Below, one piece after another: positions 1 through 53,282 of a stretch of DNA of 53,282 bases (position 1 is its first letter; every line of letters starts with the position of its first letter). Both the position numbers and the translations under genes were made by a program. The DNA comes from Actinomycetota bacterium (GTDB taxonomy: Bacteria; Actinomycetota; Thermoleophilia; Solirubrobacterales; 70-9): positions 1-53,282 of the forward strand of contig JAFDWG010000331.1 in NCBI GenBank assembly GCA_018268605.1, written 5' to 3'. The notes below the pieces were generated by a model that saw nothing but the letters and a program-made list of their open reading frames with translations, made no database searches and was not told where the DNA came from.

Positions 1-1728
<1,728 letters not shown>

Positions 1729-1741
1729 GAACAGAGCAGCG

Positions 1742-2878
1742 ATGAGGGAACCTGGCCGCAGTGCGATCGGCACCTGGAGCGGAGGCCGGTTCCTTCACTT
1801 TGGTGAGGCGATCGAGGAGGATCGCCTCACCGCATTGCTGCGCCCGGGGGAGGGGATCGACACGGTCCTCACCGCCGACGCCTACGGCGCCGGCGGGGCC
1901 GACACCGTCCTCGGCCGCGCGCTCGAGGGTGTCGCCCGCGAGGACTACTCACTGGTCGGCGCCGTCGGCCACGACTTCTACGAGGGCGAGCGCAACGGGC
2001 CGAAGGGCTTCCCGCGTTTCACCGACCCGGCCCTCCGCCGGCCCGACGACTACGCGTCCTACCTGCGGATGGCGACCGAGGCGCAGCTCGAGCGGCTCGG
2101 TGTCTCGGAGCTCGACGTCCTGCTGCTCCACAACCCCGACCGCATCGGCTACTCCTCGGAGGTCGTCTGGGACGGGATGGCGGCGCTCCGCGACGCGGGC
2201 CTGACGGCAAAGATCGGCGTCGCTCCCGGCCCCGCGAACGGCTTCACCCTCGACCTGATCTCCTGCCTCGAGCGCTTCGGCGACCGGATCGACTGGGCGA
2301 TGATCATCCTCAACCCGGTCGAGCCGTGGCCGGGCGAGCTGGTCCTCGACGCCGCCGCCCGCCACGACGTCAAGGTCATCACCCGCGTCGTCGATTACGG
2401 CGGCCTCTTCTGGGACGACCTGCGCCCCGGGATGGAGCTGGCGCGGGCCGACCATCGAAGCTTTCGCCCGTCGGGCTGGATCGAGGCCGGCCTCGAGAAG
2501 CTCGACCGCCTGCGTCCGTTCGCCCAGGCGGCCGACCTGACCCCGATGGGCCTCGCCTGCCAGTGGAACCTCGCCCACCCGGCGGTCGAGTGCGTCGCCC
2601 CGACCTTGATCCAGGAGGTCGGCCCGGCGGCGCGGACGATCGAGTCCGAGCGGGCCGAGCTGGCCGCGATCCCCGCCGACATCCGGCTCTCCGCCGATGA
2701 CGTCGCCGCGATCCGCGCGATCGGGGACAACACCGGCTGCATGGCGCTGAAGGGCGCAAACCCTGGCTTCGAGGGCGACGAGCAGCCCGACCAGTGGGGC
2801 CTCAGCCCCGAGCTGGTCGAGGTCGGCGACCGCTGGGGCATCGACCCCGAGCGCGACCTCGTCATCGCCGCCCACTGA
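1742..2878 (+). CDS. Aldo/keto reductase family protein, catalytic Lys apparently lost
   Basis: 378 residues, TIM-barrel aldo/keto reductase type. Seen: an N-terminal strand with Asp and Tyr in DTVLTADAYGAGGADTVLGR, which matches the catalytic Asp and Tyr region of the family, and DVLLLHNPD, which carries the usual His. The strand that normally reads like ATKVG, with the catalytic Lys, reads SLVGAVG here, so Lys appears replaced by Ala. The protein therefore may not be a normal NADPH reductase. The ATG lies 13 bases after the clpC stop with only a weak AGGA upstream, suggesting cotranscription with clpC. Substrate unknown. Confidence 0.8.
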   Translation: MREPGRSAIGTWSGGRFLHFGEAIEEDRLTALLRPGEGIDTVLTADAYGAGGADTVLGRALEGVAREDYSLVGAVGHDFYEGERNGPKGFPRFTDPALRRPDDYASYLRMATEAQLERLGVSELDVLLLHNPDRIGYSSEVVWDGMAALRDAGLTAKIGVAPGPANGFTLDLISCLERFGDRIDWAMIILNPVEPWPGELVLDAAARHDVKVITRVVDYGGLFWDDLRPGMELARADHRSFRPSGWIEAGLEKLDRLRPFAQAADLTPMGLACQWNLAHPAVECVAPTLIQEVGPAARTIESERAELAAIPADIRLSADDVAAIRAIGDNTGCMALKGANPGFEGDEQPDQWGLSPELVEVGDRWGIDPERDLVIAAH

Positions 2879-2898
2879 GCGGCGGCCTCTCGCACCCG

Positions 2899-2904
2899 TA
2901 GGCT
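2899..2904 (+). promoter_or_regulatory. -10 box of leaderless MFS gene
   Basis: TAGGCT ends 7 bases before the ATG at 2912, and there is no Shine-Dalgarno site. The spacing fits transcription starting at or next to the start codon. No clear -35 box is seen. Confidence 0.6.
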
Positions 2905-2911
2905 GCGTTCC

Positions 2912-4342
2912 ATGAGGGGCAAGTGGTGGACGCTGGTCGGTGCCTGCTTCGGCCTGTTCATCCTCATGCTCGACTCGACCGTGGTGTCGCTGGCGCTGCC
3001 GCAGATCCGCGGCGACGTCGGGGCCTCCCCGGAGCAGCTGCAGTGGATGATGAACAGCTACCTGCTGACGATCGCGGTGCTGGCCGTCACCGCCGGCCGG
3101 CTCGGCGACATGTTCGGCCGGCGCCGGATGTTCCTGCTCGGGATGCTCGGCTTCGGCATCGGCTCGGTCGCCTCCGGGGTCGCCGCGGACCCGGATCTGC
3201 TGATCCTCGGCCGCGTGCTGCAGGGCGTCGGCGCAGCGGCGGTCCTGACCCAGTCGCTCGCCCTGGTCTGCAATGTCTTCCCCGCGGACGAGGTCCCGAG
3301 GGCACTCGGGATCTGGGCCGGGGTCTCGGCCTCGGCGCTCGCGATCGGGCCCCTGGTCGGCGGCGTCCTGGTCGAACTCGACTGGCGGGTGATCTTCCTG
3401 ATGAACCTGCCGCTGGTCGCGGTCGGGATGCTGATCGTCGCCCGCGCCGCCCCCGAGTCGACCGATCCGGCGGCGAGCCACAAGCTCGACTGGCCGGGCC
3501 TCGCCGCGCTGAGCGTCGGCCTGACGCTCGTCGTCCTGGCGCTGGTCCAGTCGCAGACGTGGTCGGTGCCGACGGTGATCGTCCTGGCCTTGGTCGGAAT
3601 CGCCTCCCTCGTCGTCTTCTGGGTGGTCGAGCACCGGGTGCCGGCGCCGATCGTCGAGTTCGATCTCTTCCGCAACGGCCCGTACTTCGGCGCCTCGGCA
3701 TCGGCCTTCTGCCTGGTCGGCGCCTGGTGGGCGGTGATCTACTTCCAACCCCAGTACCTGCAGGACGTGCGCGGCCACTCGCCCCTGGTCTGCGGCCTCG
3801 AGGTGCTGCCGATCACCGTGCCGATGATCCTCGTCTCACCGTTCTCGGGCCTGCTGATCGCCAAGTTCGGACCGCGGGCGCTGATGACTGCCGGGATGGC
3901 GATCGGCACCGCCGGCATGCTGGTCCTGACCCAGGTCGACGCGACCACCTCCTACGCGGTCCTGCTCGTGGGCTACCTGCTCTTCGGGGTCGCGCTCGGC
4001 TTCGTCTACGCGCCGATGTCGACCGCGGCGATGGCGGCGATGCCGGCCGAGAAGGTGGGGATCGCCTCCGGGGTCCTCTCGATGGTGCGGCTGCTCGCTG
4101 GTGCCGTCGCCCTGGCCGGGACCGGGGCGATCTTCCATGCCCTGCTCGGCTCCGGCAACTCCTTCGCCGGCTCGGTGGCCGGCTCCACCTGGCTGCCCGT
4201 CGGCCTGATGGCGCTCGGTGCGATACTTGCCTGGGGATACGTGCGAGGACCGCAGGAAGAGGGCGCGGACCCTGTGGTGGTGCGAAATCCGGCCCCCGAG
4301 ACGCTCCATCATCACCTCCACCATCGGCGCTTTCACCTCTGA
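2912..4342 (+). CDS. MFS transporter, DHA2 (EmrB/QacA-type) drug exporter
   Basis: 476 residues with many hydrophobic segments, consistent with the 14-helix DHA2 family of proton-driven exporters in the cytoplasmic membrane. Helix 1 carries LDSTVVSLALPQI, the family's motif D1 region (LDxTvvnvALP). The loop between helices 2 and 3 has GRLGDMFGRRRMF, motif A of the major facilitator superfamily. GVSASALAIGPLVGGVLV is the antiporter motif C region in helix 5. The C-terminus is basic and His-rich (LHHHLHHRRFHL). The start is chosen because a TAGGCT box sits 7 bases upstream. Likely exports a toxic or signalling compound; the substrate cannot be told. Confidence 0.9.
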   Translation: MRGKWWTLVGACFGLFILMLDSTVVSLALPQIRGDVGASPEQLQWMMNSYLLTIAVLAVTAGRLGDMFGRRRMFLLGMLGFGIGSVASGVAADPDLLILGRVLQGVGAAAVLTQSLALVCNVFPADEVPRALGIWAGVSASALAIGPLVGGVLVELDWRVIFLMNLPLVAVGMLIVARAAPESTDPAASHKLDWPGLAALSVGLTLVVLALVQSQTWSVPTVIVLALVGIASLVVFWVVEHRVPAPIVEFDLFRNGPYFGASASAFCLVGAWWAVIYFQPQYLQDVRGHSPLVCGLEVLPITVPMILVSPFSGLLIAKFGPRALMTAGMAIGTAGMLVLTQVDATTSYAVLLVGYLLFGVALGFVYAPMSTAAMAAMPAEKVGIASGVLSMVRLLAGAVALAGTGAIFHALLGSGNSFAGSVAGSTWLPVGLMALGAILAWGYVRGPQEEGADPVVVRNPAPETLHHHLHHRRFHL

Positions 4343-4366
4343 ACCGCATTCCAGAGCCGTTTTTGC

Positions 4367-4372
4367 CATAAT
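4367..4372 (+). promoter_or_regulatory. -10 box of leaderless disA transcript
   Basis: CATAAT ends 7 bases before the disA ATG at 4380 and no SD site is visible. It lies in a short AT-rich patch between the MFS stop and disA. Confidence 0.6.
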
Positions 4373-4379
4373 TAAGTGG

Positions 4380-5492
4380 ATGGCCTCATTGTCAGGGGAT
4401 GCGCTTCATGAGTTGTCGGAACGTCAGGATCCCCGGCTACTCAGGGCGCTAGACGTTGTCGCTCCCGGCGGTGCCCTCCGTGAGGGAATCGACAACATCG
4501 TCCACGCCCACACCGGCGCGCTGATCGTGGTCGGCGAGCTCGACGAGATCTCCCACCTGCTCTCCGGCGGGATCCGGCTGGACATCGACTACACGCCGGC
4601 GATGCTCTACCAGGTGGCGAAGATGGACGGCGCGATCGTCCTCAACGCCGAGGCGACGAAGATCGCCTGGGCGAACGTCCAGCTGATGCCGGACCCGACG
4701 ATCCTCTCCTCGGAGACCGGCACCCGCCACCGCACCGCCGAGCGGGTCTGCAAACAGACCGACGCGCTGGTGATCGCGGTGTCTCAGCGGCGCGAGGTCG
4801 TCTCGCTCTACGTCGAGGGCGCCAAGTACATCCTTCAGGACATTCCCGCGGTGCTCGCCAAGGCCAACCAGGGCCTGGCGACGCTGGAGAAGTACCGGCA
4901 ACGGCTCGACGAGGTGTCGACGCGGCTGACCGTGCTCGAGTTCGAGGGCCGTACCGTCCTCCACGACGCCCTGACCGTGCTGCAGCGGGCCGAGCTGGTG
5001 ACCCGGATGGCGGTCGAGGTCGAGCGCTACATCGTCGAGCTCGGGACCGAGGGCCGGCTGATCGAGATGCAACTGGAGGAGACGATGGTCGGCGTCGCCG
5101 CCGACAAGACCGCCCTGCTCCGTGACTATGCGGTCGAGGACTCCGAGGAAGGCCTGGCGTCGATGCTGCAGGCGCTATCGCGGCTGCCGCACCAGGACGT
5201 ACTCGATTTCGGGCGCCTCGCCGAGCTGCTCGGCTACGACCGCAAGATCAACACCGTCGACTTCCCGGTCTCCCCGCGCGGTTACCGGGTCCTCGGACGT
5301 GTGCCGCGGATCCCCAAGCTTGTCGTCCAGAAGATCACCCACGAGCTGGGCGGGTTGGAGGAGGTCCTCGCGGCCCCCGATGCCGAACTCGCCGCCGTCG
5401 ACGGAGTCGGCCCTGGCCGGGCCAAGGACATCCGCGAGGGACTGCGCCGGCTCCAGGAGGTCGACCTGGTGGACAGGTACTTACAGAGTTGA
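4380..5492 (+). CDS. disA: DNA integrity scanning protein DisA, diadenylate cyclase
   Basis: 370 residues, the normal DisA length. It joins two ATP molecules into the second messenger c-di-AMP and scans DNA for branched structures. The N-terminal DAC domain (about residues 10-150) has the catalytic DGA motif (KMDGAIVL) and GTRHRTAERV, the RHR motif. A helical linker follows, then a C-terminal helix-hairpin-helix DNA-binding domain (AAVDGVGPGRAKDIREGLRRL). The ATG at 4380 is preferred over upstream in-frame codons because it gives the canonical N-terminus and follows a CATAAT box by 7 bases. The gene ends in TTGA overlapping a possible carD start. In mycobacteria and Bacillus DisA is regulated by partner proteins; radA is absent here. 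Confidence 0.97.
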   Translation: MASLSGDALHELSERQDPRLLRALDVVAPGGALREGIDNIVHAHTGALIVVGELDEISHLLSGGIRLDIDYTPAMLYQVAKMDGAIVLNAEATKIAWANVQLMPDPTILSSETGTRHRTAERVCKQTDALVIAVSQRREVVSLYVEGAKYILQDIPAVLAKANQGLATLEKYRQRLDEVSTRLTVLEFEGRTVLHDALTVLQRAELVTRMAVEVERYIVELGTEGRLIEMQLEETMVGVAADKTALLRDYAVEDSEEGLASMLQALSRLPHQDVLDFGRLAELLGYDRKINTVDFPVSPRGYRVLGRVPRIPKLVVQKITHELGGLEEVLAAPDAELAAVDGVGPGRAKDIREGLRRLQEVDLVDRYLQS

Positions 5493-5516
5493 CGGCGATA
5501 AGCGCCGTCGCAAGAC

Positions 5517-5530
5517 GAAAGGAGCCCCCT
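5517..5530 (+). promoter_or_regulatory. Strong Shine-Dalgarno pointing to an ATT start of carD
   Basis: GAAAGGAG at 5517-5524 is followed by 6 bases and then ATT at 5531, in frame with carD. It is one of the strongest SD sites in the window and there is no ATG, GTG or TTG at the right distance. Confidence 0.6.
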
Positions 5531-6097
5531 ATTTCCGAGCTAGACGAGGCGACCGTGGAAGAGGTCTTCGAGGAAGACGTCGAATACGTCTGCGACTTCG
5601 AGGAGGGCGACAAGGTCGTCTACCCGCACCACGGAGCCGGCTTGGTCATGACCAAGGAAACGCGGGAGCTGATGGGGAGCGAGCGTGAGTACCTCACGAT
5701 CAAAATCCTCCACAACGAGCTCACCGTGATGGTTCCGACGGAGAACGCCGGCAAAGCCGGCCTGCGCCGTGTGATCGATGAGGAAGAAATCAAAAAAGTC
5801 ACCTCGGTCCTCACCGACGACGTCTCCGAGATGCCGAAAAACTGGAACAGGCGCTTCAAGTACAACCGCGAGAAGATCAAGACCGGCGACGTGTTCGAGC
5901 TGGCCGAGGTCGTCCGCAACCTCGCCATCCGCGAGATGGAAAAGGGCCTTTCCACCGGCGAGAAGCAGATGTACACCCGGGCGAAGAAGATCCTCGCCTC
6001 CGAGTTCATGTACGCCTTGGACAAGGACGAGGACGGCGCCGAGGAATACCTCGACGGGCTCTTGGAGGAGCGCTTCGCCGCCACCGCCTCTGCCTGA
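5531..6097 (+). CDS. carD: CarD-family transcriptional regulator, probable ATT start
   Basis: CarD binds the RNA polymerase beta subunit and the upstream edge of the -10 region and stabilises open complexes, especially at rRNA promoters. Seen: an acidic N-terminus, then the Tudor-like RNAP-interacting domain with FEEGDKVVYPHHGAG, and a helical DNA-binding domain with MPKNWNRRFKYN and LAIREMEKGLSTGEKQMYTRA. That region includes the Trp (PKNWNRR) that family members wedge into the DNA minor groove. From ATT the product is 188 residues, slightly longer than the mycobacterial protein. The alternative TTG at 5489 overlaps the disA stop (TTGA) but has no SD; it would add 14 residues unlike the family. 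A GTG at 5555 has no SD. Confidence 0.95.
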   Translation: MSELDEATVEEVFEEDVEYVCDFEEGDKVVYPHHGAGLVMTKETRELMGSEREYLTIKILHNELTVMVPTENAGKAGLRRVIDEEEIKKVTSVLTDDVSEMPKNWNRRFKYNREKIKTGDVFELAEVVRNLAIREMEKGLSTGEKQMYTRAKKILASEFMYALDKDEDGAEEYLDGLLEERFAATASA

Positions 6098-6113
6098 GGT
6101 CACCAAGATCGAG

Positions 6114-6746
6114 GTGACCGCAGTCATCGCGGCCGCCGGTTCCGGGGAGCGCCTCGGGGCCGGTGGCCCGAAGGCATTCGTGCCGCTTGGAGGGCGGCCG
6201 ATGATCGCCTGGTCCCTCGATGCGTGTCGGGCCTGCGGGTCGGTGACGACGGTCGTCGTCGCCGTCCCTGCCGGTCATCCGCACGACCTCCAGGACGTGG
6301 TGATAGTCGAGGGTGGGGCCACCCGCGCCGAGTCGGTCGCCAACGCGTTGAGCGCCGTGGACACCGAGCTGGTCGCGATCCACGACGCGGCCCGCCCGCT
6401 CCTGACCCCCGAGCTGCTCGACGAGCTCGTCGCCGAGCTGGTCGCGGACCCCGACGCGGACGCGATCATCGCCGCGGCGCCGGTCACCGACACGGTCAAG
6501 AAGGTGGGAGGCGGTCGCATCGTCGACACCCTCGACCGCTCCGAGCTGTGGGGCGCGCAGACTCCTCAGGTCTTCCGCACGGAGGCGCTGAGGCGGGCGT
6601 TGCGCTCCGCGCACACCGTCACCGACGAGGCCATGCTGATCGAGGCGGCGGGGGGGAAGGTGTTGGTGCACGACCCCGGCATCCCCAACCTCAAGGTCAC
6701 GACCCCGACCGATCTCCAGGTTGCCGAGCTTCTCCTCGGTCGCTGA
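6114..6746 (+). CDS. ispD: 2-C-methyl-D-erythritol 4-phosphate cytidylyltransferase IspD
   Basis: About 210 residues, close to the normal 220-235. It catalyses the third step of the MEP isoprenoid pathway, making CDP-methylerythritol from MEP and CTP. Seen: the nucleotidyltransferase signature AAAGSGERLGAGGPKAFVPL at the N-terminus with the CTP-binding Arg and Lys, VAIHDAARPLL (the conserved HDaARP metal/CTP motif) and LWGAQTPQVFR (the WxxQTPQxF motif). GTG at 6114 is chosen because it begins 4 residues before the first beta strand; it lies 16 bases after the carD stop. It is separated from ispF by a small opposing gene and a PHP gene. Confidence 0.95.
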   Translation: MTAVIAAAGSGERLGAGGPKAFVPLGGRPMIAWSLDACRACGSVTTVVVAVPAGHPHDLQDVVIVEGGATRAESVANALSAVDTELVAIHDAARPLLTPELLDELVAELVADPDADAIIAAAPVTDTVKKVGGGRIVDTLDRSELWGAQTPQVFRTEALRRALRSAHTVTDEAMLIEAAGGKVLVHDPGIPNLKVTTPTDLQVAELLLGR

Positions 6747-6885
6747 GCAGCACGTAGACCAGCGTCACGGCGAAGGTCAGCTGGCCGACGCCGAGCGCCG
6801 TCCCGAGGTTGTGGGCGCCGAGGGCAAGGGAACCGAGGACGCCGACGAAGAAGCCGGCGACGAGGATGAGCAGCTGACGGACCAC
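6697..6885 (-). CDS. Small two-helix membrane protein
   Basis: 62 residues from a GTG at 6885. Two hydrophobic helices are visible (LLILVAGFFVGVLGSLAL and LGVGQLTFAVTLVYVLL), followed by a short charged tail. The 3' end overlaps the last 50 bases of ispD on the other strand. Its reality is supported by an appropriately placed TAGACT box 9 bases upstream, sharing its TA with the -10 box of the divergent PHP gene. No family is recognised. Confidence 0.55.
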   Translation of the reverse strand: MVRQLLILVAGFFVGVLGSLALGAHNLGTALGVGQLTFAVTLVYVLLSDRGEARQPGDRSGS

Positions 6886-6910
6886 TGCCTCAGAAGTCTA
6901 GGCTTGTCCG
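6886..6910. promoter_or_regulatory. 25-bp bidirectional promoter with overlapping -10 boxes
   Basis: The ten bases AGTCTAGGCT (6895-6904) contain TAGGCT on the plus strand, ending 6 bases before ATG 6911, and TAGACT on the minus strand, ending 9 bases before GTG 6885. The TA at 6899-6900 is common to both. Confidence 0.6.
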
Positions 6911-7759
6911 ATGCTCACCGATTACCACCTCCACCTCCGTCCCGACGAGGAGGGCACCACCTTCGATCGTTACTTCACCGCCGAGAACGTCGACCGCTAC
7001 CGCGCCGCGGCCACCGAGCGGGGGATCGAGGAGCTGGGGGTCTCCGAGCACGTATACCGCTTCCGTCAGGCGCTCGACCTCTGGCGCCACCCGCTGTGGC
7101 TCGAAAACGCCGACGACGACCTCGACGAGTACTGCGAGTTCGTCCGTGGGACCTCGCTGCGGCTGGGTGTCGAGTGCGACTTCGTGCCCGGAACCGAAGG
7201 CCGCACCGCGGCGTTGCTCGAGGCCCGCGACTTCGACTACGTCGTCGGCTCGGTCCATTTCGTCGGCGAGGGCGACGCGGCCGTCGACCACGACGGCTTC
7301 GATGTCTGGCACGCCCCCGACGCGAGCGCCGAGGAGATCTGGGCCCGGTACTTCGACCACTTCAACCGGTGCGCCCGCTCGGGCCTCTTCGACATCCTCG
7401 CCCACCCCGACCTGGTGAAGGTCTGGGGTCGTCACCGCCGGCCGTTGCCGGAGGGGGATCTACGGCGCTTCTACGAGCCCGCCGTGGAAGCGATCGTCGA
7501 GGGCGGCGCGGCGGTCGAGCTGTCCACGGCCGGGCTGCGCAAGCCGGTCGGGGAGCTCTACCCGGCGCGCGAGTTCGCCGCGCTGGTGGTCGAGGCCGGC
7601 GTGCCGTTCGCGCTTTCCTCCGACGCCCACCTCCCCGAGCAGGTCGGCTTCCGCTACGACGACGCGCTCGCCTTCCTCGACGACCTCGGGGTCGAGGAGA
7701 TCGCCGTCTTCGAGGGGCGTAAGCGGCGTCTGGAGCCGCTCGGCTCCCGGGTCGGTTGA
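6911..7759 (+). CDS. PHP-domain phosphatase, histidinol-phosphatase-like
   Basis: 282 residues, single PHP domain. PHP proteins are metal-dependent phosphoesterases; those of the HisJ type remove phosphate from histidinol phosphate. Seen: DYHLHLRPDE at the N-terminus (HxH metal ligands), LGVSEHVYRF (Glu and His ligands), VGSVHFVGE, and DILAHPDLVKVWGR (His ligand) with a late SSDAHLPEQ (D-H ligand pair). All expected metal-binding residues are thus visible. The gene lies between ispD and ispF but is not known to act in isoprenoid synthesis. The substrate could be histidinol phosphate or another small phosphate ester. Confidence 0.82.
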   Translation: MLTDYHLHLRPDEEGTTFDRYFTAENVDRYRAAATERGIEELGVSEHVYRFRQALDLWRHPLWLENADDDLDEYCEFVRGTSLRLGVECDFVPGTEGRTAALLEARDFDYVVGSVHFVGEGDAAVDHDGFDVWHAPDASAEEIWARYFDHFNRCARSGLFDILAHPDLVKVWGRHRRPLPEGDLRRFYEPAVEAIVEGGAAVELSTAGLRKPVGELYPAREFAALVVEAGVPFALSSDAHLPEQVGFRYDDALAFLDDLGVEEIAVFEGRKRRLEPLGSRVG

Positions 7760-7769
7760 GGCGCGCGTC

Positions 7770-8222
7770 ATGATCGGCATCGGCTACGACTCCCACCGCT
7801 TCGCCGACGGGCACAAACTGGTCCTCGGCGGGGTGGAGATCGACCATCCGCAGGGGCTCGAGGGCCACTCCGACGCCGACGCCGTCACCCACGCGGTGAT
7901 CGACGCGATCCTCGGCGCGGCCGGCGGCGGCGACATCGGCACTCTTTTCCCGCCCTCGGAAGCCCAGTGGCGCGACGCCGACTCGATCGACCTCCTGCGC
8001 ACCGCGATCGGCACGATCGCCGGCCGGGTCGTCAACGTCGACGTGACCGTGATCTGCGAGGCCCCGAAGCTCGCGGCCTACAAGTCACAGATGGAATCGA
8101 TCCTCGGCGAGGCCACCTCCGCCAAGGTCACCATCAAGGCGACGACGAACGAGGGCATGGGCTGGATCGGCCGCGGCGAGGGCATCGCGGCGATCGCCGT
8201 GGCGCAGGTCGAGGACGAGTAG
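7770..8222 (+). CDS. ispF: 2-C-methyl-D-erythritol 2,4-cyclodiphosphate synthase IspF
   Basis: 150 residues, a normal IspF length. It cyclises CDP-ME 2-phosphate and releases CMP in the MEP pathway. Seen: GYDSHRF with the Asp and His zinc ligands, the third ligand in LEGHSDADAVTHAVIDAILG, GDIGTLFPP, and the C-terminal KATTNEGMGWIGRGEGIAA. All motifs are intact. The ATG is 10 bases after the PHP stop, with a GAGG that can serve as a weak SD. The stop codon TAG begins a GGGGGC run that belongs to a repeated element. Confidence 0.96.
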   Translation: MIGIGYDSHRFADGHKLVLGGVEIDHPQGLEGHSDADAVTHAVIDAILGAAGGGDIGTLFPPSEAQWRDADSIDLLRTAIGTIAGRVVNVDVTVICEAPKLAAYKSQMESILGEATSAKVTIKATTNEGMGWIGRGEGIAAIAVAQVEDE

Positions 8223-8278
8223 GGGGCGCCCGACAAGGGACGCAAGGGGGTAGCGGCCAGAACGGCCGTCTCGGCCAA
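8220..8278 (+). repeat. Partial copy of the intergenic palindromic element
   Basis: From the ispF stop codon the bases TAGGGGGC, GGACGCAAGG, GCGGCC and ACGGCCGTCTCGGCC repeat, in the same order, those at 41390-41449 after an acyl-CoA dehydrogenase gene. Only the left half of the hairpin is present; it stops right before the -10 box of the next gene. Confidence 0.65.
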
Positions 8279-8284
8279 TAGTCT
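8279..8284 (+). promoter_or_regulatory. -10 box of the acyl-CoA synthetase gene
   Basis: TAGTCT ends 10 bases before the ATG at 8295; no SD site is visible. Confidence 0.5.
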
Positions 8285-8294
8285 TCACAGATCG

Positions 8295-9950
8295 ATGGCC
8301 AGTTCGGGGAAAACGGACGTGCGGGCGGCCGTGTCCGATCTCGTGTTCGAGGGTCGGGTGCTGCGCCGCGCGGGGATCGTCGGGCCGATGCGCCCGGACA
8401 AGGCGCTGCGGGTCGGATCGACCTTCGTGCGCTGGGGCGCCTCGCCGGCCACCGGCGTCACCGTCGCCGCGATCGAGCACCCGCATGAGGTCGCGATCCT
8501 CGACGAGCGCGGCTCGCTGACCTGGCAGCGCCTGCACGAGCGCTCCAACGCGCTCGCCCACTCCTTCGAAGCGCTCGGCATCGGTCCCGGCGACGGGATC
8601 GGGGTGATGGCCCGCAACCACCGCGGCTTCCTCGAGACGACGCTGGCGGCAGCCAAGCTCGGCGCCTCGGCGCTCTACCTCAACACGATGTTCGCCGGCC
8701 CGCAGCTGGTCGAGGTGATGAGGCGCGAGGGCCCGAAGGCCCTGGTCTACGACGAAGAGTTCGCCGACCTGCTGGCCGGCGTCGAGCCGGAGGTGCGGCG
8801 GATCGTCGCCTGGCACGACGGCGCCCCGCCCGCGGGGGCGACGACGGTCGAGCAGCTGATCGCCGCGGGCGACCCGTCCGACCTCGCCCCGCCAACCGAC
8901 AAGGCGCGCTTCGTGATCCTCACCTCGGGCACGACGGGTACGCCGAAGGGCGCCCAGCGGACCAGCCCGGACGGGCTGATGACCCTCGCCTCGCTGCTCG
9001 ACATGATCCCCTACCGGCGCGGCTCGACGATGATGATCGCGGCGCCGCTCTTCCACTCCTGGGGCTTCCTGCACTTCGTCATCTCGTTGCCGACCACCTC
9101 GACCATGGTGCTGCGCCGGCGCTTCGACCCGGAGGGGACGCTCCAGGCGATCGAACGGACGCGCGCCGACGTGCTCGCGGTGGTGCCGGTCATGATCCAG
9201 CGGATCCTCGGCCTGCCCGACGAGACCCTGCGGAAGTATGAGCTGTCATCGCTGAAGATCGCCGCGCTGTCGGGCTCCGCGCTGCCGGGGGAGCTCGCCA
9301 CGCAGTGGATGGACCGCTTCGGCGACAACATCTACAACCTTTACGGCTCGACCGAGGTCTCTTTCGCGACGATCGCCACGCCGGCCGACCTGCGCGCCGC
9401 CCCCGGCACCGCCGGGCGCCCGCCACGCGGCACCACCGTCCGCCTGCTCGACGAGAACGGCAAGGACGTCGCCCCGGGCGAGGTGGGGCGGATCTTCGTC
9501 GGCAACGACATGAAGATGGAGGGGTACACCGGCGGCGGCAACAAAGAGGCGATCGAAGGGCTGCTCTCCAGCGGCGACGTCGGCCACTTCGATCCGGACG
9601 GGCGCCTCTTCGTCGACGGCCGCGACGACGAGATGATCGTCTCCGGCGGTGAGAACGTCTTCCCGCGCGAGGTCGAGGACCTGCTCGCCGACATCGAGGG
9701 GGTCTCCGAGGTGGCGATCATCGGGGTCGATGACGAGACCTTCGGCCAGCGGCTGAAGGCCTTCGTGGTCCTCGAGGCGGGAGCGTCCCTGAGCGACACC
9801 GAGCTCACCGCCCACGTGAAAGCGAACCTCGCCGCCTACAAGACCCCGCGGGAGGTCGAGTTCCTCGACGAGCTGCCCCGCAACGCGACCGGAAAGGTGC
9901 TGAAGCGCGAGCTGAAGGCTCGCGACACAGGCAGCCGGGACGCCCAGTAG
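8295..9950 (+). CDS. AMP-binding acyl-CoA synthetase
   Basis: 551 residues, adenylate-forming (ANL) superfamily. Activates a carboxylic acid, probably a fatty acid, to its CoA thioester through an acyl-AMP. Seen: the phosphate-binding loop LTSGTTGTPKGAQR (about residue 212), the adenine motif YNLYGSTEVS, the hinge region VDGRDDEMIVSGGENVFP, and the C-terminal catalytic Lys in LPRNATGKVLKREL. An extra N-terminal stretch of about 65 residues precedes the core. Transcribed from its own TAGTCT box. It fits the beta-oxidation theme found at 31-42 kb but is not next to those genes. Chain-length specificity cannot be read from the sequence. Confidence 0.92.
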   Translation: MASSGKTDVRAAVSDLVFEGRVLRRAGIVGPMRPDKALRVGSTFVRWGASPATGVTVAAIEHPHEVAILDERGSLTWQRLHERSNALAHSFEALGIGPGDGIGVMARNHRGFLETTLAAAKLGASALYLNTMFAGPQLVEVMRREGPKALVYDEEFADLLAGVEPEVRRIVAWHDGAPPAGATTVEQLIAAGDPSDLAPPTDKARFVILTSGTTGTPKGAQRTSPDGLMTLASLLDMIPYRRGSTMMIAAPLFHSWGFLHFVISLPTTSTMVLRRRFDPEGTLQAIERTRADVLAVVPVMIQRILGLPDETLRKYELSSLKIAALSGSALPGELATQWMDRFGDNIYNLYGSTEVSFATIATPADLRAAPGTAGRPPRGTTVRLLDENGKDVAPGEVGRIFVGNDMKMEGYTGGGNKEAIEGLLSSGDVGHFDPDGRLFVDGRDDEMIVSGGENVFPREVEDLLADIEGVSEVAIIGVDDETFGQRLKAFVVLEAGASLSDTELTAHVKANLAAYKTPREVEFLDELPRNATGKVLKRELKARDTGSRDAQ

Positions 9951-9953
9951 GCT
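9948..9953 (+). promoter_or_regulatory. -10 box overlapping the upstream stop codon
   Basis: TAGGCT, whose TAG is the stop of the acyl-CoA synthetase gene, ends 8 bases before ATG 9962. No SD site is present. Confidence 0.5.
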
Positions 9954-9961
9954 TCCGACGC

Positions 9962-10891
9962 ATGACTGAGCCCGCGAGGCAGCTGAAGGCGGTTCAAGAG
10001 GCGAACCGCGACATGCACGCCGTCGCCCGACAGGCGTTGGAGTGGGTGAAGGTGGCCGAGGAACGGGTCACCGCGGCCGAGGGCACCCCCGACAAGATCC
10101 GCGCCGAGCTCAAGGAGCGGGCGATGAAGACGCTACGCGAGATGAGCGCGCAGGCGCGTCAGCAGATCACCGCGGCCAAGGAGGCCCAGGCCGCCGCCGA
10201 GTCGAAGCTTGCCGCCGCCGAAGCGGGGCGCGACCGGGCCGAGAGATCTTTTGAGGAGCTGCGCCGCACCTCGCAGCGCGAGCGCGAGCTGACGCTCGCC
10301 AAGGCCTCCGAACTGGGCGCCGACGCCGACTCCAAGGTCGAAGCTGCCGAATCCCACGCGAAGCGCGAAATCGAGGAGGCCCAGCGCGAAGTCGAGGAGG
10401 CGAAGGCCTCCGTGCGGGAGGAGGTCGACCGTCGGGTCGAGGACGCCCGTCTGCGGATCCAGGCCGACGCCGACAAGCGTGTCGCCGAAGCCGAGCAGCG
10501 CGCCGCCGAATCGGAGGCCGCCGCGCAGGCCGCCCACGACACTGCGATCCAGCTGGAGAAGGAGATCCAGGAGCGGGTCATGGAGGGGACCGAGGAGATC
10601 CGCCGCGAAGCCGAGGAGAGCGTTCGCAAGCTGGTCGAGAAGGTCGAACGCGAGGCCGAGGACTCCGCCCGCGCCCGGGCCGAGGCTCAGCTTGAGGCCG
10701 AGTCCGAGCGGATCAAGCAGCAGGCCCAGCGACGCGAGGAGCGCGCCCGCGCGGCCACCGAGGAAGAGATCCGCGCCAGCGCCAGCAAGGCGCGTCGCGA
10801 GGTGCAGGCGGCCGCCGAGGAAGACGGCCCCACCTGGCTGCGGGGCAGCGCCCAGAAACCGCAGTCTCCCGCCGGCTACCGCACCTACTAG
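9962..10891 (+). CDS. Long coiled-coil protein, Ala/Glu/Arg-rich
   Basis: 309 residues, almost wholly charged helix from about residue 8 to 285, with heptad-like runs such as AEQRAAESEAAAQAAHDTAI and REVEEAKASVREEVDRRVED. There is no signal peptide or membrane segment. The C-terminus is a short non-helical tail (WLRGSAQKPQSPAGYRTY). No enzyme motif is visible. It may be a scaffold or cytoskeletal (DivIVA- or Scy-like) protein, but no family-specific N-terminal domain is recognised. Similarity searches would be dominated by composition. It sits alone between two leaderless promoters. Confidence 0.75.
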   Translation: MTEPARQLKAVQEANRDMHAVARQALEWVKVAEERVTAAEGTPDKIRAELKERAMKTLREMSAQARQQITAAKEAQAAAESKLAAAEAGRDRAERSFEELRRTSQRERELTLAKASELGADADSKVEAAESHAKREIEEAQREVEEAKASVREEVDRRVEDARLRIQADADKRVAEAEQRAAESEAAAQAAHDTAIQLEKEIQERVMEGTEEIRREAEESVRKLVEKVEREAEDSARARAEAQLEAESERIKQQAQRREERARAATEEEIRASASKARREVQAAAEEDGPTWLRGSAQKPQSPAGYRTY

Positions 10892-10912
10892 CCCTCGCGG
10901 CCCAAGGCCGGT

Positions 10913-10918
10913 TAACCT
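10913..10918 (+). promoter_or_regulatory. -10 box of cysS
   Basis: TAACCT ends 9 bases before ATG 10928; the gap CGCTCCTCC has no SD. Confidence 0.5.
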
Positions 10919-10927
10919 CGCTCCTCC

Positions 10928-12307
10928 ATGCGGGAGGTGCGGATCAGAGACACGCTGAGCGGAGCGGTGCAGACGCTCGATCCCGACCACGAGGTCGGCA
11001 TCTACGCCTGCGGCCCGACCGTCTACAGCCGCATCCATATCGGCAACGCGCGCCCCTTCGTCGTCTTCTCGCTCTTCGCCCGCTTCCTACGCTCCGAGGG
11101 CTACAAGGCGCGTCTCGTCGTCAACGTCACCGACATCAACGACAAGATCTACACCGCCGCCGCGCAGGCGGGGGAGGGCTCGGCAAAGTTCGCCGAGGAG
11201 ATGACCGCGGCCTACGTCGAAGACACCGACCGGCTCGGCATCGGCCGTCCCGACGTCGAGCCGAAGGCGACCGAGACGGTCGAGGGAATCATCGAGTTGA
11301 TCGCCCAGCTGATCGAGAAAGGCAACGCGTATGAGTCGGGCGGCGACGTCTACTTCCGCGTCCGCAGCTTCCCCGACTACGGCAAGCTCTCCAACCGTCG
11401 CCCGGAAGACATGGACCAAGGTGAGGAGGCGGGCTCCGCGAGCCTCAAGGAGGAGCGCCTCGACTTCGCTCTCTGGAAATCCACCAAGGAGGGCGAGGAC
11501 ACCTCCTGGGGGTCCCCCTGGGGCCCGGGGAGGCCCGCCTGGCATATCGAGTGCTCGGTGATGGCCGAGCAGGAGCTCGGCGCCTCCTTTGCCGTCCACG
11601 GCGGCGGCTCCGACCTCGTCTTCCCCCACCACGAGAACGAGATCGCCCAGTCCGAGTCCGCCGGGCGCCCCTTTGCCCACGTCTGGATGCACAACGGAAT
11701 GGTCGACGCGGCGGGGGAGAAGATGTCGAAATCGGAGGGGAACATCTTCCAGCTGAAGGAGGCCCTCGACCGCTACGGGCGTGAGGCGGTCGTCGCCTAC
11801 CTGATCTCCGGGCACTACCGCCAGCCGCTTGCGTTCGGAGAGCTGCCGATGGAGGAAGCGGTGGCGCGGGTCGAGCGGCTGCGGAACTTCTTCAGGACGC
11901 AGGCGGGGCGGGACCCCGGGGGACCCTCCCGGGAACAACAGCCGGGAGGTTCCCGGGAGGGTCCCCCGGGGTCCCGCATCGAGGCGTTTCGGGATGCACT
12001 TGCCGACGACTTCAATACGCCAAGAGCGATGGCTGAGGTCTTCGAGTTGGTCGGGGAAGCGAATCGGGATGAGGTTCCGGGGGCGGCAGAGGCGGTTGCC
12101 GAGATGCTTGACCTTGTCGGCCTCGGATCGATCGCCGAAGGGCAGGACGACGAGCATCCGGAGGCGGAGCGGCTGATGCAGGAGCGCCAGGAGGCGCGCG
12201 CTGCCAAGGACTTCGCCCGCGCCGACGAGATCCGCGATCGGCTCGCGGAGATGGGCTTCGAGGTGCGCGACTCCGCCGACGGGCCGCGGCTCGTTCCCAG
12301 GTCCTGA
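10928..12307 (+). CDS. cysS: Cysteinyl-tRNA synthetase
   Basis: 459 residues, the usual length. It charges tRNA-Cys with cysteine. Seen: the class I signature HIGNARPF near residue 37 (HIGH motif), the zinc site with CGPTVYSR, ECSVMAEQELG and GGSDLVFPHHENEIAQ, and KMSKSEGN at about residue 266 (KMSKS loop). The helical DALR-type region has LADDFNTPRAMAEV. Between RNFFRTQ and IEAFRDALADDFN lies a Gly/Pro-rich insert (about residues 327-350) encoded by a DNA palindrome, in a loop that is variable in the family. The TGATG overlap with rlmB indicates translational coupling. Confidence 0.97.
   Translation: MREVRIRDTLSGAVQTLDPDHEVGIYACGPTVYSRIHIGNARPFVVFSLFARFLRSEGYKARLVVNVTDINDKIYTAAAQAGEGSAKFAEEMTAAYVEDTDRLGIGRPDVEPKATETVEGIIELIAQLIEKGNAYESGGDVYFRVRSFPDYGKLSNRRPEDMDQGEEAGSASLKEERLDFALWKSTKEGEDTSWGSPWGPGRPAWHIECSVMAEQELGASFAVHGGGSDLVFPHHENEIAQSESAGRPFAHVWMHNGMVDAAGEKMSKSEGNIFQLKEALDRYGREAVVAYLISGHYRQPLAFGELPMEEAVARVERLRNFFRTQAGRDPGGPSREQQPGGSREGPPGSRIEAFRDALADDFNTPRAMAEVFELVGEANRDEVPGAAEAVAEMLDLVGLGSIAEGQDDEHPEAERLMQERQEARAAKDFARADEIRDRLAEMGFEVRDSADGPRLVPRS
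11908..11977. repeat. Perfect 29-bp-arm palindrome inside cysS
   Basis: The left arm 11908-11936 is an exact reverse complement of the right arm 11949-11977, with a 12-base loop. The arms carry GGGACC and CCCGGG blocks. The element is in frame and adds about 23 residues to CysS (GRDPGGPSREQQ and following) without a stop codon. It resembles the palindromic elements known to insert in genes of Rickettsia, although unrelated in sequence as far as can be seen. Confidence 0.85.
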
Positions 12308-12960
12308 TGGCCTCGCAGATCATCTACGGGGTGCAACCGGTCCACGAGGCCGAACGGGGGAGACGGCGCGTCCACAAGGTGTGGCGGGCCCCGGAAACCT
12401 CGGCGGCGGAGCTGGAGCGCCTGTGTGGATCGCCGGACCACCAAGGCGTCGTCGCCGAGGCCGATCCTTATCCCTACGCCGACGCGGAGGCGATGCTGCG
12501 CCGGCCCGAAGCGCTGATCGTGGCGCTCGATCAGGTGCAGGACCCTCGAAACCTCGGAGCGGTGTGCCGCTCGGCCGAGTCGGCCGGCGCTGCCGGCGTG
12601 GTGATCCCGGAGCGGCGGGCGGCGATGGTGACCCCGGTCGCCTGCAAGACCTCGGCGGGCGCGGTCGAGCATCTCGACGTCGCCCATGTCCGGAACCTGG
12701 CCGATTGGCTGGCCTCGGCGAAGGAGGCGGGCTTCTGGATCTGGGGCGCAGATGCGGACGGCCCGGCGCCGCCCTGGGGAGTCGATCTCACCGGTTCCAC
12801 GGTGTTGGTCCTCGGCGGGGAGGGAAAGGGCCTTCGCCCGCGCGTGGCTTCGAGTTGCGATGGCCTGGTGGCACTTCCCAGCCTCGGGAAAGTCGAGTCC
12901 TTGAATGTCTCGGCTGCGGCCACCGCGCTCCTCTTCGAGTCGGTCCGCCAGCGCTCCTGA
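12307..12960 (+). CDS. rlmB: 23S rRNA 2'-O-methyltransferase, RlmB/TrmH (SpoU) family
   Basis: 217 residues. SPOUT-class enzyme that methylates a guanosine ribose (position 2251 in E. coli numbering) in 23S rRNA. Seen: a short substrate-binding domain beginning IIYGVQPVHEAERG, then the SpoU motif 1 LDQVQDPRNLGAVCRSAESA with the catalytic Arg, motif 2 VLVLGGEGKGLRP, and motif 3 VALPSLGKVESLNVSAAAT. These knot motifs are complete. The N-terminal domain is somewhat shorter than in E. coli RlmB. The start overlaps the cysS stop by one base, as in the conserved cysS-rlmB arrangement. Confidence 0.93.
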   Translation: MASQIIYGVQPVHEAERGRRRVHKVWRAPETSAAELERLCGSPDHQGVVAEADPYPYADAEAMLRRPEALIVALDQVQDPRNLGAVCRSAESAGAAGVVIPERRAAMVTPVACKTSAGAVEHLDVAHVRNLADWLASAKEAGFWIWGADADGPAPPWGVDLTGSTVLVLGGEGKGLRPRVASSCDGLVALPSLGKVESLNVSAAATALLFESVRQRS

Positions 12961-13004
12961 TCCCTGCACATGCAACGGCGCTTGCAAAAAGTCGCAATTT
13001 GGGG

Positions 13005-13032
13005 TTGACAGAACTCCGCTTTTGCATAGACT
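13005..13032 (+). promoter_or_regulatory. Sigma-A-type promoter of the sigH-like gene
   Basis: TTGACA at 13005-13010, 16-base spacer, TAGACT at 13027-13032. The upstream bases are AT-rich (12985-13000), like an UP element. It is the only textbook -35/-10 pair noticed in the window. Confidence 0.7.
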
Positions 13033-13035
13033 CAC

Positions 13036-13150
13036 GCCACAATAAAGGGTGAACCTCAGCTTTAGGGCACGAGTTGAGGGGATGCCTTCCGGATAAGTAA
13101 GGCGCCTCGGGGGAGGTAAGCGGCGCCACGACCCTTCAGCAAGGAGAAGG
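13036..13150 (+). other. Structured 5' leader of the sigma factor gene
   Basis: About 115 bases separate the predicted transcription start from the GTG. Two hairpins can be drawn: CCTCA with TGAGG around 13053-13080, and GGCGCC at 13102-13107 with GGCGCC at 13124-13129. The SD AAGGAG at 13141 follows. A regulatory RNA is possible; no known riboswitch class is recognised. Confidence 0.35.
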
Positions 13151-13154
13151 ATCT

Positions 13155-13862
13155 GTGGCACTAATGACGCCTAAGCAGGAATTTCGGCCGACCATGGCGG
13201 GCCGCGGCAACGCTGTGGCAGCTAGGTCTAACCCTCAAGCTGAGCTTGATGACCATTATCTGGTGGCCCTCGCCAAGGACGGCAGGACCGACGCCTACGA
13301 CGCGATCGTCAAGCGGTACCGCGGATTCGTCCGCTTGAAGGCTTCGTCGTACTTCCTCCTCGGAGGGGAGTCGGACGATCTGATCCAGGAGGGCCTCCTC
13401 GGCCTCTACAAGGCGATCCGCGATTACCGGACCGACCGCGAGTCGAGTTTCCGCAACTTCGCCGAGCTCTGCATCACCCGCCAGATCATCACCGCGGTGA
13501 AGACCGCGACCCGAAACAAGCACACCCCGTTGAACCAGTACGTCTCGTTCAGTCAGACCCCCGCGGCCACCGGTGAGTCCGAAACCACCCTCGACGAGAT
13601 CCTGCCGGGGCCGAGCGTCCACGACCCGGTCAACCAGGTGATCGCCACCGAAGAGCTGGAGAGCCTCGTCTCCTGTCTTTCCGGCGTCTCTGGGGTCCTC
13701 TCGGATCTGGAGAGCCGGGTGCTGTCGCTCTACCTCGACGGCCACTCCTACGAGCAGATCGCCGAGCGCCTCGAATGCGACACGAAGACGGTCGACAACG
13801 CCCTGCAGCGGGTGAAGCGCAAGGTCGGCACGCACCTCGCCTCCCGGGAGGTCGCCGTCTGA
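13155..13862 (+). CDS. sigH: RNA polymerase sigma factor, SigH (sporulation sigma-H) family
   Basis: 235 residues. It directs RNA polymerase to alternative promoters. Seen: region 2 with DAYDAIVKRYRGFVRLKASS, GESDDLIQEGLLGLYKAIRD and FRNFAELCITRQIITAVKTA, the SigH-like stretch ATRNKHTPLNQYVSF, and region 4 LSDLESRVLSLYLDGHSYEQ followed by IAERLECDTKTVDNALQRVK. This pattern is closer to Bacillus sigma-H than to ECF or principal sigma factors. The GTG at 13155 is chosen for AAGGAG at 13141-13146, 8 bases upstream. In Bacillus the same gene lies downstream of rlmB. Its role in a probably non-sporulating actinobacterium is unknown. Confidence 0.92.
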   Translation: MALMTPKQEFRPTMAGRGNAVAARSNPQAELDDHYLVALAKDGRTDAYDAIVKRYRGFVRLKASSYFLLGGESDDLIQEGLLGLYKAIRDYRTDRESSFRNFAELCITRQIITAVKTATRNKHTPLNQYVSFSQTPAATGESETTLDEILPGPSVHDPVNQVIATEELESLVSCLSGVSGVLSDLESRVLSLYLDGHSYEQIAERLECDTKTVDNALQRVKRKVGTHLASREVAV

Positions 13863-13875
13863 CGCCCGGCGCTCC

Positions 13876-14874
13876 CTAGTCGGTGCGCTCCAGGTCCGCC
13901 AGCACGTATTCGAGCAGCTCGCGCCCGTGGTCCGAGGCGACGGCAACGTCGTCGGCCTTGACTCGGACCCGGTGCAGCGACTGCATCCGCAAAACGTCGC
14001 CGTCGGCCCTGGGGTTGGGGAAGATCCCCGAGTAAGAGACGCCGAGGCGCTCCAGGTGGTCGGCGACGAGGGCGGTCGCCGGCGTGTCCAGCGGTAGGTC
14101 GATGTAGAGCGCGTCGAGGTTGACCACGCCGAAGAGGCGGCGGCGCTCCTCGGCGATGACTTCCTCGAGGTCGGCTCCCGGGACGGTCACCGTGATCAGC
14201 GCCAGGTTGTGGTCGGCCTCGATCGCGGTGTGCATCTCGGTGCGCTCCGGAAGCTCGCAGTCCGGTGGCGGTTTGGCGAGGGTGCCCCGCAGCTCGCAGA
14301 GAGCCAGGGTCTGACCGACGATCTCGTGGTGGCGCTCCGGCGCGTAGACGCGACGGTCGTGGCCATCGTTCAGCTTCGTGTAGAAGAGCGCCGCCGAGTT
14401 GCGCCGCGCCGCGCCGCCTTTCGCCGCGTCGTTCTCGACGGTCGCCGGGATCCAGCCGAGCAGGAAGCCGGTCTCGTGGGCCCCGAGCTCGATGTTCGCC
14501 TTCTGGCTATACGGATGGGCCGCGGTCGCCTCGCTGTACATCCCCGCCAATCCCCGCTCCTGGCCCCAGTCCATCAACACCCTCTTGGTTCGGGTGAAGA
14601 GATGCTGCCCGCGCGCCGCCTCCAGCGTCACCGCCTGTCCCGAATGGGCGACCGCGTCCCCCGCGGCCGCCAGGCTCATTCCCTCGTGACAGAGCAGCTC
14701 ACCCTCCAGGGTCTCCGCCACGCACGACACATAGCGCCCGTCCGCCAAGCGGGCGCAAACCTCCGCCGGGTCGTAGACCCACAGGACGTCATACGTCGTC
14801 CCGTAAGCTGCTTCTATCGCCTCGGTCAGGACGCCACCCTCATCCGGGCCGAGAAAGCGAAAAGTGACATCCAT
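13876..14874 (-). CDS. GNAT-type N-acetyltransferase family protein
   Basis: 332 residues. The N-terminal half resembles a GNAT acetyltransferase: CVAETLEGELLCHEGMSLA (central beta strands) then TLEAARGQHLFTRTKRVLMD in the acetyl-CoA loop position (R/Q-x-x-G-x-G/A, here ARGQHL). YSEATAAHPYSQKANIELG is the typical strand-helix after it, and the motif IELGAHETGFLLGWIP ends that domain. The C-terminal 130 residues have no recognised fold and contain VNLDALYIDLPL and LERLGVSYSGIFPN. Similar acetyltransferases occur fused or next to anti-sigma factors; none is seen here. Converges with the sigma gene 13 bases away. A GATAAT box lies 9 bases before the ATG. Confidence 0.7.
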   Translation of the reverse strand: MDVTFRFLGPDEGGVLTEAIEAAYGTTYDVLWVYDPAEVCARLADGRYVSCVAETLEGELLCHEGMSLAAAGDAVAHSGQAVTLEAARGQHLFTRTKRVLMDWGQERGLAGMYSEATAAHPYSQKANIELGAHETGFLLGWIPATVENDAAKGGAARRNSAALFYTKLNDGHDRRVYAPERHHEIVGQTLALCELRGTLAKPPPDCELPERTEMHTAIEADHNLALITVTVPGADLEEVIAEERRRLFGVVNLDALYIDLPLDTPATALVADHLERLGVSYSGIFPNPRADGDVLRMQSLHRVRVKADDVAVASDHGRELLEYVLADLERTD

Positions 14875-14883
14875 CTAGCCCCC

Positions 14884-14889
14884 ATTATC
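14884..14889 (-). promoter_or_regulatory. -10 box of the GNAT gene
   Basis: Minus-strand GATAAT (plus ATTATC) ends 9 bases before the ATG at 14874; no SD is present. Confidence 0.5.
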
Positions 14890-14897
14890 GGCCCCAC

Positions 14898-14939
14898 GCC
14901 CGCCTAGCTCAACCTGGGAGAGCACCTGATTTGTAATCG
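14898..14939 (+). pseudogene. tRNA-Thr 5' half (truncated)
   Basis: The first 41 or so bases match tRNA-Thr(TGT) at 15763: acceptor GCCCGCC, TA, D arm GCTC...GAGC, and then 20 identical bases AGAGCACCTGATTTGTAATC covering the anticodon stem 5' side and loop. After that the sequence diverges. No pairing 3' anticodon stem, T arm or acceptor 3' strand can be found, so it cannot make a normal tRNA. Confidence 0.75.
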
Positions 14940-15200
14940 TCCCGATAGGGCCGGGATGCCCGCCTGCACAGCGGTCTAGAGTCGAATTTAGACGCCGGCG
15001 CCGTGGACGAGCTGACCAGGGCCTACCAGCCCGACCTGGAACTTATGGGGATTGCCGCCGACAGGAGCTTGGCGAAGGCGAGAGGAAGCGCAGGCATACC
15101 TCGCCCAGGTTGTCGCGCCCCACGTGTCCGACGTAGGCTCGCCGATATGGGACGGCGGCCGCACTCCTTGAAGGCCAAGATCCGGCGCTCTTAACTCTGG
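14940..15200. other. Gap with no supportable gene
   Basis: Between the tRNA-Thr fragment and the DUF385 gene both strands have only short, unlikely frames. It may be decayed sequence from the event that broke the tRNA gene. Confidence 0.5.
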
Positions 15201-15584
15201 TTGCTCCAGAACACGTTCAACCGCCTGTCGAGACGGTTGGCCAGCCGTGGACGTGGCCCGTTTTCTCTGATCCGCCACGTGGGTCGAAAAAGCGGGAAGG
15301 TTTTCGAAACACCCGTGGTTCTTGCGCGGGTGCCCGAGGGGTTTGTCGCCGAGTTGACCTACGGAGACCAGGTCAACTGGTACCGGAATATTGTCGTCGC
15401 GGGGACCTGTGTGGTCGTCCACGAAGGGCGGGACCACGAGGTCGTATCGATCGAGAAGTGCGGAAAGGAGGCCGGGCTTGCGGCCTTCCCGCCATCGCGC
15501 AGGGCAATTCTCCGGGCCGCCAACCGAAAAGACTTTCGCCTGCTACGGACAGCCGATCACCCGCCCGACCTGACGAGGCCGTAG
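15201..15584 (+). CDS. Nitroreductase/deazaflavin (F420)-dependent reductase family, DUF385-like
   Basis: 127 residues from a TTG. The core LIRHVGRKSGKVFETPVV and VPEGFVAELTYGDQVNWYRN follows the split-barrel F420-binding family typified by mycobacterial Ddn (motif GRkSG...R.TPv, then G....P.W..N). NIVVAGTCVVVHEGRDHEVV is the next beta hairpin. Members reduce quinones or nitro-compounds with F420H2; the physiological substrate is unknown. The N-terminus is short and there is no clear SD, so the true start may differ. It lies in the interval between two tRNA-Thr sequences and may have been acquired. Confidence 0.65.
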   Translation: MLQNTFNRLSRRLASRGRGPFSLIRHVGRKSGKVFETPVVLARVPEGFVAELTYGDQVNWYRNIVVAGTCVVVHEGRDHEVVSIEKCGKEAGLAAFPPSRRAILRAANRKDFRLLRTADHPPDLTRP

Positions 15585-15762
15585 CCGCCCTGACACCAGG
15601 GATGCAGGCCCGGCTGTCTGGAGAACGCACCTCGAGCGGTTCGACGCCGCGCTGAACTGGGCACTGATGGGCATCAGCCGCCAGAATGATGACCCCAAGC
15701 GAGGCGAGGAGCAGCGCGAAGGGACCGAGGAAACCGCTCTGTGATACCGAATCCCGATACTT
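15585..15762. other. Probable remnant coding sequence
   Basis: One plus frame ending in the TGA at 15739-15741 reads WRTHLERFDAALNWALMGIS and a charged tail, protein-like but with no plausible start or recognised family. It may be the end of a decayed gene. Confidence 0.25.
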
Positions 15763-15836
15763 GCCCGTCTAGCTCAATTGGCTAGAGCACCTGATTTGTA
15801 ATCAGGAGGTTGCCGGTTCGATCCCGGCGGCGGGCT
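15763..15836 (+). tRNA. tRNA-Thr (anticodon TGT)
   Basis: 74 bases folding as a complete cloverleaf. Acceptor GCCCGTC pairs with GGCGGGC (one G-T). D arm GCTC/GAGC. Anticodon stem CCTGA/TCAGG with loop TTTGTAA gives anticodon TGT, threonine. T arm GCCGG TTCGATC CCGGC. The discriminator is T and CCA is not encoded. Confidence 0.96.
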
Positions 15837-15967
15837 TTGCCAAGCGGCTCACAGAGCCAAATATTCGCCCACACGCTCGCGCTCCCGTCCTCTGGGGCAA
15901 CGCCTAGGGCAACAGGGCGTAGAGATACGGGAGCGGCCCGGTGTCAACCCCGGCTCGCAAATACGCC
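15837..15967. other. Gap with inverted and direct repeats
   Basis: CGCTCCCGT and ACGGGAGCG form 9-bp inverted arms around 15882-15934, and GGGCAAC occurs twice in between. Such repeats flank attachment sites of integrative elements, but no integrase gene is near. Confidence 0.3.
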
Positions 15968-16243
15968 CTATGCGCTCAGCGCCGGGATCAGCTCGCGAGC
16001 AGAAACGTCGCTCGGGACCGGCAAGGTGATGCGCAGTCTGCCGCTCTGATCGAGCAGATGCTTGGGACGAATCAGCGTGATGCCGACGAGGTTGCCCTCA
16101 GCGTCGAATCGCAGCGCGTGACCCTCCGGCGTCTCGTCGAAGTCGACCGCCGTGGTGGGATCGCCGACGTGGAGGTACAGCACGTCCGCGTCCGAGTCGT
16201 ACTCGACCCGGTCAAAGGTGATGTCGGCGATCGTCACGCTCAT
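15968..16243 (-). CDS. DUF2283 domain protein
   Basis: 91 residues. The first part, ITFDRVEYDSDADVLYLHVG followed by an acidic segment and FDAEGNLVGITLI, matches the pattern of DUF2283 (short beta-rich domain with YD...DvLyi and d..G.vvGiei). The family is of unknown function and often sits in accessory regions beside toxin-antitoxin genes; no clear toxin partner is seen. An AAGGAAG SD lies 4-5 bases before the ATG. The C-terminus ITLPVPSDVSARELIPAL is a short extension. Confidence 0.75.
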   Translation of the reverse strand: MSVTIADITFDRVEYDSDADVLYLHVGDPTTAVDFDETPEGHALRFDAEGNLVGITLIRPKHLLDQSGRLRITLPVPSDVSARELIPALSA

Positions 16244-16338
16244 GGCTTCCTTCGCCGTCCGAATGCGGCGATGCTACGCCCGCTACTCGCGCGGTCTTCA
16301 TCGGGCTTGCCCGGCCATGACCTCGGTCGGTTAGTGGG

Positions 16339-16578
16339 TCAGTTTGCCCCGGCGCCGGGGCCGTTGGTTCTCCGAATGTAGTGCCTGGCCAGCCAGAGCG
16401 TGAACAGAAGGAAGAGGGCCATGATGCCAATGCCGTTGACCCAACCGAGATCTCCCCCGAGGAGGGGGAGGGTGAGGATGAAAAGCACGACCATCGGTAC
16501 GACGACCGTGCGACGCAGCAGCCGGTCGGACAAGGTCTCGACAACCGTGGAGAACCGGGCGAGCAGGTCGTAGTACAT
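16339..16578 (-). CDS. Small membrane protein with two hydrophobic segments
   Basis: 79 residues. An amphipathic N-terminus (MYYDLLARFSTVVETLSDRL) precedes two hydrophobic helices, VVVPMVVLFILTLPLL and GIGIMALFLLFTLWLARHYI. A TAACTT box at 16586-16591 ends 7 bases before the ATG, so it is likely leaderless. No family is recognised. Confidence 0.6.
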   Translation of the reverse strand: MYYDLLARFSTVVETLSDRLLRRTVVVPMVVLFILTLPLLGGDLGWVNGIGIMALFLLFTLWLARHYIRRTNGPGAGAN

Positions 16579-16620
16579 TCGCCAGAAGTTATCGCCGCTT
16601 CAGTTCAATACGGCGGAAAT

Positions 16621-16725
16621 TCAAACTGACCCGCCGCCCTCGGTCGGCGACTCGACGGTTCGCAGGCTCTCCGCCTGCATACGGCCCAGCTCCGGATGCC
16701 GATCGACGATGCGCTCGCATTGCAC
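16621..16725 (-). CDS. Possible small ORF (34 aa)
   Basis: A GTG at 16725, immediately after the stop of the DUF5677-like gene, opens a frame reading VQCERIVDRHPELGRMQAES and ending at 16621. The helix is amphipathic. The close junction suggests possible translational coupling, but nothing else supports it. Confidence 0.25.
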   Translation of the reverse strand: MQCERIVDRHPELGRMQAESLRTVESPTEGGGSV

Positions 16726-16726
16726 G

Positions 16727-17569
16727 TCACGTCACGTTCATCGCCGCCCTGATCTCATCAGGATCGGGCCAACCGAAGGTCGCCGCGGCGATCCAAATGA
16801 TGCTCAGGAGCGCTAGGTAACCGCCGCCGTACGGGCCGCTGGCGGATTCGAGCGGTGCAGGCATGCCCACCACGGTGTCGCCGCCCTGGACGGTCACGAC
16901 GCGGTTGATCGAGGTGATCGACGGGTGCGTGATCGAACTCATGGAGCCGAACGTTGTGGTGTAGATGAAGGCGAAGGGATATTTCGTAACCCACTCGATT
17001 CGGTCCAGCCACGCTTCGTCGGCCTCGACAGCCATCAGTAGCGTGTTCGGCGGCATCACCACGGACTCGTCGCCCAGTAGACCCGCTATTTTCAACTTCA
17101 TCTCCTCGGAAAGGAGGGAGCGCGGAATCGGGCCGCCCGGCTGAAGCAGCGGTCCGTACGGTTTCTCTCTCGGGACAATTTCGTTGACGAGCCGGTTCTC
17201 GGTCTTCTCGCGCTCGCGGTACTCGTCCTTCAGGAACCTCTTGATGCGATCGGCGCGCCCCTCCTCGGGCGCCAGCCACGCGAAGCCGATCGCGTACTCC
17301 GCGAGGCTCCTCGCCAGCACTTCGGCGCGGACGCGCCCGCGCGGGGGCGGAAAGGCCATGATCCCTTCGAAGAGATCGGCGGCGATGGCGACGAGCGCCG
17401 GCCCGATGATCTCCCAATCCTCGAAGTTGCCGTCGGTCTCCACACGCCGCGGCACGACGCCGCGGCATAACGCGAGCAGCGCGTCGGTCCTCTTGATCGT
17501 CACCAGCGACACGGGCGAAGTATGGCTCTGAGCGGTCCTTCGGCCGGCGGCGTTTTCGATTCTCTCCAT
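16727..17569 (-). CDS. DUF5677-like protein
   Basis: About 280 residues from ATG 17569. Helical pattern: WEIIGPALVAIAADLFEGIM, then RAEVLARSLAEYAIGFAWLA, then a basic segment RIKRFLKDEYREREK and a hydrophobic C-terminus (GGGYLALLSIIWIAAATF). The R...L.E..i...wL signature and charged helices resemble DUF5677, a family of unknown function common in accessory DNA; the assignment is by eye. A GTG at 17611 would extend it by 14 residues into the tRNA-Cys-like remnant, so the later ATG is preferred. Confidence 0.6.
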   Translation of the reverse strand: MERIENAAGRRTAQSHTSPVSLVTIKRTDALLALCRGVVPRRVETDGNFEDWEIIGPALVAIAADLFEGIMAFPPPRGRVRAEVLARSLAEYAIGFAWLAPEEGRADRIKRFLKDEYREREKTENRLVNEIVPREKPYGPLLQPGGPIPRSLLSEEMKLKIAGLLGDESVVMPPNTLLMAVEADEAWLDRIEWVTKYPFAFIYTTTFGSMSSITHPSITSINRVVTVQGGDTVVGMPAPLESASGPYGGGYLALLSIIWIAAATFGWPDPDEIRAAMNVT

Positions 17570-17587
17570 AGGCCAAGTGCAACCGAC

Positions 17588-17665
17588 GGCGCCTGACGTC
17601 GCGAAGGACACGCCTTCGTCGGGTCTGCAAAGCCGTTTACACCGGTTCGATTCTGGTAGGCGCCT
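17588..17665 (+). pseudogene. tRNA-Cys-like remnant (anticodon GCA)
   Basis: The 3' part is tRNA-like: anticodon loop CTGCAAA (GCA), GCCG, variable region, T arm ACCGG TTCGATT CTGGT, acceptor AGGCGCC and T, followed by a T run. GGCGCCT at 17588-17594 pairs perfectly with the acceptor. There is no D arm; the 5' half instead has a CGAAGG/CCTTCG hairpin and only three anticodon-stem pairs form. It is best read as a tRNA 3' end left by integration. Confidence 0.6.
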
Positions 17666-17920
17666 TTTTCGTCTGAGCAGGGATTTTGGCTCTGCAGAGC
17701 CGTTTGAGCGCCTAATTCGGCTGCGCGCTTGTCCGGCTTAATCCGGCTATTTGCGTGTGAGACCGGCGCACGACTGGCGCACGGGTCCCAGTCCAGGTGC
17801 TTGGTTTCTACGGCGAGGCGATCGTATGAAGACCTGACTTCGGACGCCAACGGAGGTCAGGACACTTCTCCTTCGGTTGCCCATCCCGAATCCCATACCG
17901 AGTCGGTACCTTTCCCGGGC
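17666..17920. other. Gap next to the tRNA-Cys-like remnant
   Basis: Contains a palindrome GGCTCTGCAGAGCC at 17688-17701, a direct repeat GGCGCACG...GGCGCACG at 17764-17782, and a TACCTT box at 17907-17912 ending 8 bases before ATG 17921. These repeats would suit recombinase-binding sites. No gene is seen. Confidence 0.4.
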
Positions 17921-18730
17921 ATGGAGAGCACGACGAAAGCTGGCGCGGGAGACCGATCCACGCGGCCCCGGCATCACCTCCGCTGGATCGCCGCCGTCCT
18001 TCTCGTCGTCTTCATCGCGGGCGGCATTCCTCTCACGCAACAGGGAGGCGACGGCGGCGGACCGCTGAACGCGATGGCGAAGGCCGCCGAGGTCACCCAG
18101 AGTGAGCCCGGCGGGCACATCGTGGTCCACGGGCTCATCGTCAAGCCGGGCGAGCCGAACCCCTTGCCCCTGACGGGCAGGATGGTCTACGACAGCGAAG
18201 ACCGCACCCGCGGATACATGACGGTGCCGGATCCCAAGACCGGTGGCAAGGTCAAATTCTTGATGGCGGCCGCCGGGACCCATATCTACATCAGCTCCGA
18301 ACTGCTCGGATCACTCCCCGGCGGGCGCAAGTGGATGGGCCTGGACTTCCGCTCGACCCCTGGATCCAGCTCCACGGTCGGCGCCAACGACAGCGCGGAG
18401 CAGGGGTTCAAGATGCTCGAAGAAGCGGGTGATGTGAGAAAGGTCGGAGAGGAAAGGGTCCTCGGAGTGGAGACAACTCATTACCGCGGCACCTTGAACC
18501 ATTCGGATGGCGAAAGCTCAGGTGGACATCCGCAGATCGAAGGGTGGATCGATGGCCAGGAACGAGTCCGGCGCGTGAGGATCGTCGGGTCGCCTTCGCG
18601 ATCGAACCTCGACATGACGATGGACTTTTTCGACTTCGGCAAGGTGCCTCCGATCACGATGCCCGACCCAAGTGAAGTATTCGACGCCACGTCGTTGGTC
18701 GAAGACGAAGCGGGTTCCGCAACCGGCTGA
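17921..18730 (+). CDS. Membrane-anchored LolA/LppX-like protein
   Basis: 269 residues from ATG 17921. The N-terminus is basic (STRPRHHLR) and followed by one hydrophobic segment WIAAVLLVVFIAGGIPL, a signal anchor. The exported domain starts NAMAKAAEVTQSEPGGHIVV. It has alternating strands resembling the LolA/LppX/LprG fold: SELLGSLPGGRKWMGLDF, EEAGDVRKVGEERVLGVETT and HYRGTL. These are known from mycobacterial lipoproteins with the V..vG.e.v.Gv.tthY pattern. It could bind lipid at the cell surface. An in-frame upstream extension to 17729 runs through the decayed junction and is rejected. Confidence 0.65.
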   Translation: MESTTKAGAGDRSTRPRHHLRWIAAVLLVVFIAGGIPLTQQGGDGGGPLNAMAKAAEVTQSEPGGHIVVHGLIVKPGEPNPLPLTGRMVYDSEDRTRGYMTVPDPKTGGKVKFLMAAAGTHIYISSELLGSLPGGRKWMGLDFRSTPGSSSTVGANDSAEQGFKMLEEAGDVRKVGEERVLGVETTHYRGTLNHSDGESSGGHPQIEGWIDGQERVRRVRIVGSPSRSNLDMTMDFFDFGKVPPITMPDPSEVFDATSLVEDEAGSATG

Positions 18731-18870
18731 TACCGCCGAGTGCGGTTCGTGGCGAACGGTCAGTTCGGGGTTCCTGCCGATGGCGGCCTACCTGGTGAAG
18801 GAATCCCGTCCGATGATCTGAGGCGGGGTCGCGGGGCTGAACTTGATCGGAGTGGTCGTCCTGATCGTAG
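18731..18870. other. Gap, possible remnant of a membrane gene
   Basis: Plus frames read AAYLVKESRPMI followed by a stop, and LNLIGVVVLIVVTWPVSW in another frame. These look like pieces of a decayed membrane protein, but no gene can be supported. Confidence 0.25.
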
Positions 18871-19314
18871 TCACCTGGCCGGTGAGTTGGCGACCAGGAA
18901 CTGGGTCAGCTGTTCGAGTTCTTCTTCGCTCAGGGTCTGGCCGTAGGTGGTCGGCATGATGCCGCCCGAATAGCCTTCGGCGATCTCGGCTTCGGGATTG
19001 ACGATCATTTCTTCGATCGCTTCCGCGTTGTCATCGGGGGCGAGGTATTCGTTCAGGTTGGGGCCGATCGTGCCGGTGGTGCCGGCGGCGGCGAAGGTGT
19101 GGCAGTTGCCGCAGCCGGGGGCGATGAAGACCTGTGCGCCGGGTTCGGTCGACCCCGGCCCGCCGGTTTCTTCGGCGGCGGATGAGGATCCGCCCCCACC
19201 GGTGAAGTGCCCGAGCAGGAAGCCGGCCCCGGCGGCGAGGATCACGGAGACGACGATGCCGACCAAGGCGATCGTCATCCAGATGCTGGTCGAGGAACGC
19301 TTGCCGTCCTTCAT
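18871..19314 (-). CDS. Membrane-anchored class I cytochrome c
   Basis: 147 residues from ATG 19314. The N-terminal anchor IWMTIALVGIVVSVILAAGA is followed by a Gly/Ser linker. The cytochrome domain has FIAPGCGNCHTF (CxxCH heme c attachment), GTIGPNLNEYL and the distal GYSGGIMPTTYGQTLSEEEL with the axial Met. It probably faces outside the membrane and passes electrons to a terminal oxidase. It is divergent from the FAD oxidoreductase gene, suggesting a shared electron-transfer role. An upstream extension to 19461 would overlap that gene and is not used. Confidence 0.85.
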   Translation of the reverse strand: MKDGKRSSTSIWMTIALVGIVVSVILAAGAGFLLGHFTGGGGSSSAAEETGGPGSTEPGAQVFIAPGCGNCHTFAAAGTTGTIGPNLNEYLAPDDNAEAIEEMIVNPEAEIAEGYSGGIMPTTYGQTLSEEELEQLTQFLVANSPAR

Positions 19315-19451
19315 CGGACGATCATCAGCGGGGGCTGCCGCCCACGCATCGGGGTTATGCCGCACGCATTTCGGGGGGATAGCGCGGATGGCGGCGGCCC
19401 CGAACGCGGCGACGATCGGAGTCCACGTCAGCCTCGAGCCGAAGGCCTGGG

Positions 19452-20588
19452 ATGAAGCCAAGAGTCGTCATCGTCGGAGGAGGGGTGGCGGCGCTGGAGG
19501 CGACGCTCGTCATCGGAGATCTGCTGGGTGAGCGGGCGAACGTCGAGATCCACTCGACCCGACAGGACTTCGTCTACCGCCCGCACTCGGTGGGCATGCC
19601 ATTCGGGACCGCGGTGAAAACCTATGACCTCCCGGCGCTGGCGGGGCGCTGCGGCGCCGAGTTCCATCCCGACAACATCATGTCGGTGGACGACTCGGCC
19701 CGGCTTGCGACCACGTTCCACGGTACCTCCATCCCCTACGACCATCTTCTCTTCGCCGCCGGAGCCTCGCGCCGGTGGCCGATCTCCGGGGCCACGACCT
19801 TCTGGGGGATCGGGGAAGCCGCGGACATCGAAGAGATCATCGGTCGCTTCAAGACCGGCCGGATCCGCCGCGCCGCCTTCACGATGCCGAGCGTCGGCGA
19901 CTGGTCGCTGCCGATGTACGAGCTGGCCCTGCTGACCGACGCCGAGCTCTCGCGAGCGGGCGTCGCCGACTACGAGCTGACCGTCGTCACTCCCGAGGAC
20001 CGTCCCCTGCAGCTGTTCGGGACCCACGTCGGCGATGCCGTCGCGAGCCTGCTCGACCGGAGAGGGATCGAGGTGATCGCCGGAGCCCACCCGACCAGCT
20101 TCGAAGGCGGCAGGCTGCAGGTGGCGCCGGACGCGAGCTTGGAGTTCGACGAGGTGATCAGCCTTCCCCGCATCGAGGCTCAGGCCGCGGGCGGGTTCAT
20201 TCACGACTCAGGGGGCTTCATCCGGATCGACGAGCACTGCCGTGCCCTCCACTGCGAGCGAACTTACGCCGCCGGCGACATCACCAGCTTCCCTGTCAAG
20301 CAGGGCGGTATCGCCGCCCAGCAGGCCGATGTCGCCGCGGAAGCGATCGCCGCCGAGCTTGGCGTCCCGATCGCGCCGAGCCCGTTCGACCCGATCCTAC
20401 GCGGCGTTCTCTGGACCGGCCACGAGCCGCTCTACCTCCAGCATCGACTGGCCGGAGAAGACGACGGCGGATCGGTCGTCTCGACCGATCCGCCCTGGGA
20501 CGGAGGTGGGGACAAGATCGTCGCGAGGCGGCTTACCTCGTTTCTCGCGGAGGTCGATGCCGAGCACGACCTCGAGCTCCGCCACTGA
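19452..20588 (+). CDS. FAD/NAD(P)-dependent oxidoreductase, SQR/NDH-2-like
   Basis: 378 residues. Rossmann dinucleotide-binding motif at the N-terminus (VVIVGGGVAALEATLVIGDL), then YDHLLFAAGASRRWP (the ATG-type FAD contact) and the C-terminal FAD motif RTYAAGDITSFPVKQGGIAA. This is the organisation of sulfide:quinone reductases and type II NADH dehydrogenases. The three redox cysteines needed by true SQR are not in matching positions (only GRCGAEF and EHCRALHCE are seen), so the electron donor is uncertain. The SD GAAGG lies 6 bases before the ATG. Confidence 0.82.
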   Translation: MKPRVVIVGGGVAALEATLVIGDLLGERANVEIHSTRQDFVYRPHSVGMPFGTAVKTYDLPALAGRCGAEFHPDNIMSVDDSARLATTFHGTSIPYDHLLFAAGASRRWPISGATTFWGIGEAADIEEIIGRFKTGRIRRAAFTMPSVGDWSLPMYELALLTDAELSRAGVADYELTVVTPEDRPLQLFGTHVGDAVASLLDRRGIEVIAGAHPTSFEGGRLQVAPDASLEFDEVISLPRIEAQAAGGFIHDSGGFIRIDEHCRALHCERTYAAGDITSFPVKQGGIAAQQADVAAEAIAAELGVPIAPSPFDPILRGVLWTGHEPLYLQHRLAGEDDGGSVVSTDPPWDGGGDKIVARRLTSFLAEVDAEHDLELRH

Positions 20589-20645
20589 GGAGGCCGGGCG
20601 GCCGCGGCGGATGCGGGCGCTCGCCGCCGGCGGGCACGACCGATC

Positions 20646-21350
20646 ATGCTGTCGGCGATGAGCGAGGAGGCGACCGGGTTCGAGCAGCACCGCTACGTGC
20701 CGCCACCCGATGCGGTGGAGGTCATCGTCGTGCGGCACGGGGCCTCTGTGGCGGCGCTCCCGGGGAAGCGCTTCCCCCTCGTCGACGGGCAGGGCGACCC
20801 GGCACTCTCGGAGGTCGGACGCGGGCAGGCACGATCGGTCGCCCGTGAGCTGGCCGACGAGCGCTTCTCCGGGATGTTCGTGTCGAACCTGCGGCGGACG
20901 CAGGAAACCGCCGCGCCGCTCGCCGAGGCAAACGGGTCGGAGCCGACGGTGCTGCCCGGCCTACGGGAGATCTTCCTTGGCGACCTGGAGGGCGGGGAGT
21001 ACCGGATCAAGGTCGCCGAAGGCGATCCGCTCGTTGCCGAGATCGCCGCGCAAGAACGTTGGGACGTGATCCCGGGCGCCGAGTCCCTCGCCGACTTCGA
21101 GAGTCGGCTGCGCTCCGCGATCGAGACGATCGTGAGCTCGGTGCCGGCAGGCACGGTCGCCGTGGCCGTCGCCCATGGCGCCGTGATCGGCCAGCTCTGC
21201 GCGATGGCCAGTGGGAGCCGCCCCTTCGCTTTCATCCACGCCGACAACGGCTCGATCTCCCGCCTGGTCGTCCACGAAGACGGCCGCTGGCTTCTGCGCA
21301 GCTTCAACGAGACGCGCCACCTGGACGAGCCGACCGGCCCCGTCGGCTGA
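20646..21350 (+). CDS. Histidine phosphatase (phosphoglycerate mutase-like) family protein
   Basis: 234 residues. Catalytic RHG motif in VEVIVVRHGASVAALPG, followed by the canonical D.AL.EvGrgQA (DPALSEVGRGQARSVAREL), SNLRRTQETAAPLAE and the second His in VAVAVAHGAVIGQLC. These are the phosphohistidine, substrate-binding Arg and acid motifs of branch 1. Substrates in the family range from phosphoglycerate to cobalamin precursors; none can be chosen here. ATG 20646 is used; an in-frame ATG at 20658 is possible. Neither has a good SD. Confidence 0.85.
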   Translation: MLSAMSEEATGFEQHRYVPPPDAVEVIVVRHGASVAALPGKRFPLVDGQGDPALSEVGRGQARSVARELADERFSGMFVSNLRRTQETAAPLAEANGSEPTVLPGLREIFLGDLEGGEYRIKVAEGDPLVAEIAAQERWDVIPGAESLADFESRLRSAIETIVSSVPAGTVAVAVAHGAVIGQLCAMASGSRPFAFIHADNGSISRLVVHEDGRWLLRSFNETRHLDEPTGPVG

Positions 21351-21354
21351 GCAA

Positions 21355-21440
21355 TCAGGGTAGGCGCTTGCCGTAGTAGTACGGCGCCGGGTTGTCCTCG
21401 CAGGCGATCCCATCGTGGTCGGCGTCAAGGCGGTCGGGGA
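21355..21440 (-). pseudogene. Excalibur-domain remnant
   Basis: A minus frame ending at TGA 21355-21357 reads DRLDADHDGIACEDNPAPYY and YGKRLP. This is the C-terminal excalibur calcium-binding motif (DxDxDGxACE) found at the end of many secreted actinobacterial proteins. No signal peptide or normal upstream domain is in frame, so it looks like the leftover end of a gene. Confidence 0.55.
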
Positions 21441-21466
21441 GCGTAGGTGTCAAAATCGGGTCGGTC

Positions 21467-21652
21467 TTAGTCGTCGTCTTCGATCGAGACGATGTGGTGG
21501 GCGTTGATATAGACCATCTTGTCCTCGCCGGCCAACTTCAGGTCGACGATCGGGATCGCGCGGCCGCCGACGCGGACGATTTCTTCGTCGGCTTTCTTTG
21601 CCCTCACCTCGACCTCGAACTTCCGTTTGTCGGTGGTGCGGATGATCGCCAT
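21467..21652 (-). CDS. Small hypothetical protein (61 aa)
   Basis: A compact beta-rich sequence: IIRTTDKRKFEVEVRAKKAD, EEIVRVGGRAIPIVDLKLAG and KMVYINAHHIVSIEDDD. It could be a small barrel, since the last segment resembles INxxxIvsIe endings of small RNA- or ligand-binding proteins. No family is recognised with confidence. Downstream gene of the 22.1-23.6 kb cluster on this strand. Confidence 0.6.
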   Translation of the reverse strand: MAIIRTTDKRKFEVEVRAKKADEEIVRVGGRAIPIVDLKLAGEDKMVYINAHHIVSIEDDD

Positions 21653-21681
21653 GGAAGCCGTGTACCCGGTGGCGAAGGTCG

Positions 21682-22128
21682 CTAGTCGCAGGGGGTCTTC
21701 AGCATCGTCGGTTCGGTCGGCACGTAGTCGGCCTGCTTCGGCAGGTGGGCCATCACCTCGGTGTAGTACCGGGCGCCTTTGCAGGTCTTCGGCGCCGAGG
21801 CGGTGATGCTTCCGGAGTAGGTGTCGACCAGGCCGTTCGCCGGGTGCTGGGAGATCGTGCCGAAGGCGGTCGTCTTCGCGTCGCCCCAGCCGTGCCAGTC
21901 GAGCCTCGTCGCGGTCATGTCGCCGTCGCCGCCGAATCCGTAGCTCGCCGGCTTGACGAAGTTGCGGCCGGTGACGTCGGGGAGGTAGGTGGTTCCGGCG
22001 CCCTGCTGCGATTTGCGCATCACCGTCTGCCGGACGCTGCTCGAGCTGCTACCGCCGCCGCAGGACGCGAGGACGATGGCGAGCGCGAGCGCCGCCACGA
22101 GGACCGGGAGGAGGCGCCTCACCGTCAC
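21682..22128 (-). CDS. Putative lipoprotein
   Basis: 148 residues. Signal peptide MTVRRLLPVLVAALALAIVL followed by lipobox LASC (residues 20-23 or so) and a Gly/Ser linker, so the protein should be lipid-anchored on the outer face of the membrane. The body (GTTYLPDVTGRNFVKPASYG) is not recognised. It has Cys residues near the C-terminus (TCKGARYY and KTPCD) that could form a disulfide. The ATG overlaps the stop of the upstream membrane gene by four bases, so the two are likely coupled. Confidence 0.75.
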   Translation of the reverse strand: MTVRRLLPVLVAALALAIVLASCGGGSSSSSVRQTVMRKSQQGAGTTYLPDVTGRNFVKPASYGFGGDGDMTATRLDWHGWGDAKTTAFGTISQHPANGLVDTYSGSITASAPKTCKGARYYTEVMAHLPKQADYVPTEPTMLKTPCD

Positions 22129-23600
22129 AGCTTGAGCAGCCGTGCCTTCTCGGCGGCGAACTCCTCGTCGGTGAGGATGCCCTTTTCGTGCAGGGTCGCG
22201 AGCCGTTCGAGGCTCGAAAGGCGGGCGTCTTCCTCCTGCATCGCCTCGGCGCGGGAGGGCGGCGGAGGCGCCGCGGGAGTCTCGTCGGCGCGCCCACGGC
22301 CGCGTCCCCCCGGCCGGCGCAGGTCCGGGATCCCGATGCCGGAGGGGCGTTTGACCTCGGGCATCTTCACGTCCGGCCGTTTGACGTCGGGAAGTTTGAT
22401 CTTCGAGGCGCGCTCGCCGAGTTTCGCGTCGGTGACCGCCTTGTCGATGGCGGCGCGCGTCGGTGCCAGTACCTCGCCGAACGTCAGCCCGGGGAACTCC
22501 TCCGCGGTCTGTTTGCTCAGCTCATGCAGGCCGAAGGCGGCCATGATCCCGAGCACCACCACGGTGAGGAAGGTCCGCAGCCCGACACCCGAGGCACTCA
22601 GCAGGTAGATGGCAAGGATCAGCACCAGGCCGCCGTAGCAATAGGGCAGGTATCGATCGAGCGCCGGGGCGACGACGCGCCGCGTGCCCTTCGCCGCGCC
22701 GGTCGGCGAGGACAGCCACCCGGCCGCCACGAAGAAGACGCCGACGATGATGATCGTGGTCGCGATCGAGACCATCAGCGAGGTCCCGATCGACCAGGCC
22801 GCTTCGACGGCCGGCTTGATGTTCTCCTGTTTCACCAGTTGGTCGACGACGATTCCGCCGGCGACCTGCCGCAGCACCAGCACCAACAAGGCGGCGACGA
22901 TCAGCGCGACGCCACTGAAGAGGACGGTGATCCAGCGGCCACCCTCGGTCAGGTAGATCGCCAGGCCGAAGACGAGGAGGGTGAGGATCGAGAACAGCAG
23001 GGCCAGGCCTTTGATCGCGATCACGATGTCCTGCGCCGTCTTCAGCTGTTCGGATTTGAGGATCGTGATCTGACCCGCGTCCGGCGGCAGCTGTTCGGCG
23101 AGGCTCTTGCCCAACCCGACCTGCCCGGCGAGGTTGGTCAGGAGGCTGCCGAGGTTCAGCTTCACTTCCCCGTTTGCCGTATCGACCGATTCTTTCTTGT
23201 TTTCCAGCACCGCCATCAGCTGTTCGTGGGCGGTCCGATTGGCGGTTTCCCACAGCGATTGAGCGGTCCCCGTTTCGAGGATCTTTTCGACCCCCGGGAC
23301 GGCCACCTGTCGTAGCCCGGTCGCCGCCGGCCCGGCCAGTTCCTTCGCCTTGCCCGGCAGTTCTTCGAGGACTTCTTCGACTTTTTTTTCGACGTCGACG
23401 TTTTCGTAGAGCTGTTCCACCATGTATTCGCCGAGCGCCGTGCGGATCGTCTGGTTGCGGATCAGGTGGCCCGAGGTATTCGTCCACTCACCGGTGTCAA
23501 GCGCCTGGCGCTCGACCCAGATGGCGAAGACGCTGAGGAAGGCGAACAGCGCGCCGAGCACCAGGAGGGCTTTGACGGTCCTCCGTCGCCAGGGCTTCAT
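22125..23600 (-). CDS. Multi-pass membrane protein with C-terminal SHOCT domain
   Basis: 491 residues. N-terminal helix ALLVLGALFAFLSVFAIWVE, then a long soluble domain with charged helices (VEKKVEEVLEELPGKAKELA). Four or five hydrophobic helices follow (e.g. GLALLFSILTLLVFGLAIYL). A repetitive linker then reads KLPDVKRPDVKMPEVKRP, followed by an Arg/Gly stretch and a SHOCT domain (LERLATLHEKGILTDEEFAA). SHOCT modules mediate oligomerisation. The gene shares a 23-bp bidirectional promoter with the VOC gene. Function unknown. Confidence 0.8.
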   Translation of the reverse strand: MKPWRRRTVKALLVLGALFAFLSVFAIWVERQALDTGEWTNTSGHLIRNQTIRTALGEYMVEQLYENVDVEKKVEEVLEELPGKAKELAGPAATGLRQVAVPGVEKILETGTAQSLWETANRTAHEQLMAVLENKKESVDTANGEVKLNLGSLLTNLAGQVGLGKSLAEQLPPDAGQITILKSEQLKTAQDIVIAIKGLALLFSILTLLVFGLAIYLTEGGRWITVLFSGVALIVAALLVLVLRQVAGGIVVDQLVKQENIKPAVEAAWSIGTSLMVSIATTIIIVGVFFVAAGWLSSPTGAAKGTRRVVAPALDRYLPYCYGGLVLILAIYLLSASGVGLRTFLTVVVLGIMAAFGLHELSKQTAEEFPGLTFGEVLAPTRAAIDKAVTDAKLGERASKIKLPDVKRPDVKMPEVKRPSGIGIPDLRRPGGRGRGRADETPAAPPPPSRAEAMQEEDARLSSLERLATLHEKGILTDEEFAAEKARLLKL

Positions 23601-23623
23601 CGGGGTGATGGTATACGTGGCAC
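23601..23623. promoter_or_regulatory. 23-bp bidirectional promoter with palindromic GTATAC
   Basis: GGTATACG spans 23610-23617. Plus-strand TATACG ends 6 bases before ATG 23624. Minus-strand TATACC ends 9 bases before ATG 23600. The two -10 boxes share TATA. Confidence 0.6.
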
Positions 23624-24538
23624 ATGCGGCTGGAGGGGATCCACCACATCACCGCGATCACGGAGAACGCCCAGCGCAACGTCGACTTCTATGCCGGCGT
23701 GATGGGTCTGCGGCTGGTCAAGAAGACGGTCAACCAGGACAACCCGACCGTCTACCACCTGTTCTTCGCCGACGAGGCGGGCGACCCCGGCGCCGACCTC
23801 ACCTTCTTCGAGTATCCCGGCGCGGCTCCGGGCCGGGCGGGGGTCGGGATGGTGCACCGCATCGTCTGGCGGGTCGGGGGGCCGGAGGCGCTCGACTTCT
23901 GGGAGGGACGCCTGGGCGCGCTAGGGATCGAACATCGTCGTGAAGGCGACGGCCTCCACTTCGCGGACCCCGAGGGCCTCGATCACGAGCTCCTCGTCGC
24001 CGACGTCCCCGACGCGCCGCTGATCGCCGACCACCCGGAGATTCCCCGCGAGCTGGCCCTGCAGGGCTTCCACGCGGTGCGCGCCTACGCGGCGGCGCCC
24101 GACGCCAGCACGGCCGTCCTGGAGGCGCTCGAGTTCGGGGCCACCGAGGCAGGCTGGGAGGCCCGCGGCGCCGAGCGCGGCGGTCTCTACATCTACGACC
24201 CGCCGCCCGAGGGCCGTCCCGTCCAGGGCGCGGGCTCGGTCCACCACGTCGCCTGGGCGTGCGCTCCCGAGGAGCACCTGGCCTGGCGCGACAAGGCGAT
24301 CTCCGCCGGCGCTCATCCGACCAAGGAGATCGATCGCTTCTACTTCAAGTCGATCTACTTCCGCGAGCCCAGCGGCGTCCTCTTCGAGATCGCCACGCTC
24401 GGGCCCGGATTCACCGTCGACGAGCCGCTCGAGCACCTGGGGGAGAAGCTCTCCCTGCCGCCTGCCTTCGAGCATCTGCGCGACGAGGTGGAACCGAAGC
24501 TCCGCCCGGTGGTCAATCCGCGCGCGGAGGTGCGGTAG
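23624..24538 (+). CDS. VOC-family ring-cleaving dioxygenase (MhqO-like)
   Basis: 304 residues, two tandem vicinal-oxygen-chelate modules. Seen: LEGIHHITAITENAQRNVDF (metal-binding His), LVKKTVNQDNPTVYHLFFAD, GMVHRIVWRVGG, then the second half with VHHVAWACAPEEHLAWRDKA and the C-terminal FREPSGVLFEIATLGPGF (Glu ligand). This is the pattern of Bacillus MhqO-type dioxygenases acting on hydroquinones or catechols. It is transcribed divergently from the SHOCT membrane gene. The TAG stop (24536) is followed by GGGGCG, as at other copies of the repeat element. Confidence 0.85.
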   Translation: MRLEGIHHITAITENAQRNVDFYAGVMGLRLVKKTVNQDNPTVYHLFFADEAGDPGADLTFFEYPGAAPGRAGVGMVHRIVWRVGGPEALDFWEGRLGALGIEHRREGDGLHFADPEGLDHELLVADVPDAPLIADHPEIPRELALQGFHAVRAYAAAPDASTAVLEALEFGATEAGWEARGAERGGLYIYDPPPEGRPVQGAGSVHHVAWACAPEEHLAWRDKAISAGAHPTKEIDRFYFKSIYFREPSGVLFEIATLGPGFTVDEPLEHLGEKLSLPPAFEHLRDEVEPKLRPVVNPRAEVR

Positions 24539-24780
24539 GGGCGTCAGTCCGAGGGGCCGGTGCCCCGGCTGTCTCATGGAGGTCCTGGCAGGTTGTGACC
24601 TCCATGAGACGCCCAGGGCGGAGGGAGTGCGTGTTCCCGGAGTTGTGCAAAACGCACGGAAGCGTGGACTTCCCGACATCTCCCGCACGTCTCCCGGGAC
24701 GGCGTCGCACCGCCTTCCAGGGCCGTGGACGGGACGGCCGCTCTTGCCGCAAGCCCTCGCGTCCCCTTTCCCGTCCCATC
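24536..24780. repeat. Intergenic palindromic element, copy 1
   Basis: The gap before the acyltransferase-gpsA gene is filled by this element. A perfect hairpin has arms GTCTCATGGAGGTC (24571-24584) and GACCTCCATGAGAC (24597-24610) with loop CTGGCAGGTTGT. The right flank GCCCAGGGC also occurs in copy 2. About 105 bases further, 24718-24772 (CCAGGG..CGTGG, ACGGCCG, GCGTCCCCT) matches the reverse complement of 41412-41459. It carries no supported gene. Confidence 0.75.
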
Positions 24781-24836
24781 GGCACCCCCGCACCAAACCC
24801 GCGTAACCAGCACCGGGGACCCGTGTAGCCGACAGC

Positions 24837-26507
24837 GTGATCCCCGACGAGCGCCTCGAGGCGCTGCACGCCTATACCCGCAAGCACAGCGTCAACTGGC
24901 CGCTCTACGTGGTCATCCGGCTGCTCTTCGTCCCCTTCTTCCTCGTCTACTTCCGGCTCTCGCGGACCGGGCGGAAATACGCCCGCCACGTCGACGGCGG
25001 CCTGATCGTCGCCGCCAACCACCGCAGCTTCCTCGATCCCTTTGTGGTCGGCGCCTGCCTGCCCTGGCGGCGGCCGATGAACTACGTCGCCAAGGTCGAG
25101 CTCTTCCAGAAGCCGCTCCAGGCCTGGTTCCTCTCGCGCCTGGGCGCCTTCCCGATCCGTCGTGGCGAATCCGACGAAGAGGCGATGCTGACCGCGCGGA
25201 TGGTGGTCGAACGGGGTGGGACGCTATGCATCTTCCCCGAGGGCACCCGCCATCGCAGCGGCAGCCTGGCCAATCCGAAGCGCGGCGTCGGCCGCCTGGC
25301 ACTGCAGACCGGCGCGCCGATCCTGCCGACTGCGGTGATCGGCACCGAACAGGTGCGCCGCGGCTGGCGGATCCGCCCGCGCAAGGTGAAGGTCCGCTGC
25401 GGTCGCGCGATGACCTTCCCCCAGTCCGAGGAGCCCTCGACCGCGCTGGCCGAAACCGTCACGACGCGGATCTGGCCCAACGTCCTGTTGCAGTGGGAAG
25501 ACCTCGGCGGCCTGCCGCCGATGCGACGGGCTGCCGTCATCGGCGCGGGGAGCTGGGGGACGGCGGTCGCCGTGCTGCTCGCTCGCGGTGGGCTCGAGGT
25601 CCAGCTCGGCGCCCGCACCCCGGCGAGCGCGGCTGAACTGGTCGAGGCCGGCGAGAACAAGCGTTATCTGCCTGGCGTCCCGCTGCCGGAGACGATCGAC
25701 GTGCGCCCGGCGAGCGGGATCGAGCTGACCGGCCTCGACCTGATCGTCCTCGCGATCCCATCCAAATCCCTGCCCGCCGCGGTCGGTTCGATCGCCGATC
25801 GGGCCGGGGAACGCTCCTCGATCCTGCTCCTGACCAAGGGCCTGATCGCCCCGCAGGGCCAGCTGCCGTCCGAGTACGTCGGCGAACGGGTGCGGGCGCG
25901 GGCACTCGCCTCGCTCGGCGGGCCGGCCCACGCCGCCGAGGCGGTTTCCGGGTCCGCGGCGTTGGTGCTCGGCTCGGCCGATCCGGACCTGCGGGCGCAG
26001 CTCGGCGAGGTCTTCAAACGCGCCGGGCTGGTCTGCGAGCGCACCGCCGACGTGGTCGGGGTGGAGATGGCCGGAGCGGCCAAGAACGCCGCCGCCCTGG
26101 CCGCCGCGGCGGCCGAGCCGCACGGGCTGAACGCGGCGGGGATCGCGGTCGCCGAGATCTGGCGCGAGTGCATCGCCTGCGGGGTCGCCCACGGGGCCGA
26201 CCCGGAGACGTTCGCCGGGTTGGCCGGGGTCGGTGATCTGACCGCCTCGATGTTGGCGCCGACGGGGCGCAACCGGCGCGCGGGCGAGCTGCTCGGCGCG
26301 GGCACTCCGGCGGAGGAGATCCCGGCGATCATCGGGCAGGCCTCCGAGGGGCTCGACACGACCCCGCTGCTGGCCGACGCGATCGCCGCCTCCGGTGTCC
26401 ACGGCGAGGCGCTCGAGGGCCTGGCGAAGCTGATCCGTGGCGAAGTCGCCTGCGAGGACTGGGTGGCCGGGCTGCGCAGCGCCGAGCGGGCGAGGCAGGC
26501 GGCATGA
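24837..26507 (+). CDS. Fusion of 1-acylglycerol-3-phosphate acyltransferase (PlsC) and glycerol-3-phosphate dehydrogenase (GpsA)
   Basis: 556 residues in one uninterrupted frame from GTG 24837. Residues 1-225 are a PlsC-type acyltransferase: hydrophobic helix, VAANHRSFLDPFVVG (HxxxxD catalytic motif) and LCIFPEGTRHRSG (substrate-binding FPEGTR). Residues 228-556 are GpsA: AVIGAGSWGTAVAVLLARGG (NAD(P)-binding), LLLTKGL, GAAKNAAALAAAAA (catalytic Lys) and GVGDLTASMLAPTGRNRRAG. GpsA makes glycerol 3-phosphate from dihydroxyacetone phosphate and acyltransferases acylate glycerol phosphates, so the fusion links steps of phospholipid synthesis. An internal ATG near the junction has no SD. A TAGCCG box lies 5 bases before the GTG. 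Confidence 0.9.
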   Translation: MIPDERLEALHAYTRKHSVNWPLYVVIRLLFVPFFLVYFRLSRTGRKYARHVDGGLIVAANHRSFLDPFVVGACLPWRRPMNYVAKVELFQKPLQAWFLSRLGAFPIRRGESDEEAMLTARMVVERGGTLCIFPEGTRHRSGSLANPKRGVGRLALQTGAPILPTAVIGTEQVRRGWRIRPRKVKVRCGRAMTFPQSEEPSTALAETVTTRIWPNVLLQWEDLGGLPPMRRAAVIGAGSWGTAVAVLLARGGLEVQLGARTPASAAELVEAGENKRYLPGVPLPETIDVRPASGIELTGLDLIVLAIPSKSLPAAVGSIADRAGERSSILLLTKGLIAPQGQLPSEYVGERVRARALASLGGPAHAAEAVSGSAALVLGSADPDLRAQLGEVFKRAGLVCERTADVVGVEMAGAAKNAAALAAAAAEPHGLNAAGIAVAEIWRECIACGVAHGADPETFAGLAGVGDLTASMLAPTGRNRRAGELLGAGTPAEEIPAIIGQASEGLDTTPLLADAIAASGVHGEALEGLAKLIRGEVACEDWVAGLRSAERARQAA

Positions 26508-26528
26508 GTTGCAGGCCCGGCGCTCATC

Positions 26529-26534
26529 TAATCT
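26529..26534 (+). promoter_or_regulatory. -10 box of the ECF sigma gene
   Basis: TAATCT ends 6 bases before GTG 26541; no SD. Confidence 0.55.
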
Positions 26535-26540
26535 GGGTCG

Positions 26541-27113
26541 GTGAGCGGCCCCGAGGAGAACGTCGAGCCGGCGCAGTTGGCCCCGGCGAAGAAGGCGGAG
26601 CTCGACCGCGCCTTCGAGGACTTCTACCGGGCCCACCTGCGCGACGTCTATTCCTACGCCTACTACCGGGTGGGGAACCACCACGACGCCGAGGACCTCA
26701 CCGAGCAGGCGTTCCTGCAGGCCTACCGGCACTTCGACCGGGCGCGCCGCGAGTCCGACGGCCGGCCGCTGCGGCCGTGGCTGATCCGCATCGCCCACAA
26801 CCTGGCCTCGAACTACTACCGGGACCGCTCGCGGCGGCCGCAGACGCCACTCGACAGCGCCGACCCGATCGCGGCGCGCCACGACACCGAGGACCTGGTC
26901 GCCGGGCGGGAGGAGCTGCGGCAGGTGATGGCGAACCTGGAACATCTCTCCGACGACCGTCGCGAGGCCCTGATCATGCGCTTCGCGCTGGGCATGGACA
27001 ATCGCGAGATCGCGCGGGCGCTGGGTCGCTCCGACGGGGCGACCAAGGTCCTGATCCACAGGGCGATCAAACAGCTGCAGGAGGAGATGGGCGGCGATGA
27101 CACCGACGGGTGA
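26541..27113 (+). CDS. ECF-type RNA polymerase sigma factor
   Basis: 190 residues. Region 2 is seen as FEDFYRAHLRDVYSYAYYRV and HHDAEDLTEQAFLQAYRHFD, with RPWLIRIAHNLASNYYRDRS completing it. Region 4 is LSDDRREALIMRFALGMDNR and EIARALGRSDGATKVLIHRA. This is the two-domain layout of extracytoplasmic function sigma factors. The start is a leaderless GTG. The stop overlaps the start of the next gene by 17 bases, so the membrane protein encoded there is a candidate regulator. Confidence 0.93.
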   Translation: MSGPEENVEPAQLAPAKKAELDRAFEDFYRAHLRDVYSYAYYRVGNHHDAEDLTEQAFLQAYRHFDRARRESDGRPLRPWLIRIAHNLASNYYRDRSRRPQTPLDSADPIAARHDTEDLVAGREELRQVMANLEHLSDDRREALIMRFALGMDNREIARALGRSDGATKVLIHRAIKQLQEEMGGDDTDG

Positions 27114-27444
27114 GCAGGGCGAGTCGACCTGGGACGTCGAGGCGCTCCTCAGCGACGCGCTGCGGCCGATCGACCCGCCGGAGCGGCTCTCCGGGCGGAT
27201 CGAGGACACCTTCACGGCGCTCTCGGCGGCCGCCGCGTCGGAGCTCTCCGACTGGGCCGAGGAGCTGACCGATTCCGAGATGCGGGCGCTGCGCGACCCG
27301 CGCAACTGGGTGCGGCCGGTGGTCGCGGTCGGCGTCGGCGGGGTCGCGACCGGGGCCCTCGTCCTGTTCGAGCTGCGCCGCCGGGGCAAGCAGGAGGCAA
27401 ACGGCCTGAAGGGCCTAGCCGCCGGCGTCCGCGACCGGTTCTAG
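27097..27444 (+). CDS. Single-pass membrane protein, possible anti-sigma partner
   Basis: 115 residues. The N-terminal 75 residues are acidic and soluble (DVEALLSDALRPIDPPERLS), then WVRPVVAVGVGGVATGALVL forms one transmembrane helix and the tail is basic. Its ATG lies inside the end of the ECF sigma gene. Tight coupling of a sigma gene to a one-helix membrane protein is typical of anti-sigma factors, but the sequence has no zinc-binding HxxxCxxC motif and no recognised anti-sigma domain. The 3' end overlaps the convergent DUF4383 gene by 30 bases. Confidence 0.7.
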   Translation: MTPTGEQGESTWDVEALLSDALRPIDPPERLSGRIEDTFTALSAAAASELSDWAEELTDSEMRALRDPRNWVRPVVAVGVGGVATGALVLFELRRRGKQEANGLKGLAAGVRDRF

Positions 27445-27828
27445 GCGTCGCGGCGTCCCCGCGCCCGCCAGCAGTCCGAGGATCCCGAGCGTCAGGTTCA
27501 GCGCTTCGTTCGCGCCCGCGGCGGGGAGGAAGCCGAGGATCGCGCCTCCGGGCTCGAGTGAGAGTCCCCAGACACCGAGGACGGTCAGCAGGAGGCCGGC
27601 GCCGAGCGCGTAGGAGCGCGAGAACGACCCCGCGGTGAGGAGCCCGAGCGCCCCCAGCGCAGCCCAGAGAAGGTTCAGCCAGGCGTTGGTGCGCAGCAGG
27701 CCCAGGGTGTGGTCGAGGGTTCCCGGGGAGCCGAACTCGGAGCCGTAGAAGAAGCCCGCGATGCCGAGGACGACCAGCAGCGCGCCGACCGCGGTCGCGT
27801 ACAGTCGGGCGGGGCTGGGGGGCTCCAT
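27415..27828 (-). CDS. DUF4383 family membrane protein
   Basis: 137 residues, four hydrophobic segments: LYATAVGALLVVLGIAGFFY, NAWLNLLWAALGALGLLTAG, YALGAGLLLTVLGVWGL and ANEALNLTLGILGLLAGAG. The order of helices and the central HTLGLLRTNAWLNLLW match DUF4383, a four-helix actinobacterial family of unknown function in which N.....H...G. is conserved. ATG 27828 is chosen; the frame stays open far upstream but that part is antisense to the rhomboid gene. A TACAAT box ends 8 bases before the ATG. Confidence 0.8.
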   Translation of the reverse strand: MEPPSPARLYATAVGALLVVLGIAGFFYGSEFGSPGTLDHTLGLLRTNAWLNLLWAALGALGLLTAGSFSRSYALGAGLLLTVLGVWGLSLEPGGAILGFLPAAGANEALNLTLGILGLLAGAGTPRRLEPVADAGG

Positions 27829-27855
27829 CGGCCGCGATTGTAGGCTCCTCTGCTC
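27829..27855. promoter_or_regulatory. 27-bp bidirectional promoter with overlapping -10 boxes
   Basis: ATTGTAGGCT at 27837-27846 carries plus-strand TAGGCT, 9 bases before GTG 27856, and minus-strand TACAAT, 8 bases before ATG 27828. The TA at 27841-27842 is shared. Confidence 0.65.
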
Positions 27856-28731
27856 GTGGCACAGACTTGCTACCGCCATCCGAACCGCGAGACCGGCGTC
27901 TCCTGCTCTTCCTGTGGGCGCCCGATCTGCCCAGAGTGCATGACGCCGACCCCGGTCGGCATGCGCTGCCCGGAGTGCTCCAACCAGCGGACCCGGGTGG
28001 TCCGCAACCCGACCGGGACGCCGACCGCGCTCTCGGCCGGCGGCTTCCCGGCGACGGTGGTGCTGATCGCGATCAACGTGATCGTCTACCTGATCGAGGT
28101 CGTCCACGGCTCCGGCGGCTTCTCGATCGGCATCGGGACCGCCTACGACCTCGGCGCCCTCTGGGGCCCGGCGGTCCACGAAAACGGCGAGTGGTGGCGG
28201 ACGATCACCTCCGGCTTCGTCCACTTCAGCATTCTCCACATCGCCTTCAACATGTACCTGCTGTTCATCCTGGGACGGCTGCTGGAGCCCTCGATCGGCA
28301 CGCTGCGCTTCGTCGTCCTCTATTTCGCCTCGCTCCTGGCGGGCTCGTTCCTGGCCCTCTGGTTCACGCCGGATTCGGTCAGCGCCGGTGCCTCGGGCGC
28401 GATCTTCGGCCTCATCGGCGCCGCCTTCGTGATCGCCCGGGGACGCAAACTGGACGCGATCGCCGGCCAGATCGGGATCCTCATCGTGATCAACCTCGTC
28501 TTCACCTTCGCCGACCGGGGCGTCAGTCTGGGTGCCCACCTCGGCGGCCTCGTCGCCGGCGTCCTCTGCGGCCTCCTGATCATCGCCGGCGAGCAAGGCC
28601 GCTACGGCCGCAATCTCAGCCGCGACAAACGGGTGGCCTTCGAGGTCGCCGCGATGGCCGCCCTGGGAGTGCTCAGCTTCGTCCTGGCGTTGGTGGCGGC
28701 GGGGTGGGGCGCGCCGTACTTCGTGGGCTGA
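27856..28731 (+). CDS. Rhomboid family intramembrane serine protease with N-terminal zinc-ribbon
   Basis: 291 residues. The first 45 residues hold four Cys pairs (CYRHPNRETGVSCSSCGRPI, CPEC, MRCPEC), a B-box-like zinc-binding head. Six or seven membrane helices follow. The catalytic Ser is in SAGASGAIFGLIGAAF (GxSG motif), the catalytic His in GVSLGAHLGGLVAGVLCG, and HFSILHIAFNMYLLFILGRL is the conserved HxxxN region of helix 2. Rhomboids cut transmembrane segments of other proteins within the membrane. Leaderless GTG start. Confidence 0.93.
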   Translation: MAQTCYRHPNRETGVSCSSCGRPICPECMTPTPVGMRCPECSNQRTRVVRNPTGTPTALSAGGFPATVVLIAINVIVYLIEVVHGSGGFSIGIGTAYDLGALWGPAVHENGEWWRTITSGFVHFSILHIAFNMYLLFILGRLLEPSIGTLRFVVLYFASLLAGSFLALWFTPDSVSAGASGAIFGLIGAAFVIARGRKLDAIAGQIGILIVINLVFTFADRGVSLGAHLGGLVAGVLCGLLIIAGEQGRYGRNLSRDKRVAFEVAAMAALGVLSFVLALVAAGWGAPYFVG

Positions 28732-28863
28732 GGCTTCGGGCGGGGCCCGACGGAACCATCGTGGAACTCCACGCAAACCGACAGAAGGCGCGAGGAGTGT
28801 GGAGGCAGACGTCTTCGTCAGTGGTGCGCACTCCAGGACACCGCACCTCGGTCGGCCGCAAGC

Positions 28864-29430
28864 CTACGCCTGTGCCGTCCTTGGCGCCGGACTCCGCAGC
28901 AACGTAAAAGGCGTGTTTCCCGGCGGATCCATCAGGTCGGGGTGGAGGAGGTGGCCGAGAAGCTCGACGCCGTCGACGAGGCGGGGGCCGGGATCGCTGA
29001 AGCCGGATTGGGCGGCGACGGCGTAGACGCGGGCCGCGCCGAGGGATTCGATGTGCTCCCAGACCTCCATCGCCTTCGCCTGGACGTCCTCGAGGTAGCC
29101 CTCGACCATGACGATCACGATCTCGGGACGGAGGCCTGCGAGCTCGCCCCAGGAGACCTCGGCCGGCCTCAGGCCGGGAGATCCGGCGACGTCCTCGCCA
29201 CCGCCGATCGAGATCATCTCGGGGACCCAGAGCCCGGCGACGCGGACCGGGTCGTAGAGGCGCTCGAGCGCGATCACGCGCGGCACGGTGGCGCCGGCGA
29301 CGGCGGCCCGGACCGTCGCCAGGCGTCCCTCCAGTTCCCCGCGAAGCTCGTGAGCCTCCTCGCCGGTGCCGGTGGCCTCGCCGAGGTGGACGACCTCTTC
29401 GAGCATCTCGCTGAGCGTTGCGACTTTCAT
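28864..29430 (-). CDS. Cobalamin/iron-siderophore ABC substrate-binding protein (BtuF-like), N-terminally truncated
   Basis: 189 residues from ATG 29430. The sequence matches the second half of BtuF-like periplasmic-binding proteins: TLSEMLEEVVHLGEATGTGE, RVIALERLYDPVRVAGLWVP, SIGGGEDVAGSPGLRPAEVS, GELAGLRPEIVIVMVEGYL and GPRLVDGVELLGHLLHPDL. Full-length family members are near 270-300 residues. The first lobe, with signal peptide and DLCDVCA-type motif, is missing; the frame upstream has unrelated residues up to a neighbouring gene's promoter. No transporter genes are nearby. Either a decayed gene or a shortened cytosolic protein. Confidence 0.75.
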   Translation of the reverse strand: MKVATLSEMLEEVVHLGEATGTGEEAHELRGELEGRLATVRAAVAGATVPRVIALERLYDPVRVAGLWVPEMISIGGGEDVAGSPGLRPAEVSWGELAGLRPEIVIVMVEGYLEDVQAKAMEVWEHIESLGAARVYAVAAQSGFSDPGPRLVDGVELLGHLLHPDLMDPPGNTPFTLLRSPAPRTAQA

Positions 29431-29544
29431 CGTTCCACCCGCAATATGCCGGCTCCCCGTTGATCCGCGGGTCGGCCGGCTATATTGGGTAGGCCGAATG
29501 GCCGCTGACGACGTCCCAGCCCGAAGTACCGGGGCACATCTTCG
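29431..29544. other. Divergent gap before the CNNM/CorC gene
   Basis: 114 bases. TATATT at 29482-29487 could be a -10 box for the plus-strand gene with a leader of about 50 bases. The missing N-terminal part of the BtuF-like gene is not present here. Confidence 0.3.
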
Positions 29545-30870
29545 ATGAGCATCCTGCTGCTCGTCATCCTCATGCTGTTGATCGCGGTCAACGGCTTCTT
29601 CGTCGCGGCGGAGTTCGCGGTCGTGCGCTCGCGTCGTGCCCGTCTGGAGCAGATGCGCGACGACGGGGTCCGCGGAGCCGCCCGGGCACTCGACCAGCTC
29701 GATCGAGTCGACGAGTTCGTCGCCACCAGCCAGGTGGGCATCACGCTGGCCTCGCTGGGCATCGGCTTCCTCGGCGAGCCCGCCCTGGCAACTCTGCTGG
29801 AGCCGATCTTCGGCTTCGCCAGCCACGCCGTCGCACTCGCACTCGCGATCGCCCTGTCCTTCATCATCGTCACCTTCCTGCACGTGATCCTCGGCGAGCA
29901 GTCGCCGAAGATGATCGCCATCGGCCGCGCCGAGCCGACCCTGATCAGGGTCACCGGGCCGCTGATCTTCCTCGGCCGGGTGCTGCATCCGTTGATCGTC
30001 GCCACCAACGCGCCCGCCAACTTCATCGTCCACCGGATCCTCCGGATCAACGTCGAGGACGTCGAGGAGACCTCGCCGGAGGAGCTCCGCCTGATCATCG
30101 CCCGCGGCGCCAAACAGGGGGGCCTCGACCCCGACGCGGCAGGCCACCTGGCGGGCGTCTTCCACCTGCACGAACAGGAGGCGCGCGAGGTGATGACGCC
30201 GATCCCGGCGGTCGTCACCGTCGACGCCGACGAGACGGTCGAGGCGGCCCTGCGGCGCTGCGTCACCTCGGGCCACACCCGCCTCGTCGTGATCGAGGAC
30301 GACAACCCCGACCGCGTCCGCGGCGTGATCCACAACAACAGCCTCGCCCGCGTCTACATGAACGAGGGGCCAGACGCGCCGATCGAGTCGGTGATCCGCG
30401 ACGCCCTGATCGTCCCCGAGACGCGCCCGATCGACGACCTCCTGCACGACCTCCAGGTGCAGCGGACCTCGCTGTCGGTGGTCGTCGACGAGTACGGCCG
30501 CACCGTCGGCATCGTCACGGTCGAGGACATCCTCGAGGAGGTCGTCGGCGAGATCGAGGACGAGACCGATCCGCGCGCGACCGAGGTCCGCCGGCTCACC
30601 AACGGCGATTGGTTCGTGCGCGGGCACGTCAGCCTCGGCGACCTCGAGGACGCCGGCATCGACCTGCCCGGCGCCGACTCCGACACCTACAACTCGGTCG
30701 GCGGGTACGTCTTCGGCGAGCTCGGGCGGCTGCCCAAACGCGGCGACTCGATCACCGTCGACGGCTACACGGTGCGGGTCGAGGCGGTGCGGGAGAACCG
30801 GATCGAGGCGGTCCGGATCAGCCACTCCGGCGACGGCTCCTCCAATTCTTCCGTCCGTTCGGACGCCTAG
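29545..30870 (+). CDS. Hemolysin/CNNM-CorC family transporter with CBS domains
   Basis: 441 residues. N-terminal DUF21/CNNM membrane domain ([20 protein letters not shown], then [20 protein letters not shown] and [20 protein letters not shown], with the EQSPK motif after it). A CBS pair follows ([20 protein letters not shown] and [20 protein letters not shown]), then the CorC_HlyC C-terminal domain ([20 protein letters not shown]). Family members move Mg2+ or Co2+ across the membrane and sense nucleotide through the CBS pair. The gene is complete. Confidence 0.92.
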
Positions 30871-30914
30871 CTTCTCCGGGCAACCCGCGTCCCGCTCAAG
30901 CTGGAGGTGCCCCC

Positions 30915-31160
30915 ATGTGGGTTGTACGCCTGACCGACAAGCAGCTCGAGGTGTTGAGGGCGCTGCTGCGCTCGGAGGAGCACCTCGGTCCCGCGCTCAG
31001 AGGCTCGATCGAGGCTCTCGAGCTGGCCCGTTGGGACGATCTGCCCGACGCAGAGTTGCCCTGGGACGAGATCGAGACCATCGCCCGCCGCCAGAACATC
31101 TCGGCGGCGGACGTGATCTGGGATCTCTCCGGAAGAGGGAGGACGGCGAACGCCGAGTAG
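30915..31160 (+). CDS. Small hypothetical protein (81 aa)
   Basis: From ATG 30915 with a good SD, GGAGGT at 30903-30908, 6 bases upstream. The sequence MWVVRLTDKQLEVLRALLRS and GSIEALELARWDDLPDAELP is helical and acidic with no signal peptide. IARRQNISAADVIWDLSGRG could be a small recognition-type helix. No family is recognised. Probably cotranscribed with the CorC gene. Confidence 0.65.
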   Translation: MWVVRLTDKQLEVLRALLRSEEHLGPALRGSIEALELARWDDLPDAELPWDEIETIARRQNISAADVIWDLSGRGRTANAE

Positions 31161-31194
31161 CCGACCCGCGCCGTGCGCCCCTTTCCCGATCCGC

Positions 31195-32016
31195 TCAGTC
31201 GTAGCTGTAGAAGCCTGCGCCGGACTTCCGGCCGAGCTTCTCTTCACCGATCATCTCGACGAGCAGACCCGGTGGTTTGTGGGCCTGGTCACCGGAGTCG
31301 GCGAACAAGGCATCGCCGATAGCCTCGGCGACGTCGAGCCCGACGAAGTCGAGCAGCGCCAACGGGCCCATCGGATGGGCCGCGCCGAGCTTCATGCAGG
31401 TGTCGACCTCGCCCGCCTCCATGCCGGTGCGCTCCATCAACCGCACGCCGTCGAAGAGGTAGGGGAAGAGGAGGCGGTTGACGACGAAGCCCGCCTGGTC
31501 GGGGACCTCGACCGCGGTCTTGCCGAGCGCCGCGCACCAGGCCATCGCCCGCTCGCGGGCGGACCCGGCGCCGTCGGGGATGCAGACCTCGATCAGGGCC
31601 ATCCGCGGCACCGGGTTGAAGACGTGGAGGCCGTAGAGCCGAGGCACCCCGGCCTTCCCGGCGATGTCGCCGACGCCGAGGGAGGAGGTGGTGGTCGCCA
31701 GGTCGGCGTTCGGGCATGCCTCATCGAGCGATTTGACCAGCTCGGCCTTGGCGTCCAGCTCCTCGACGATCGCCTCGACGACGACGTCGCAGTCGGCAAG
31801 GTCCTTCGGATCGGTCGTCACCCGCAGGCGCGAGGGATCGGCGCCCTCGAGCTTCGCGCAGGCGGCGACGATCTTCTCCTCGGCCCGCCAAGCCGAGGCC
31901 TCCGACCGGGCCAGCACGATCGTGTCGGCAGTAGTGGTCGAGACCGCGGCGAGGCCGGTGGCGATGGCGCCGCTCCCCGCGATCCCCGGATTTTCGTACC
32001 CCTTCGAGTCGCTCAT
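31195..32016 (-). CDS. 3-hydroxyacyl-CoA dehydrogenase family protein
   Basis: 273 residues from ATG 32016. NAD-binding N-terminal domain (PGIAGSGAIATGLAAVSTTT, a GxGxxxxG loop), DCDVVVEAIVEELDAKAELV, then HVFNPVPRMALIEV with the catalytic His, and FVVNRLLFPYLFDGVRLMER opening the helical C-terminal domain (GAAHPMGPLALLDFVGLDVA and KLGRKSGAGFYSYD). It oxidises 3-hydroxyacyl-CoA to 3-ketoacyl-CoA in beta-oxidation or butyrate-type metabolism. The loop GSGAIA is slightly unlike the usual GaGtMG. Divergent from a thiolase with a shared operator between. Confidence 0.88.
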   Translation of the reverse strand: MSDSKGYENPGIAGSGAIATGLAAVSTTTADTIVLARSEASAWRAEEKIVAACAKLEGADPSRLRVTTDPKDLADCDVVVEAIVEELDAKAELVKSLDEACPNADLATTTSSLGVGDIAGKAGVPRLYGLHVFNPVPRMALIEVCIPDGAGSARERAMAWCAALGKTAVEVPDQAGFVVNRLLFPYLFDGVRLMERTGMEAGEVDTCMKLGAAHPMGPLALLDFVGLDVAEAIGDALFADSGDQAHKPPGLLVEMIGEEKLGRKSGAGFYSYD

Positions 32017-32059
32017 CGGCCGGTTTCCTATCAAGGTTTTTCGCCCGGCGCGGTGCGGT

Positions 32060-32076
32060 TGACCGACCCGTCAATC
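32060..32076. promoter_or_regulatory. Palindromic operator between the hydroxyacyl-CoA dehydrogenase and thiolase genes
   Basis: TGACCGACCCGTCAATC; the half-sites TGAC and GTCA are symmetric. It matches the site at 40091-40107 in 15 of 17 bases. Both sites stand before beta-oxidation genes, as expected for a TetR-type regulator of fatty acid metabolism. Confidence 0.6.
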
Positions 32077-32149
32077 AGGTGGAATATCGTTCTTCGGAAC
32101 CCCTCCTACATTTTGAGGTGGGCAAAACTTCGAGCACGGAGGACGACTG

Positions 32150-33331
32150 ATGGCAGACGGCAAAGGCAAGCTCGGCGGGCGTGAGGTAGTGATCGTCGAG
32201 GCGGTGCGTACCCCGGTCGGTCGCGGTCATCCGGAGAAGGGCTATTACAAGGACCTTCATCCCTCGAACCTCCTCGCCAAGACCTACTCGGAGCTGATCG
32301 ACCGCTCCGGGATCGACCCCGCAGAGGTCGGTGACGTGATCGCCGGCTGCGTCCAGCAGTGGGGCGAGCAGTCGATCAACATCGGCCGCAACGCCTGGCT
32401 CGAGGCGGGCCTGCCCCAGGAGGTCCCGGCGACCACCGTCGACCGCCAGTGCGGCTCCGCCCAGCAGGGCGTCAACTTCGCCGCGGCCCTGATCGCCGCG
32501 GGCGTCCACGACGTCGCGATCGGCAGCGGGGTCGAGCACATGGGGAAAAACTCCTTCGCCAAAGCCGGCGAGATGATGGGCGAGTACGGCTTCGCCTACT
32601 CCAAGGAGTTGATGGAGCGCTACGACCTGATCCCGCAAGGCCTTTCGGCGGAAATGATCGCCGACAAGTGGGAGATCCCGCGCTCGGAGATGGACGAACT
32701 CGGCCTGCGCTCCCAGCAACTGGCCAAACAGGCTACCGAGGAGGGCCGCTTCGAGCGGGAGATCATCCCGTTCCAGGTGAATGGCGACACCTACGTCACC
32801 GACCAGGGCCTGCGCGAGACGACGCTCGAGGGGCTCGCTGCGCTTCGGCCGGCCTTCAAGGAGGACGGCAAGATCACCGCGGGGAACTCCTCCCAGGTCT
32901 CCGACGGCGCCGCCGCGGTGTTGCTGATGGCGCGTGAGAAGGCCGACGAGCTGGGCCTGAAGCCGCGTGCGCGGATCTACGACATCACCACGGTCGGGGT
33001 CGATCCGGTGATCATGCTGACCGGCCCGATCCCCGCGACGCGCAAGCTCCTCGAGCGCAACGGGATGACGATCTCAGACATCGACCTGATCGAGATCAAC
33101 GAGGCCTTTGCCTCGGTCGTCGCCGCCTGGCAGCGGGAGATCGAACCCGACATGGACCGCGTCAACGTCAACGGCGGGGCGATCGCCCTCGGCCACCCGC
33201 TCGGCTCGACCGGCGGCCGGCTGATCACCACCCTGCTCCACGAGATGGAGCGCTCCGACAAGGAGATGGGGCTGGTGACGATGTGTTGCGGCGGCGGTCT
33301 CGGGACCGGGACGCTGATCCAGCGGGTCTGA
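32150..33331 (+). CDS. Thiolase, acetyl-CoA C-acyltransferase
   Basis: 393 residues. Catalytic Cys in [20 protein letters not shown] (about residue 93), active-site His in [19 protein letters not shown] and the second Cys in [22 protein letters not shown] is present as [13 protein letters not shown]. The complete set shows an active thiolase that cleaves 3-ketoacyl-CoA or condenses acyl-CoAs. SD GGAGGA at 32138-32143 is 6 bases from the ATG. It is paired with the divergent hydroxyacyl-CoA dehydrogenase for consecutive steps of beta-oxidation. Confidence 0.95.
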
Positions 33332-33416
33332 TCCGAGCCCTCTCGGGACGCGTAGGGACCGGCGAGGACGCTAGCTTGGCGTCCTCGTCCGGACTCCCTA
33401 TTCGAGAGGATTTCCT

Positions 33417-33941
33417 TTGTATATGCGCAGAATCGCCGCGCTCGTCTTCGCCCTGCTGGCGCTCGGCCTCGTAGCCGCCGGCTGCGGTGGCGGCGGCGAC
33501 AGCACCGGTGCCAGCAGCAGTACCGACACCACCGGTGGCGAAACGACCGACGGTTCGACCGAATCAAGTGGCCCAGCGCCGACCAAGGCCGCCTTCATCA
33601 AGGAAGCCGACAAAGTCTGCAGCAAAGCCGAACTGAAACTGAGCGAAGAAGTCCTCGAATTCGCCAAAGAAAACGGCATCGACATCGAAAAAGAAGAAGA
33701 ACCGAGCGATGACCAGAAAACCGAAATCTACGAACAGATCGTGCTTCCGAACATCGCCAACCAGGCCAAGGAACTGGAAGCGCTGACGCCGCCGAAGGGC
33801 GACGAGGAGACGATCGAAGAACTCACCTCGACGCTCTCCGAAGAGGCCGAAAACGCCGATCCGTCGAACCTCGACGAAAACACCTTCGAGGACGCCTCCA
33901 AGATGGCGCAGGAATACGGCCTGCACAGCTGCGGGGCCTGA
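33417..33941 (+). CDS. Putative lipoprotein, Glu-rich
   Basis: 174 residues. Signal peptide [20 protein letters not shown] with lipobox VAAGC, a Gly/Ser/Thr linker, then a helical acidic domain that begins [20 protein letters not shown] and ends YGLHSCGA. The two Cys residues probably form a disulfide. Start is TTG at 33417, with GAGAGGA ending 6 bases upstream; ATG 33423 is 12 bases from it. Codon usage is distinctive: glutamate is almost always GAA, whereas neighbours use GAG. No partner gene is evident. Confidence 0.75.
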
Positions 33942-33961
33942 GCGCTCGCCCCTCCGTCCGC

Positions 33962-33997
33962 CGGCCGCCCAGCCAGTAGATATATGCTGGGCGGCCG
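33962..33997. repeat. Perfect 12-bp hairpin abutting a start codon
   Basis: CGGCCGCCCAGC and GCTGGGCGGCCG flank 12 bases. The right arm ends at 33997 and the acyl-CoA dehydrogenase ATG is at 33998. The loop holds TATGCT (33983-33988), a -10 box 9 bases before the ATG. It may be a terminator of the lipoprotein gene or an operator over the promoter. Confidence 0.6.
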
Positions 33998-35179
33998 ATG
34001 GACCTGACGCTGTCACCATCGGAGGAGGGGTTCCGCGACGAGGTCGCGACCTGGCTGCGTGCCAACAACCCCGGCCCCGAACCGGAGGGCTCCCTCGACG
34101 AGGTGATGGCGTTCCGGCGCGAGTGGCAGCTGAAGCTGCACGCCGCCGGCTGGGCCGGGATCTCCTGGCCGAAGGAGTACGGCGGCCGAGGGGCCACCAT
34201 GATCGAGCAGGCGATCTTCGTCGGCGAGGCCGCGGCCCAGGAAGCGCCGAGCCCGGCCAACGTGCTCGGCCTCGCGATGGGCGGCCCGGTCGTCATCGCC
34301 CACGGTACCGAGGAGCAGAAGGCGCGTTACCTGGAGCCGATCCTGACCGGCGAGGAGATCTGGTGCCAGGGGTTCTCGGAGCCCGAGTCGGGCTCCGACC
34401 TCGCCTCGCTGAAGACGCGCGCCGTGAAGGACGGCGACGAATGGGTAGTCACCGGCCAGAAGGTGTGGACCACGTTCGCCCAGTACGCGAAGTGGTGCAT
34501 GCTCGTCGCCCGCACCGATCCCGACGCGCCCAAACATCAAGGCCTTACCTACTTCCTGATGGACATGGAGCAGGAGGGCGTCGAAGCCAAACCGCTTGTG
34601 CAGATCACCGGCGAGGGCGAGTTCAACGAGGTCTTCATCAGCGAGGCGCGGATCCCCGACGAGAACGTGGTCGGCGGGGTCGGCAACGGCTGGACCGTGG
34701 CGATCACGACGCTGATGAACGAGCGCGCCGGGCTCGCCTTCGGGGCGATCGCCGGGATTCAGAACAGCCTCGGCCGGCTGGCCGCGCTCGCCCGGGAAGT
34801 GCGTGAGGAGGGCGGCTCGACCGCCGCCGAGGACGCCTACTTCCGCCAGCGCATCGCCCAGCTCTTCATCGAGGCGGAGACGATGCGGTTGAACGCCTAC
34901 CGCGGGCTGACCAAGACTATGGAGTCCGGCATCCCCGGCCCGGAGGGTTCGCTCGGCAAGTGGCAGTGGGCCGACATCAACCAGGATCTGACCGAGCTGG
35001 CGCTCGAGATCGAGGGGACCTGGGCGGCGCTCGGGCGCGGCTCCGACGGGGCGATCGCCAATGGCGCCTGGCAGTACAACTTCCTCCGCTCGCGGGCCAA
35101 CTCGATCGAGGGCGGCACCACCGACATCCTCAAGAACATCATCGCCGAGCGGGTGCTCGGCCTGCCGCGGATGCGTTAG
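33998..35179 (+). CDS. Acyl-CoA dehydrogenase, first subunit of a pair
   Basis: 393 residues with the full acyl-CoA dehydrogenase fold. Seen: the N-terminal helices (AGWAGISWPKEYGGRGATMI), FAD/substrate strand WCQGFSEPESGSDLASLKTR, the beta-domain WVVTGQKVWTTFAQYAKWCM, and the C-terminal LRSRANSIEGGTTDILKNII with the ERVLGLPR ending. It removes two hydrogens from acyl-CoA to form the enoyl-CoA and passes electrons to ETF. The next gene is a second such dehydrogenase; adjacent pairs in actinobacteria (for example steroid side-chain enzymes) form mixed tetramers. Leaderless start. Confidence 0.9.
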   Translation: MDLTLSPSEEGFRDEVATWLRANNPGPEPEGSLDEVMAFRREWQLKLHAAGWAGISWPKEYGGRGATMIEQAIFVGEAAAQEAPSPANVLGLAMGGPVVIAHGTEEQKARYLEPILTGEEIWCQGFSEPESGSDLASLKTRAVKDGDEWVVTGQKVWTTFAQYAKWCMLVARTDPDAPKHQGLTYFLMDMEQEGVEAKPLVQITGEGEFNEVFISEARIPDENVVGGVGNGWTVAITTLMNERAGLAFGAIAGIQNSLGRLAALAREVREEGGSTAAEDAYFRQRIAQLFIEAETMRLNAYRGLTKTMESGIPGPEGSLGKWQWADINQDLTELALEIEGTWAALGRGSDGAIANGAWQYNFLRSRANSIEGGTTDILKNIIAERVLGLPRMR

Positions 35180-35207
35180 GAATGATGGAAGCGGGAGCGT
35201 TTTAGGG

Positions 35208-36314
35208 ATGTACTTCGATCTCACCGACGAGCAGGAAGCGATCCGCTCGACCGCCCACGACTTCCTCGCCTCGCGCTTCAAATCGGAGCGGATGCGGGAA
35301 ATCGCGGGGTCGGAGGACGGCACCGACGAGTCCGGCTGGAAGGAGATGGCCGAGCTCGGCTGGGCCGGGCTGGCGCTGCCGGAGGAGTGGGGTGGACAAG
35401 GCCTCGGCATCGTCGACCTCGCCGTGCTCTTCGAGGAGATGGGCTACGCGCTCGCACCGTCGCCGCTCTTCTCCAACACCGTGGTCGGCCTGGCCCTCGC
35501 CGGGAGCGCCTCCGACGAGCAGAAGGAGCGTTGGCTGCGCCCGCTCGCCGAGGGGACCGCGCGCGGGACCCAGGCGATGGTGGACGCCGGCTCGACCGGC
35601 ACGCCGGGCGCCTACCCGATGAAGGACGAGGCCGATGGCGACGGGGTAGTCCTCACCGGCAAGAAGCAGCTGGTCGCCGACGCGGCCGGCGCCTCCTTCT
35701 TCCTCGTCGCGACGAGCGACGGCCGCCGCCACGTCGTCCCCGCCGACTCCGACGGCCTCACCGTCACTCCGGAGATCTCGATCGACCCTACGCGTCGCCT
35801 CTCCACGGTCACCTTCGCGGGCGTCCGCGTCCCGGCCGAGAACACGCTGCCAGGCCACGGTGCCGAGTTCCAGCGGGCCTACCTGCTCGGCGCGGTGGCG
35901 CTCGCCGCCGAGTCGACCGGGATCGCGCAGCGCACTCTCGACATGGCGGTCGCCTACGCCAAAGATCGCCAACAGTTCGGCCGCCCGATCGGCGCCTACC
36001 AGGCGGTCTCGCACCGGTGCGCGCAGATGCTGCTGGAGACCGAGAACTCGCGCTCGGCGGTCTACGGGGCGGCCTGGGCGGCCGATGCCGACCCCGACGC
36101 CTTCCCGCTCTCGGCCTCGATGGCGAAGGCGTATGCCTCCGACGCCGGCTGGCGCGTCCCCGACGCCTCGATCCAGGTGCATGGCGGCATCGGCTTCACC
36201 TGGGAGCACGACCTGCACTTCTTCCTCAAGCGGGGCCGGGCGAACGCCTCGCTGTACGGGGACGCGCGCTGGCACCGCGAGCAGGTGGCCAAGCGAGTCC
36301 TCATCCCCACTTGA
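35208..36314 (+). CDS. Acyl-CoA dehydrogenase, second subunit of a pair
   Basis: 368 residues, distantly related to the preceding gene. Seen: DLTDEQEAIRSTAHDFLASR, GWAGLALPEEWGGQGLGIVD, the C-terminal AVAYAKDRQQFGRPIGAYQA and SIQVHGGIGFTWEHDLHFF. The beta domain lacks a clear SExxxGSD motif; it reads MVDAGSTGTPGAYPM instead. In mixed tetramers of this kind one subunit often lacks catalytic or FAD residues. An SD-like GGGAG lies about 13 bases before the ATG. Its stop overlaps the start of the LLM gene. Confidence 0.87.
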   Translation: MYFDLTDEQEAIRSTAHDFLASRFKSERMREIAGSEDGTDESGWKEMAELGWAGLALPEEWGGQGLGIVDLAVLFEEMGYALAPSPLFSNTVVGLALAGSASDEQKERWLRPLAEGTARGTQAMVDAGSTGTPGAYPMKDEADGDGVVLTGKKQLVADAAGASFFLVATSDGRRHVVPADSDGLTVTPEISIDPTRRLSTVTFAGVRVPAENTLPGHGAEFQRAYLLGAVALAAESTGIAQRTLDMAVAYAKDRQQFGRPIGAYQAVSHRCAQMLLETENSRSAVYGAAWAADADPDAFPLSASMAKAYASDAGWRVPDASIQVHGGIGFTWEHDLHFFLKRGRANASLYGDARWHREQVAKRVLIPT

Positions 36315-37348
36315 GCGCGCTCCAGCGGATCTCGGTCGCCGCGATCGGCAACTCGATCGCCGACCTCGAGGCGGAGACGCTGCGCGCCGAGGCGGCCGGG
36401 ATCGAGTGCGTCTGGGCGCCGGAACTCTTCCGCGCGGCCGACACCCAGGCCGCCTACCTGGCGGCGAAGACCGAGCGGATCGGGGTCGGCACCGGCATCA
36501 CCTGGGCCTTCACCCGCAGCCCCTTCGTCCACGCGATCACCGCCCTGGACATCGACGAGATGTCGGGCGGACGTTTCCGCCTCGGCCTCGGCTCCGGCGT
36601 CAAGCGCCTGAACGAGACCTGGCACAACGCCGATTACGGTCGGCCCGCGCCGCACCTGCGCGAGGCGATCGAGGTCACCCGGCTGATCATGCGGCAGGCC
36701 GGCAAGGGCGAACCGATCCGCTACGAGGGCGACTACTACGACATCGAGATCAGGGGCTGGGTCCGTCCGCACCCGGTCGCCCGTGAGACGCCACCGCCGA
36801 TCTACGTCGCCGCCCTGCAGGCCGGGATGTCGCGGATGGCGGGCGACGTGGGCGACGGCCTGATCGGCCATCCGATCCAGAGCCTGATGTGGATCGACGA
36901 GGTGGTCCTCCCCGGCTTCGAAGGGGGCCTATGGCGCTCCGGCCGCAGGCGCGAGGACTTCGACTACATCCCGACCGTCTGCTGCGCGATCGACGACGAC
37001 GAGGGCCGCGCCCTCGACATGGCCCGCCGCACGATCGCCTTCTACGCCACGGTCAAGAGCTACGCGCCCCTCTGGGAGATGCATGGCTTCGAGTCCGCCG
37101 CCGCCGAGGCCGCCGAAGCTTTCCGCCGCGGCGACCTCGCCGCCGTCCCCGCCGCGATCCCCGACGAGATGGTCGAGGCCTACTGCGCAGCCGGCCCCCT
37201 CGACAAGGTCCGCGAACGCGTCGAGGCGACCGCGCAACGCGCCGACGGACTCTTCCTGACGCCGCCGACGTACTTCATCTCTCCCGAGGAGCTGAGCGAG
37301 TTCCAGGACCGGATCATCGACGCCTTCGGGCCGGCGGTCGCGGCGTAG
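36311..37348 (+). CDS. LLM-class F420-dependent oxidoreductase
   Basis: 345 residues. TIM-barrel luciferase-like monooxygenase fold. Seen: LRAEAAGIECVWAPELFRAA, TERIGVGTGITWAFTRSPF, ALDIDEMSGGRFRLGLGSGV (the family's G.sGR..LGlG.G signature), and PIYVAALQAGMSRMAGDVGD. These enzymes use F420 or FMN to oxidise or reduce organic substrates. The TTG start at 36311 overlaps the stop of the second acyl-CoA dehydrogenase (TTGA), so the three genes make one operon, probably for breakdown of a particular carboxylic acid or sterol side chain. Substrate unknown. Confidence 0.88.
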   Translation: MSALQRISVAAIGNSIADLEAETLRAEAAGIECVWAPELFRAADTQAAYLAAKTERIGVGTGITWAFTRSPFVHAITALDIDEMSGGRFRLGLGSGVKRLNETWHNADYGRPAPHLREAIEVTRLIMRQAGKGEPIRYEGDYYDIEIRGWVRPHPVARETPPPIYVAALQAGMSRMAGDVGDGLIGHPIQSLMWIDEVVLPGFEGGLWRSGRRREDFDYIPTVCCAIDDDEGRALDMARRTIAFYATVKSYAPLWEMHGFESAAAEAAEAFRRGDLAAVPAAIPDEMVEAYCAAGPLDKVRERVEATAQRADGLFLTPPTYFISPEELSEFQDRIIDAFGPAVAA

Positions 37349-37356
37349 CTCGGGGA

Positions 37357-37388
37357 GCCTGTGGCCGTGGCCGAGATGGCCCGGGGAT
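37357..37388 (+). repeat. Fragment of the intergenic palindromic element
   Basis: GCCTGTGGCCGTGGCCGAGA followed by TGGCC matches the right half of the hairpin at 41461-41487. The left half is missing. Confidence 0.5.
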
Positions 37389-37416
37389 CTGAGGAGAGGC
37401 GGCAGAGCGCCCAGAA

Positions 37417-37710
37417 CTAGACCCCCCGATTCATCTCCCGCTGTACGTCCTCCTCGGTGATCCGGTTGCTCGGGCCATACGCCTTCCAGCCTTGGGCGAC
37501 GATGCCGATGGCGGCGCCGAGCATCACCCATACCGGCCAGAAGTAGCCGCCTTCGCCGAGGGCCCAGATGACGACGGTGACCACGACGGCGAAAAGGCCT
37601 CCGGCGAGGACGCCTTTGAAGTCCTGCTTCATCTTCAGGCGCTGGATCGCGAGTTCGCGCGCGTCGTCGGGGGAGTCGACGCCTTGCTCTGGTGCGAGAG
37701 GAGTGTCCAT
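37417..37710 (-). CDS. 2TM-domain protein
   Basis: 97 residues. The pattern AIQRLKMKQDFKGVLAGGLF, VVVTVVIWALGEGGYFWPVW and VMLGAAIGIVAQGWKAYGPS fits the 2TM domain (two helices with a conserved charged lead-in and YFWP loop). It ends in a short helix TEEDVQREMNRG. 2TM proteins are of unknown function, some fused to histidine kinases; this one stands alone downstream of the metallo-hydrolase gene. Confidence 0.75.
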   Translation of the reverse strand: MDTPLAPEQGVDSPDDARELAIQRLKMKQDFKGVLAGGLFAVVVTVVIWALGEGGYFWPVWVMLGAAIGIVAQGWKAYGPSNRITEEDVQREMNRGV

Positions 37711-37737
37711 GCCGCGATCGTAGCGGCGGCTTTGCGC

Positions 37738-38403
37738 TCAGTCCACGGGGAGCGCGGCGGCGAAGCTGGTGAATTCGTCCATGTCGGTGATCGCGGGACC
37801 GTGGCCGGGGAGGATCAGGGTGGGCTCCAGGGCCGCCAGCTTGCGGATCGAGCGGCGGTTCTCATCCGGGTCGTAGGTCATCTCGTCAGGCGGCTCGCGG
37901 ACGCCGGGCATCAGGGTCAGGTAGCTCATGTTGCGGACCACGTCGCCGCAGATCGCCACCCGGTCGGAGTCGCGGAAGAAGATCACCTCACCCGGCGCGT
38001 GGCCGGGGGCGTGGATGACGCGGAAGCCGGCGACCTCGTCGCCCTCGTTCAGCACCCGGTCGACCTTGTGCGGCGGGCCGGTCCAGATCTTGTCGTAGAT
38101 CCGGGGGAGGAGGGCCTTGCCGGAGCCGACCGGCGCCCGTCCCTCCATCGCGTCGACGTCGTCGGCGTGACACGCGAGCGGCACCTTGTGCGACTCGCAC
38201 ACCCACTTGGCACAGCCCTGATGGTCCGGGTGGACGTGGGTGAGGGCGACTTCGGCGATCTCGACGCCGACCAGGTCGCTGAAGATCCGCCGCCGGTCCC
38301 AGCGCCGTCCGGCGTCGATCAGCACGTTCTCCGCCAGGTAGACGTTGATCGTCGGCGCCGGCAACTCCTTGACGCGCCAGACACCGGAGGCCAGGCGCTT
38401 CAT
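37738..38403 (-). CDS. MBL-fold metallo-hydrolase
   Basis: 221 residues. Zinc-binding motif LTHVHPDHQGCAKWVCESHK (HxHxDH), VIHAPGHAPGEVIFFRDSDR with the third His and ICGDVVRNM with the bridging Asp. LILPGHGPAITDM carries the last His. It is a metal-dependent hydrolase; family members act on thioesters, lactams or glyoxalase II substrates, and no specific call is possible. It lies nine bases downstream of the small 82-residue gene and is probably in one operon with it and the cell-wall-binding gene. Confidence 0.85.
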   Translation of the reverse strand: MKRLASGVWRVKELPAPTINVYLAENVLIDAGRRWDRRRIFSDLVGVEIAEVALTHVHPDHQGCAKWVCESHKVPLACHADDVDAMEGRAPVGSGKALLPRIYDKIWTGPPHKVDRVLNEGDEVAGFRVIHAPGHAPGEVIFFRDSDRVAICGDVVRNMSYLTLMPGVREPPDEMTYDPDENRRSIRKLAALEPTLILPGHGPAITDMDEFTSFAAALPVD

Positions 38404-38412
38404 CGGCTCGGC

Positions 38413-38661
38413 CTAGTGCGCGATACCGAGCCCGTGGCGTGGCTCGCCGCTGTTGTCGGAGAGCTTCTGCAGGCGGGCGATCTGCCGTTCGCCTTCGAGG
38501 CGGACGGGGTGGCCGGCCGGGAAGGGCTCGATCAGCCGCGCGATCCGATTGCGGATCTGCAGCGCGAAGTGGGGGGTCGCCGGGCCCGCGAGGGCACGGA
38601 TGTCCTCGACCGTGATGCCTTGCTCGCCGCCGAGCAGCTCTGGGTTCTCCGCCTCACTCAT
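38413..38661 (-). CDS. Small hypothetical protein (82 aa)
   Basis: From an ATG overlapping the stop of the upstream gene by four bases. The core GITVEDIRALAGPATPHFAL and QIRNRIARLIEPFPAGHPVR is helical; ERQIARLQKLSDNSGEPRHG ends it. No signal peptide. No family recognised. The overlaps on both sides suggest it works with the cell-wall-binding protein or the metallo-hydrolase. Confidence 0.65.
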   Translation of the reverse strand: MSEAENPELLGGEQGITVEDIRALAGPATPHFALQIRNRIARLIEPFPAGHPVRLEGERQIARLQKLSDNSGEPRHGLGIAH

Positions 38662-40016
38662 TCTTCGCTCCCGATCTTCGCCAATTCGGCGACTTCGTTG
38701 ACTTCCGCTTGCTGTGCGACGCTGATCTGCCCGGCATCGCCGACGATCCAGACGTGGTTGTAGAAGGCCCGCGTCGGGTCGGTGGTGTAGCCAGGCTTGA
38801 CGTCGAGGAAGTAGCCGCGCAATTCGGATGGCAGCGTATCGACGGAATCGGTGAGGAGCAACGGACCCCAGGTGCCCGATGCCGAGAGGGGCGCCGCCGC
38901 GGCCGCTTCCTGGGGCGAGTCGGAGCGGACGAGGACGAAGCCGTGGCCGGGGTCGGTGACGTGCCAGCCGAACTTGCCTTCGTCGAAGCGGGCGAAGGCG
39001 ATCGCCGCCGCGACCGGGTTGTCGCCGCTGATCCGCTGCACCTCGGCGCCGGTGACGCCTTCAACTTCCTTCAGGACCTTGCCGCTGATCGCCGAGCCCG
39101 GTCCGAGCGCGTAGACCGGGACGCCTTCGGCGTGGCGCAGCGCCGCGATCGTCTGTTGCGGCAGTTCCTTGGCGTCGGTGAAAAGGACCGGGTCCCCGGA
39201 GCGGGCGGCGTAGGCGGCGGCGGGCGCCGCGAAGGCCGGTTCGGAGCTGGAGGCGAGCAGGATCGCTTCCGGCCGGCCGCCGGCGATCCGGTCGCGCATC
39301 CGGGCGATTGCCGCCGCCTCGCCCGCGGCGTCGGCGGCAGCCACCTTGGCGGCGCTCATCCCCTTCGGCACCTGGACGTTGCCGATCGCCAGCACGGCTG
39401 CGCCACCGGAGGCCGCGCCGCCGTGGGGCTGCAGGATGCCGAGCGCTTCCGCGGTCGGATCGGGGACCCCTTCGGCTTCGCCGTAGAGGAGCGGCGCGCG
39501 GATCGGTTCGGCCATCAGCACGGCCGCCGCGATGGCGCCGGCCCAGTCTTCGGAATCGACCAGGGCGACCGCGACCGGCCGCTGCTTGTCGTTGGTCCCG
39601 GGGAAGACGGCGAGCGCGGCGGCGGCGGCGTTCGAGGCCGGGTTGGGACCGCCGATCCGGGTCGTGTTGGAGGTGGCGAAGGAGGGATAGCCGAGTTCGT
39701 CGGTGCTCCCTTCATCGGGAGCTTCGCCGCCTGAGGAGCCCTGTTCAGGCGCTTCGGAGGCGACGGCCGCGGTGGCCGTCGACGGCGCCGCCCGGTCGTG
39801 CGACTTCTTCGAGCCGCCTCCGAGGGTCAGGGCGAGAACGATGAACCCGACCGCGATCACGACCAGGGCGGAGACCAGCTTGATCGGCCCGGGGACGCCG
39901 CGCCGTCGCCGAGGCGGCGGTTTCGGCTTCTCCTCGGTCTGTTGCGGCTCTTCGACGCTCTCCGGAGAGCCCTGCTTGCCCTCCACGTCGGCGTTGATCG
40001 GTCGGTCGGCGCTCAC
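38658..40016 (-). CDS. Cell-wall-binding repeat 2-type membrane-anchored protein
   Basis: About 452 residues from GTG 40016. Acidic, Pro-rich cytosolic head, then one helix IKLVSALVVIAVGFIVLALT, then an exported region. Repeats of the cell wall-binding (CWB2) kind are recognisable: TSNTTRIGGPNPASNAAAAA, PILLYGE-like segment APLLYGEAEGVPDPTAEALG, AVYALGPGSAIS-like VPVYALGPGSAISGKVLKEV and VQRISGDNPVAAAIAFARF. This matches the layout of proteins that hold onto anionic cell wall polymers. The upstream TTG (40025) is not used, because TAGCTT at 40025-40030 ends 8 bases before the GTG. Confidence 0.75.
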   Translation of the reverse strand: MSADRPINADVEGKQGSPESVEEPQQTEEKPKPPPRRRRGVPGPIKLVSALVVIAVGFIVLALTLGGGSKKSHDRAAPSTATAAVASEAPEQGSSGGEAPDEGSTDELGYPSFATSNTTRIGGPNPASNAAAAALAVFPGTNDKQRPVAVALVDSEDWAGAIAAAVLMAEPIRAPLLYGEAEGVPDPTAEALGILQPHGGAASGGAAVLAIGNVQVPKGMSAAKVAAADAAGEAAAIARMRDRIAGGRPEAILLASSSEPAFAAPAAAYAARSGDPVLFTDAKELPQQTIAALRHAEGVPVYALGPGSAISGKVLKEVEGVTGAEVQRISGDNPVAAAIAFARFDEGKFGWHVTDPGHGFVLVRSDSPQEAAAAAPLSASGTWGPLLLTDSVDTLPSELRGYFLDVKPGYTTDPTRAFYNHVWIVGDAGQISVAQQAEVNEVAELAKIGSEE

Positions 40017-40024
40017 CCGACCCA

Positions 40025-40030
40025 AAGCTA
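40025..40030 (-). promoter_or_regulatory. -10 box of the cell-wall-binding gene
   Basis: Minus-strand TAGCTT ends 8 bases before the GTG at 40016; no SD. Confidence 0.5.
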
Positions 40031-40071
40031 CAGGCGTCTCCTGAGGGTCCGCGTCCGGCCGGCCCGTCGGC

Positions 40072-40121
40072 TACTCTTCACGCCACTGGCTGACTGACCA
40101 GTCAATCGACCCGCAGGGAGG
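40072..40121 (+). promoter_or_regulatory. Promoter, operator and SD of an acyl-CoA dehydrogenase gene
   Basis: TACTCT at 40072-40077 is the likely -10. The palindrome TGACTGACCAGTCA at 40091-40104 lies just downstream, over the expected initially transcribed bases, so a bound repressor would block elongation. SD GGGAGG at 40116-40121 is 5 bases before the ATG. The palindrome matches the site at 32060. Confidence 0.65.
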
Positions 40122-40126
40122 ACAAG

Positions 40127-41392
40127 ATGGACTTCGGACTGAACGACGAGCAGCTCACCTACCAGGCCGAATGCCGCACGTTCGCCCGCGAGGTGATCCG
40201 GCCGGCCGCACCGCTTCACGACCGCGAGGAGAGCACTCCCTGGGAGGTCATCAAAGAGGCGCGCCGGCAGGGCTTCGGCGGGCTGGAGGGCATGCAGCGG
40301 GCGGCCGAAGACGACCAGGGCCAGATGCAGCCGATCATGGCCGAGGAGTTCCACTGGGGCTGCGCCGGGATCGCGCTGGCGATCTCAGGCTCCGGCCTCG
40401 CCGCCGCCGGGATCGCGTCCTCCGGGACGCCCGAGCAGATCATGCGCTGGGTCCCGGAGTGCTTCGGCGACGCCGAGACCGTCAAGCTCGGCGCCTACGC
40501 GGTGACCGAGCCGCAGGCGGGATCCGACGTCAAGAGCCTGAAGACGACCGCCGTCCGCGACGGCGACGAATGGGTCCTCAACGGCACCAAGGTCTTCATC
40601 ACCAACGGCGGCATCGCCGACGTCCATGTGGTCGTCGCCACTGTCGACCCGACGCTCGGCACCCGCGGCCAGGCCTCCTTCGTGATCGACAAAGGGACGC
40701 CCGGGCTGTCCCAGGGCAAGAAGGAGTCGAAGCTCGGGATTCGCGCCTCTCACACCGCCGAGGTCGTGCTGGAGGACTGCCGCATCCCCGGCGACCAGTT
40801 GCTCGGCGGCGACGAGAAGCTCGAGCGCAAGCTGGAGCGGGGACGCAGCGGGCAGAAGTCCCGGGCGGGGGCCGACGCCCTGGCGACCTTCGAGGTCACC
40901 CGGCCGATCGTCGGAGCCTCGGCGCTGGGGATCGCGCAGGCGGCGTACGAGTGGACCCTGGAGTACCTCTACAGCCGCGAAGAAGGCGGGGCGCCGCTGC
41001 TCAGCGCGCAACGGATCCAGCAGACCCTGGCCGACGTCGCGACCGAGATCGAGGCGGCGCGCCTGCTCGTCCAGCGAGCCTCGTGGATGGGACGCAACGG
41101 GCGGCCGATGACCGGCGGCCAAGGCTCGATGTCGAAGCTGAAGGCGGGCGACGTGACGATGTGGGCGACGACGACGCTGATGGACCTCGTCGGCCCGGCC
41201 GCCTGGGACACCGAGCACCCGCTGGAGAAGTTCTTCCGCGACGCGAAGATCTACCAGCTGTTCGAGGGCACGGCGGAGATCCAGCGGATGGTCATCTCGC
41301 GGATGCAGGCGCGCGAGTACGCCGAGCGCCTCGGCTTCGCCGCCGAGGTCGCCGCCGAAGCGGCGAGGCCGAAGGAGCCCGTGGCGGTCTAG
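40127..41392 (+). CDS. Acyl-CoA dehydrogenase
   Basis: 421 residues, complete. Seen: MDFGLNDEQLTYQAECRTFA, LGAYAVTEPQAGSDVKSLKT (FAD/substrate strand with the TEPxAGSD motif), WVLNGTKVFITNGGIADVHV, and the catalytic Glu in YQLFEGTAEIQRMVISR. It forms the enoyl-CoA from a saturated acyl-CoA. A basic insert (EKLERKLERGRSGQKSRAGA) near residue 225 is longer than in most members. It stands alone behind its operator. Its stop TAG runs into GGGGGCC, the first bases of the repeat element. Confidence 0.94.
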   Translation: MDFGLNDEQLTYQAECRTFAREVIRPAAPLHDREESTPWEVIKEARRQGFGGLEGMQRAAEDDQGQMQPIMAEEFHWGCAGIALAISGSGLAAAGIASSGTPEQIMRWVPECFGDAETVKLGAYAVTEPQAGSDVKSLKTTAVRDGDEWVLNGTKVFITNGGIADVHVVVATVDPTLGTRGQASFVIDKGTPGLSQGKKESKLGIRASHTAEVVLEDCRIPGDQLLGGDEKLERKLERGRSGQKSRAGADALATFEVTRPIVGASALGIAQAAYEWTLEYLYSREEGGAPLLSAQRIQQTLADVATEIEAARLLVQRASWMGRNGRPMTGGQGSMSKLKAGDVTMWATTTLMDLVGPAAWDTEHPLEKFFRDAKIYQLFEGTAEIQRMVISRMQAREYAERLGFAAEVAAEAARPKEPVAV

Positions 41393-41749
41393 GGGGCCGG
41401 GGGCCGCCAGGGGACGCAAGGCGTTGCGGCCGGCACGGCCGTCTCGGCCACGACCCTGGCAGGCTGTGGCCGTAGCCGAGACGGCCGGGCATGTGGGGGA
41501 AGGCGCGGCGGATCGAGGCGTACGCCGGACCCCGAACGGGCCAGGGATCTGCGTGGTTCCTAACTTCGCCATGGCCGAAGTTTCGACCACGCAGGCCCTG
41601 CGGTGTTCGAAACCTGGCGTATGGCCAACTAAGGAACACGGCAGATTCCTGACCGTTCGAATCTCCCGCACTTCCGCACGAAACCCTCCCGTCCTGGGCG
41701 TCTCATGGAGGTCACAGCCTGCCAGGATCTCCATGAGACGCCCAGGGCA
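41390..41749. repeat. Intergenic palindromic element, copy 2 (longest)
   Basis: The left hairpin has arms CGGCCGTCTCGGC (41436-41448) and GCCGAGACGGCCG (41475-41487). The right hairpin has perfect 18-bp arms CCTGGGCGTCTCATGGAG (41693-41710) and CTCCATGAGACGCCCAGG (41729-41746). The loop core CCTGGCAGGCTGTG is in plus orientation on the left and minus on the right. In between are further inverted repeats (AACTTCG...CGAAGTT at 41562-41582). No gene is supported. Confidence 0.75.
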
Positions 41750-41786
41750 CCGCCCATAGGACTGCCGCCTCGACCCGCCCGCCGCC

Positions 41787-41792
41787 TAAGCT
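41787..41792 (+). promoter_or_regulatory. -10 box of the CDF transporter gene
   Basis: TAAGCT ends 6 bases before GTG 41799; no SD. Confidence 0.55.
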
Positions 41793-41798
41793 CCGCGC

Positions 41799-42755
41799 GT
41801 GGGGCACGATCACGATCATGGCGGCGGGCACGGGCACAGCCACGGGTTCGGGGCGCACGCGCTGGAGGCGCGGCGGGAGGACTCGCGCAAGCGGCTGATC
41901 GTCGCCCTGGCGATCAACGTGGTGATGCTGCTCGCCGAGGCGATCGGCGGCGTCATCACCGGATCGCTGGCGGTCCTGGCCGACGCCGGGCACCTGCTCT
42001 CCGACGTCGGCTCGATCGTCCTCGCGCTGATCGCCGCCCGCCTCGCCGCCCGCCCGGCGAGCGGGCGGCGGACCTTCGGCTATCAGCGCTCGGAGGTCCT
42101 GGCGGCACTCGTCAACGGACTGACCCTGGTCGCGGTCAGCGTCTTCATCGGGGTCGAGGCGATCGGCCGCTTCTCCGACCCGCCGACGATCGACGGCGGG
42201 GGAGTGCTCGCGCTCGGCATCTTCGGCCTGATCGGCAACGCCGTCGCGACGATCTACCTCGCCCGCGGCGAGCGCGACGACATGAACCTCGAGGGCGTCA
42301 TCCGCCACTCCTTCGCCGACGCGCTCGGGTCGCTCGGCGTCGTCGTCGCGGGCGCGGTCGTCCTCGCCGGCGGCTCCGACATCGTCGACCCGATCGTCGG
42401 CCTGCTGATCGCGCTCCTCGTCCTGCTCTCGTCCTGGCGCCTACTGAAGGAACCATTCGACGTCCTGATGGAGGCCGCGCCCGAGGGTATCGACGTCGAC
42501 ACGATGGGGGCCCACATCTGCGAGGTCCCCGGCGTGCGCTCCGTCCACGACCTCCACGTCTGGACCGTCACCGCCGGCTTCCCGGCCCTCGCCGCCCACG
42601 TCGTCGTCGCCCGCGGCGCCGACCGCGACCGCATCCGCCAGCAGCTGGAGATGGAACTCGGCGCGAGCTTCGGCATCGAACACACGACGCTGCAGATGGA
42701 GGAGGAGGCCGAAGGCGGCCTGCTGAGCGTCGAGAACGCCGCGAAGCTGCAATAA
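41799..42755 (+). CDS. Cation diffusion facilitator (Zn/Co/Cd) transporter
   Basis: 318 residues. The N-terminus is a His-rich metal-binding stretch (HDHDHGGGHGHSHGFGAH). Six hydrophobic helices follow; helix 2 has LADAGHLLSDVGSIVLALIA (the conserved HxxxD zinc site) and helix 5 ADALGSLGVVVAGAVVLAGG (second site, here H-S-F-A-D). The C-terminal domain (GVRSVHDLHVWTVTAGFPAL) is the dimeric metallochaperone-like fold. It exchanges Zn2+ or Co2+ for protons. Leaderless start. Confidence 0.92.
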   Translation: MGHDHDHGGGHGHSHGFGAHALEARREDSRKRLIVALAINVVMLLAEAIGGVITGSLAVLADAGHLLSDVGSIVLALIAARLAARPASGRRTFGYQRSEVLAALVNGLTLVAVSVFIGVEAIGRFSDPPTIDGGGVLALGIFGLIGNAVATIYLARGERDDMNLEGVIRHSFADALGSLGVVVAGAVVLAGGSDIVDPIVGLLIALLVLLSSWRLLKEPFDVLMEAAPEGIDVDTMGAHICEVPGVRSVHDLHVWTVTAGFPALAAHVVVARGADRDRIRQQLEMELGASFGIEHTTLQMEEEAEGGLLSVENAAKLQ

Positions 42756-42820
42756 GGCTTGCCTCCGGCAAGGGCGATTGCAGGGCGTATTTGGCGGTGG
42801 GAGCGGGATGGAGGCCTAGC

Positions 42821-42826
42821 TAGCCT
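42821..42826 (+). promoter_or_regulatory. -10 box of the M23 peptidase gene
   Basis: TAGCCT ends 8 bases before GTG 42835; no SD. Confidence 0.5.
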
Positions 42827-42834
42827 CGGGACCG

Positions 42835-44028
42835 GTGAGTCGTCCCTTCGCAATCTTCCTCGCCGCTCTGGCGGCGGTGCTCTGCCTGGTCGCGGTGGCC
42901 GTTCCGGTCGCCTCGGCCGAAGACCTGACGAACCAGCTGGAAAGCAAGGAATCGCAGCTGGAAGAAGCCAAGGAACGCAAGGGCGTCCTGACCTCGACGA
43001 TCACCGCCTACCAGGCGCGGATCCAGCGGCTCACCGGGGCGGTGGAGACGATCCGCAACCGGGAAGCGGTCGCGCAACAGCGCCTCGACGCCGAAGGGGC
43101 GCGGCTCGAAACGGCGAGTGAGCTCCTCGAACGGAGCCGTGACCGCCTCGAGCGGATGCGGGATCATCTGCGGGTCGCGTTGCAGGCGTTGCGCGAACGA
43201 CTGGTCGCGATGTATGAGACGGGGCGGCCCGAACTGCTCGACGTGATCGTCGGCGAAGGTGACCTAGAAGACGTCGAAGCCCAGGCCGAATACCTGGACG
43301 CGATCCACAGCGCCGACGAGGCGGCGGCCGGCCGGGTCCGCCAACTGCGCGACGGGGTGGCGTTGACGGTCGAGCGGCGCGCCGCGGCGAAAGGCGAAAT
43401 CGAACACGCCCGCAACGTGATCGCCGAAGAAGCCGAACAACTCGTCGCCACCCGCGGTGCGCTGCAGGGCAGGCAGGCCGATCTGGTGTCGGCTCGCGGC
43501 GACCGGGAAGCGGCGCTCGCCAAGGTCCGCCATCACGAAACCGAGCTCGACGGGGATGTCGAAGCGATCCAGGGCAAGATCGCCGAAGAGCTGGCGGCGA
43601 CCGGCTCGATGCCGTTGCCGCTCGGCGCGATCAAACCCGGGAGCGGCTCGATGATCTGGCCGGTCGACGGGCCGATCGCCTCGGGCTTCGGGCCGCGCAC
43701 GATCGAAGGCTCCTACGAGTACCACCCGGGGATCGACATCGCGGTCCCGGAAGGCACGCCGATCCGCGCCGCCCTCAGCGGGACCGTCGCGTTCACCGAG
43801 CCGGAGGCCTCGAGCGGGGGATACGGGAACTACACCTGCATCGACCACGGCGGCGGCCTCTCGACCTGTTACGCGCACCAATCGGCCTTCGCGGTGAGCG
43901 CCGGCCGGCAGGTTCAACAAGGCGAGGTGATCGGGTACTCGGGGTGCACCGGTTACTGCCTTGGCCCTCACGTCCACTTCGAGGTTCGTATAAACGGCGA
44001 AGTCGTGGACCCGTTGGGTTATCTTTAG
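42835..44028 (+). CDS. Secreted M23-family peptidoglycan endopeptidase with N-terminal coiled coil
   Basis: 397 residues. Signal peptide IFLAALAAVLCLVAVAVPVA with a likely cut after ASA. A long coiled coil follows (LESKESQLEEAKERKGVLTS to about residue 250), as in EnvC/NlpD-like division proteins. The C-terminal M23 domain has HPGIDIAVPEGTPIRAALSG (zinc His and Asp) and GYCLGPHVHFEVRINGEVVD (HxH with the catalytic His). It cuts peptide bridges in the wall, or activates amidases if it has lost activity; the ligands look intact. Glutamate codons are largely GAA, unlike cytosolic neighbours. Confidence 0.92.
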   Translation: MSRPFAIFLAALAAVLCLVAVAVPVASAEDLTNQLESKESQLEEAKERKGVLTSTITAYQARIQRLTGAVETIRNREAVAQQRLDAEGARLETASELLERSRDRLERMRDHLRVALQALRERLVAMYETGRPELLDVIVGEGDLEDVEAQAEYLDAIHSADEAAAGRVRQLRDGVALTVERRAAAKGEIEHARNVIAEEAEQLVATRGALQGRQADLVSARGDREAALAKVRHHETELDGDVEAIQGKIAEELAATGSMPLPLGAIKPGSGSMIWPVDGPIASGFGPRTIEGSYEYHPGIDIAVPEGTPIRAALSGTVAFTEPEASSGGYGNYTCIDHGGGLSTCYAHQSAFAVSAGRQVQQGEVIGYSGCTGYCLGPHVHFEVRINGEVVDPLGYL

Positions 44029-44097
44029 TTACCGATCTGCCGATGGAGAGGTGGACGCAAACCCAGTCCACAAGCCAAAATCGGCAGTAATTGGTAA
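44029..44097. other. Cruciform-like inverted repeats after the peptidase gene
   Basis: An outer imperfect stem joins 44029-44044 with 44080-44097, and an inner stem GTGGAC (44051-44056) pairs with GTCCAC (44066-44071). It starts at the base after the peptidase stop and ends before the next gene. It may be a terminator or a regulatory leader. Confidence 0.4.
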
Positions 44098-44123
44098 GGC
44101 GCCAAACTAATTTTAGGTACATC

Positions 44124-44987
44124 ATGATTCGGCAGGCACATACCTACCTCGTCGGCGCGCTCTCGGGCGTGGTCGTCATCGGGATCGCGATCGCGGCCTT
44201 CGTCGTACTTGTGTCCGCTCAGGTGTTCCACGACCTGCCGCTGCCGGCACTTTCGAGCAGCGATCAGAAGGCCGCGGCGGTCTCGCAGAACAAAGCCGTC
44301 TCCCCGCCCGGTCCGCAGTTGGCCGACGGTACCGCTCCGCAGGTCAGCCAGGGGAACGCCTCTCCCAACCCGACGGGCGGCGCCAAACCGACCAACGGCG
44401 CACCCGCGACCGGTGACCGCCGGCCGAAACCCGACAGCGAAGGCACGCCGACCCGCGACGCGACGGCCCCGGCCGAAGCCGTCGAAACGGCGCCGGCCAC
44501 GACCACCACCGGCGGGGACGAAGGGTCCTCGACCAATGGCGGCGGGAACGGCAACCCGAAGAGCACCCAACCTTCCTCGAGCACCAAGTCGCCGCCCCCG
44601 TCGAACAGCGGCTCGACCGGCGGCAACAACTCGGGCTCCAGCTCCGGCACCTCGGGCAGCAGCGGCGGCTCCGGCGGCGGCAGCCCGACCACCTCGGGTT
44701 CCTCCGGAACGCCGTCGACCGGCACCAGCAGCGGCGGCTCGACCACCACTTCGCCGCCCGCCACTCCGGTCACCACCGCCAAGCCGTCCGAAGCGGTCAC
44801 CGAAGCCGTCAACGGCACCGTCGGCACGGTCGACGAAGCGGTTGGCGGGACGCTCGGCGAAGCCGGCGTCACCAAGGTCACCGAAGAAGTCGTCAACGGC
44901 GTCGCCGGGCCTGAATCGGTGGTCGGCAAAACCGTCGACGGAGTGGGCGAAGTCGTCGGCGGCCTGGTCGGCGGCAGCGGCCACTAA
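44124..44987 (+). CDS. Ser/Gly/Thr/Pro-rich exported protein
   Basis: 287 residues from ATG 44124. One N-terminal hydrophobic helix (GALSGVVVIGIAIAAFVVLV), then about 180 residues of low complexity, with runs such as SGSSSGTSGSSGGSGGGSP. A C-terminal part has repeating short Val-rich motifs (AVNGTVGTVDEAVGGTLGEA, VVNGVAGPESVVGKTVDGVG). This resembles a surface stalk rather than an enzyme. It lies between the M23 peptidase and lysA; a structural wall role is possible. The start is supported by nearby TAATTT rather than an SD. Confidence 0.7.
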   Translation: MIRQAHTYLVGALSGVVVIGIAIAAFVVLVSAQVFHDLPLPALSSSDQKAAAVSQNKAVSPPGPQLADGTAPQVSQGNASPNPTGGAKPTNGAPATGDRRPKPDSEGTPTRDATAPAEAVETAPATTTTGGDEGSSTNGGGNGNPKSTQPSSSTKSPPPSNSGSTGGNNSGSSSGTSGSSGGSGGGSPTTSGSSGTPSTGTSSGGSTTTSPPATPVTTAKPSEAVTEAVNGTVGTVDEAVGGTLGEAGVTKVTEEVVNGVAGPESVVGKTVDGVGEVVGGLVGGSGH

Positions 44988-45012
44988 ACCCGCCGGCCGG
45001 TCAACCGTCACA

Positions 45013-46332
45013 ATGCCGCCGATGGCGGAGCAGGTTCATTCTGGGGCACCCGTGCGCGATCCGATCGCGGATTCGCTCGTGCTGCCGATCGGCAGTCGCG
45101 TGAACGAGCATGGTCGGCTCGAGGTCGGCGGCTGCGATGTGGTCGAGTTGGTCGAAGAGCACGGCACGCCCGCCTACATCTACGCCGAGGACGACCTGCG
45201 TGCACGCGCCCGTGCCTACCGCGAGGCCTTCGAGCGCCGCGGGGTCGACGGCGAGGTCCTCTTCGCCTCCAAGGCCTTTCCCGCCACCGCCGCCTACAAG
45301 CTGTTTGCCGAAGAGGGCCTCTCGGTCGACGTCGCCTCCGGCGGTGAGCTCCACATCGCCCTCGCCGCCGGGTTCGAGCCGTCCCGCATCCACATGCACG
45401 GCAACAACAAGTCCGACGAGGAGATCCTGATGGCGGCGCGGGCCGGGATCGGCCACCTGATCCTCGACTCCTTCGACGAGATCGAGCGGGCCGAGCGGCT
45501 GCTGGACGAGCCGATGAAGGTGCTGATCCGGGTGACGCCCGGGGTCAAGCCCTCGACCCACGACTTCATCACCACCGGGCAGCTCGACTCGAAGTTCGGC
45601 TTCGGCGCCGGCGACGCGGGTGGTGCGGCGCGGGCGATCGAGCGCGTCCTCGCCTCCGACAAGCTGGAGCTGGTCGGCCTGCACGCCCACATCGGGTCCC
45701 AGATCTTCGAGCTGGAGCCTTACCGTCTGGCGATCTCCGCCCTCGGCGAGCTGGCGGGCGGGTGGTGCAGGGTCGTCGACGTCGGCGGCGGACTCGGTGT
45801 CGCCTACACCGAGGAGGACCGCCCGCCCGCGATCGACGACTACGTCGGCACCAAGGTCGCGGGCGTGCGCGAGGTCTTCGGCGACGAGGTGCGGATCCTG
45901 ATCGAGCCCGGGCGCTCCCTGGTCGCCAACGCAGGCGTCACCGCCTATCGCGTCGGCACGGTGAAGGAGATCCCCGGCGTGCGGACCTACATCGCCGTCG
46001 ACGGCGGCATGTCCGACAACCTGCGGCCGATGCTCTACGGCTCCCGCTACGAGGCGCTGATCGCCGACCGCCCCGCCGCCGAGCCCGACACGACCGTCAC
46101 CGTGGCGGGTATGCACTGCGAGTCCGGCGACGTGCTGGTGCGGGACGCGCTGATGGCGAATCCCGCCGTCGGCGACGTCCTCGTCACCCCGGCGACCGGC
46201 GCATATGGTCATGCGATGGCCAACAACTACAACGGCGTCACCCGCCCGCCGGTGATCTTCTGCCGCGACGGCGTCGCCCGCCAGGTGGTCCGCCGCGAGA
46301 CCTTCGACGACCTGACCGCCCGCGATGTCTGA
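45013..46332 (+). CDS. lysA: Diaminopimelate decarboxylase
   Basis: 439 residues. PLP-dependent enzyme making L-lysine from meso-diaminopimelate. Seen: the PLP-binding Lys in VLFASKAFPATAAYKLF, LSVDVASGGELHIALAAGFE, LVGLHAHIGSQIFELEPYRL, the glycine loop VVDVGGGLGVAYTEED, EPGRSLVANAGVTAYRVG and the C-terminal MHCESGDVLVRDALM with the catalytic Cys (CESGD). All canonical motifs are present. ATG 45013 is used; ATG 45022 is also possible. It is the first gene of a lysine/threonine operon; hom starts within its last codons. Confidence 0.95.
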   Translation: MPPMAEQVHSGAPVRDPIADSLVLPIGSRVNEHGRLEVGGCDVVELVEEHGTPAYIYAEDDLRARARAYREAFERRGVDGEVLFASKAFPATAAYKLFAEEGLSVDVASGGELHIALAAGFEPSRIHMHGNNKSDEEILMAARAGIGHLILDSFDEIERAERLLDEPMKVLIRVTPGVKPSTHDFITTGQLDSKFGFGAGDAGGAARAIERVLASDKLELVGLHAHIGSQIFELEPYRLAISALGELAGGWCRVVDVGGGLGVAYTEEDRPPAIDDYVGTKVAGVREVFGDEVRILIEPGRSLVANAGVTAYRVGTVKEIPGVRTYIAVDGGMSDNLRPMLYGSRYEALIADRPAAEPDTTVTVAGMHCESGDVLVRDALMANPAVGDVLVTPATGAYGHAMANNYNGVTRPPVIFCRDGVARQVVRRETFDDLTARDV

Positions 46333-47590
46333 GACCGTGGCGGCAGGTGAGGCCGTGGAGGCGGGCGACGGGCCGAAACCCGTGCGTATCGGCCTGCTCG
46401 GCCGCGGCAATGTCGGCGCCGCCTTCGCCGAGCTCCTGGCCGAGCGCGCCGAGGCGGTGGAGGCGGCCACCGGCCGCCGTCCCGAGATCTCCGGGGTCCT
46501 GACCCGGAGCGCCGGGGACTTCGCCGAGATCCTCGAGGGGTCCGACCTGATCGTCGAGCTGATGGGCGGGACGGAGCCGGCGCGCGAGTATGCGATCGCC
46601 GCGATGCGCGCCGGGCGGCCCTTCGTCACCGCCAACAAGCAGCTGCTCGCCCAGCATGGCGACGAGCTCTTCCAGATCGCCCGCGAGTGCGGGGTGCAGC
46701 TGCGCTTCGAGGCGGCTGTCGCGGCGGTGATCCCGATCGTCCGCACGATCCAGGAGGGCTTCGCGGCGACCGAGATCGAGAAGGTCTACGGGATCGTCAA
46801 CGGGACCACGAACTTCATCCTCAGCGAGATGGCCGCGTGCGGGGCCGGCTACGAGGAGACGCTGGCGCGCGCCCAGGAGCTGGGCTACGCGGAGGCGGAC
46901 CCCACCGACGATGTCTCCGGCGCCGACGCGGCGGCGAAGATGGCGATCCTCGCGCGGCTCGCCTTCCACACCCCGGTGACGCTCTCGGAGGTCGCCTACG
47001 AGGGGATCGAGGGGATCACGCCCGACGACCTGGCCTTCGCCAAGGAGCTCGGCCTCTCGCTGAAGCTGCTCGGCGTGGCGGAGCGGCGCGGCGAGACGAT
47101 CAGCGTCCGCGTCTTCCCCTGCTTCCTCTACTCCGGCCACCCGCTTGCTCCGATCGAGGGCGCCTTCAACGCGGTGATGATCCAGGCCGACGCGATCAAC
47201 GAGGTGACGCTCTCGGGGCCCGGTGCCGGCGGCCTGCAGACGGCCAGCGCGGTGCTCGGCGATGTCGTCTCGATCCTCGCCGGGGACACCCCGGTGCACG
47301 AGACGCGGACCGAGCTGCCGATCGTCGCCGACGTCCCGTCGAGCTTCTACCTGCACCTCGAGGTCGCCGACCAGCCGGGCGTGCTCGCGCGGATCGCGAC
47401 GGTCCTCGGGGACCACCAGGTCTCGGTCAAGAGCGTCGTCCAGCAGGGCATCGGCGCGGACGCGCGCCTCGTGATGGTCGTCCACGAGTGCCTCGAGTCG
47501 AGCTTCGCGCGGGCGGTCGAGGCGCTGAACGGGCTCGGCGAGCTGCGTGCGCCGGCGCGCTCCATCCACGTGATCGAGGAAGCGGTCTGA
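46325..47590 (+). CDS. hom: Homoserine dehydrogenase
   Basis: 421 residues, the longer form with an ACT domain. It reduces aspartate semialdehyde to homoserine, the branch point to threonine and methionine. Seen: the NAD(P) loop [40 protein letters not shown] (catalytic Lys region ANK), [20 protein letters not shown], and [20 protein letters not shown]. The C-terminus ([20 protein letters not shown]) is an ACT domain that usually gives threonine feedback. The start overlaps lysA by 8 bases and the stop overlaps thrC by one. Confidence 0.96.
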
Positions 47591-48630
47591 TGCCCGAACG
47601 GGGACTGATCGAACGCTACCGCGACCGCTTGAACCTGGAGCCCGACGACCCGATCGTCAGCCTCCAGGAGGGGACGACGCCGCTGATCCCCTCGCCGCAC
47701 CTCTCCGACCGCGTCGGCGCCGAGGTCTTCCTCAAGTTCGAGGGCGCGAACCCGACCGGGTCGTTCAAGGACCGCGGCATGACGGTCGCCGTCTCGCGCG
47801 CCAAGGGGCGCGGGGTGGAGGCCGTGATCTGCGCCTCGACCGGCAACACGGCGGCGAGTTGCGCCGCCTACGCGGCGCGGGCCGGGCTGCGCGGCGCAGT
47901 GATCGTGCCGGAGGGCAAAATCGCGATCGGCAAGCTCGCCCAGGCGCTGATCCACGGTGCCCGCGTGGTGGCCCTGAAAGGCAACTTCGACGACGCCCTG
48001 ACGATCGTCCGCGAGCTGACCCAGAAGCACCCGATCGAACTCGTCAACTCGGTCAACCCCTACCGGATCGAAGGGCAGAAGACGGGCGCGTTCGAGCTGA
48101 TCGAAGAGCTCGGCAAAGCGCCTGACGCGTTGGCGATCCCGGTCGGTAACGCCGGCAACATCACCGCCTATTGGCGCGGCTTCCAGGAGATGGGCGCCTC
48201 ACCGATCCTCTACGGCTTCCAGGCTGCGGGCGCGGCGCCGCTGGTGATCGGCAAACCGGTGGAGAAACCGGAAACGATCGCCTCCGCGATCCGCATCGGC
48301 AACCCGGCCCGTTGGGAGGAGGCGATGGGCGCCGTCACCACCTCGCACGGCCGGATCGCCGCCGTCACGGACGAGCAGATCATCGACGCCTACCATTATC
48401 TGGCGAGCTGCGTCGGGGTCTTCTGCGAGCCCGCCTCGGCCGCCTCGGTCGCGGGCCTCCTCGCCCACGGCCTGCCCACGGTCGCCGGCGAGCCGAAGCC
48501 CGAAACTGTCGTCGCCGTCCTCACCGGCCATGGCCTGAAGGACCCCGACACCGCCCTCGGCAAAGCCCCCGCCGTGATCAGCTGCGAGAACGATCTCGCC
48601 GCCGTCGAGCGCGCTGTCTTCAGCGATTAG
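47590..48630 (+). CDS. thrC: Threonine synthase
   Basis: 346 residues, short (class of actinobacterial and plant-type) threonine synthase. It converts O-phosphohomoserine to threonine with PLP. Seen: [40 protein letters not shown] with the PLP Lys in [26 protein letters not shown], and [20 protein letters not shown] (phosphate cup). [19 protein letters not shown] is the late loop. The stop TAG at 48628-48630 is followed directly by an operator-like inverted repeat, and the pathway partner thrB comes only after an unrelated ATPase gene. Confidence 0.95.
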
Positions 48631-48668
48631 TTCGGTAATACCATACCTGTAGGTACTGTTCTACCGAA
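48631..48668. promoter_or_regulatory. Operator-like inverted repeat before the ATPase gene
   Basis: TTCGGTA (48631-48637) pairs with TACCGAA (48662-48668), and an inner TACCT-gt-AGGTA sits at 48644-48655. The patch is AT-rich relative to its surroundings and overlaps the -35 zone of the TACGGT box at 48677-48682, which ends 9 bases before TTG 48692. Confidence 0.5.
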
Positions 48669-48691
48669 CCGACTGGTACGGTTGCACGGTA

Positions 48692-49828
48692 TTGGATCGG
48701 CAGATCAACCCATTCGTCTTCAACCGGCCCGTCGGCGTCGAAGACCTGATCGACCGCGACGAAGAGTCGCTGCAACTGCTGCGGCTCGCCGAAGGAGGGC
48801 ACGCGGTGAGGCTCTCCGCGCCTCGCCGCTACGGCAAGACGAGCCTGCTGCGCCGGGTCGGCGACGAGGCCGAGAAAGCCGGGATGAACTACGTCGAGGT
48901 CGACTTCTACGGCGTCCTTTCTCGGCATGAGGTGGCCCAGCGGCTCGAGGAGGGATACGAGAAGCTGCGCTCGGCTCCGCGGCGTATCGCGAGGGCGGTG
49001 ATCGAGACCCTGCGGCCCTCGGTCAGTCTCGGCGCGGCGGGCGTGCGGGTCGAATCGCGCCCGCGGACCGAGGAACAGGTCGGTCGGCGCCTCTCCGGCC
49101 TGCTCGATCTACCGGTGCACCTCTATCAGCGAACCGGCACGCGGACGCTGGTCGCCTTCGACGAGTTCCAGGCATTGCTGGCCGTCGACCCTGGGATCGA
49201 CGGACTGTTCCGCAGCAGGATCCAGCGGCAGGGGGACGCCGCGAGCTACATCTTCGCCGGCTCGCACCCGGGCCTGATGACCCAACTGTTCGGCGCCCAC
49301 GAGCGGCCCTTCTTCGGGCAGGCCCGCTCGATCCCTCTCGATCCGCTGTCCGACCCGGACATCGTCGAACACATCGGCGCGCGATTTGAAGCCACGGGCA
49401 AGGAAGTGGGGAGGGCCGTCGACCCGCTGCTCGACTTGGCCGCGGGGCATCCACAGCGGGCGATGCTGCTGGCCCACCACCTCTGGGAGCAGGTGCCTGT
49501 CGGCGGCGAAGCCGACGCGGTCCATTGGCGGAAGGCGTTGGACGACGTCCTCGCCGAACAGGACGACGCTCTCCGCGCGACCTGGGACTCCCTCGAGGTG
49601 AAAGAGCAGGCGGTCTTCCGGGCCCTGGCGATCGGCGAGCCGGTCTTCGGTGCCTGGACTCGGGAACATCTCAACCTCTCGAAAGGGGGAGCCCAGCACG
49701 CCCGCGGGGCGCTCGCGCACGCCGGCCATATCCGGCAACGGGACGGCGTCTGGCGGCCCGTCGATCCTTTGCTCGTGCGGTGGGTCACCGATTTCCAACA
49801 CAATGTCGGCGAGGATCCATCGCGATGA
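48692..49828 (+). CDS. P-loop ATPase of the archaeal-type AAA family, inserted in the thr operon
   Basis: 378 residues. Walker A region is APRRYGKTSLLRRVGDEAEK (pattern GpRRyGKTSLl), preceded by FVFNRPVGVEDLIDRDEESL (the RxxEL-type head). Walker B-like TLVAFDEFQALLAVDPGIDG and the sensor-like YIFAGSHPGLMTQLFGAHER follow. The C-terminus has a winged-helix-like tail (AGHIRQRDGVWRPVDPLLVR). Such ATPases often occur alone or with mobile DNA and have unknown targets. It is flanked by thrC and thrB; its stop overlaps the thrB start (ATGA). Leaderless TTG start behind its own operator-like repeat. Confidence 0.8.
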   Translation: MDRQINPFVFNRPVGVEDLIDRDEESLQLLRLAEGGHAVRLSAPRRYGKTSLLRRVGDEAEKAGMNYVEVDFYGVLSRHEVAQRLEEGYEKLRSAPRRIARAVIETLRPSVSLGAAGVRVESRPRTEEQVGRRLSGLLDLPVHLYQRTGTRTLVAFDEFQALLAVDPGIDGLFRSRIQRQGDAASYIFAGSHPGLMTQLFGAHERPFFGQARSIPLDPLSDPDIVEHIGARFEATGKEVGRAVDPLLDLAAGHPQRAMLLAHHLWEQVPVGGEADAVHWRKALDDVLAEQDDALRATWDSLEVKEQAVFRALAIGEPVFGAWTREHLNLSKGGAQHARGALAHAGHIRQRDGVWRPVDPLLVRWVTDFQHNVGEDPSR

Positions 49829-50700
49829 CCAGCCGACGCCGACTCGTACGCGTTCCCGCCTCCTCGGCCAATCTCGGGCCGGGGTACGACGCGATGGCGG
49901 CGGCGATGGCTCTGCACCTGGAGTTGGAGGTGGAAGAGGTCGGGGAGTTCTCGCTCGACCCGGGTGGGCTGGCGGTGTCGACCGGGCGGGACAACCTGAT
50001 CGTGCGGGCCTTCGAGACGCTGCACCCGGCCGATGGGATCGGGTTCAAGCTGCACTCGGAGATCCCATTGGCGCGCGGGTTGGGATCGAGCTCGGCGGCG
50101 ATCGTCGCGGGGCTGGCGGCCGCCGACCACCTGTTCGAGCTGGCGCTGACGCGGGAGGAGTTGCTGGAGCGGGCGACCGCGATCGAGGGGCACCCCGACA
50201 ACGTCGCCGCGGCGATCTACGGCGGCTTCGTCGTCTGCGCGGCCGGCGGAGAGGCGTTCGCGGCCCGCTTCGATCCGCCGGAGGGCCTCGAGGGCATCGT
50301 CGTGATCCCTGGCGAGGAAGTGTCGACCGAGCTGGCGCGGACCGCGATCCCAGGGGAGCTGCCGCTCGCCGACGCGGTCGCGAACGTCGCCGCCGCCGCG
50401 CTCCTGGTGCTGGGGCTGCGGAGTGCCGACCTCGACCTCGTCGCCCGCGGCCTCCACGATCGCATCCACCAGGACCGCCGGCGCGCCCTGTACCCGCGCT
50501 CGATGGAGATCGTCGACGCGGCGGGTGAGTTGGGCGCACTGGGGGCGACGATCTCCGGTGCCGGCCCGACCGTGCTGGTCTGGACGACCTGGGAGGAAGC
50601 GGGTGGCGTCGCCGCGGCGCTGAAGGAGCGCTGCGAGGGCTGGGCCGAGGTCAAGCGCCTCCCCTTCGAACCCCTCGGCGTCGACGTCCCCGAGCTGTAG
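49825..50700 (+). CDS. thrB: Homoserine kinase
   Basis: 291 residues. GHMP kinase that makes O-phosphohomoserine for ThrC. Seen: the N-terminal VPASSANLGPGYDAMAAAMA, the ATP-binding GHMP motif IPLARGLGSSSAAIVAGLAA (PxxxGLGSSSA), GHPDNVAAAIYGGFVVC and the C-terminal GATISGAGPTVLVWT. The motifs are complete. The ATG overlaps the stop of the preceding ATPase gene, so its translation may depend on the ATPase gene being translated. The usual direct linkage hom-thrC-thrB is broken. Confidence 0.95.
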   Translation: MTSRRRLVRVPASSANLGPGYDAMAAAMALHLELEVEEVGEFSLDPGGLAVSTGRDNLIVRAFETLHPADGIGFKLHSEIPLARGLGSSSAAIVAGLAAADHLFELALTREELLERATAIEGHPDNVAAAIYGGFVVCAAGGEAFAARFDPPEGLEGIVVIPGEEVSTELARTAIPGELPLADAVANVAAAALLVLGLRSADLDLVARGLHDRIHQDRRRALYPRSMEIVDAAGELGALGATISGAGPTVLVWTTWEEAGGVAAALKERCEGWAEVKRLPFEPLGVDVPEL

Positions 50701-50764
50701 ACCCCGCCACCCCCGCCGGCTGGACGAATGGGTGGGGGATCTTTTCCTACGCCTCTCGCGCGGA

Positions 50765-50770
50765 TAGGCT
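50765..50770 (+). promoter_or_regulatory. -10 box of the beta-propeller pair
   Basis: TAGGCT ends 6 bases before ATG 50777; no SD. Confidence 0.55.
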
Positions 50771-50776
50771 CGCGCG

Positions 50777-51817
50777 ATGCCCAACTTGCCGAAGCTGAAG
50801 CTCGTCTCTGCCCTCGTCATCCTTGTCGCGCTCTTGGCCGTGCCGGCCGCCGCGCAGGCGACGCTCGCCTACACGACCCACCTCTTCCACCCGCACGTCG
50901 TCGTCGCGCAGGACAACGGCAAGGGGGCGAAGGCGATCGGCGCGGGGACCAACCCGAAAGTGTCGCCGGACGGGAAGCTGGTCGCCTTCGAAAAGGAAGG
51001 GACAAACGGCAAGGCGCCTGAAATGAGGCTCTACGACCTCGCGACGGGGAAGACGAAGACGATCTTCTCGCCCTGGCGCGAAAGCTACACCTTCGCCTGG
51101 TCCCCGGATTCGACCATGGTGGCGGCGCTGCGGGGCGGCGAACTCGGGACCCGGACGCTCTGCGTGATCGATGTCGAGAACGGCAAGGTGACGCGGATCG
51201 CGAAGGGCTACTTCAACGCGGTCAGCTTCTCCCCGGACTCGAGCGAAGTCGTCTTCGGCCTCGCCTTCGGCGAACGCTACCCGCAGAAGACGAACATCGT
51301 GCGCGGCCCGGTCGCCGGCGGCCCGACCTCGCAGCTGACCCATGACGGCATCTCCGGCTGGCCGCTGTGGGGGCCGAAAGGGCAGATCGTCTTCGTCAAG
51401 CAGCTGAACGCCAAGAGCCGCAAGTACGGCCCGAAGAACGACCTCTACCTGATGAACGAAGACGGCAAGAGCGTCAAGCGCCTGACCCACACGAAGGTCG
51501 GCGATCTCGTCGTCGGACTTTTCCCGACGGCGTGGTCGGCCTCGGGGAACCAGCTGCTGGCCGAGTTCGGGGGGCAGGACACGAGCTACGCGGTCGCGGT
51601 CAATCCGAAGACCGGCGCCGAACGGAACCTCAGTCCGGACAACACCGAGACCGGCTTCGCCGGCGTCGACCTGACCCCGGACGGGAAGACCGTCCTCGGG
51701 TACATCGGCGGCTACGAAGGCGGCGCCAACTCGCTGAAGATCGCCTCGGTCCCGTACAAGGGCGGCAAGGCGAAGGTGATCGTCAACGGCGGGTTCAACC
51801 CGTCCTGGGGAGGTTGA
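50777..51817 (+). CDS. Exported TolB/WD40-like beta-propeller protein 1
   Basis: 346 residues. Signal peptide LVSALVILVALLAVPAAAQA with AQA before the cut. The rest is repeats of PD40/TolB blades: KVSPDGKLVAFEKE, FAWSPDSTMVAALRG, VSFSPDSSEVVFGLAFG, PLWGPKGQIVFVKQL, TAWSASGNQLLAEFGG and VDLTPDGKTVLGYIGG. Six blades fit the length. It may bind a wall or secreted ligand. The next gene is a close paralogue, with 4 bases between stop and start and GGGGAGG as SD. Confidence 0.85.
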   Translation: MPNLPKLKLVSALVILVALLAVPAAAQATLAYTTHLFHPHVVVAQDNGKGAKAIGAGTNPKVSPDGKLVAFEKEGTNGKAPEMRLYDLATGKTKTIFSPWRESYTFAWSPDSTMVAALRGGELGTRTLCVIDVENGKVTRIAKGYFNAVSFSPDSSEVVFGLAFGERYPQKTNIVRGPVAGGPTSQLTHDGISGWPLWGPKGQIVFVKQLNAKSRKYGPKNDLYLMNEDGKSVKRLTHTKVGDLVVGLFPTAWSASGNQLLAEFGGQDTSYAVAVNPKTGAERNLSPDNTETGFAGVDLTPDGKTVLGYIGGYEGGANSLKIASVPYKGGKAKVIVNGGFNPSWGG

Positions 51818-51821
51818 TCGG

Positions 51822-52844
51822 ATGACTCGAGCGAAGCTCTTTTCCGGGCTGCTGGCGATCGCCGCGCTGCTCGCGCTGCCCGCGGCGGCGAACGCGACGC
51901 TCTCCTACACGAAGGGCCTCCAGAAGCCTCGCGTCTACGTCGCCGAAGACAACGGCAAGGGGGCGCGGCAGATCGGGCCGGGACGCAACTCGCACGTCTC
52001 GCCGGACGGGGGATGGGTCGTCTACGAACGCGAATCGAGCAGCGGGACCAGCGAAATGCGGCTCTACCAGGTGGACATCCACAAGAGCCAGCGCCTGCTC
52101 AATCCCTGGGCCGAAAGCTTCGTCTTCGCCTGGTCGCCCGACTCGACCAAGCTCGCGGCGATCACCGGCAGCGCGTTCGGCAAGCGAACCCTGCTCGTGA
52201 TCGACCTGAAGACGGGGAAGCGCGAAAAGGTCGCGCAGGGTTACTTCAACGGCGTCAGCTTCTCGCCTGAAAGCGACGAAATCGTCTACGGCGTGTCGCA
52301 GACTGAAAACACGCTGAAGAGCGACGTCTTCCGCTACGCGCTCGGTGGCACCGCGCCGAAGGCGCTGACCAAGGGCAAGGTCTCGGCCTATCCGCTCTGG
52401 GGGCCGAAGGAACAGATCGTCTTCGCCCGCTTCAGCGGCGCCAACAAGAAGTACGAAGCGCCGTCGGGCCAGCTCTTCGTGATGAACCCGGAAGGGCAGC
52501 GGGTCAGCCAGGTGACGCACACGAAGCTGAACGCGTTCCAGACCGGCCTGATCCCGATCGACTGGTCCGAAAACGGCGCCCGCCTCCTGACCGAGTTCGC
52601 GGGGCAGGACGAAAGCTACGCGGTCGCGGTGAGCACGGTCACCGGGTCGGAAAAGAAGCTGACGAAGGACCACCAGACGGGCCTCATGGGCGCTGCGCTG
52701 TCGCCTGACGGCTCGACCGTCCTCGGCGCGTCCGGCCTCGGCTTCGGTCCCCCGGACAACCCGAAGGTGGTCACGGTGCCGTGGGGCGGGGGCCGCGAAA
52801 AAGTCCTGGTACCGGGCGGTTACGAACCCTCCTGGGGAAGCTGA
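51822..52844 (+). CDS. Exported TolB/WD40-like beta-propeller protein 2
   Basis: 340 residues, aligned with the preceding protein over its whole length. Same signal peptide class (LFSGLLAIAALLALPAAANA) and six blades: HVSPDGGWVVYERE, FAWSPDSTKLAAITG, VSFSPESDEIVYGVS, PLWGPKEQIVFARFS, IDWSENGARLLTEFAG and AALSPDGSTVLGASGLG. Both share the phrases VYVAEDNGKGAR-like start and YEPSWG end. They arose by tandem duplication. A strong SD, GGGGAGG, is 8 bases upstream of the ATG. Confidence 0.85.
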   Translation: MTRAKLFSGLLAIAALLALPAAANATLSYTKGLQKPRVYVAEDNGKGARQIGPGRNSHVSPDGGWVVYERESSSGTSEMRLYQVDIHKSQRLLNPWAESFVFAWSPDSTKLAAITGSAFGKRTLLVIDLKTGKREKVAQGYFNGVSFSPESDEIVYGVSQTENTLKSDVFRYALGGTAPKALTKGKVSAYPLWGPKEQIVFARFSGANKKYEAPSGQLFVMNPEGQRVSQVTHTKLNAFQTGLIPIDWSENGARLLTEFAGQDESYAVAVSTVTGSEKKLTKDHQTGLMGAALSPDGSTVLGASGLGFGPPDNPKVVTVPWGGGREKVLVPGGYEPSWGS

Positions 52845-52849
52845 GCCTC

Positions 52850-52870
52850 GGGGGGGTTGCATAGCCCCCC
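52850..52870 (+). terminator. Hairpin after the beta-propeller pair
   Basis: GGGGGG at 52851-52856 and CCCCCC at 52865-52870 form a stem with an 8-base loop, 6 bases after the stop. There is no T run, and TATACT (52871-52876), a likely -10 box for the next gene, follows at once. Confidence 0.45.
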
Positions 52871-52876
52871 TATACT
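52871..52876 (+). promoter_or_regulatory. -10 box upstream of the amidotransferase gene
   Basis: TATACT gives a leader of about 55 bases ending in SD GGAGGT at 52930-52935, 4 bases before ATG 52940. Confidence 0.4.
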
Positions 52877-52939
52877 CGGGTGGCCCTGCAAACCCGTCGC
52901 GCGCCCGCTCGAAGAAGGCGCGGAACCCGGGAGGTAGAT

Positions 52940-53282
52940 ATGCCCAGTCGTCCCGACGCCCCGAGCGTCGAGCGTCCCCAGCCGGTCGAGCGATACGCAT
53001 GGGACCGCCCCTATAGGCCTTTGGTGTCTCCGCCGAGCGTCGAAGAGAACGACGCCTGCGCGATCTATGCGTCCGTGCGCAAGGACGCGACCCCCAGCCA
53101 CGAACCGATCGAGCTGGCGATCCCGGCGCTGCAGAAGATGCTCCACCGCGCCGGCAACGTCGACGGTGAGGGTGACGGCTGCGGCCTGCTGCTCGACATC
53201 CCGCGGAAGATCTGGGCCGAGGAGGTCCGCGTCGGCGGGCATGACCCGGCGCTGACCCTCGACGACGCCTTCGCCGTCGCCC
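52940..53282 (+). CDS. Class II glutamine amidotransferase, glutamate synthase (GltB)-like, 5' part
   Basis: The frame is open from ATG 52940 to the window end, 114 residues visible. It starts with a Pro-rich leader PSRPDAPSVERPQPVERYAW, then SPPSVEENDACAIYASVRKD (catalytic Cys expected at the start of the mature amidotransferase domain), ATPSHEPIELAIPALQKMLH and RAGNVDGEGDGCGLLLDIPR. This follows the GltB beginning (DaCGvGf...S..ii..al..L..l.HRG......GDGaGll..iP). The CGVGF segment is replaced by CAIYA, unusual for GltB. The rest of the gene is outside the window. SD GGAGGT supports the start. Confidence 0.75.
   Translation, partial: MPSRPDAPSVERPQPVERYAWDRPYRPLVSPPSVEENDACAIYASVRKDATPSHEPIELAIPALQKMLHRAGNVDGEGDGCGLLLDIPRKIWAEEVRVGGHDPALTLDDAFAVA

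What the first reader, a model, noticed from the sequence alone, without database searches (positions are those of the whole stretch)
27829..27855. Divergent leaderless genes fired from one symmetric -10 box (DUF4383 and rhomboid)
Only 27 bp separate the start codons of the DUF4383 gene (ATG 27828, minus) and the rhomboid gene (GTG 27856, plus). ATTGTAGGCT contains TAGGCT for one strand and TACAAT for the other, sharing TA at 27841-27842, at the right distance (9 and 8 bases) for leaderless transcription on both sides. RNA polymerase cannot occupy both directions at once, so the two genes should be mutually exclusive per event. Bidirectional promoters from -10 symmetry are an established phenomenon; combining this with leaderless genes in both directions is not something I know as a described arrangement.
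Basis: partly seen in the sequence, partly recalled or inferred. Interest (0 to 1): 0.72.

Follow-up and report, generated by a model that had tools for sequence, protein, structure and literature searches.

The report
Two leaderless genes, one promoter box
In this soil actinobacterium two neighbouring genes facing opposite ways appear to start from one shared 10-letter promoter box with almost no untranslated RNA on either side; the box is unchanged in all 15 related genomes checked and the same layout recurs at about 18 other gene pairs, so it looks like a real and testable, though not unprecedented, way of packing two promoters into about 27 bases.

Summary
DUF4383 (ATG 27828, minus) and a zinc-finger rhomboid (GTG 27856, plus) are 27 bp apart, and ATTGTAGGCT holds TACAAT (minus) and TAGGCT (plus) sharing TA at 27841-27842. 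The host belongs to Solirubrobacterales (relatives of 'bacterium 70-9'), where about 20% of genes have TANNNT 6-10 nt before the start, so leaderless starts are normal here. CGATTGTAGGCT is invariant in 15/15 genomes of two genera, while only 3/55 fourfold-degenerate sites are. In one relative the DUF4383 start has moved away and gained a Shine-Dalgarno leader, yet the box stays. The layout is not unique: a KBL/GNAT pair has AGTGTAGGTT in 11 genomes of four genera. A scan for CAT-N8-ANNNTANNNT-N7/8-ATG finds 32 sites in the family, 26 with coding genes on both sides (about 18 distinct pairs), against 0/15 for a control centred on AT. Best reading: a bidirectional sigma-A -10 element of the published 23-bp class, with leaderless or near-leaderless mRNA both ways. 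Bidirectional promoters and divergent dual-leaderless pairs 82-120 bp apart are known; I found no paper with both from one box. New variant of a known kind. Start sites remain unmapped.

The parts
27415..27828 (-). DUF4383 membrane protein gene (137 aa), ATG at 27828-27826
   Evidence: ORF; Pfam PF14325 8.8e-15; start conserved in g1 relatives
27829..27855 (.). 27-bp gap between the two start codons; holds the whole promoter, no room for a leader with Shine-Dalgarno site
   Evidence: gap is 26-28 bp in all 12 genomes of the genus and one of the sister genus
27835..27846 (.). invariant 12-mer CGATTGTAGGCT
   Evidence: identical in 15/15 genomes of g1 and g9; its 11-mer occurs exactly once per genome in each of those 15
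27837..27842 (-). -10 element TACAAT for DUF4383, 8 nt before ATG
   Evidence: retained when the DUF4383 start moves 13-27 nt away (G026, G019)
27841..27846 (+). -10 element TAGGCT for rhomboid, 9 nt before GTG; shares TA 27841-27842 with the opposite element
   Evidence: TAGGCT is the commonest hexamer before leaderless genes of the genus (23 of 180)
27828..27830 (-). predicted transcription start zone for DUF4383 (0-2 nt leader)
   Evidence: inferred from box-to-start spacing and the 7-bp optimum in PMC12825309; not mapped
27853..27856 (+). predicted transcription start zone for rhomboid (0-3 nt leader)
   Evidence: inferred as above; not mapped
27856..28731 (+). rhomboid protease gene with N-terminal zinc-finger-like segment (291 aa), GTG start
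   Evidence: ORF; Pfam PF01694 1.4e-33; orthologues in all 43 good-quality relatives searched

Best explanation
ATTGTAGGCT is a bidirectional housekeeping-sigma -10 element: two TANNNT hexamers on opposite strands overlap by the central TA. Polymerase docks in either orientation, melts from the shared TA and starts 7-10 bp away, at or within about 3 nt of each start codon, so both mRNAs are leaderless or nearly so and are translated without Shine-Dalgarno sites. Only one orientation can be occupied at a time. Shown: the geometry, its conservation, the clade-wide leaderless signal, and recurrence of the layout. Inferred: activity in both directions, exact start sites, steric exclusion. The box is one instance of an architecture that arises repeatedly in Solirubrobacterales because leaderless starts leave no spacer between promoter and gene.
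For: TANNNT spacer histogram in genus sequence (1.05 Mb, 921 genes): 0 genes at spacer 5, then 63, 45, 40, 22, 14 at 6-10, background 2.4 per position; Shine-Dalgarno-like motif in 6.7% of these genes against 32% of the rest. Invariant CGATTGTAGGCT in 15 genomes against 3/55 invariant fourfold sites; its 11-mer core occurs once per genome and only here in all 15. In G019 DUF4383 has moved 27 nt further away and has a GAAGGAGGAG leader, yet TACAAT is intact. Where the boxes are separate (g11, 13 genomes, more similar to one another: mean 75% against 67% aa identity) the hexamers vary. Second locus, KBL-like acyltransferase/GNAT: AGTGTAGGTT in 11/11 shared-state genomes of four genera; unshared relatives vary. 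Family scan: 17/22 and 9/10 TA-centred sites have coding genes on both sides, 0/15 AT-centred controls, Fisher p=1.7e-6. Symmetric boxes are enriched before leaderless genes in short divergent gaps, 7/41 against 5/131, p=0.008, this locus excluded.
Against: No RNA data for any of these genomes; all are metagenome-assembled or unnamed. TACAAT is not itself an enriched hexamer among leaderless genes of this clade (3 of 336 outside this locus). Spacers of 8-10 are longer than the commonest value 6, so short leaders are possible. The invariance reaches interior positions that TANNNT does not require, which could mean an extra bound protein.
Confidence: 0.85

Rival explanations
1. Only the rhomboid promoter is real; the TACAAT reading on the other strand is coincidental and DUF4383 is transcribed from elsewhere.
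For: TAGGCT is the commonest leaderless hexamer and TACAAT is rare outside this locus (3/336). Rhomboid has TANNNT 7-12 nt before its start across the order, with or without a DUF4383 neighbour.
Against: The bases used only by the minus reading (CGATTG, 27835-27840) are as invariant as TAGGCT in 15 genomes. In g11 DUF4383 has its own separate -10-like element (GAGAAT or AACAAT) close to its start, so a nearby promoter is the rule. No other conserved TANNNT stands close upstream of DUF4383.
Confidence: 0.07
2. The conserved 12-mer is mainly an operator for a regulator that controls both genes, with the promoter resemblance secondary.
For: Conservation extends to interior positions that TANNNT does not need.
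Against: The 11-mer core occurs once per genome in the 15 genomes, so there is no regulon. It is not palindromic beyond TA. Other shared-box loci keep only the TANNNT skeleton with different interiors (AGTGTAGGTT, AGGCTAGCCT, AGTCTATGCT). Each interior also lies in the other promoter's -13 to -15 region, which may explain the extra constraint.
Confidence: 0.06
3. Both promoters are real but the mRNAs carry longer leaders because starts lie elsewhere, so the genes are not leaderless.
For: In two sister-genus species DUF4383 does have a leader from this box (about 14 and 28 nt).
Against: In the window and the 12 other genomes with a 26-28 bp gap there is no space for a leader downstream of the box and no Shine-Dalgarno site; the spacer histogram has a sharp edge at 6 nt.
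Confidence: 0.04

Closest known systems
Bidirectional promoters from -10 element symmetry (Warman et al. 2021, cited in PMC12825309; Warman et al. 2026, PMC12825309)
   Same: Overlapping -10 hexamers on opposite strands, one polymerase at a time. The TA-sharing geometry gives starts 23 bp apart at the optimal spacing, one of the three common distances (18, 10, 23 bp) listed there.
   Different: The passages read do not mention leaderless mRNAs; here both products are predicted mRNAs without leaders, both start codons lie within the initiation zone, and each -35 region falls inside the other gene's coding sequence.
Leaderless genes of Actinobacteria (Zheng et al. 2011, PMC3160421; Cortes et al. 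2013, PMC3898074; Shell et al. 2015, PMC4633059)
   Same: TANNNT about 10-12 bp before an ATG/GTG, no Shine-Dalgarno site, over 20% of genes.
   Different: Usually described one gene at a time with its own -10 element.
M. tuberculosis Rv1129c / prpD (Rv1130) divergent pair (PMC3898074)
   Same: Divergent neighbours, both mapped as leaderless.
   Different: Mapped starts 1254510 and 1254630 are 120 bp apart, too far for one shared -10 box.
Anabaena cvkR / cas12k (PMC9938897)
   Same: Divergent pair, both translated from leaderless mRNAs.
   Different: 82 nt between the start codons; no shared -10 element reported in the passages read.

Membership tests
Bidirectional (-10 symmetric) promoter | Two -10 elements on opposite strands overlapping in a known configuration | tested here: met
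   ATTGTA/TAGGCT share TA; the 7-bp optimum predicts starts at 27830 and 27853, 23 bp apart
Bidirectional (-10 symmetric) promoter | Both hexamers under constraint | tested here: met
   12-mer invariant in 15 genomes
Bidirectional (-10 symmetric) promoter | Transcription observed in both directions | not testable with these tools
   no RNA data held
Bidirectional (-10 symmetric) promoter | Mutually exclusive polymerase binding | not testable with these tools
   follows from geometry; stated for the class in PMC12825309
Leaderless gene | TANNNT -10 element close enough that transcription starts at the start codon | tested here: met
   spacers 8 and 9; clade range 6-10
Leaderless gene | ATG or GTG start codon | tested here: met
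   ATG 27828, GTG 27856
Leaderless gene | No Shine-Dalgarno site between promoter and start codon | tested here: met
   27829-27836 and 27847-27855 hold none; 6.7% against 32% clade-wide
Leaderless gene | Mapped mRNA 5' end at or within 5 nt of the start codon | not testable with these tools
   no 5'-end data held

The most novel reading that the evidence does not exclude
Dual-leaderless divergent pairs driven by one TA-sharing -10 element are a distinct, recurrent promoter architecture of Actinomycetota, conserved for whole genera and frozen in sequence because every base is read in both orientations, giving obligate coupling of two unrelated genes through polymerase competition with no untranslated region available for regulation.
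Probability: 0.4. Interest if true: 0.75.

Novelty: new variant of a known kind. Interest (0 to 1): 0.57.

Why it matters
It joins two established phenomena, symmetric -10 elements and leaderless mRNAs, in the most compact divergent arrangement they allow, and shows that it is conserved and recurrent rather than a curiosity of one locus. Because transcription start, translation start and the competing polymerase site lie within about 28 bp, such pairs could be clean natural test objects for whether polymerase competition couples two genes. A candidate at pmt/rsmI in another actinobacterial family suggests it can be checked in cultivable species. It also gives a simple sequence rule (CAT/CAC-N6-10-ANNNTANNNT-N6-10-ATG/GTG) for correcting start codons of divergent genes in high-GC genomes.

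Tried and rejected
A generic sigma-70 scan found no promoter in 27400-28300: it requires a -35 element, which this clade's leaderless promoters lack (no -35 signal in 180 aligned cases). Rfam found only a tRNA in the window, so the gap is no known RNA element. A pattern search with a mistyped start (CATG) was uninformative. A phylum-wide pattern scan is swamped by chance matches in AT-richer genomes; only high-GC hits with genes on both sides, such as pmt/rsmI, were kept. The backwards-pattern control understates chance because CAT/ATG differ in frequency from TAC/GTA; it was replaced by an AT-centred control, against which raw counts differ little (22 against 15) while gene context differs strongly (17/22 against 0/15). 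Dual leaderlessness as such is no more frequent than independence predicts (about 0.4 per side, 21 of 109 pairs against about 17 expected), so that part is not special. A first rhomboid tree had one misread row and was rebuilt.

Full report
What is there. The gap between the DUF4383 start (ATG, 27828-27826, minus) and the rhomboid start (GTG, 27856, plus) is CGGCCGCGATTGTAGGCTCCTCTGCTC, 27 bp. TACAAT (minus, 27842-27837) lies 8 nt from ATG and TAGGCT (plus, 27841-27846) 9 nt from GTG; they share TA at 27841-27842. Both genes are genuine by Pfam and by orthologues starting at the same place. Neither segment downstream of a box contains a Shine-Dalgarno site.

Is leaderless initiation the norm here? 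The window lies in a 3.8-Mb draft genome. Named relatives are Solirubrobacterales/Thermoleophilia metagenome bins, including 'Solirubrobacterales bacterium 70-9'. In 1.05 Mb of the genus, TANNNT occurs at spacers 6, 7, 8, 9, 10 before 63, 45, 40, 22, 14 of 921 called starts, none at 5, against a background of 2.4 per position. About a fifth of genes are therefore of the leaderless type; they rarely carry a Shine-Dalgarno-like motif (6.7% against 32%) and have no -35 consensus. Spacers of 8 and 9 are ordinary. The sharp lower edge at 6 fits transcription starting at least 7 bp downstream of the box.

Conservation. The 12-mer CGATTGTAGGCT is identical in all 12 genomes of the genus and all three of the sister genus, although only 3 of 55 fourfold-degenerate third positions in the two flanking genes are invariant. 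GATTGTAGGCT occurs once in each of these genomes, and only here. The gap is 26-28 bp in 13 of them. In the other two the DUF4383 start has moved away. In G019 the new 35-nt segment carries GAAGGAGGAG just before ATG, so the transcript would be leadered, yet TACAAT is unchanged. This natural variant argues that TACAAT drives DUF4383 in its own right. In g11 the two genes are still divergent, but each has its own box, most gaps being 40-60 bp, and there the hexamers vary between species that are more similar to one another than the shared-box species are.

Recurrence. Sampling divergent pairs turned up other cases with exactly the same overlap. A KBL/AONS-like acyltransferase and a GNAT-domain protein share AGTGTAGGTT in 11 genomes of four genera; unshared relatives have varied hexamers. 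obgE and an SDR gene share a box in another family of the order. Scanning 50 family genomes for CAT-N8-ANNNTANNNT-N8-ATG and the N7 form gave 10 and 22 places; 9 and 17 have coding genes beginning at both ATGs, about 18 distinct pairs, against 0 of 15 for the AT-centred control (p=1.7e-6; the both-sides threshold was set after the first look at the TA-centred hits). One of them, glutamate formiminotransferase/aldo-keto reductase, has the perfect palindrome AGGCTAGCCT in three genomes. Outside the class, pmt and rsmI share AGCCTACGAT in two inspected species of another actinobacterial genus, and the same string appears in two more. The family scan used only two spacer combinations and only ATG starts, so counts are lower bounds. 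The symmetric form ANNNTANNNT is enriched before leaderless genes in divergent gaps under 60 bp (7/41 against 5/131, p=0.008).

How it most likely works. The TA-sharing overlap places optimal starts 23 bp apart, one of the common distances of bidirectional promoters (PMC12825309). Polymerase binds in one of two orientations and initiates at or within about 3 nt of the start codon. In mycobacteria an RTG at the mRNA 5' end is sufficient for translation (PMC4633059). Simultaneous binding in both orientations is sterically excluded. The interior of each hexamer is also the -13 to -15 region of the opposite promoter, which may explain why shared boxes are frozen; this step is inference.

Known or new. 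Bidirectional promoters are known, leaderless genes are known, and divergent dual-leaderless pairs are known at 120 bp (Rv1129c/prpD, PMC3898074) and 82 nt (cvkR/cas12k, PMC9938897). In the held library I found no description of both mRNAs leaderless from one shared -10 element; the main 2021 paper was not held, so an unnoticed precedent is possible. I rate it a new variant of a known kind.

Noticed in passing
L309 1501-1531 and L311 1501-1531 (unnamed actinobacterial genomes of another family): pmt-like mannosyltransferase and rsmI-like methyltransferase genes start 25 bp apart with a TA-shared box (AGCCTACGAT); the same string occurs in two further genomes of that genus. As I recall, M. tuberculosis Rv1002c/Rv1003 are the same divergent neighbours.
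   Followed up: partly
L266, L276, L277: Glutamate formiminotransferase and aldo-keto reductase genes share a perfectly palindromic box AGGCTAGCCT in three genomes of the window's genus.
   Followed up: partly
L017 (G019), L016 (G026): Same shared box, but the DUF4383 start has moved away; in G019 it gained a Shine-Dalgarno leader. A natural switch from leaderless to leadered translation without change of the promoter box.
   Followed up: yes
window 26541-27444: ECF-type sigma factor gene (plus) overlapping a 115-aa ORF without Pfam match, whose 3' end overlaps the 3' end of DUF4383 by 30 bp (27415-27444).
   Followed up: no
L230 (G027), L242 (G016) upstream of the GNAT gene: The KBL/GNAT pair in other genera carries two separate -10 boxes in place of one; the shared state needs at least four changes on the gene tree, so sharing and splitting recur.
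   Followed up: partly
G009:C33:35732-36109: G009 carries a second DUF4383 copy away from the rhomboid gene.
   Followed up: no
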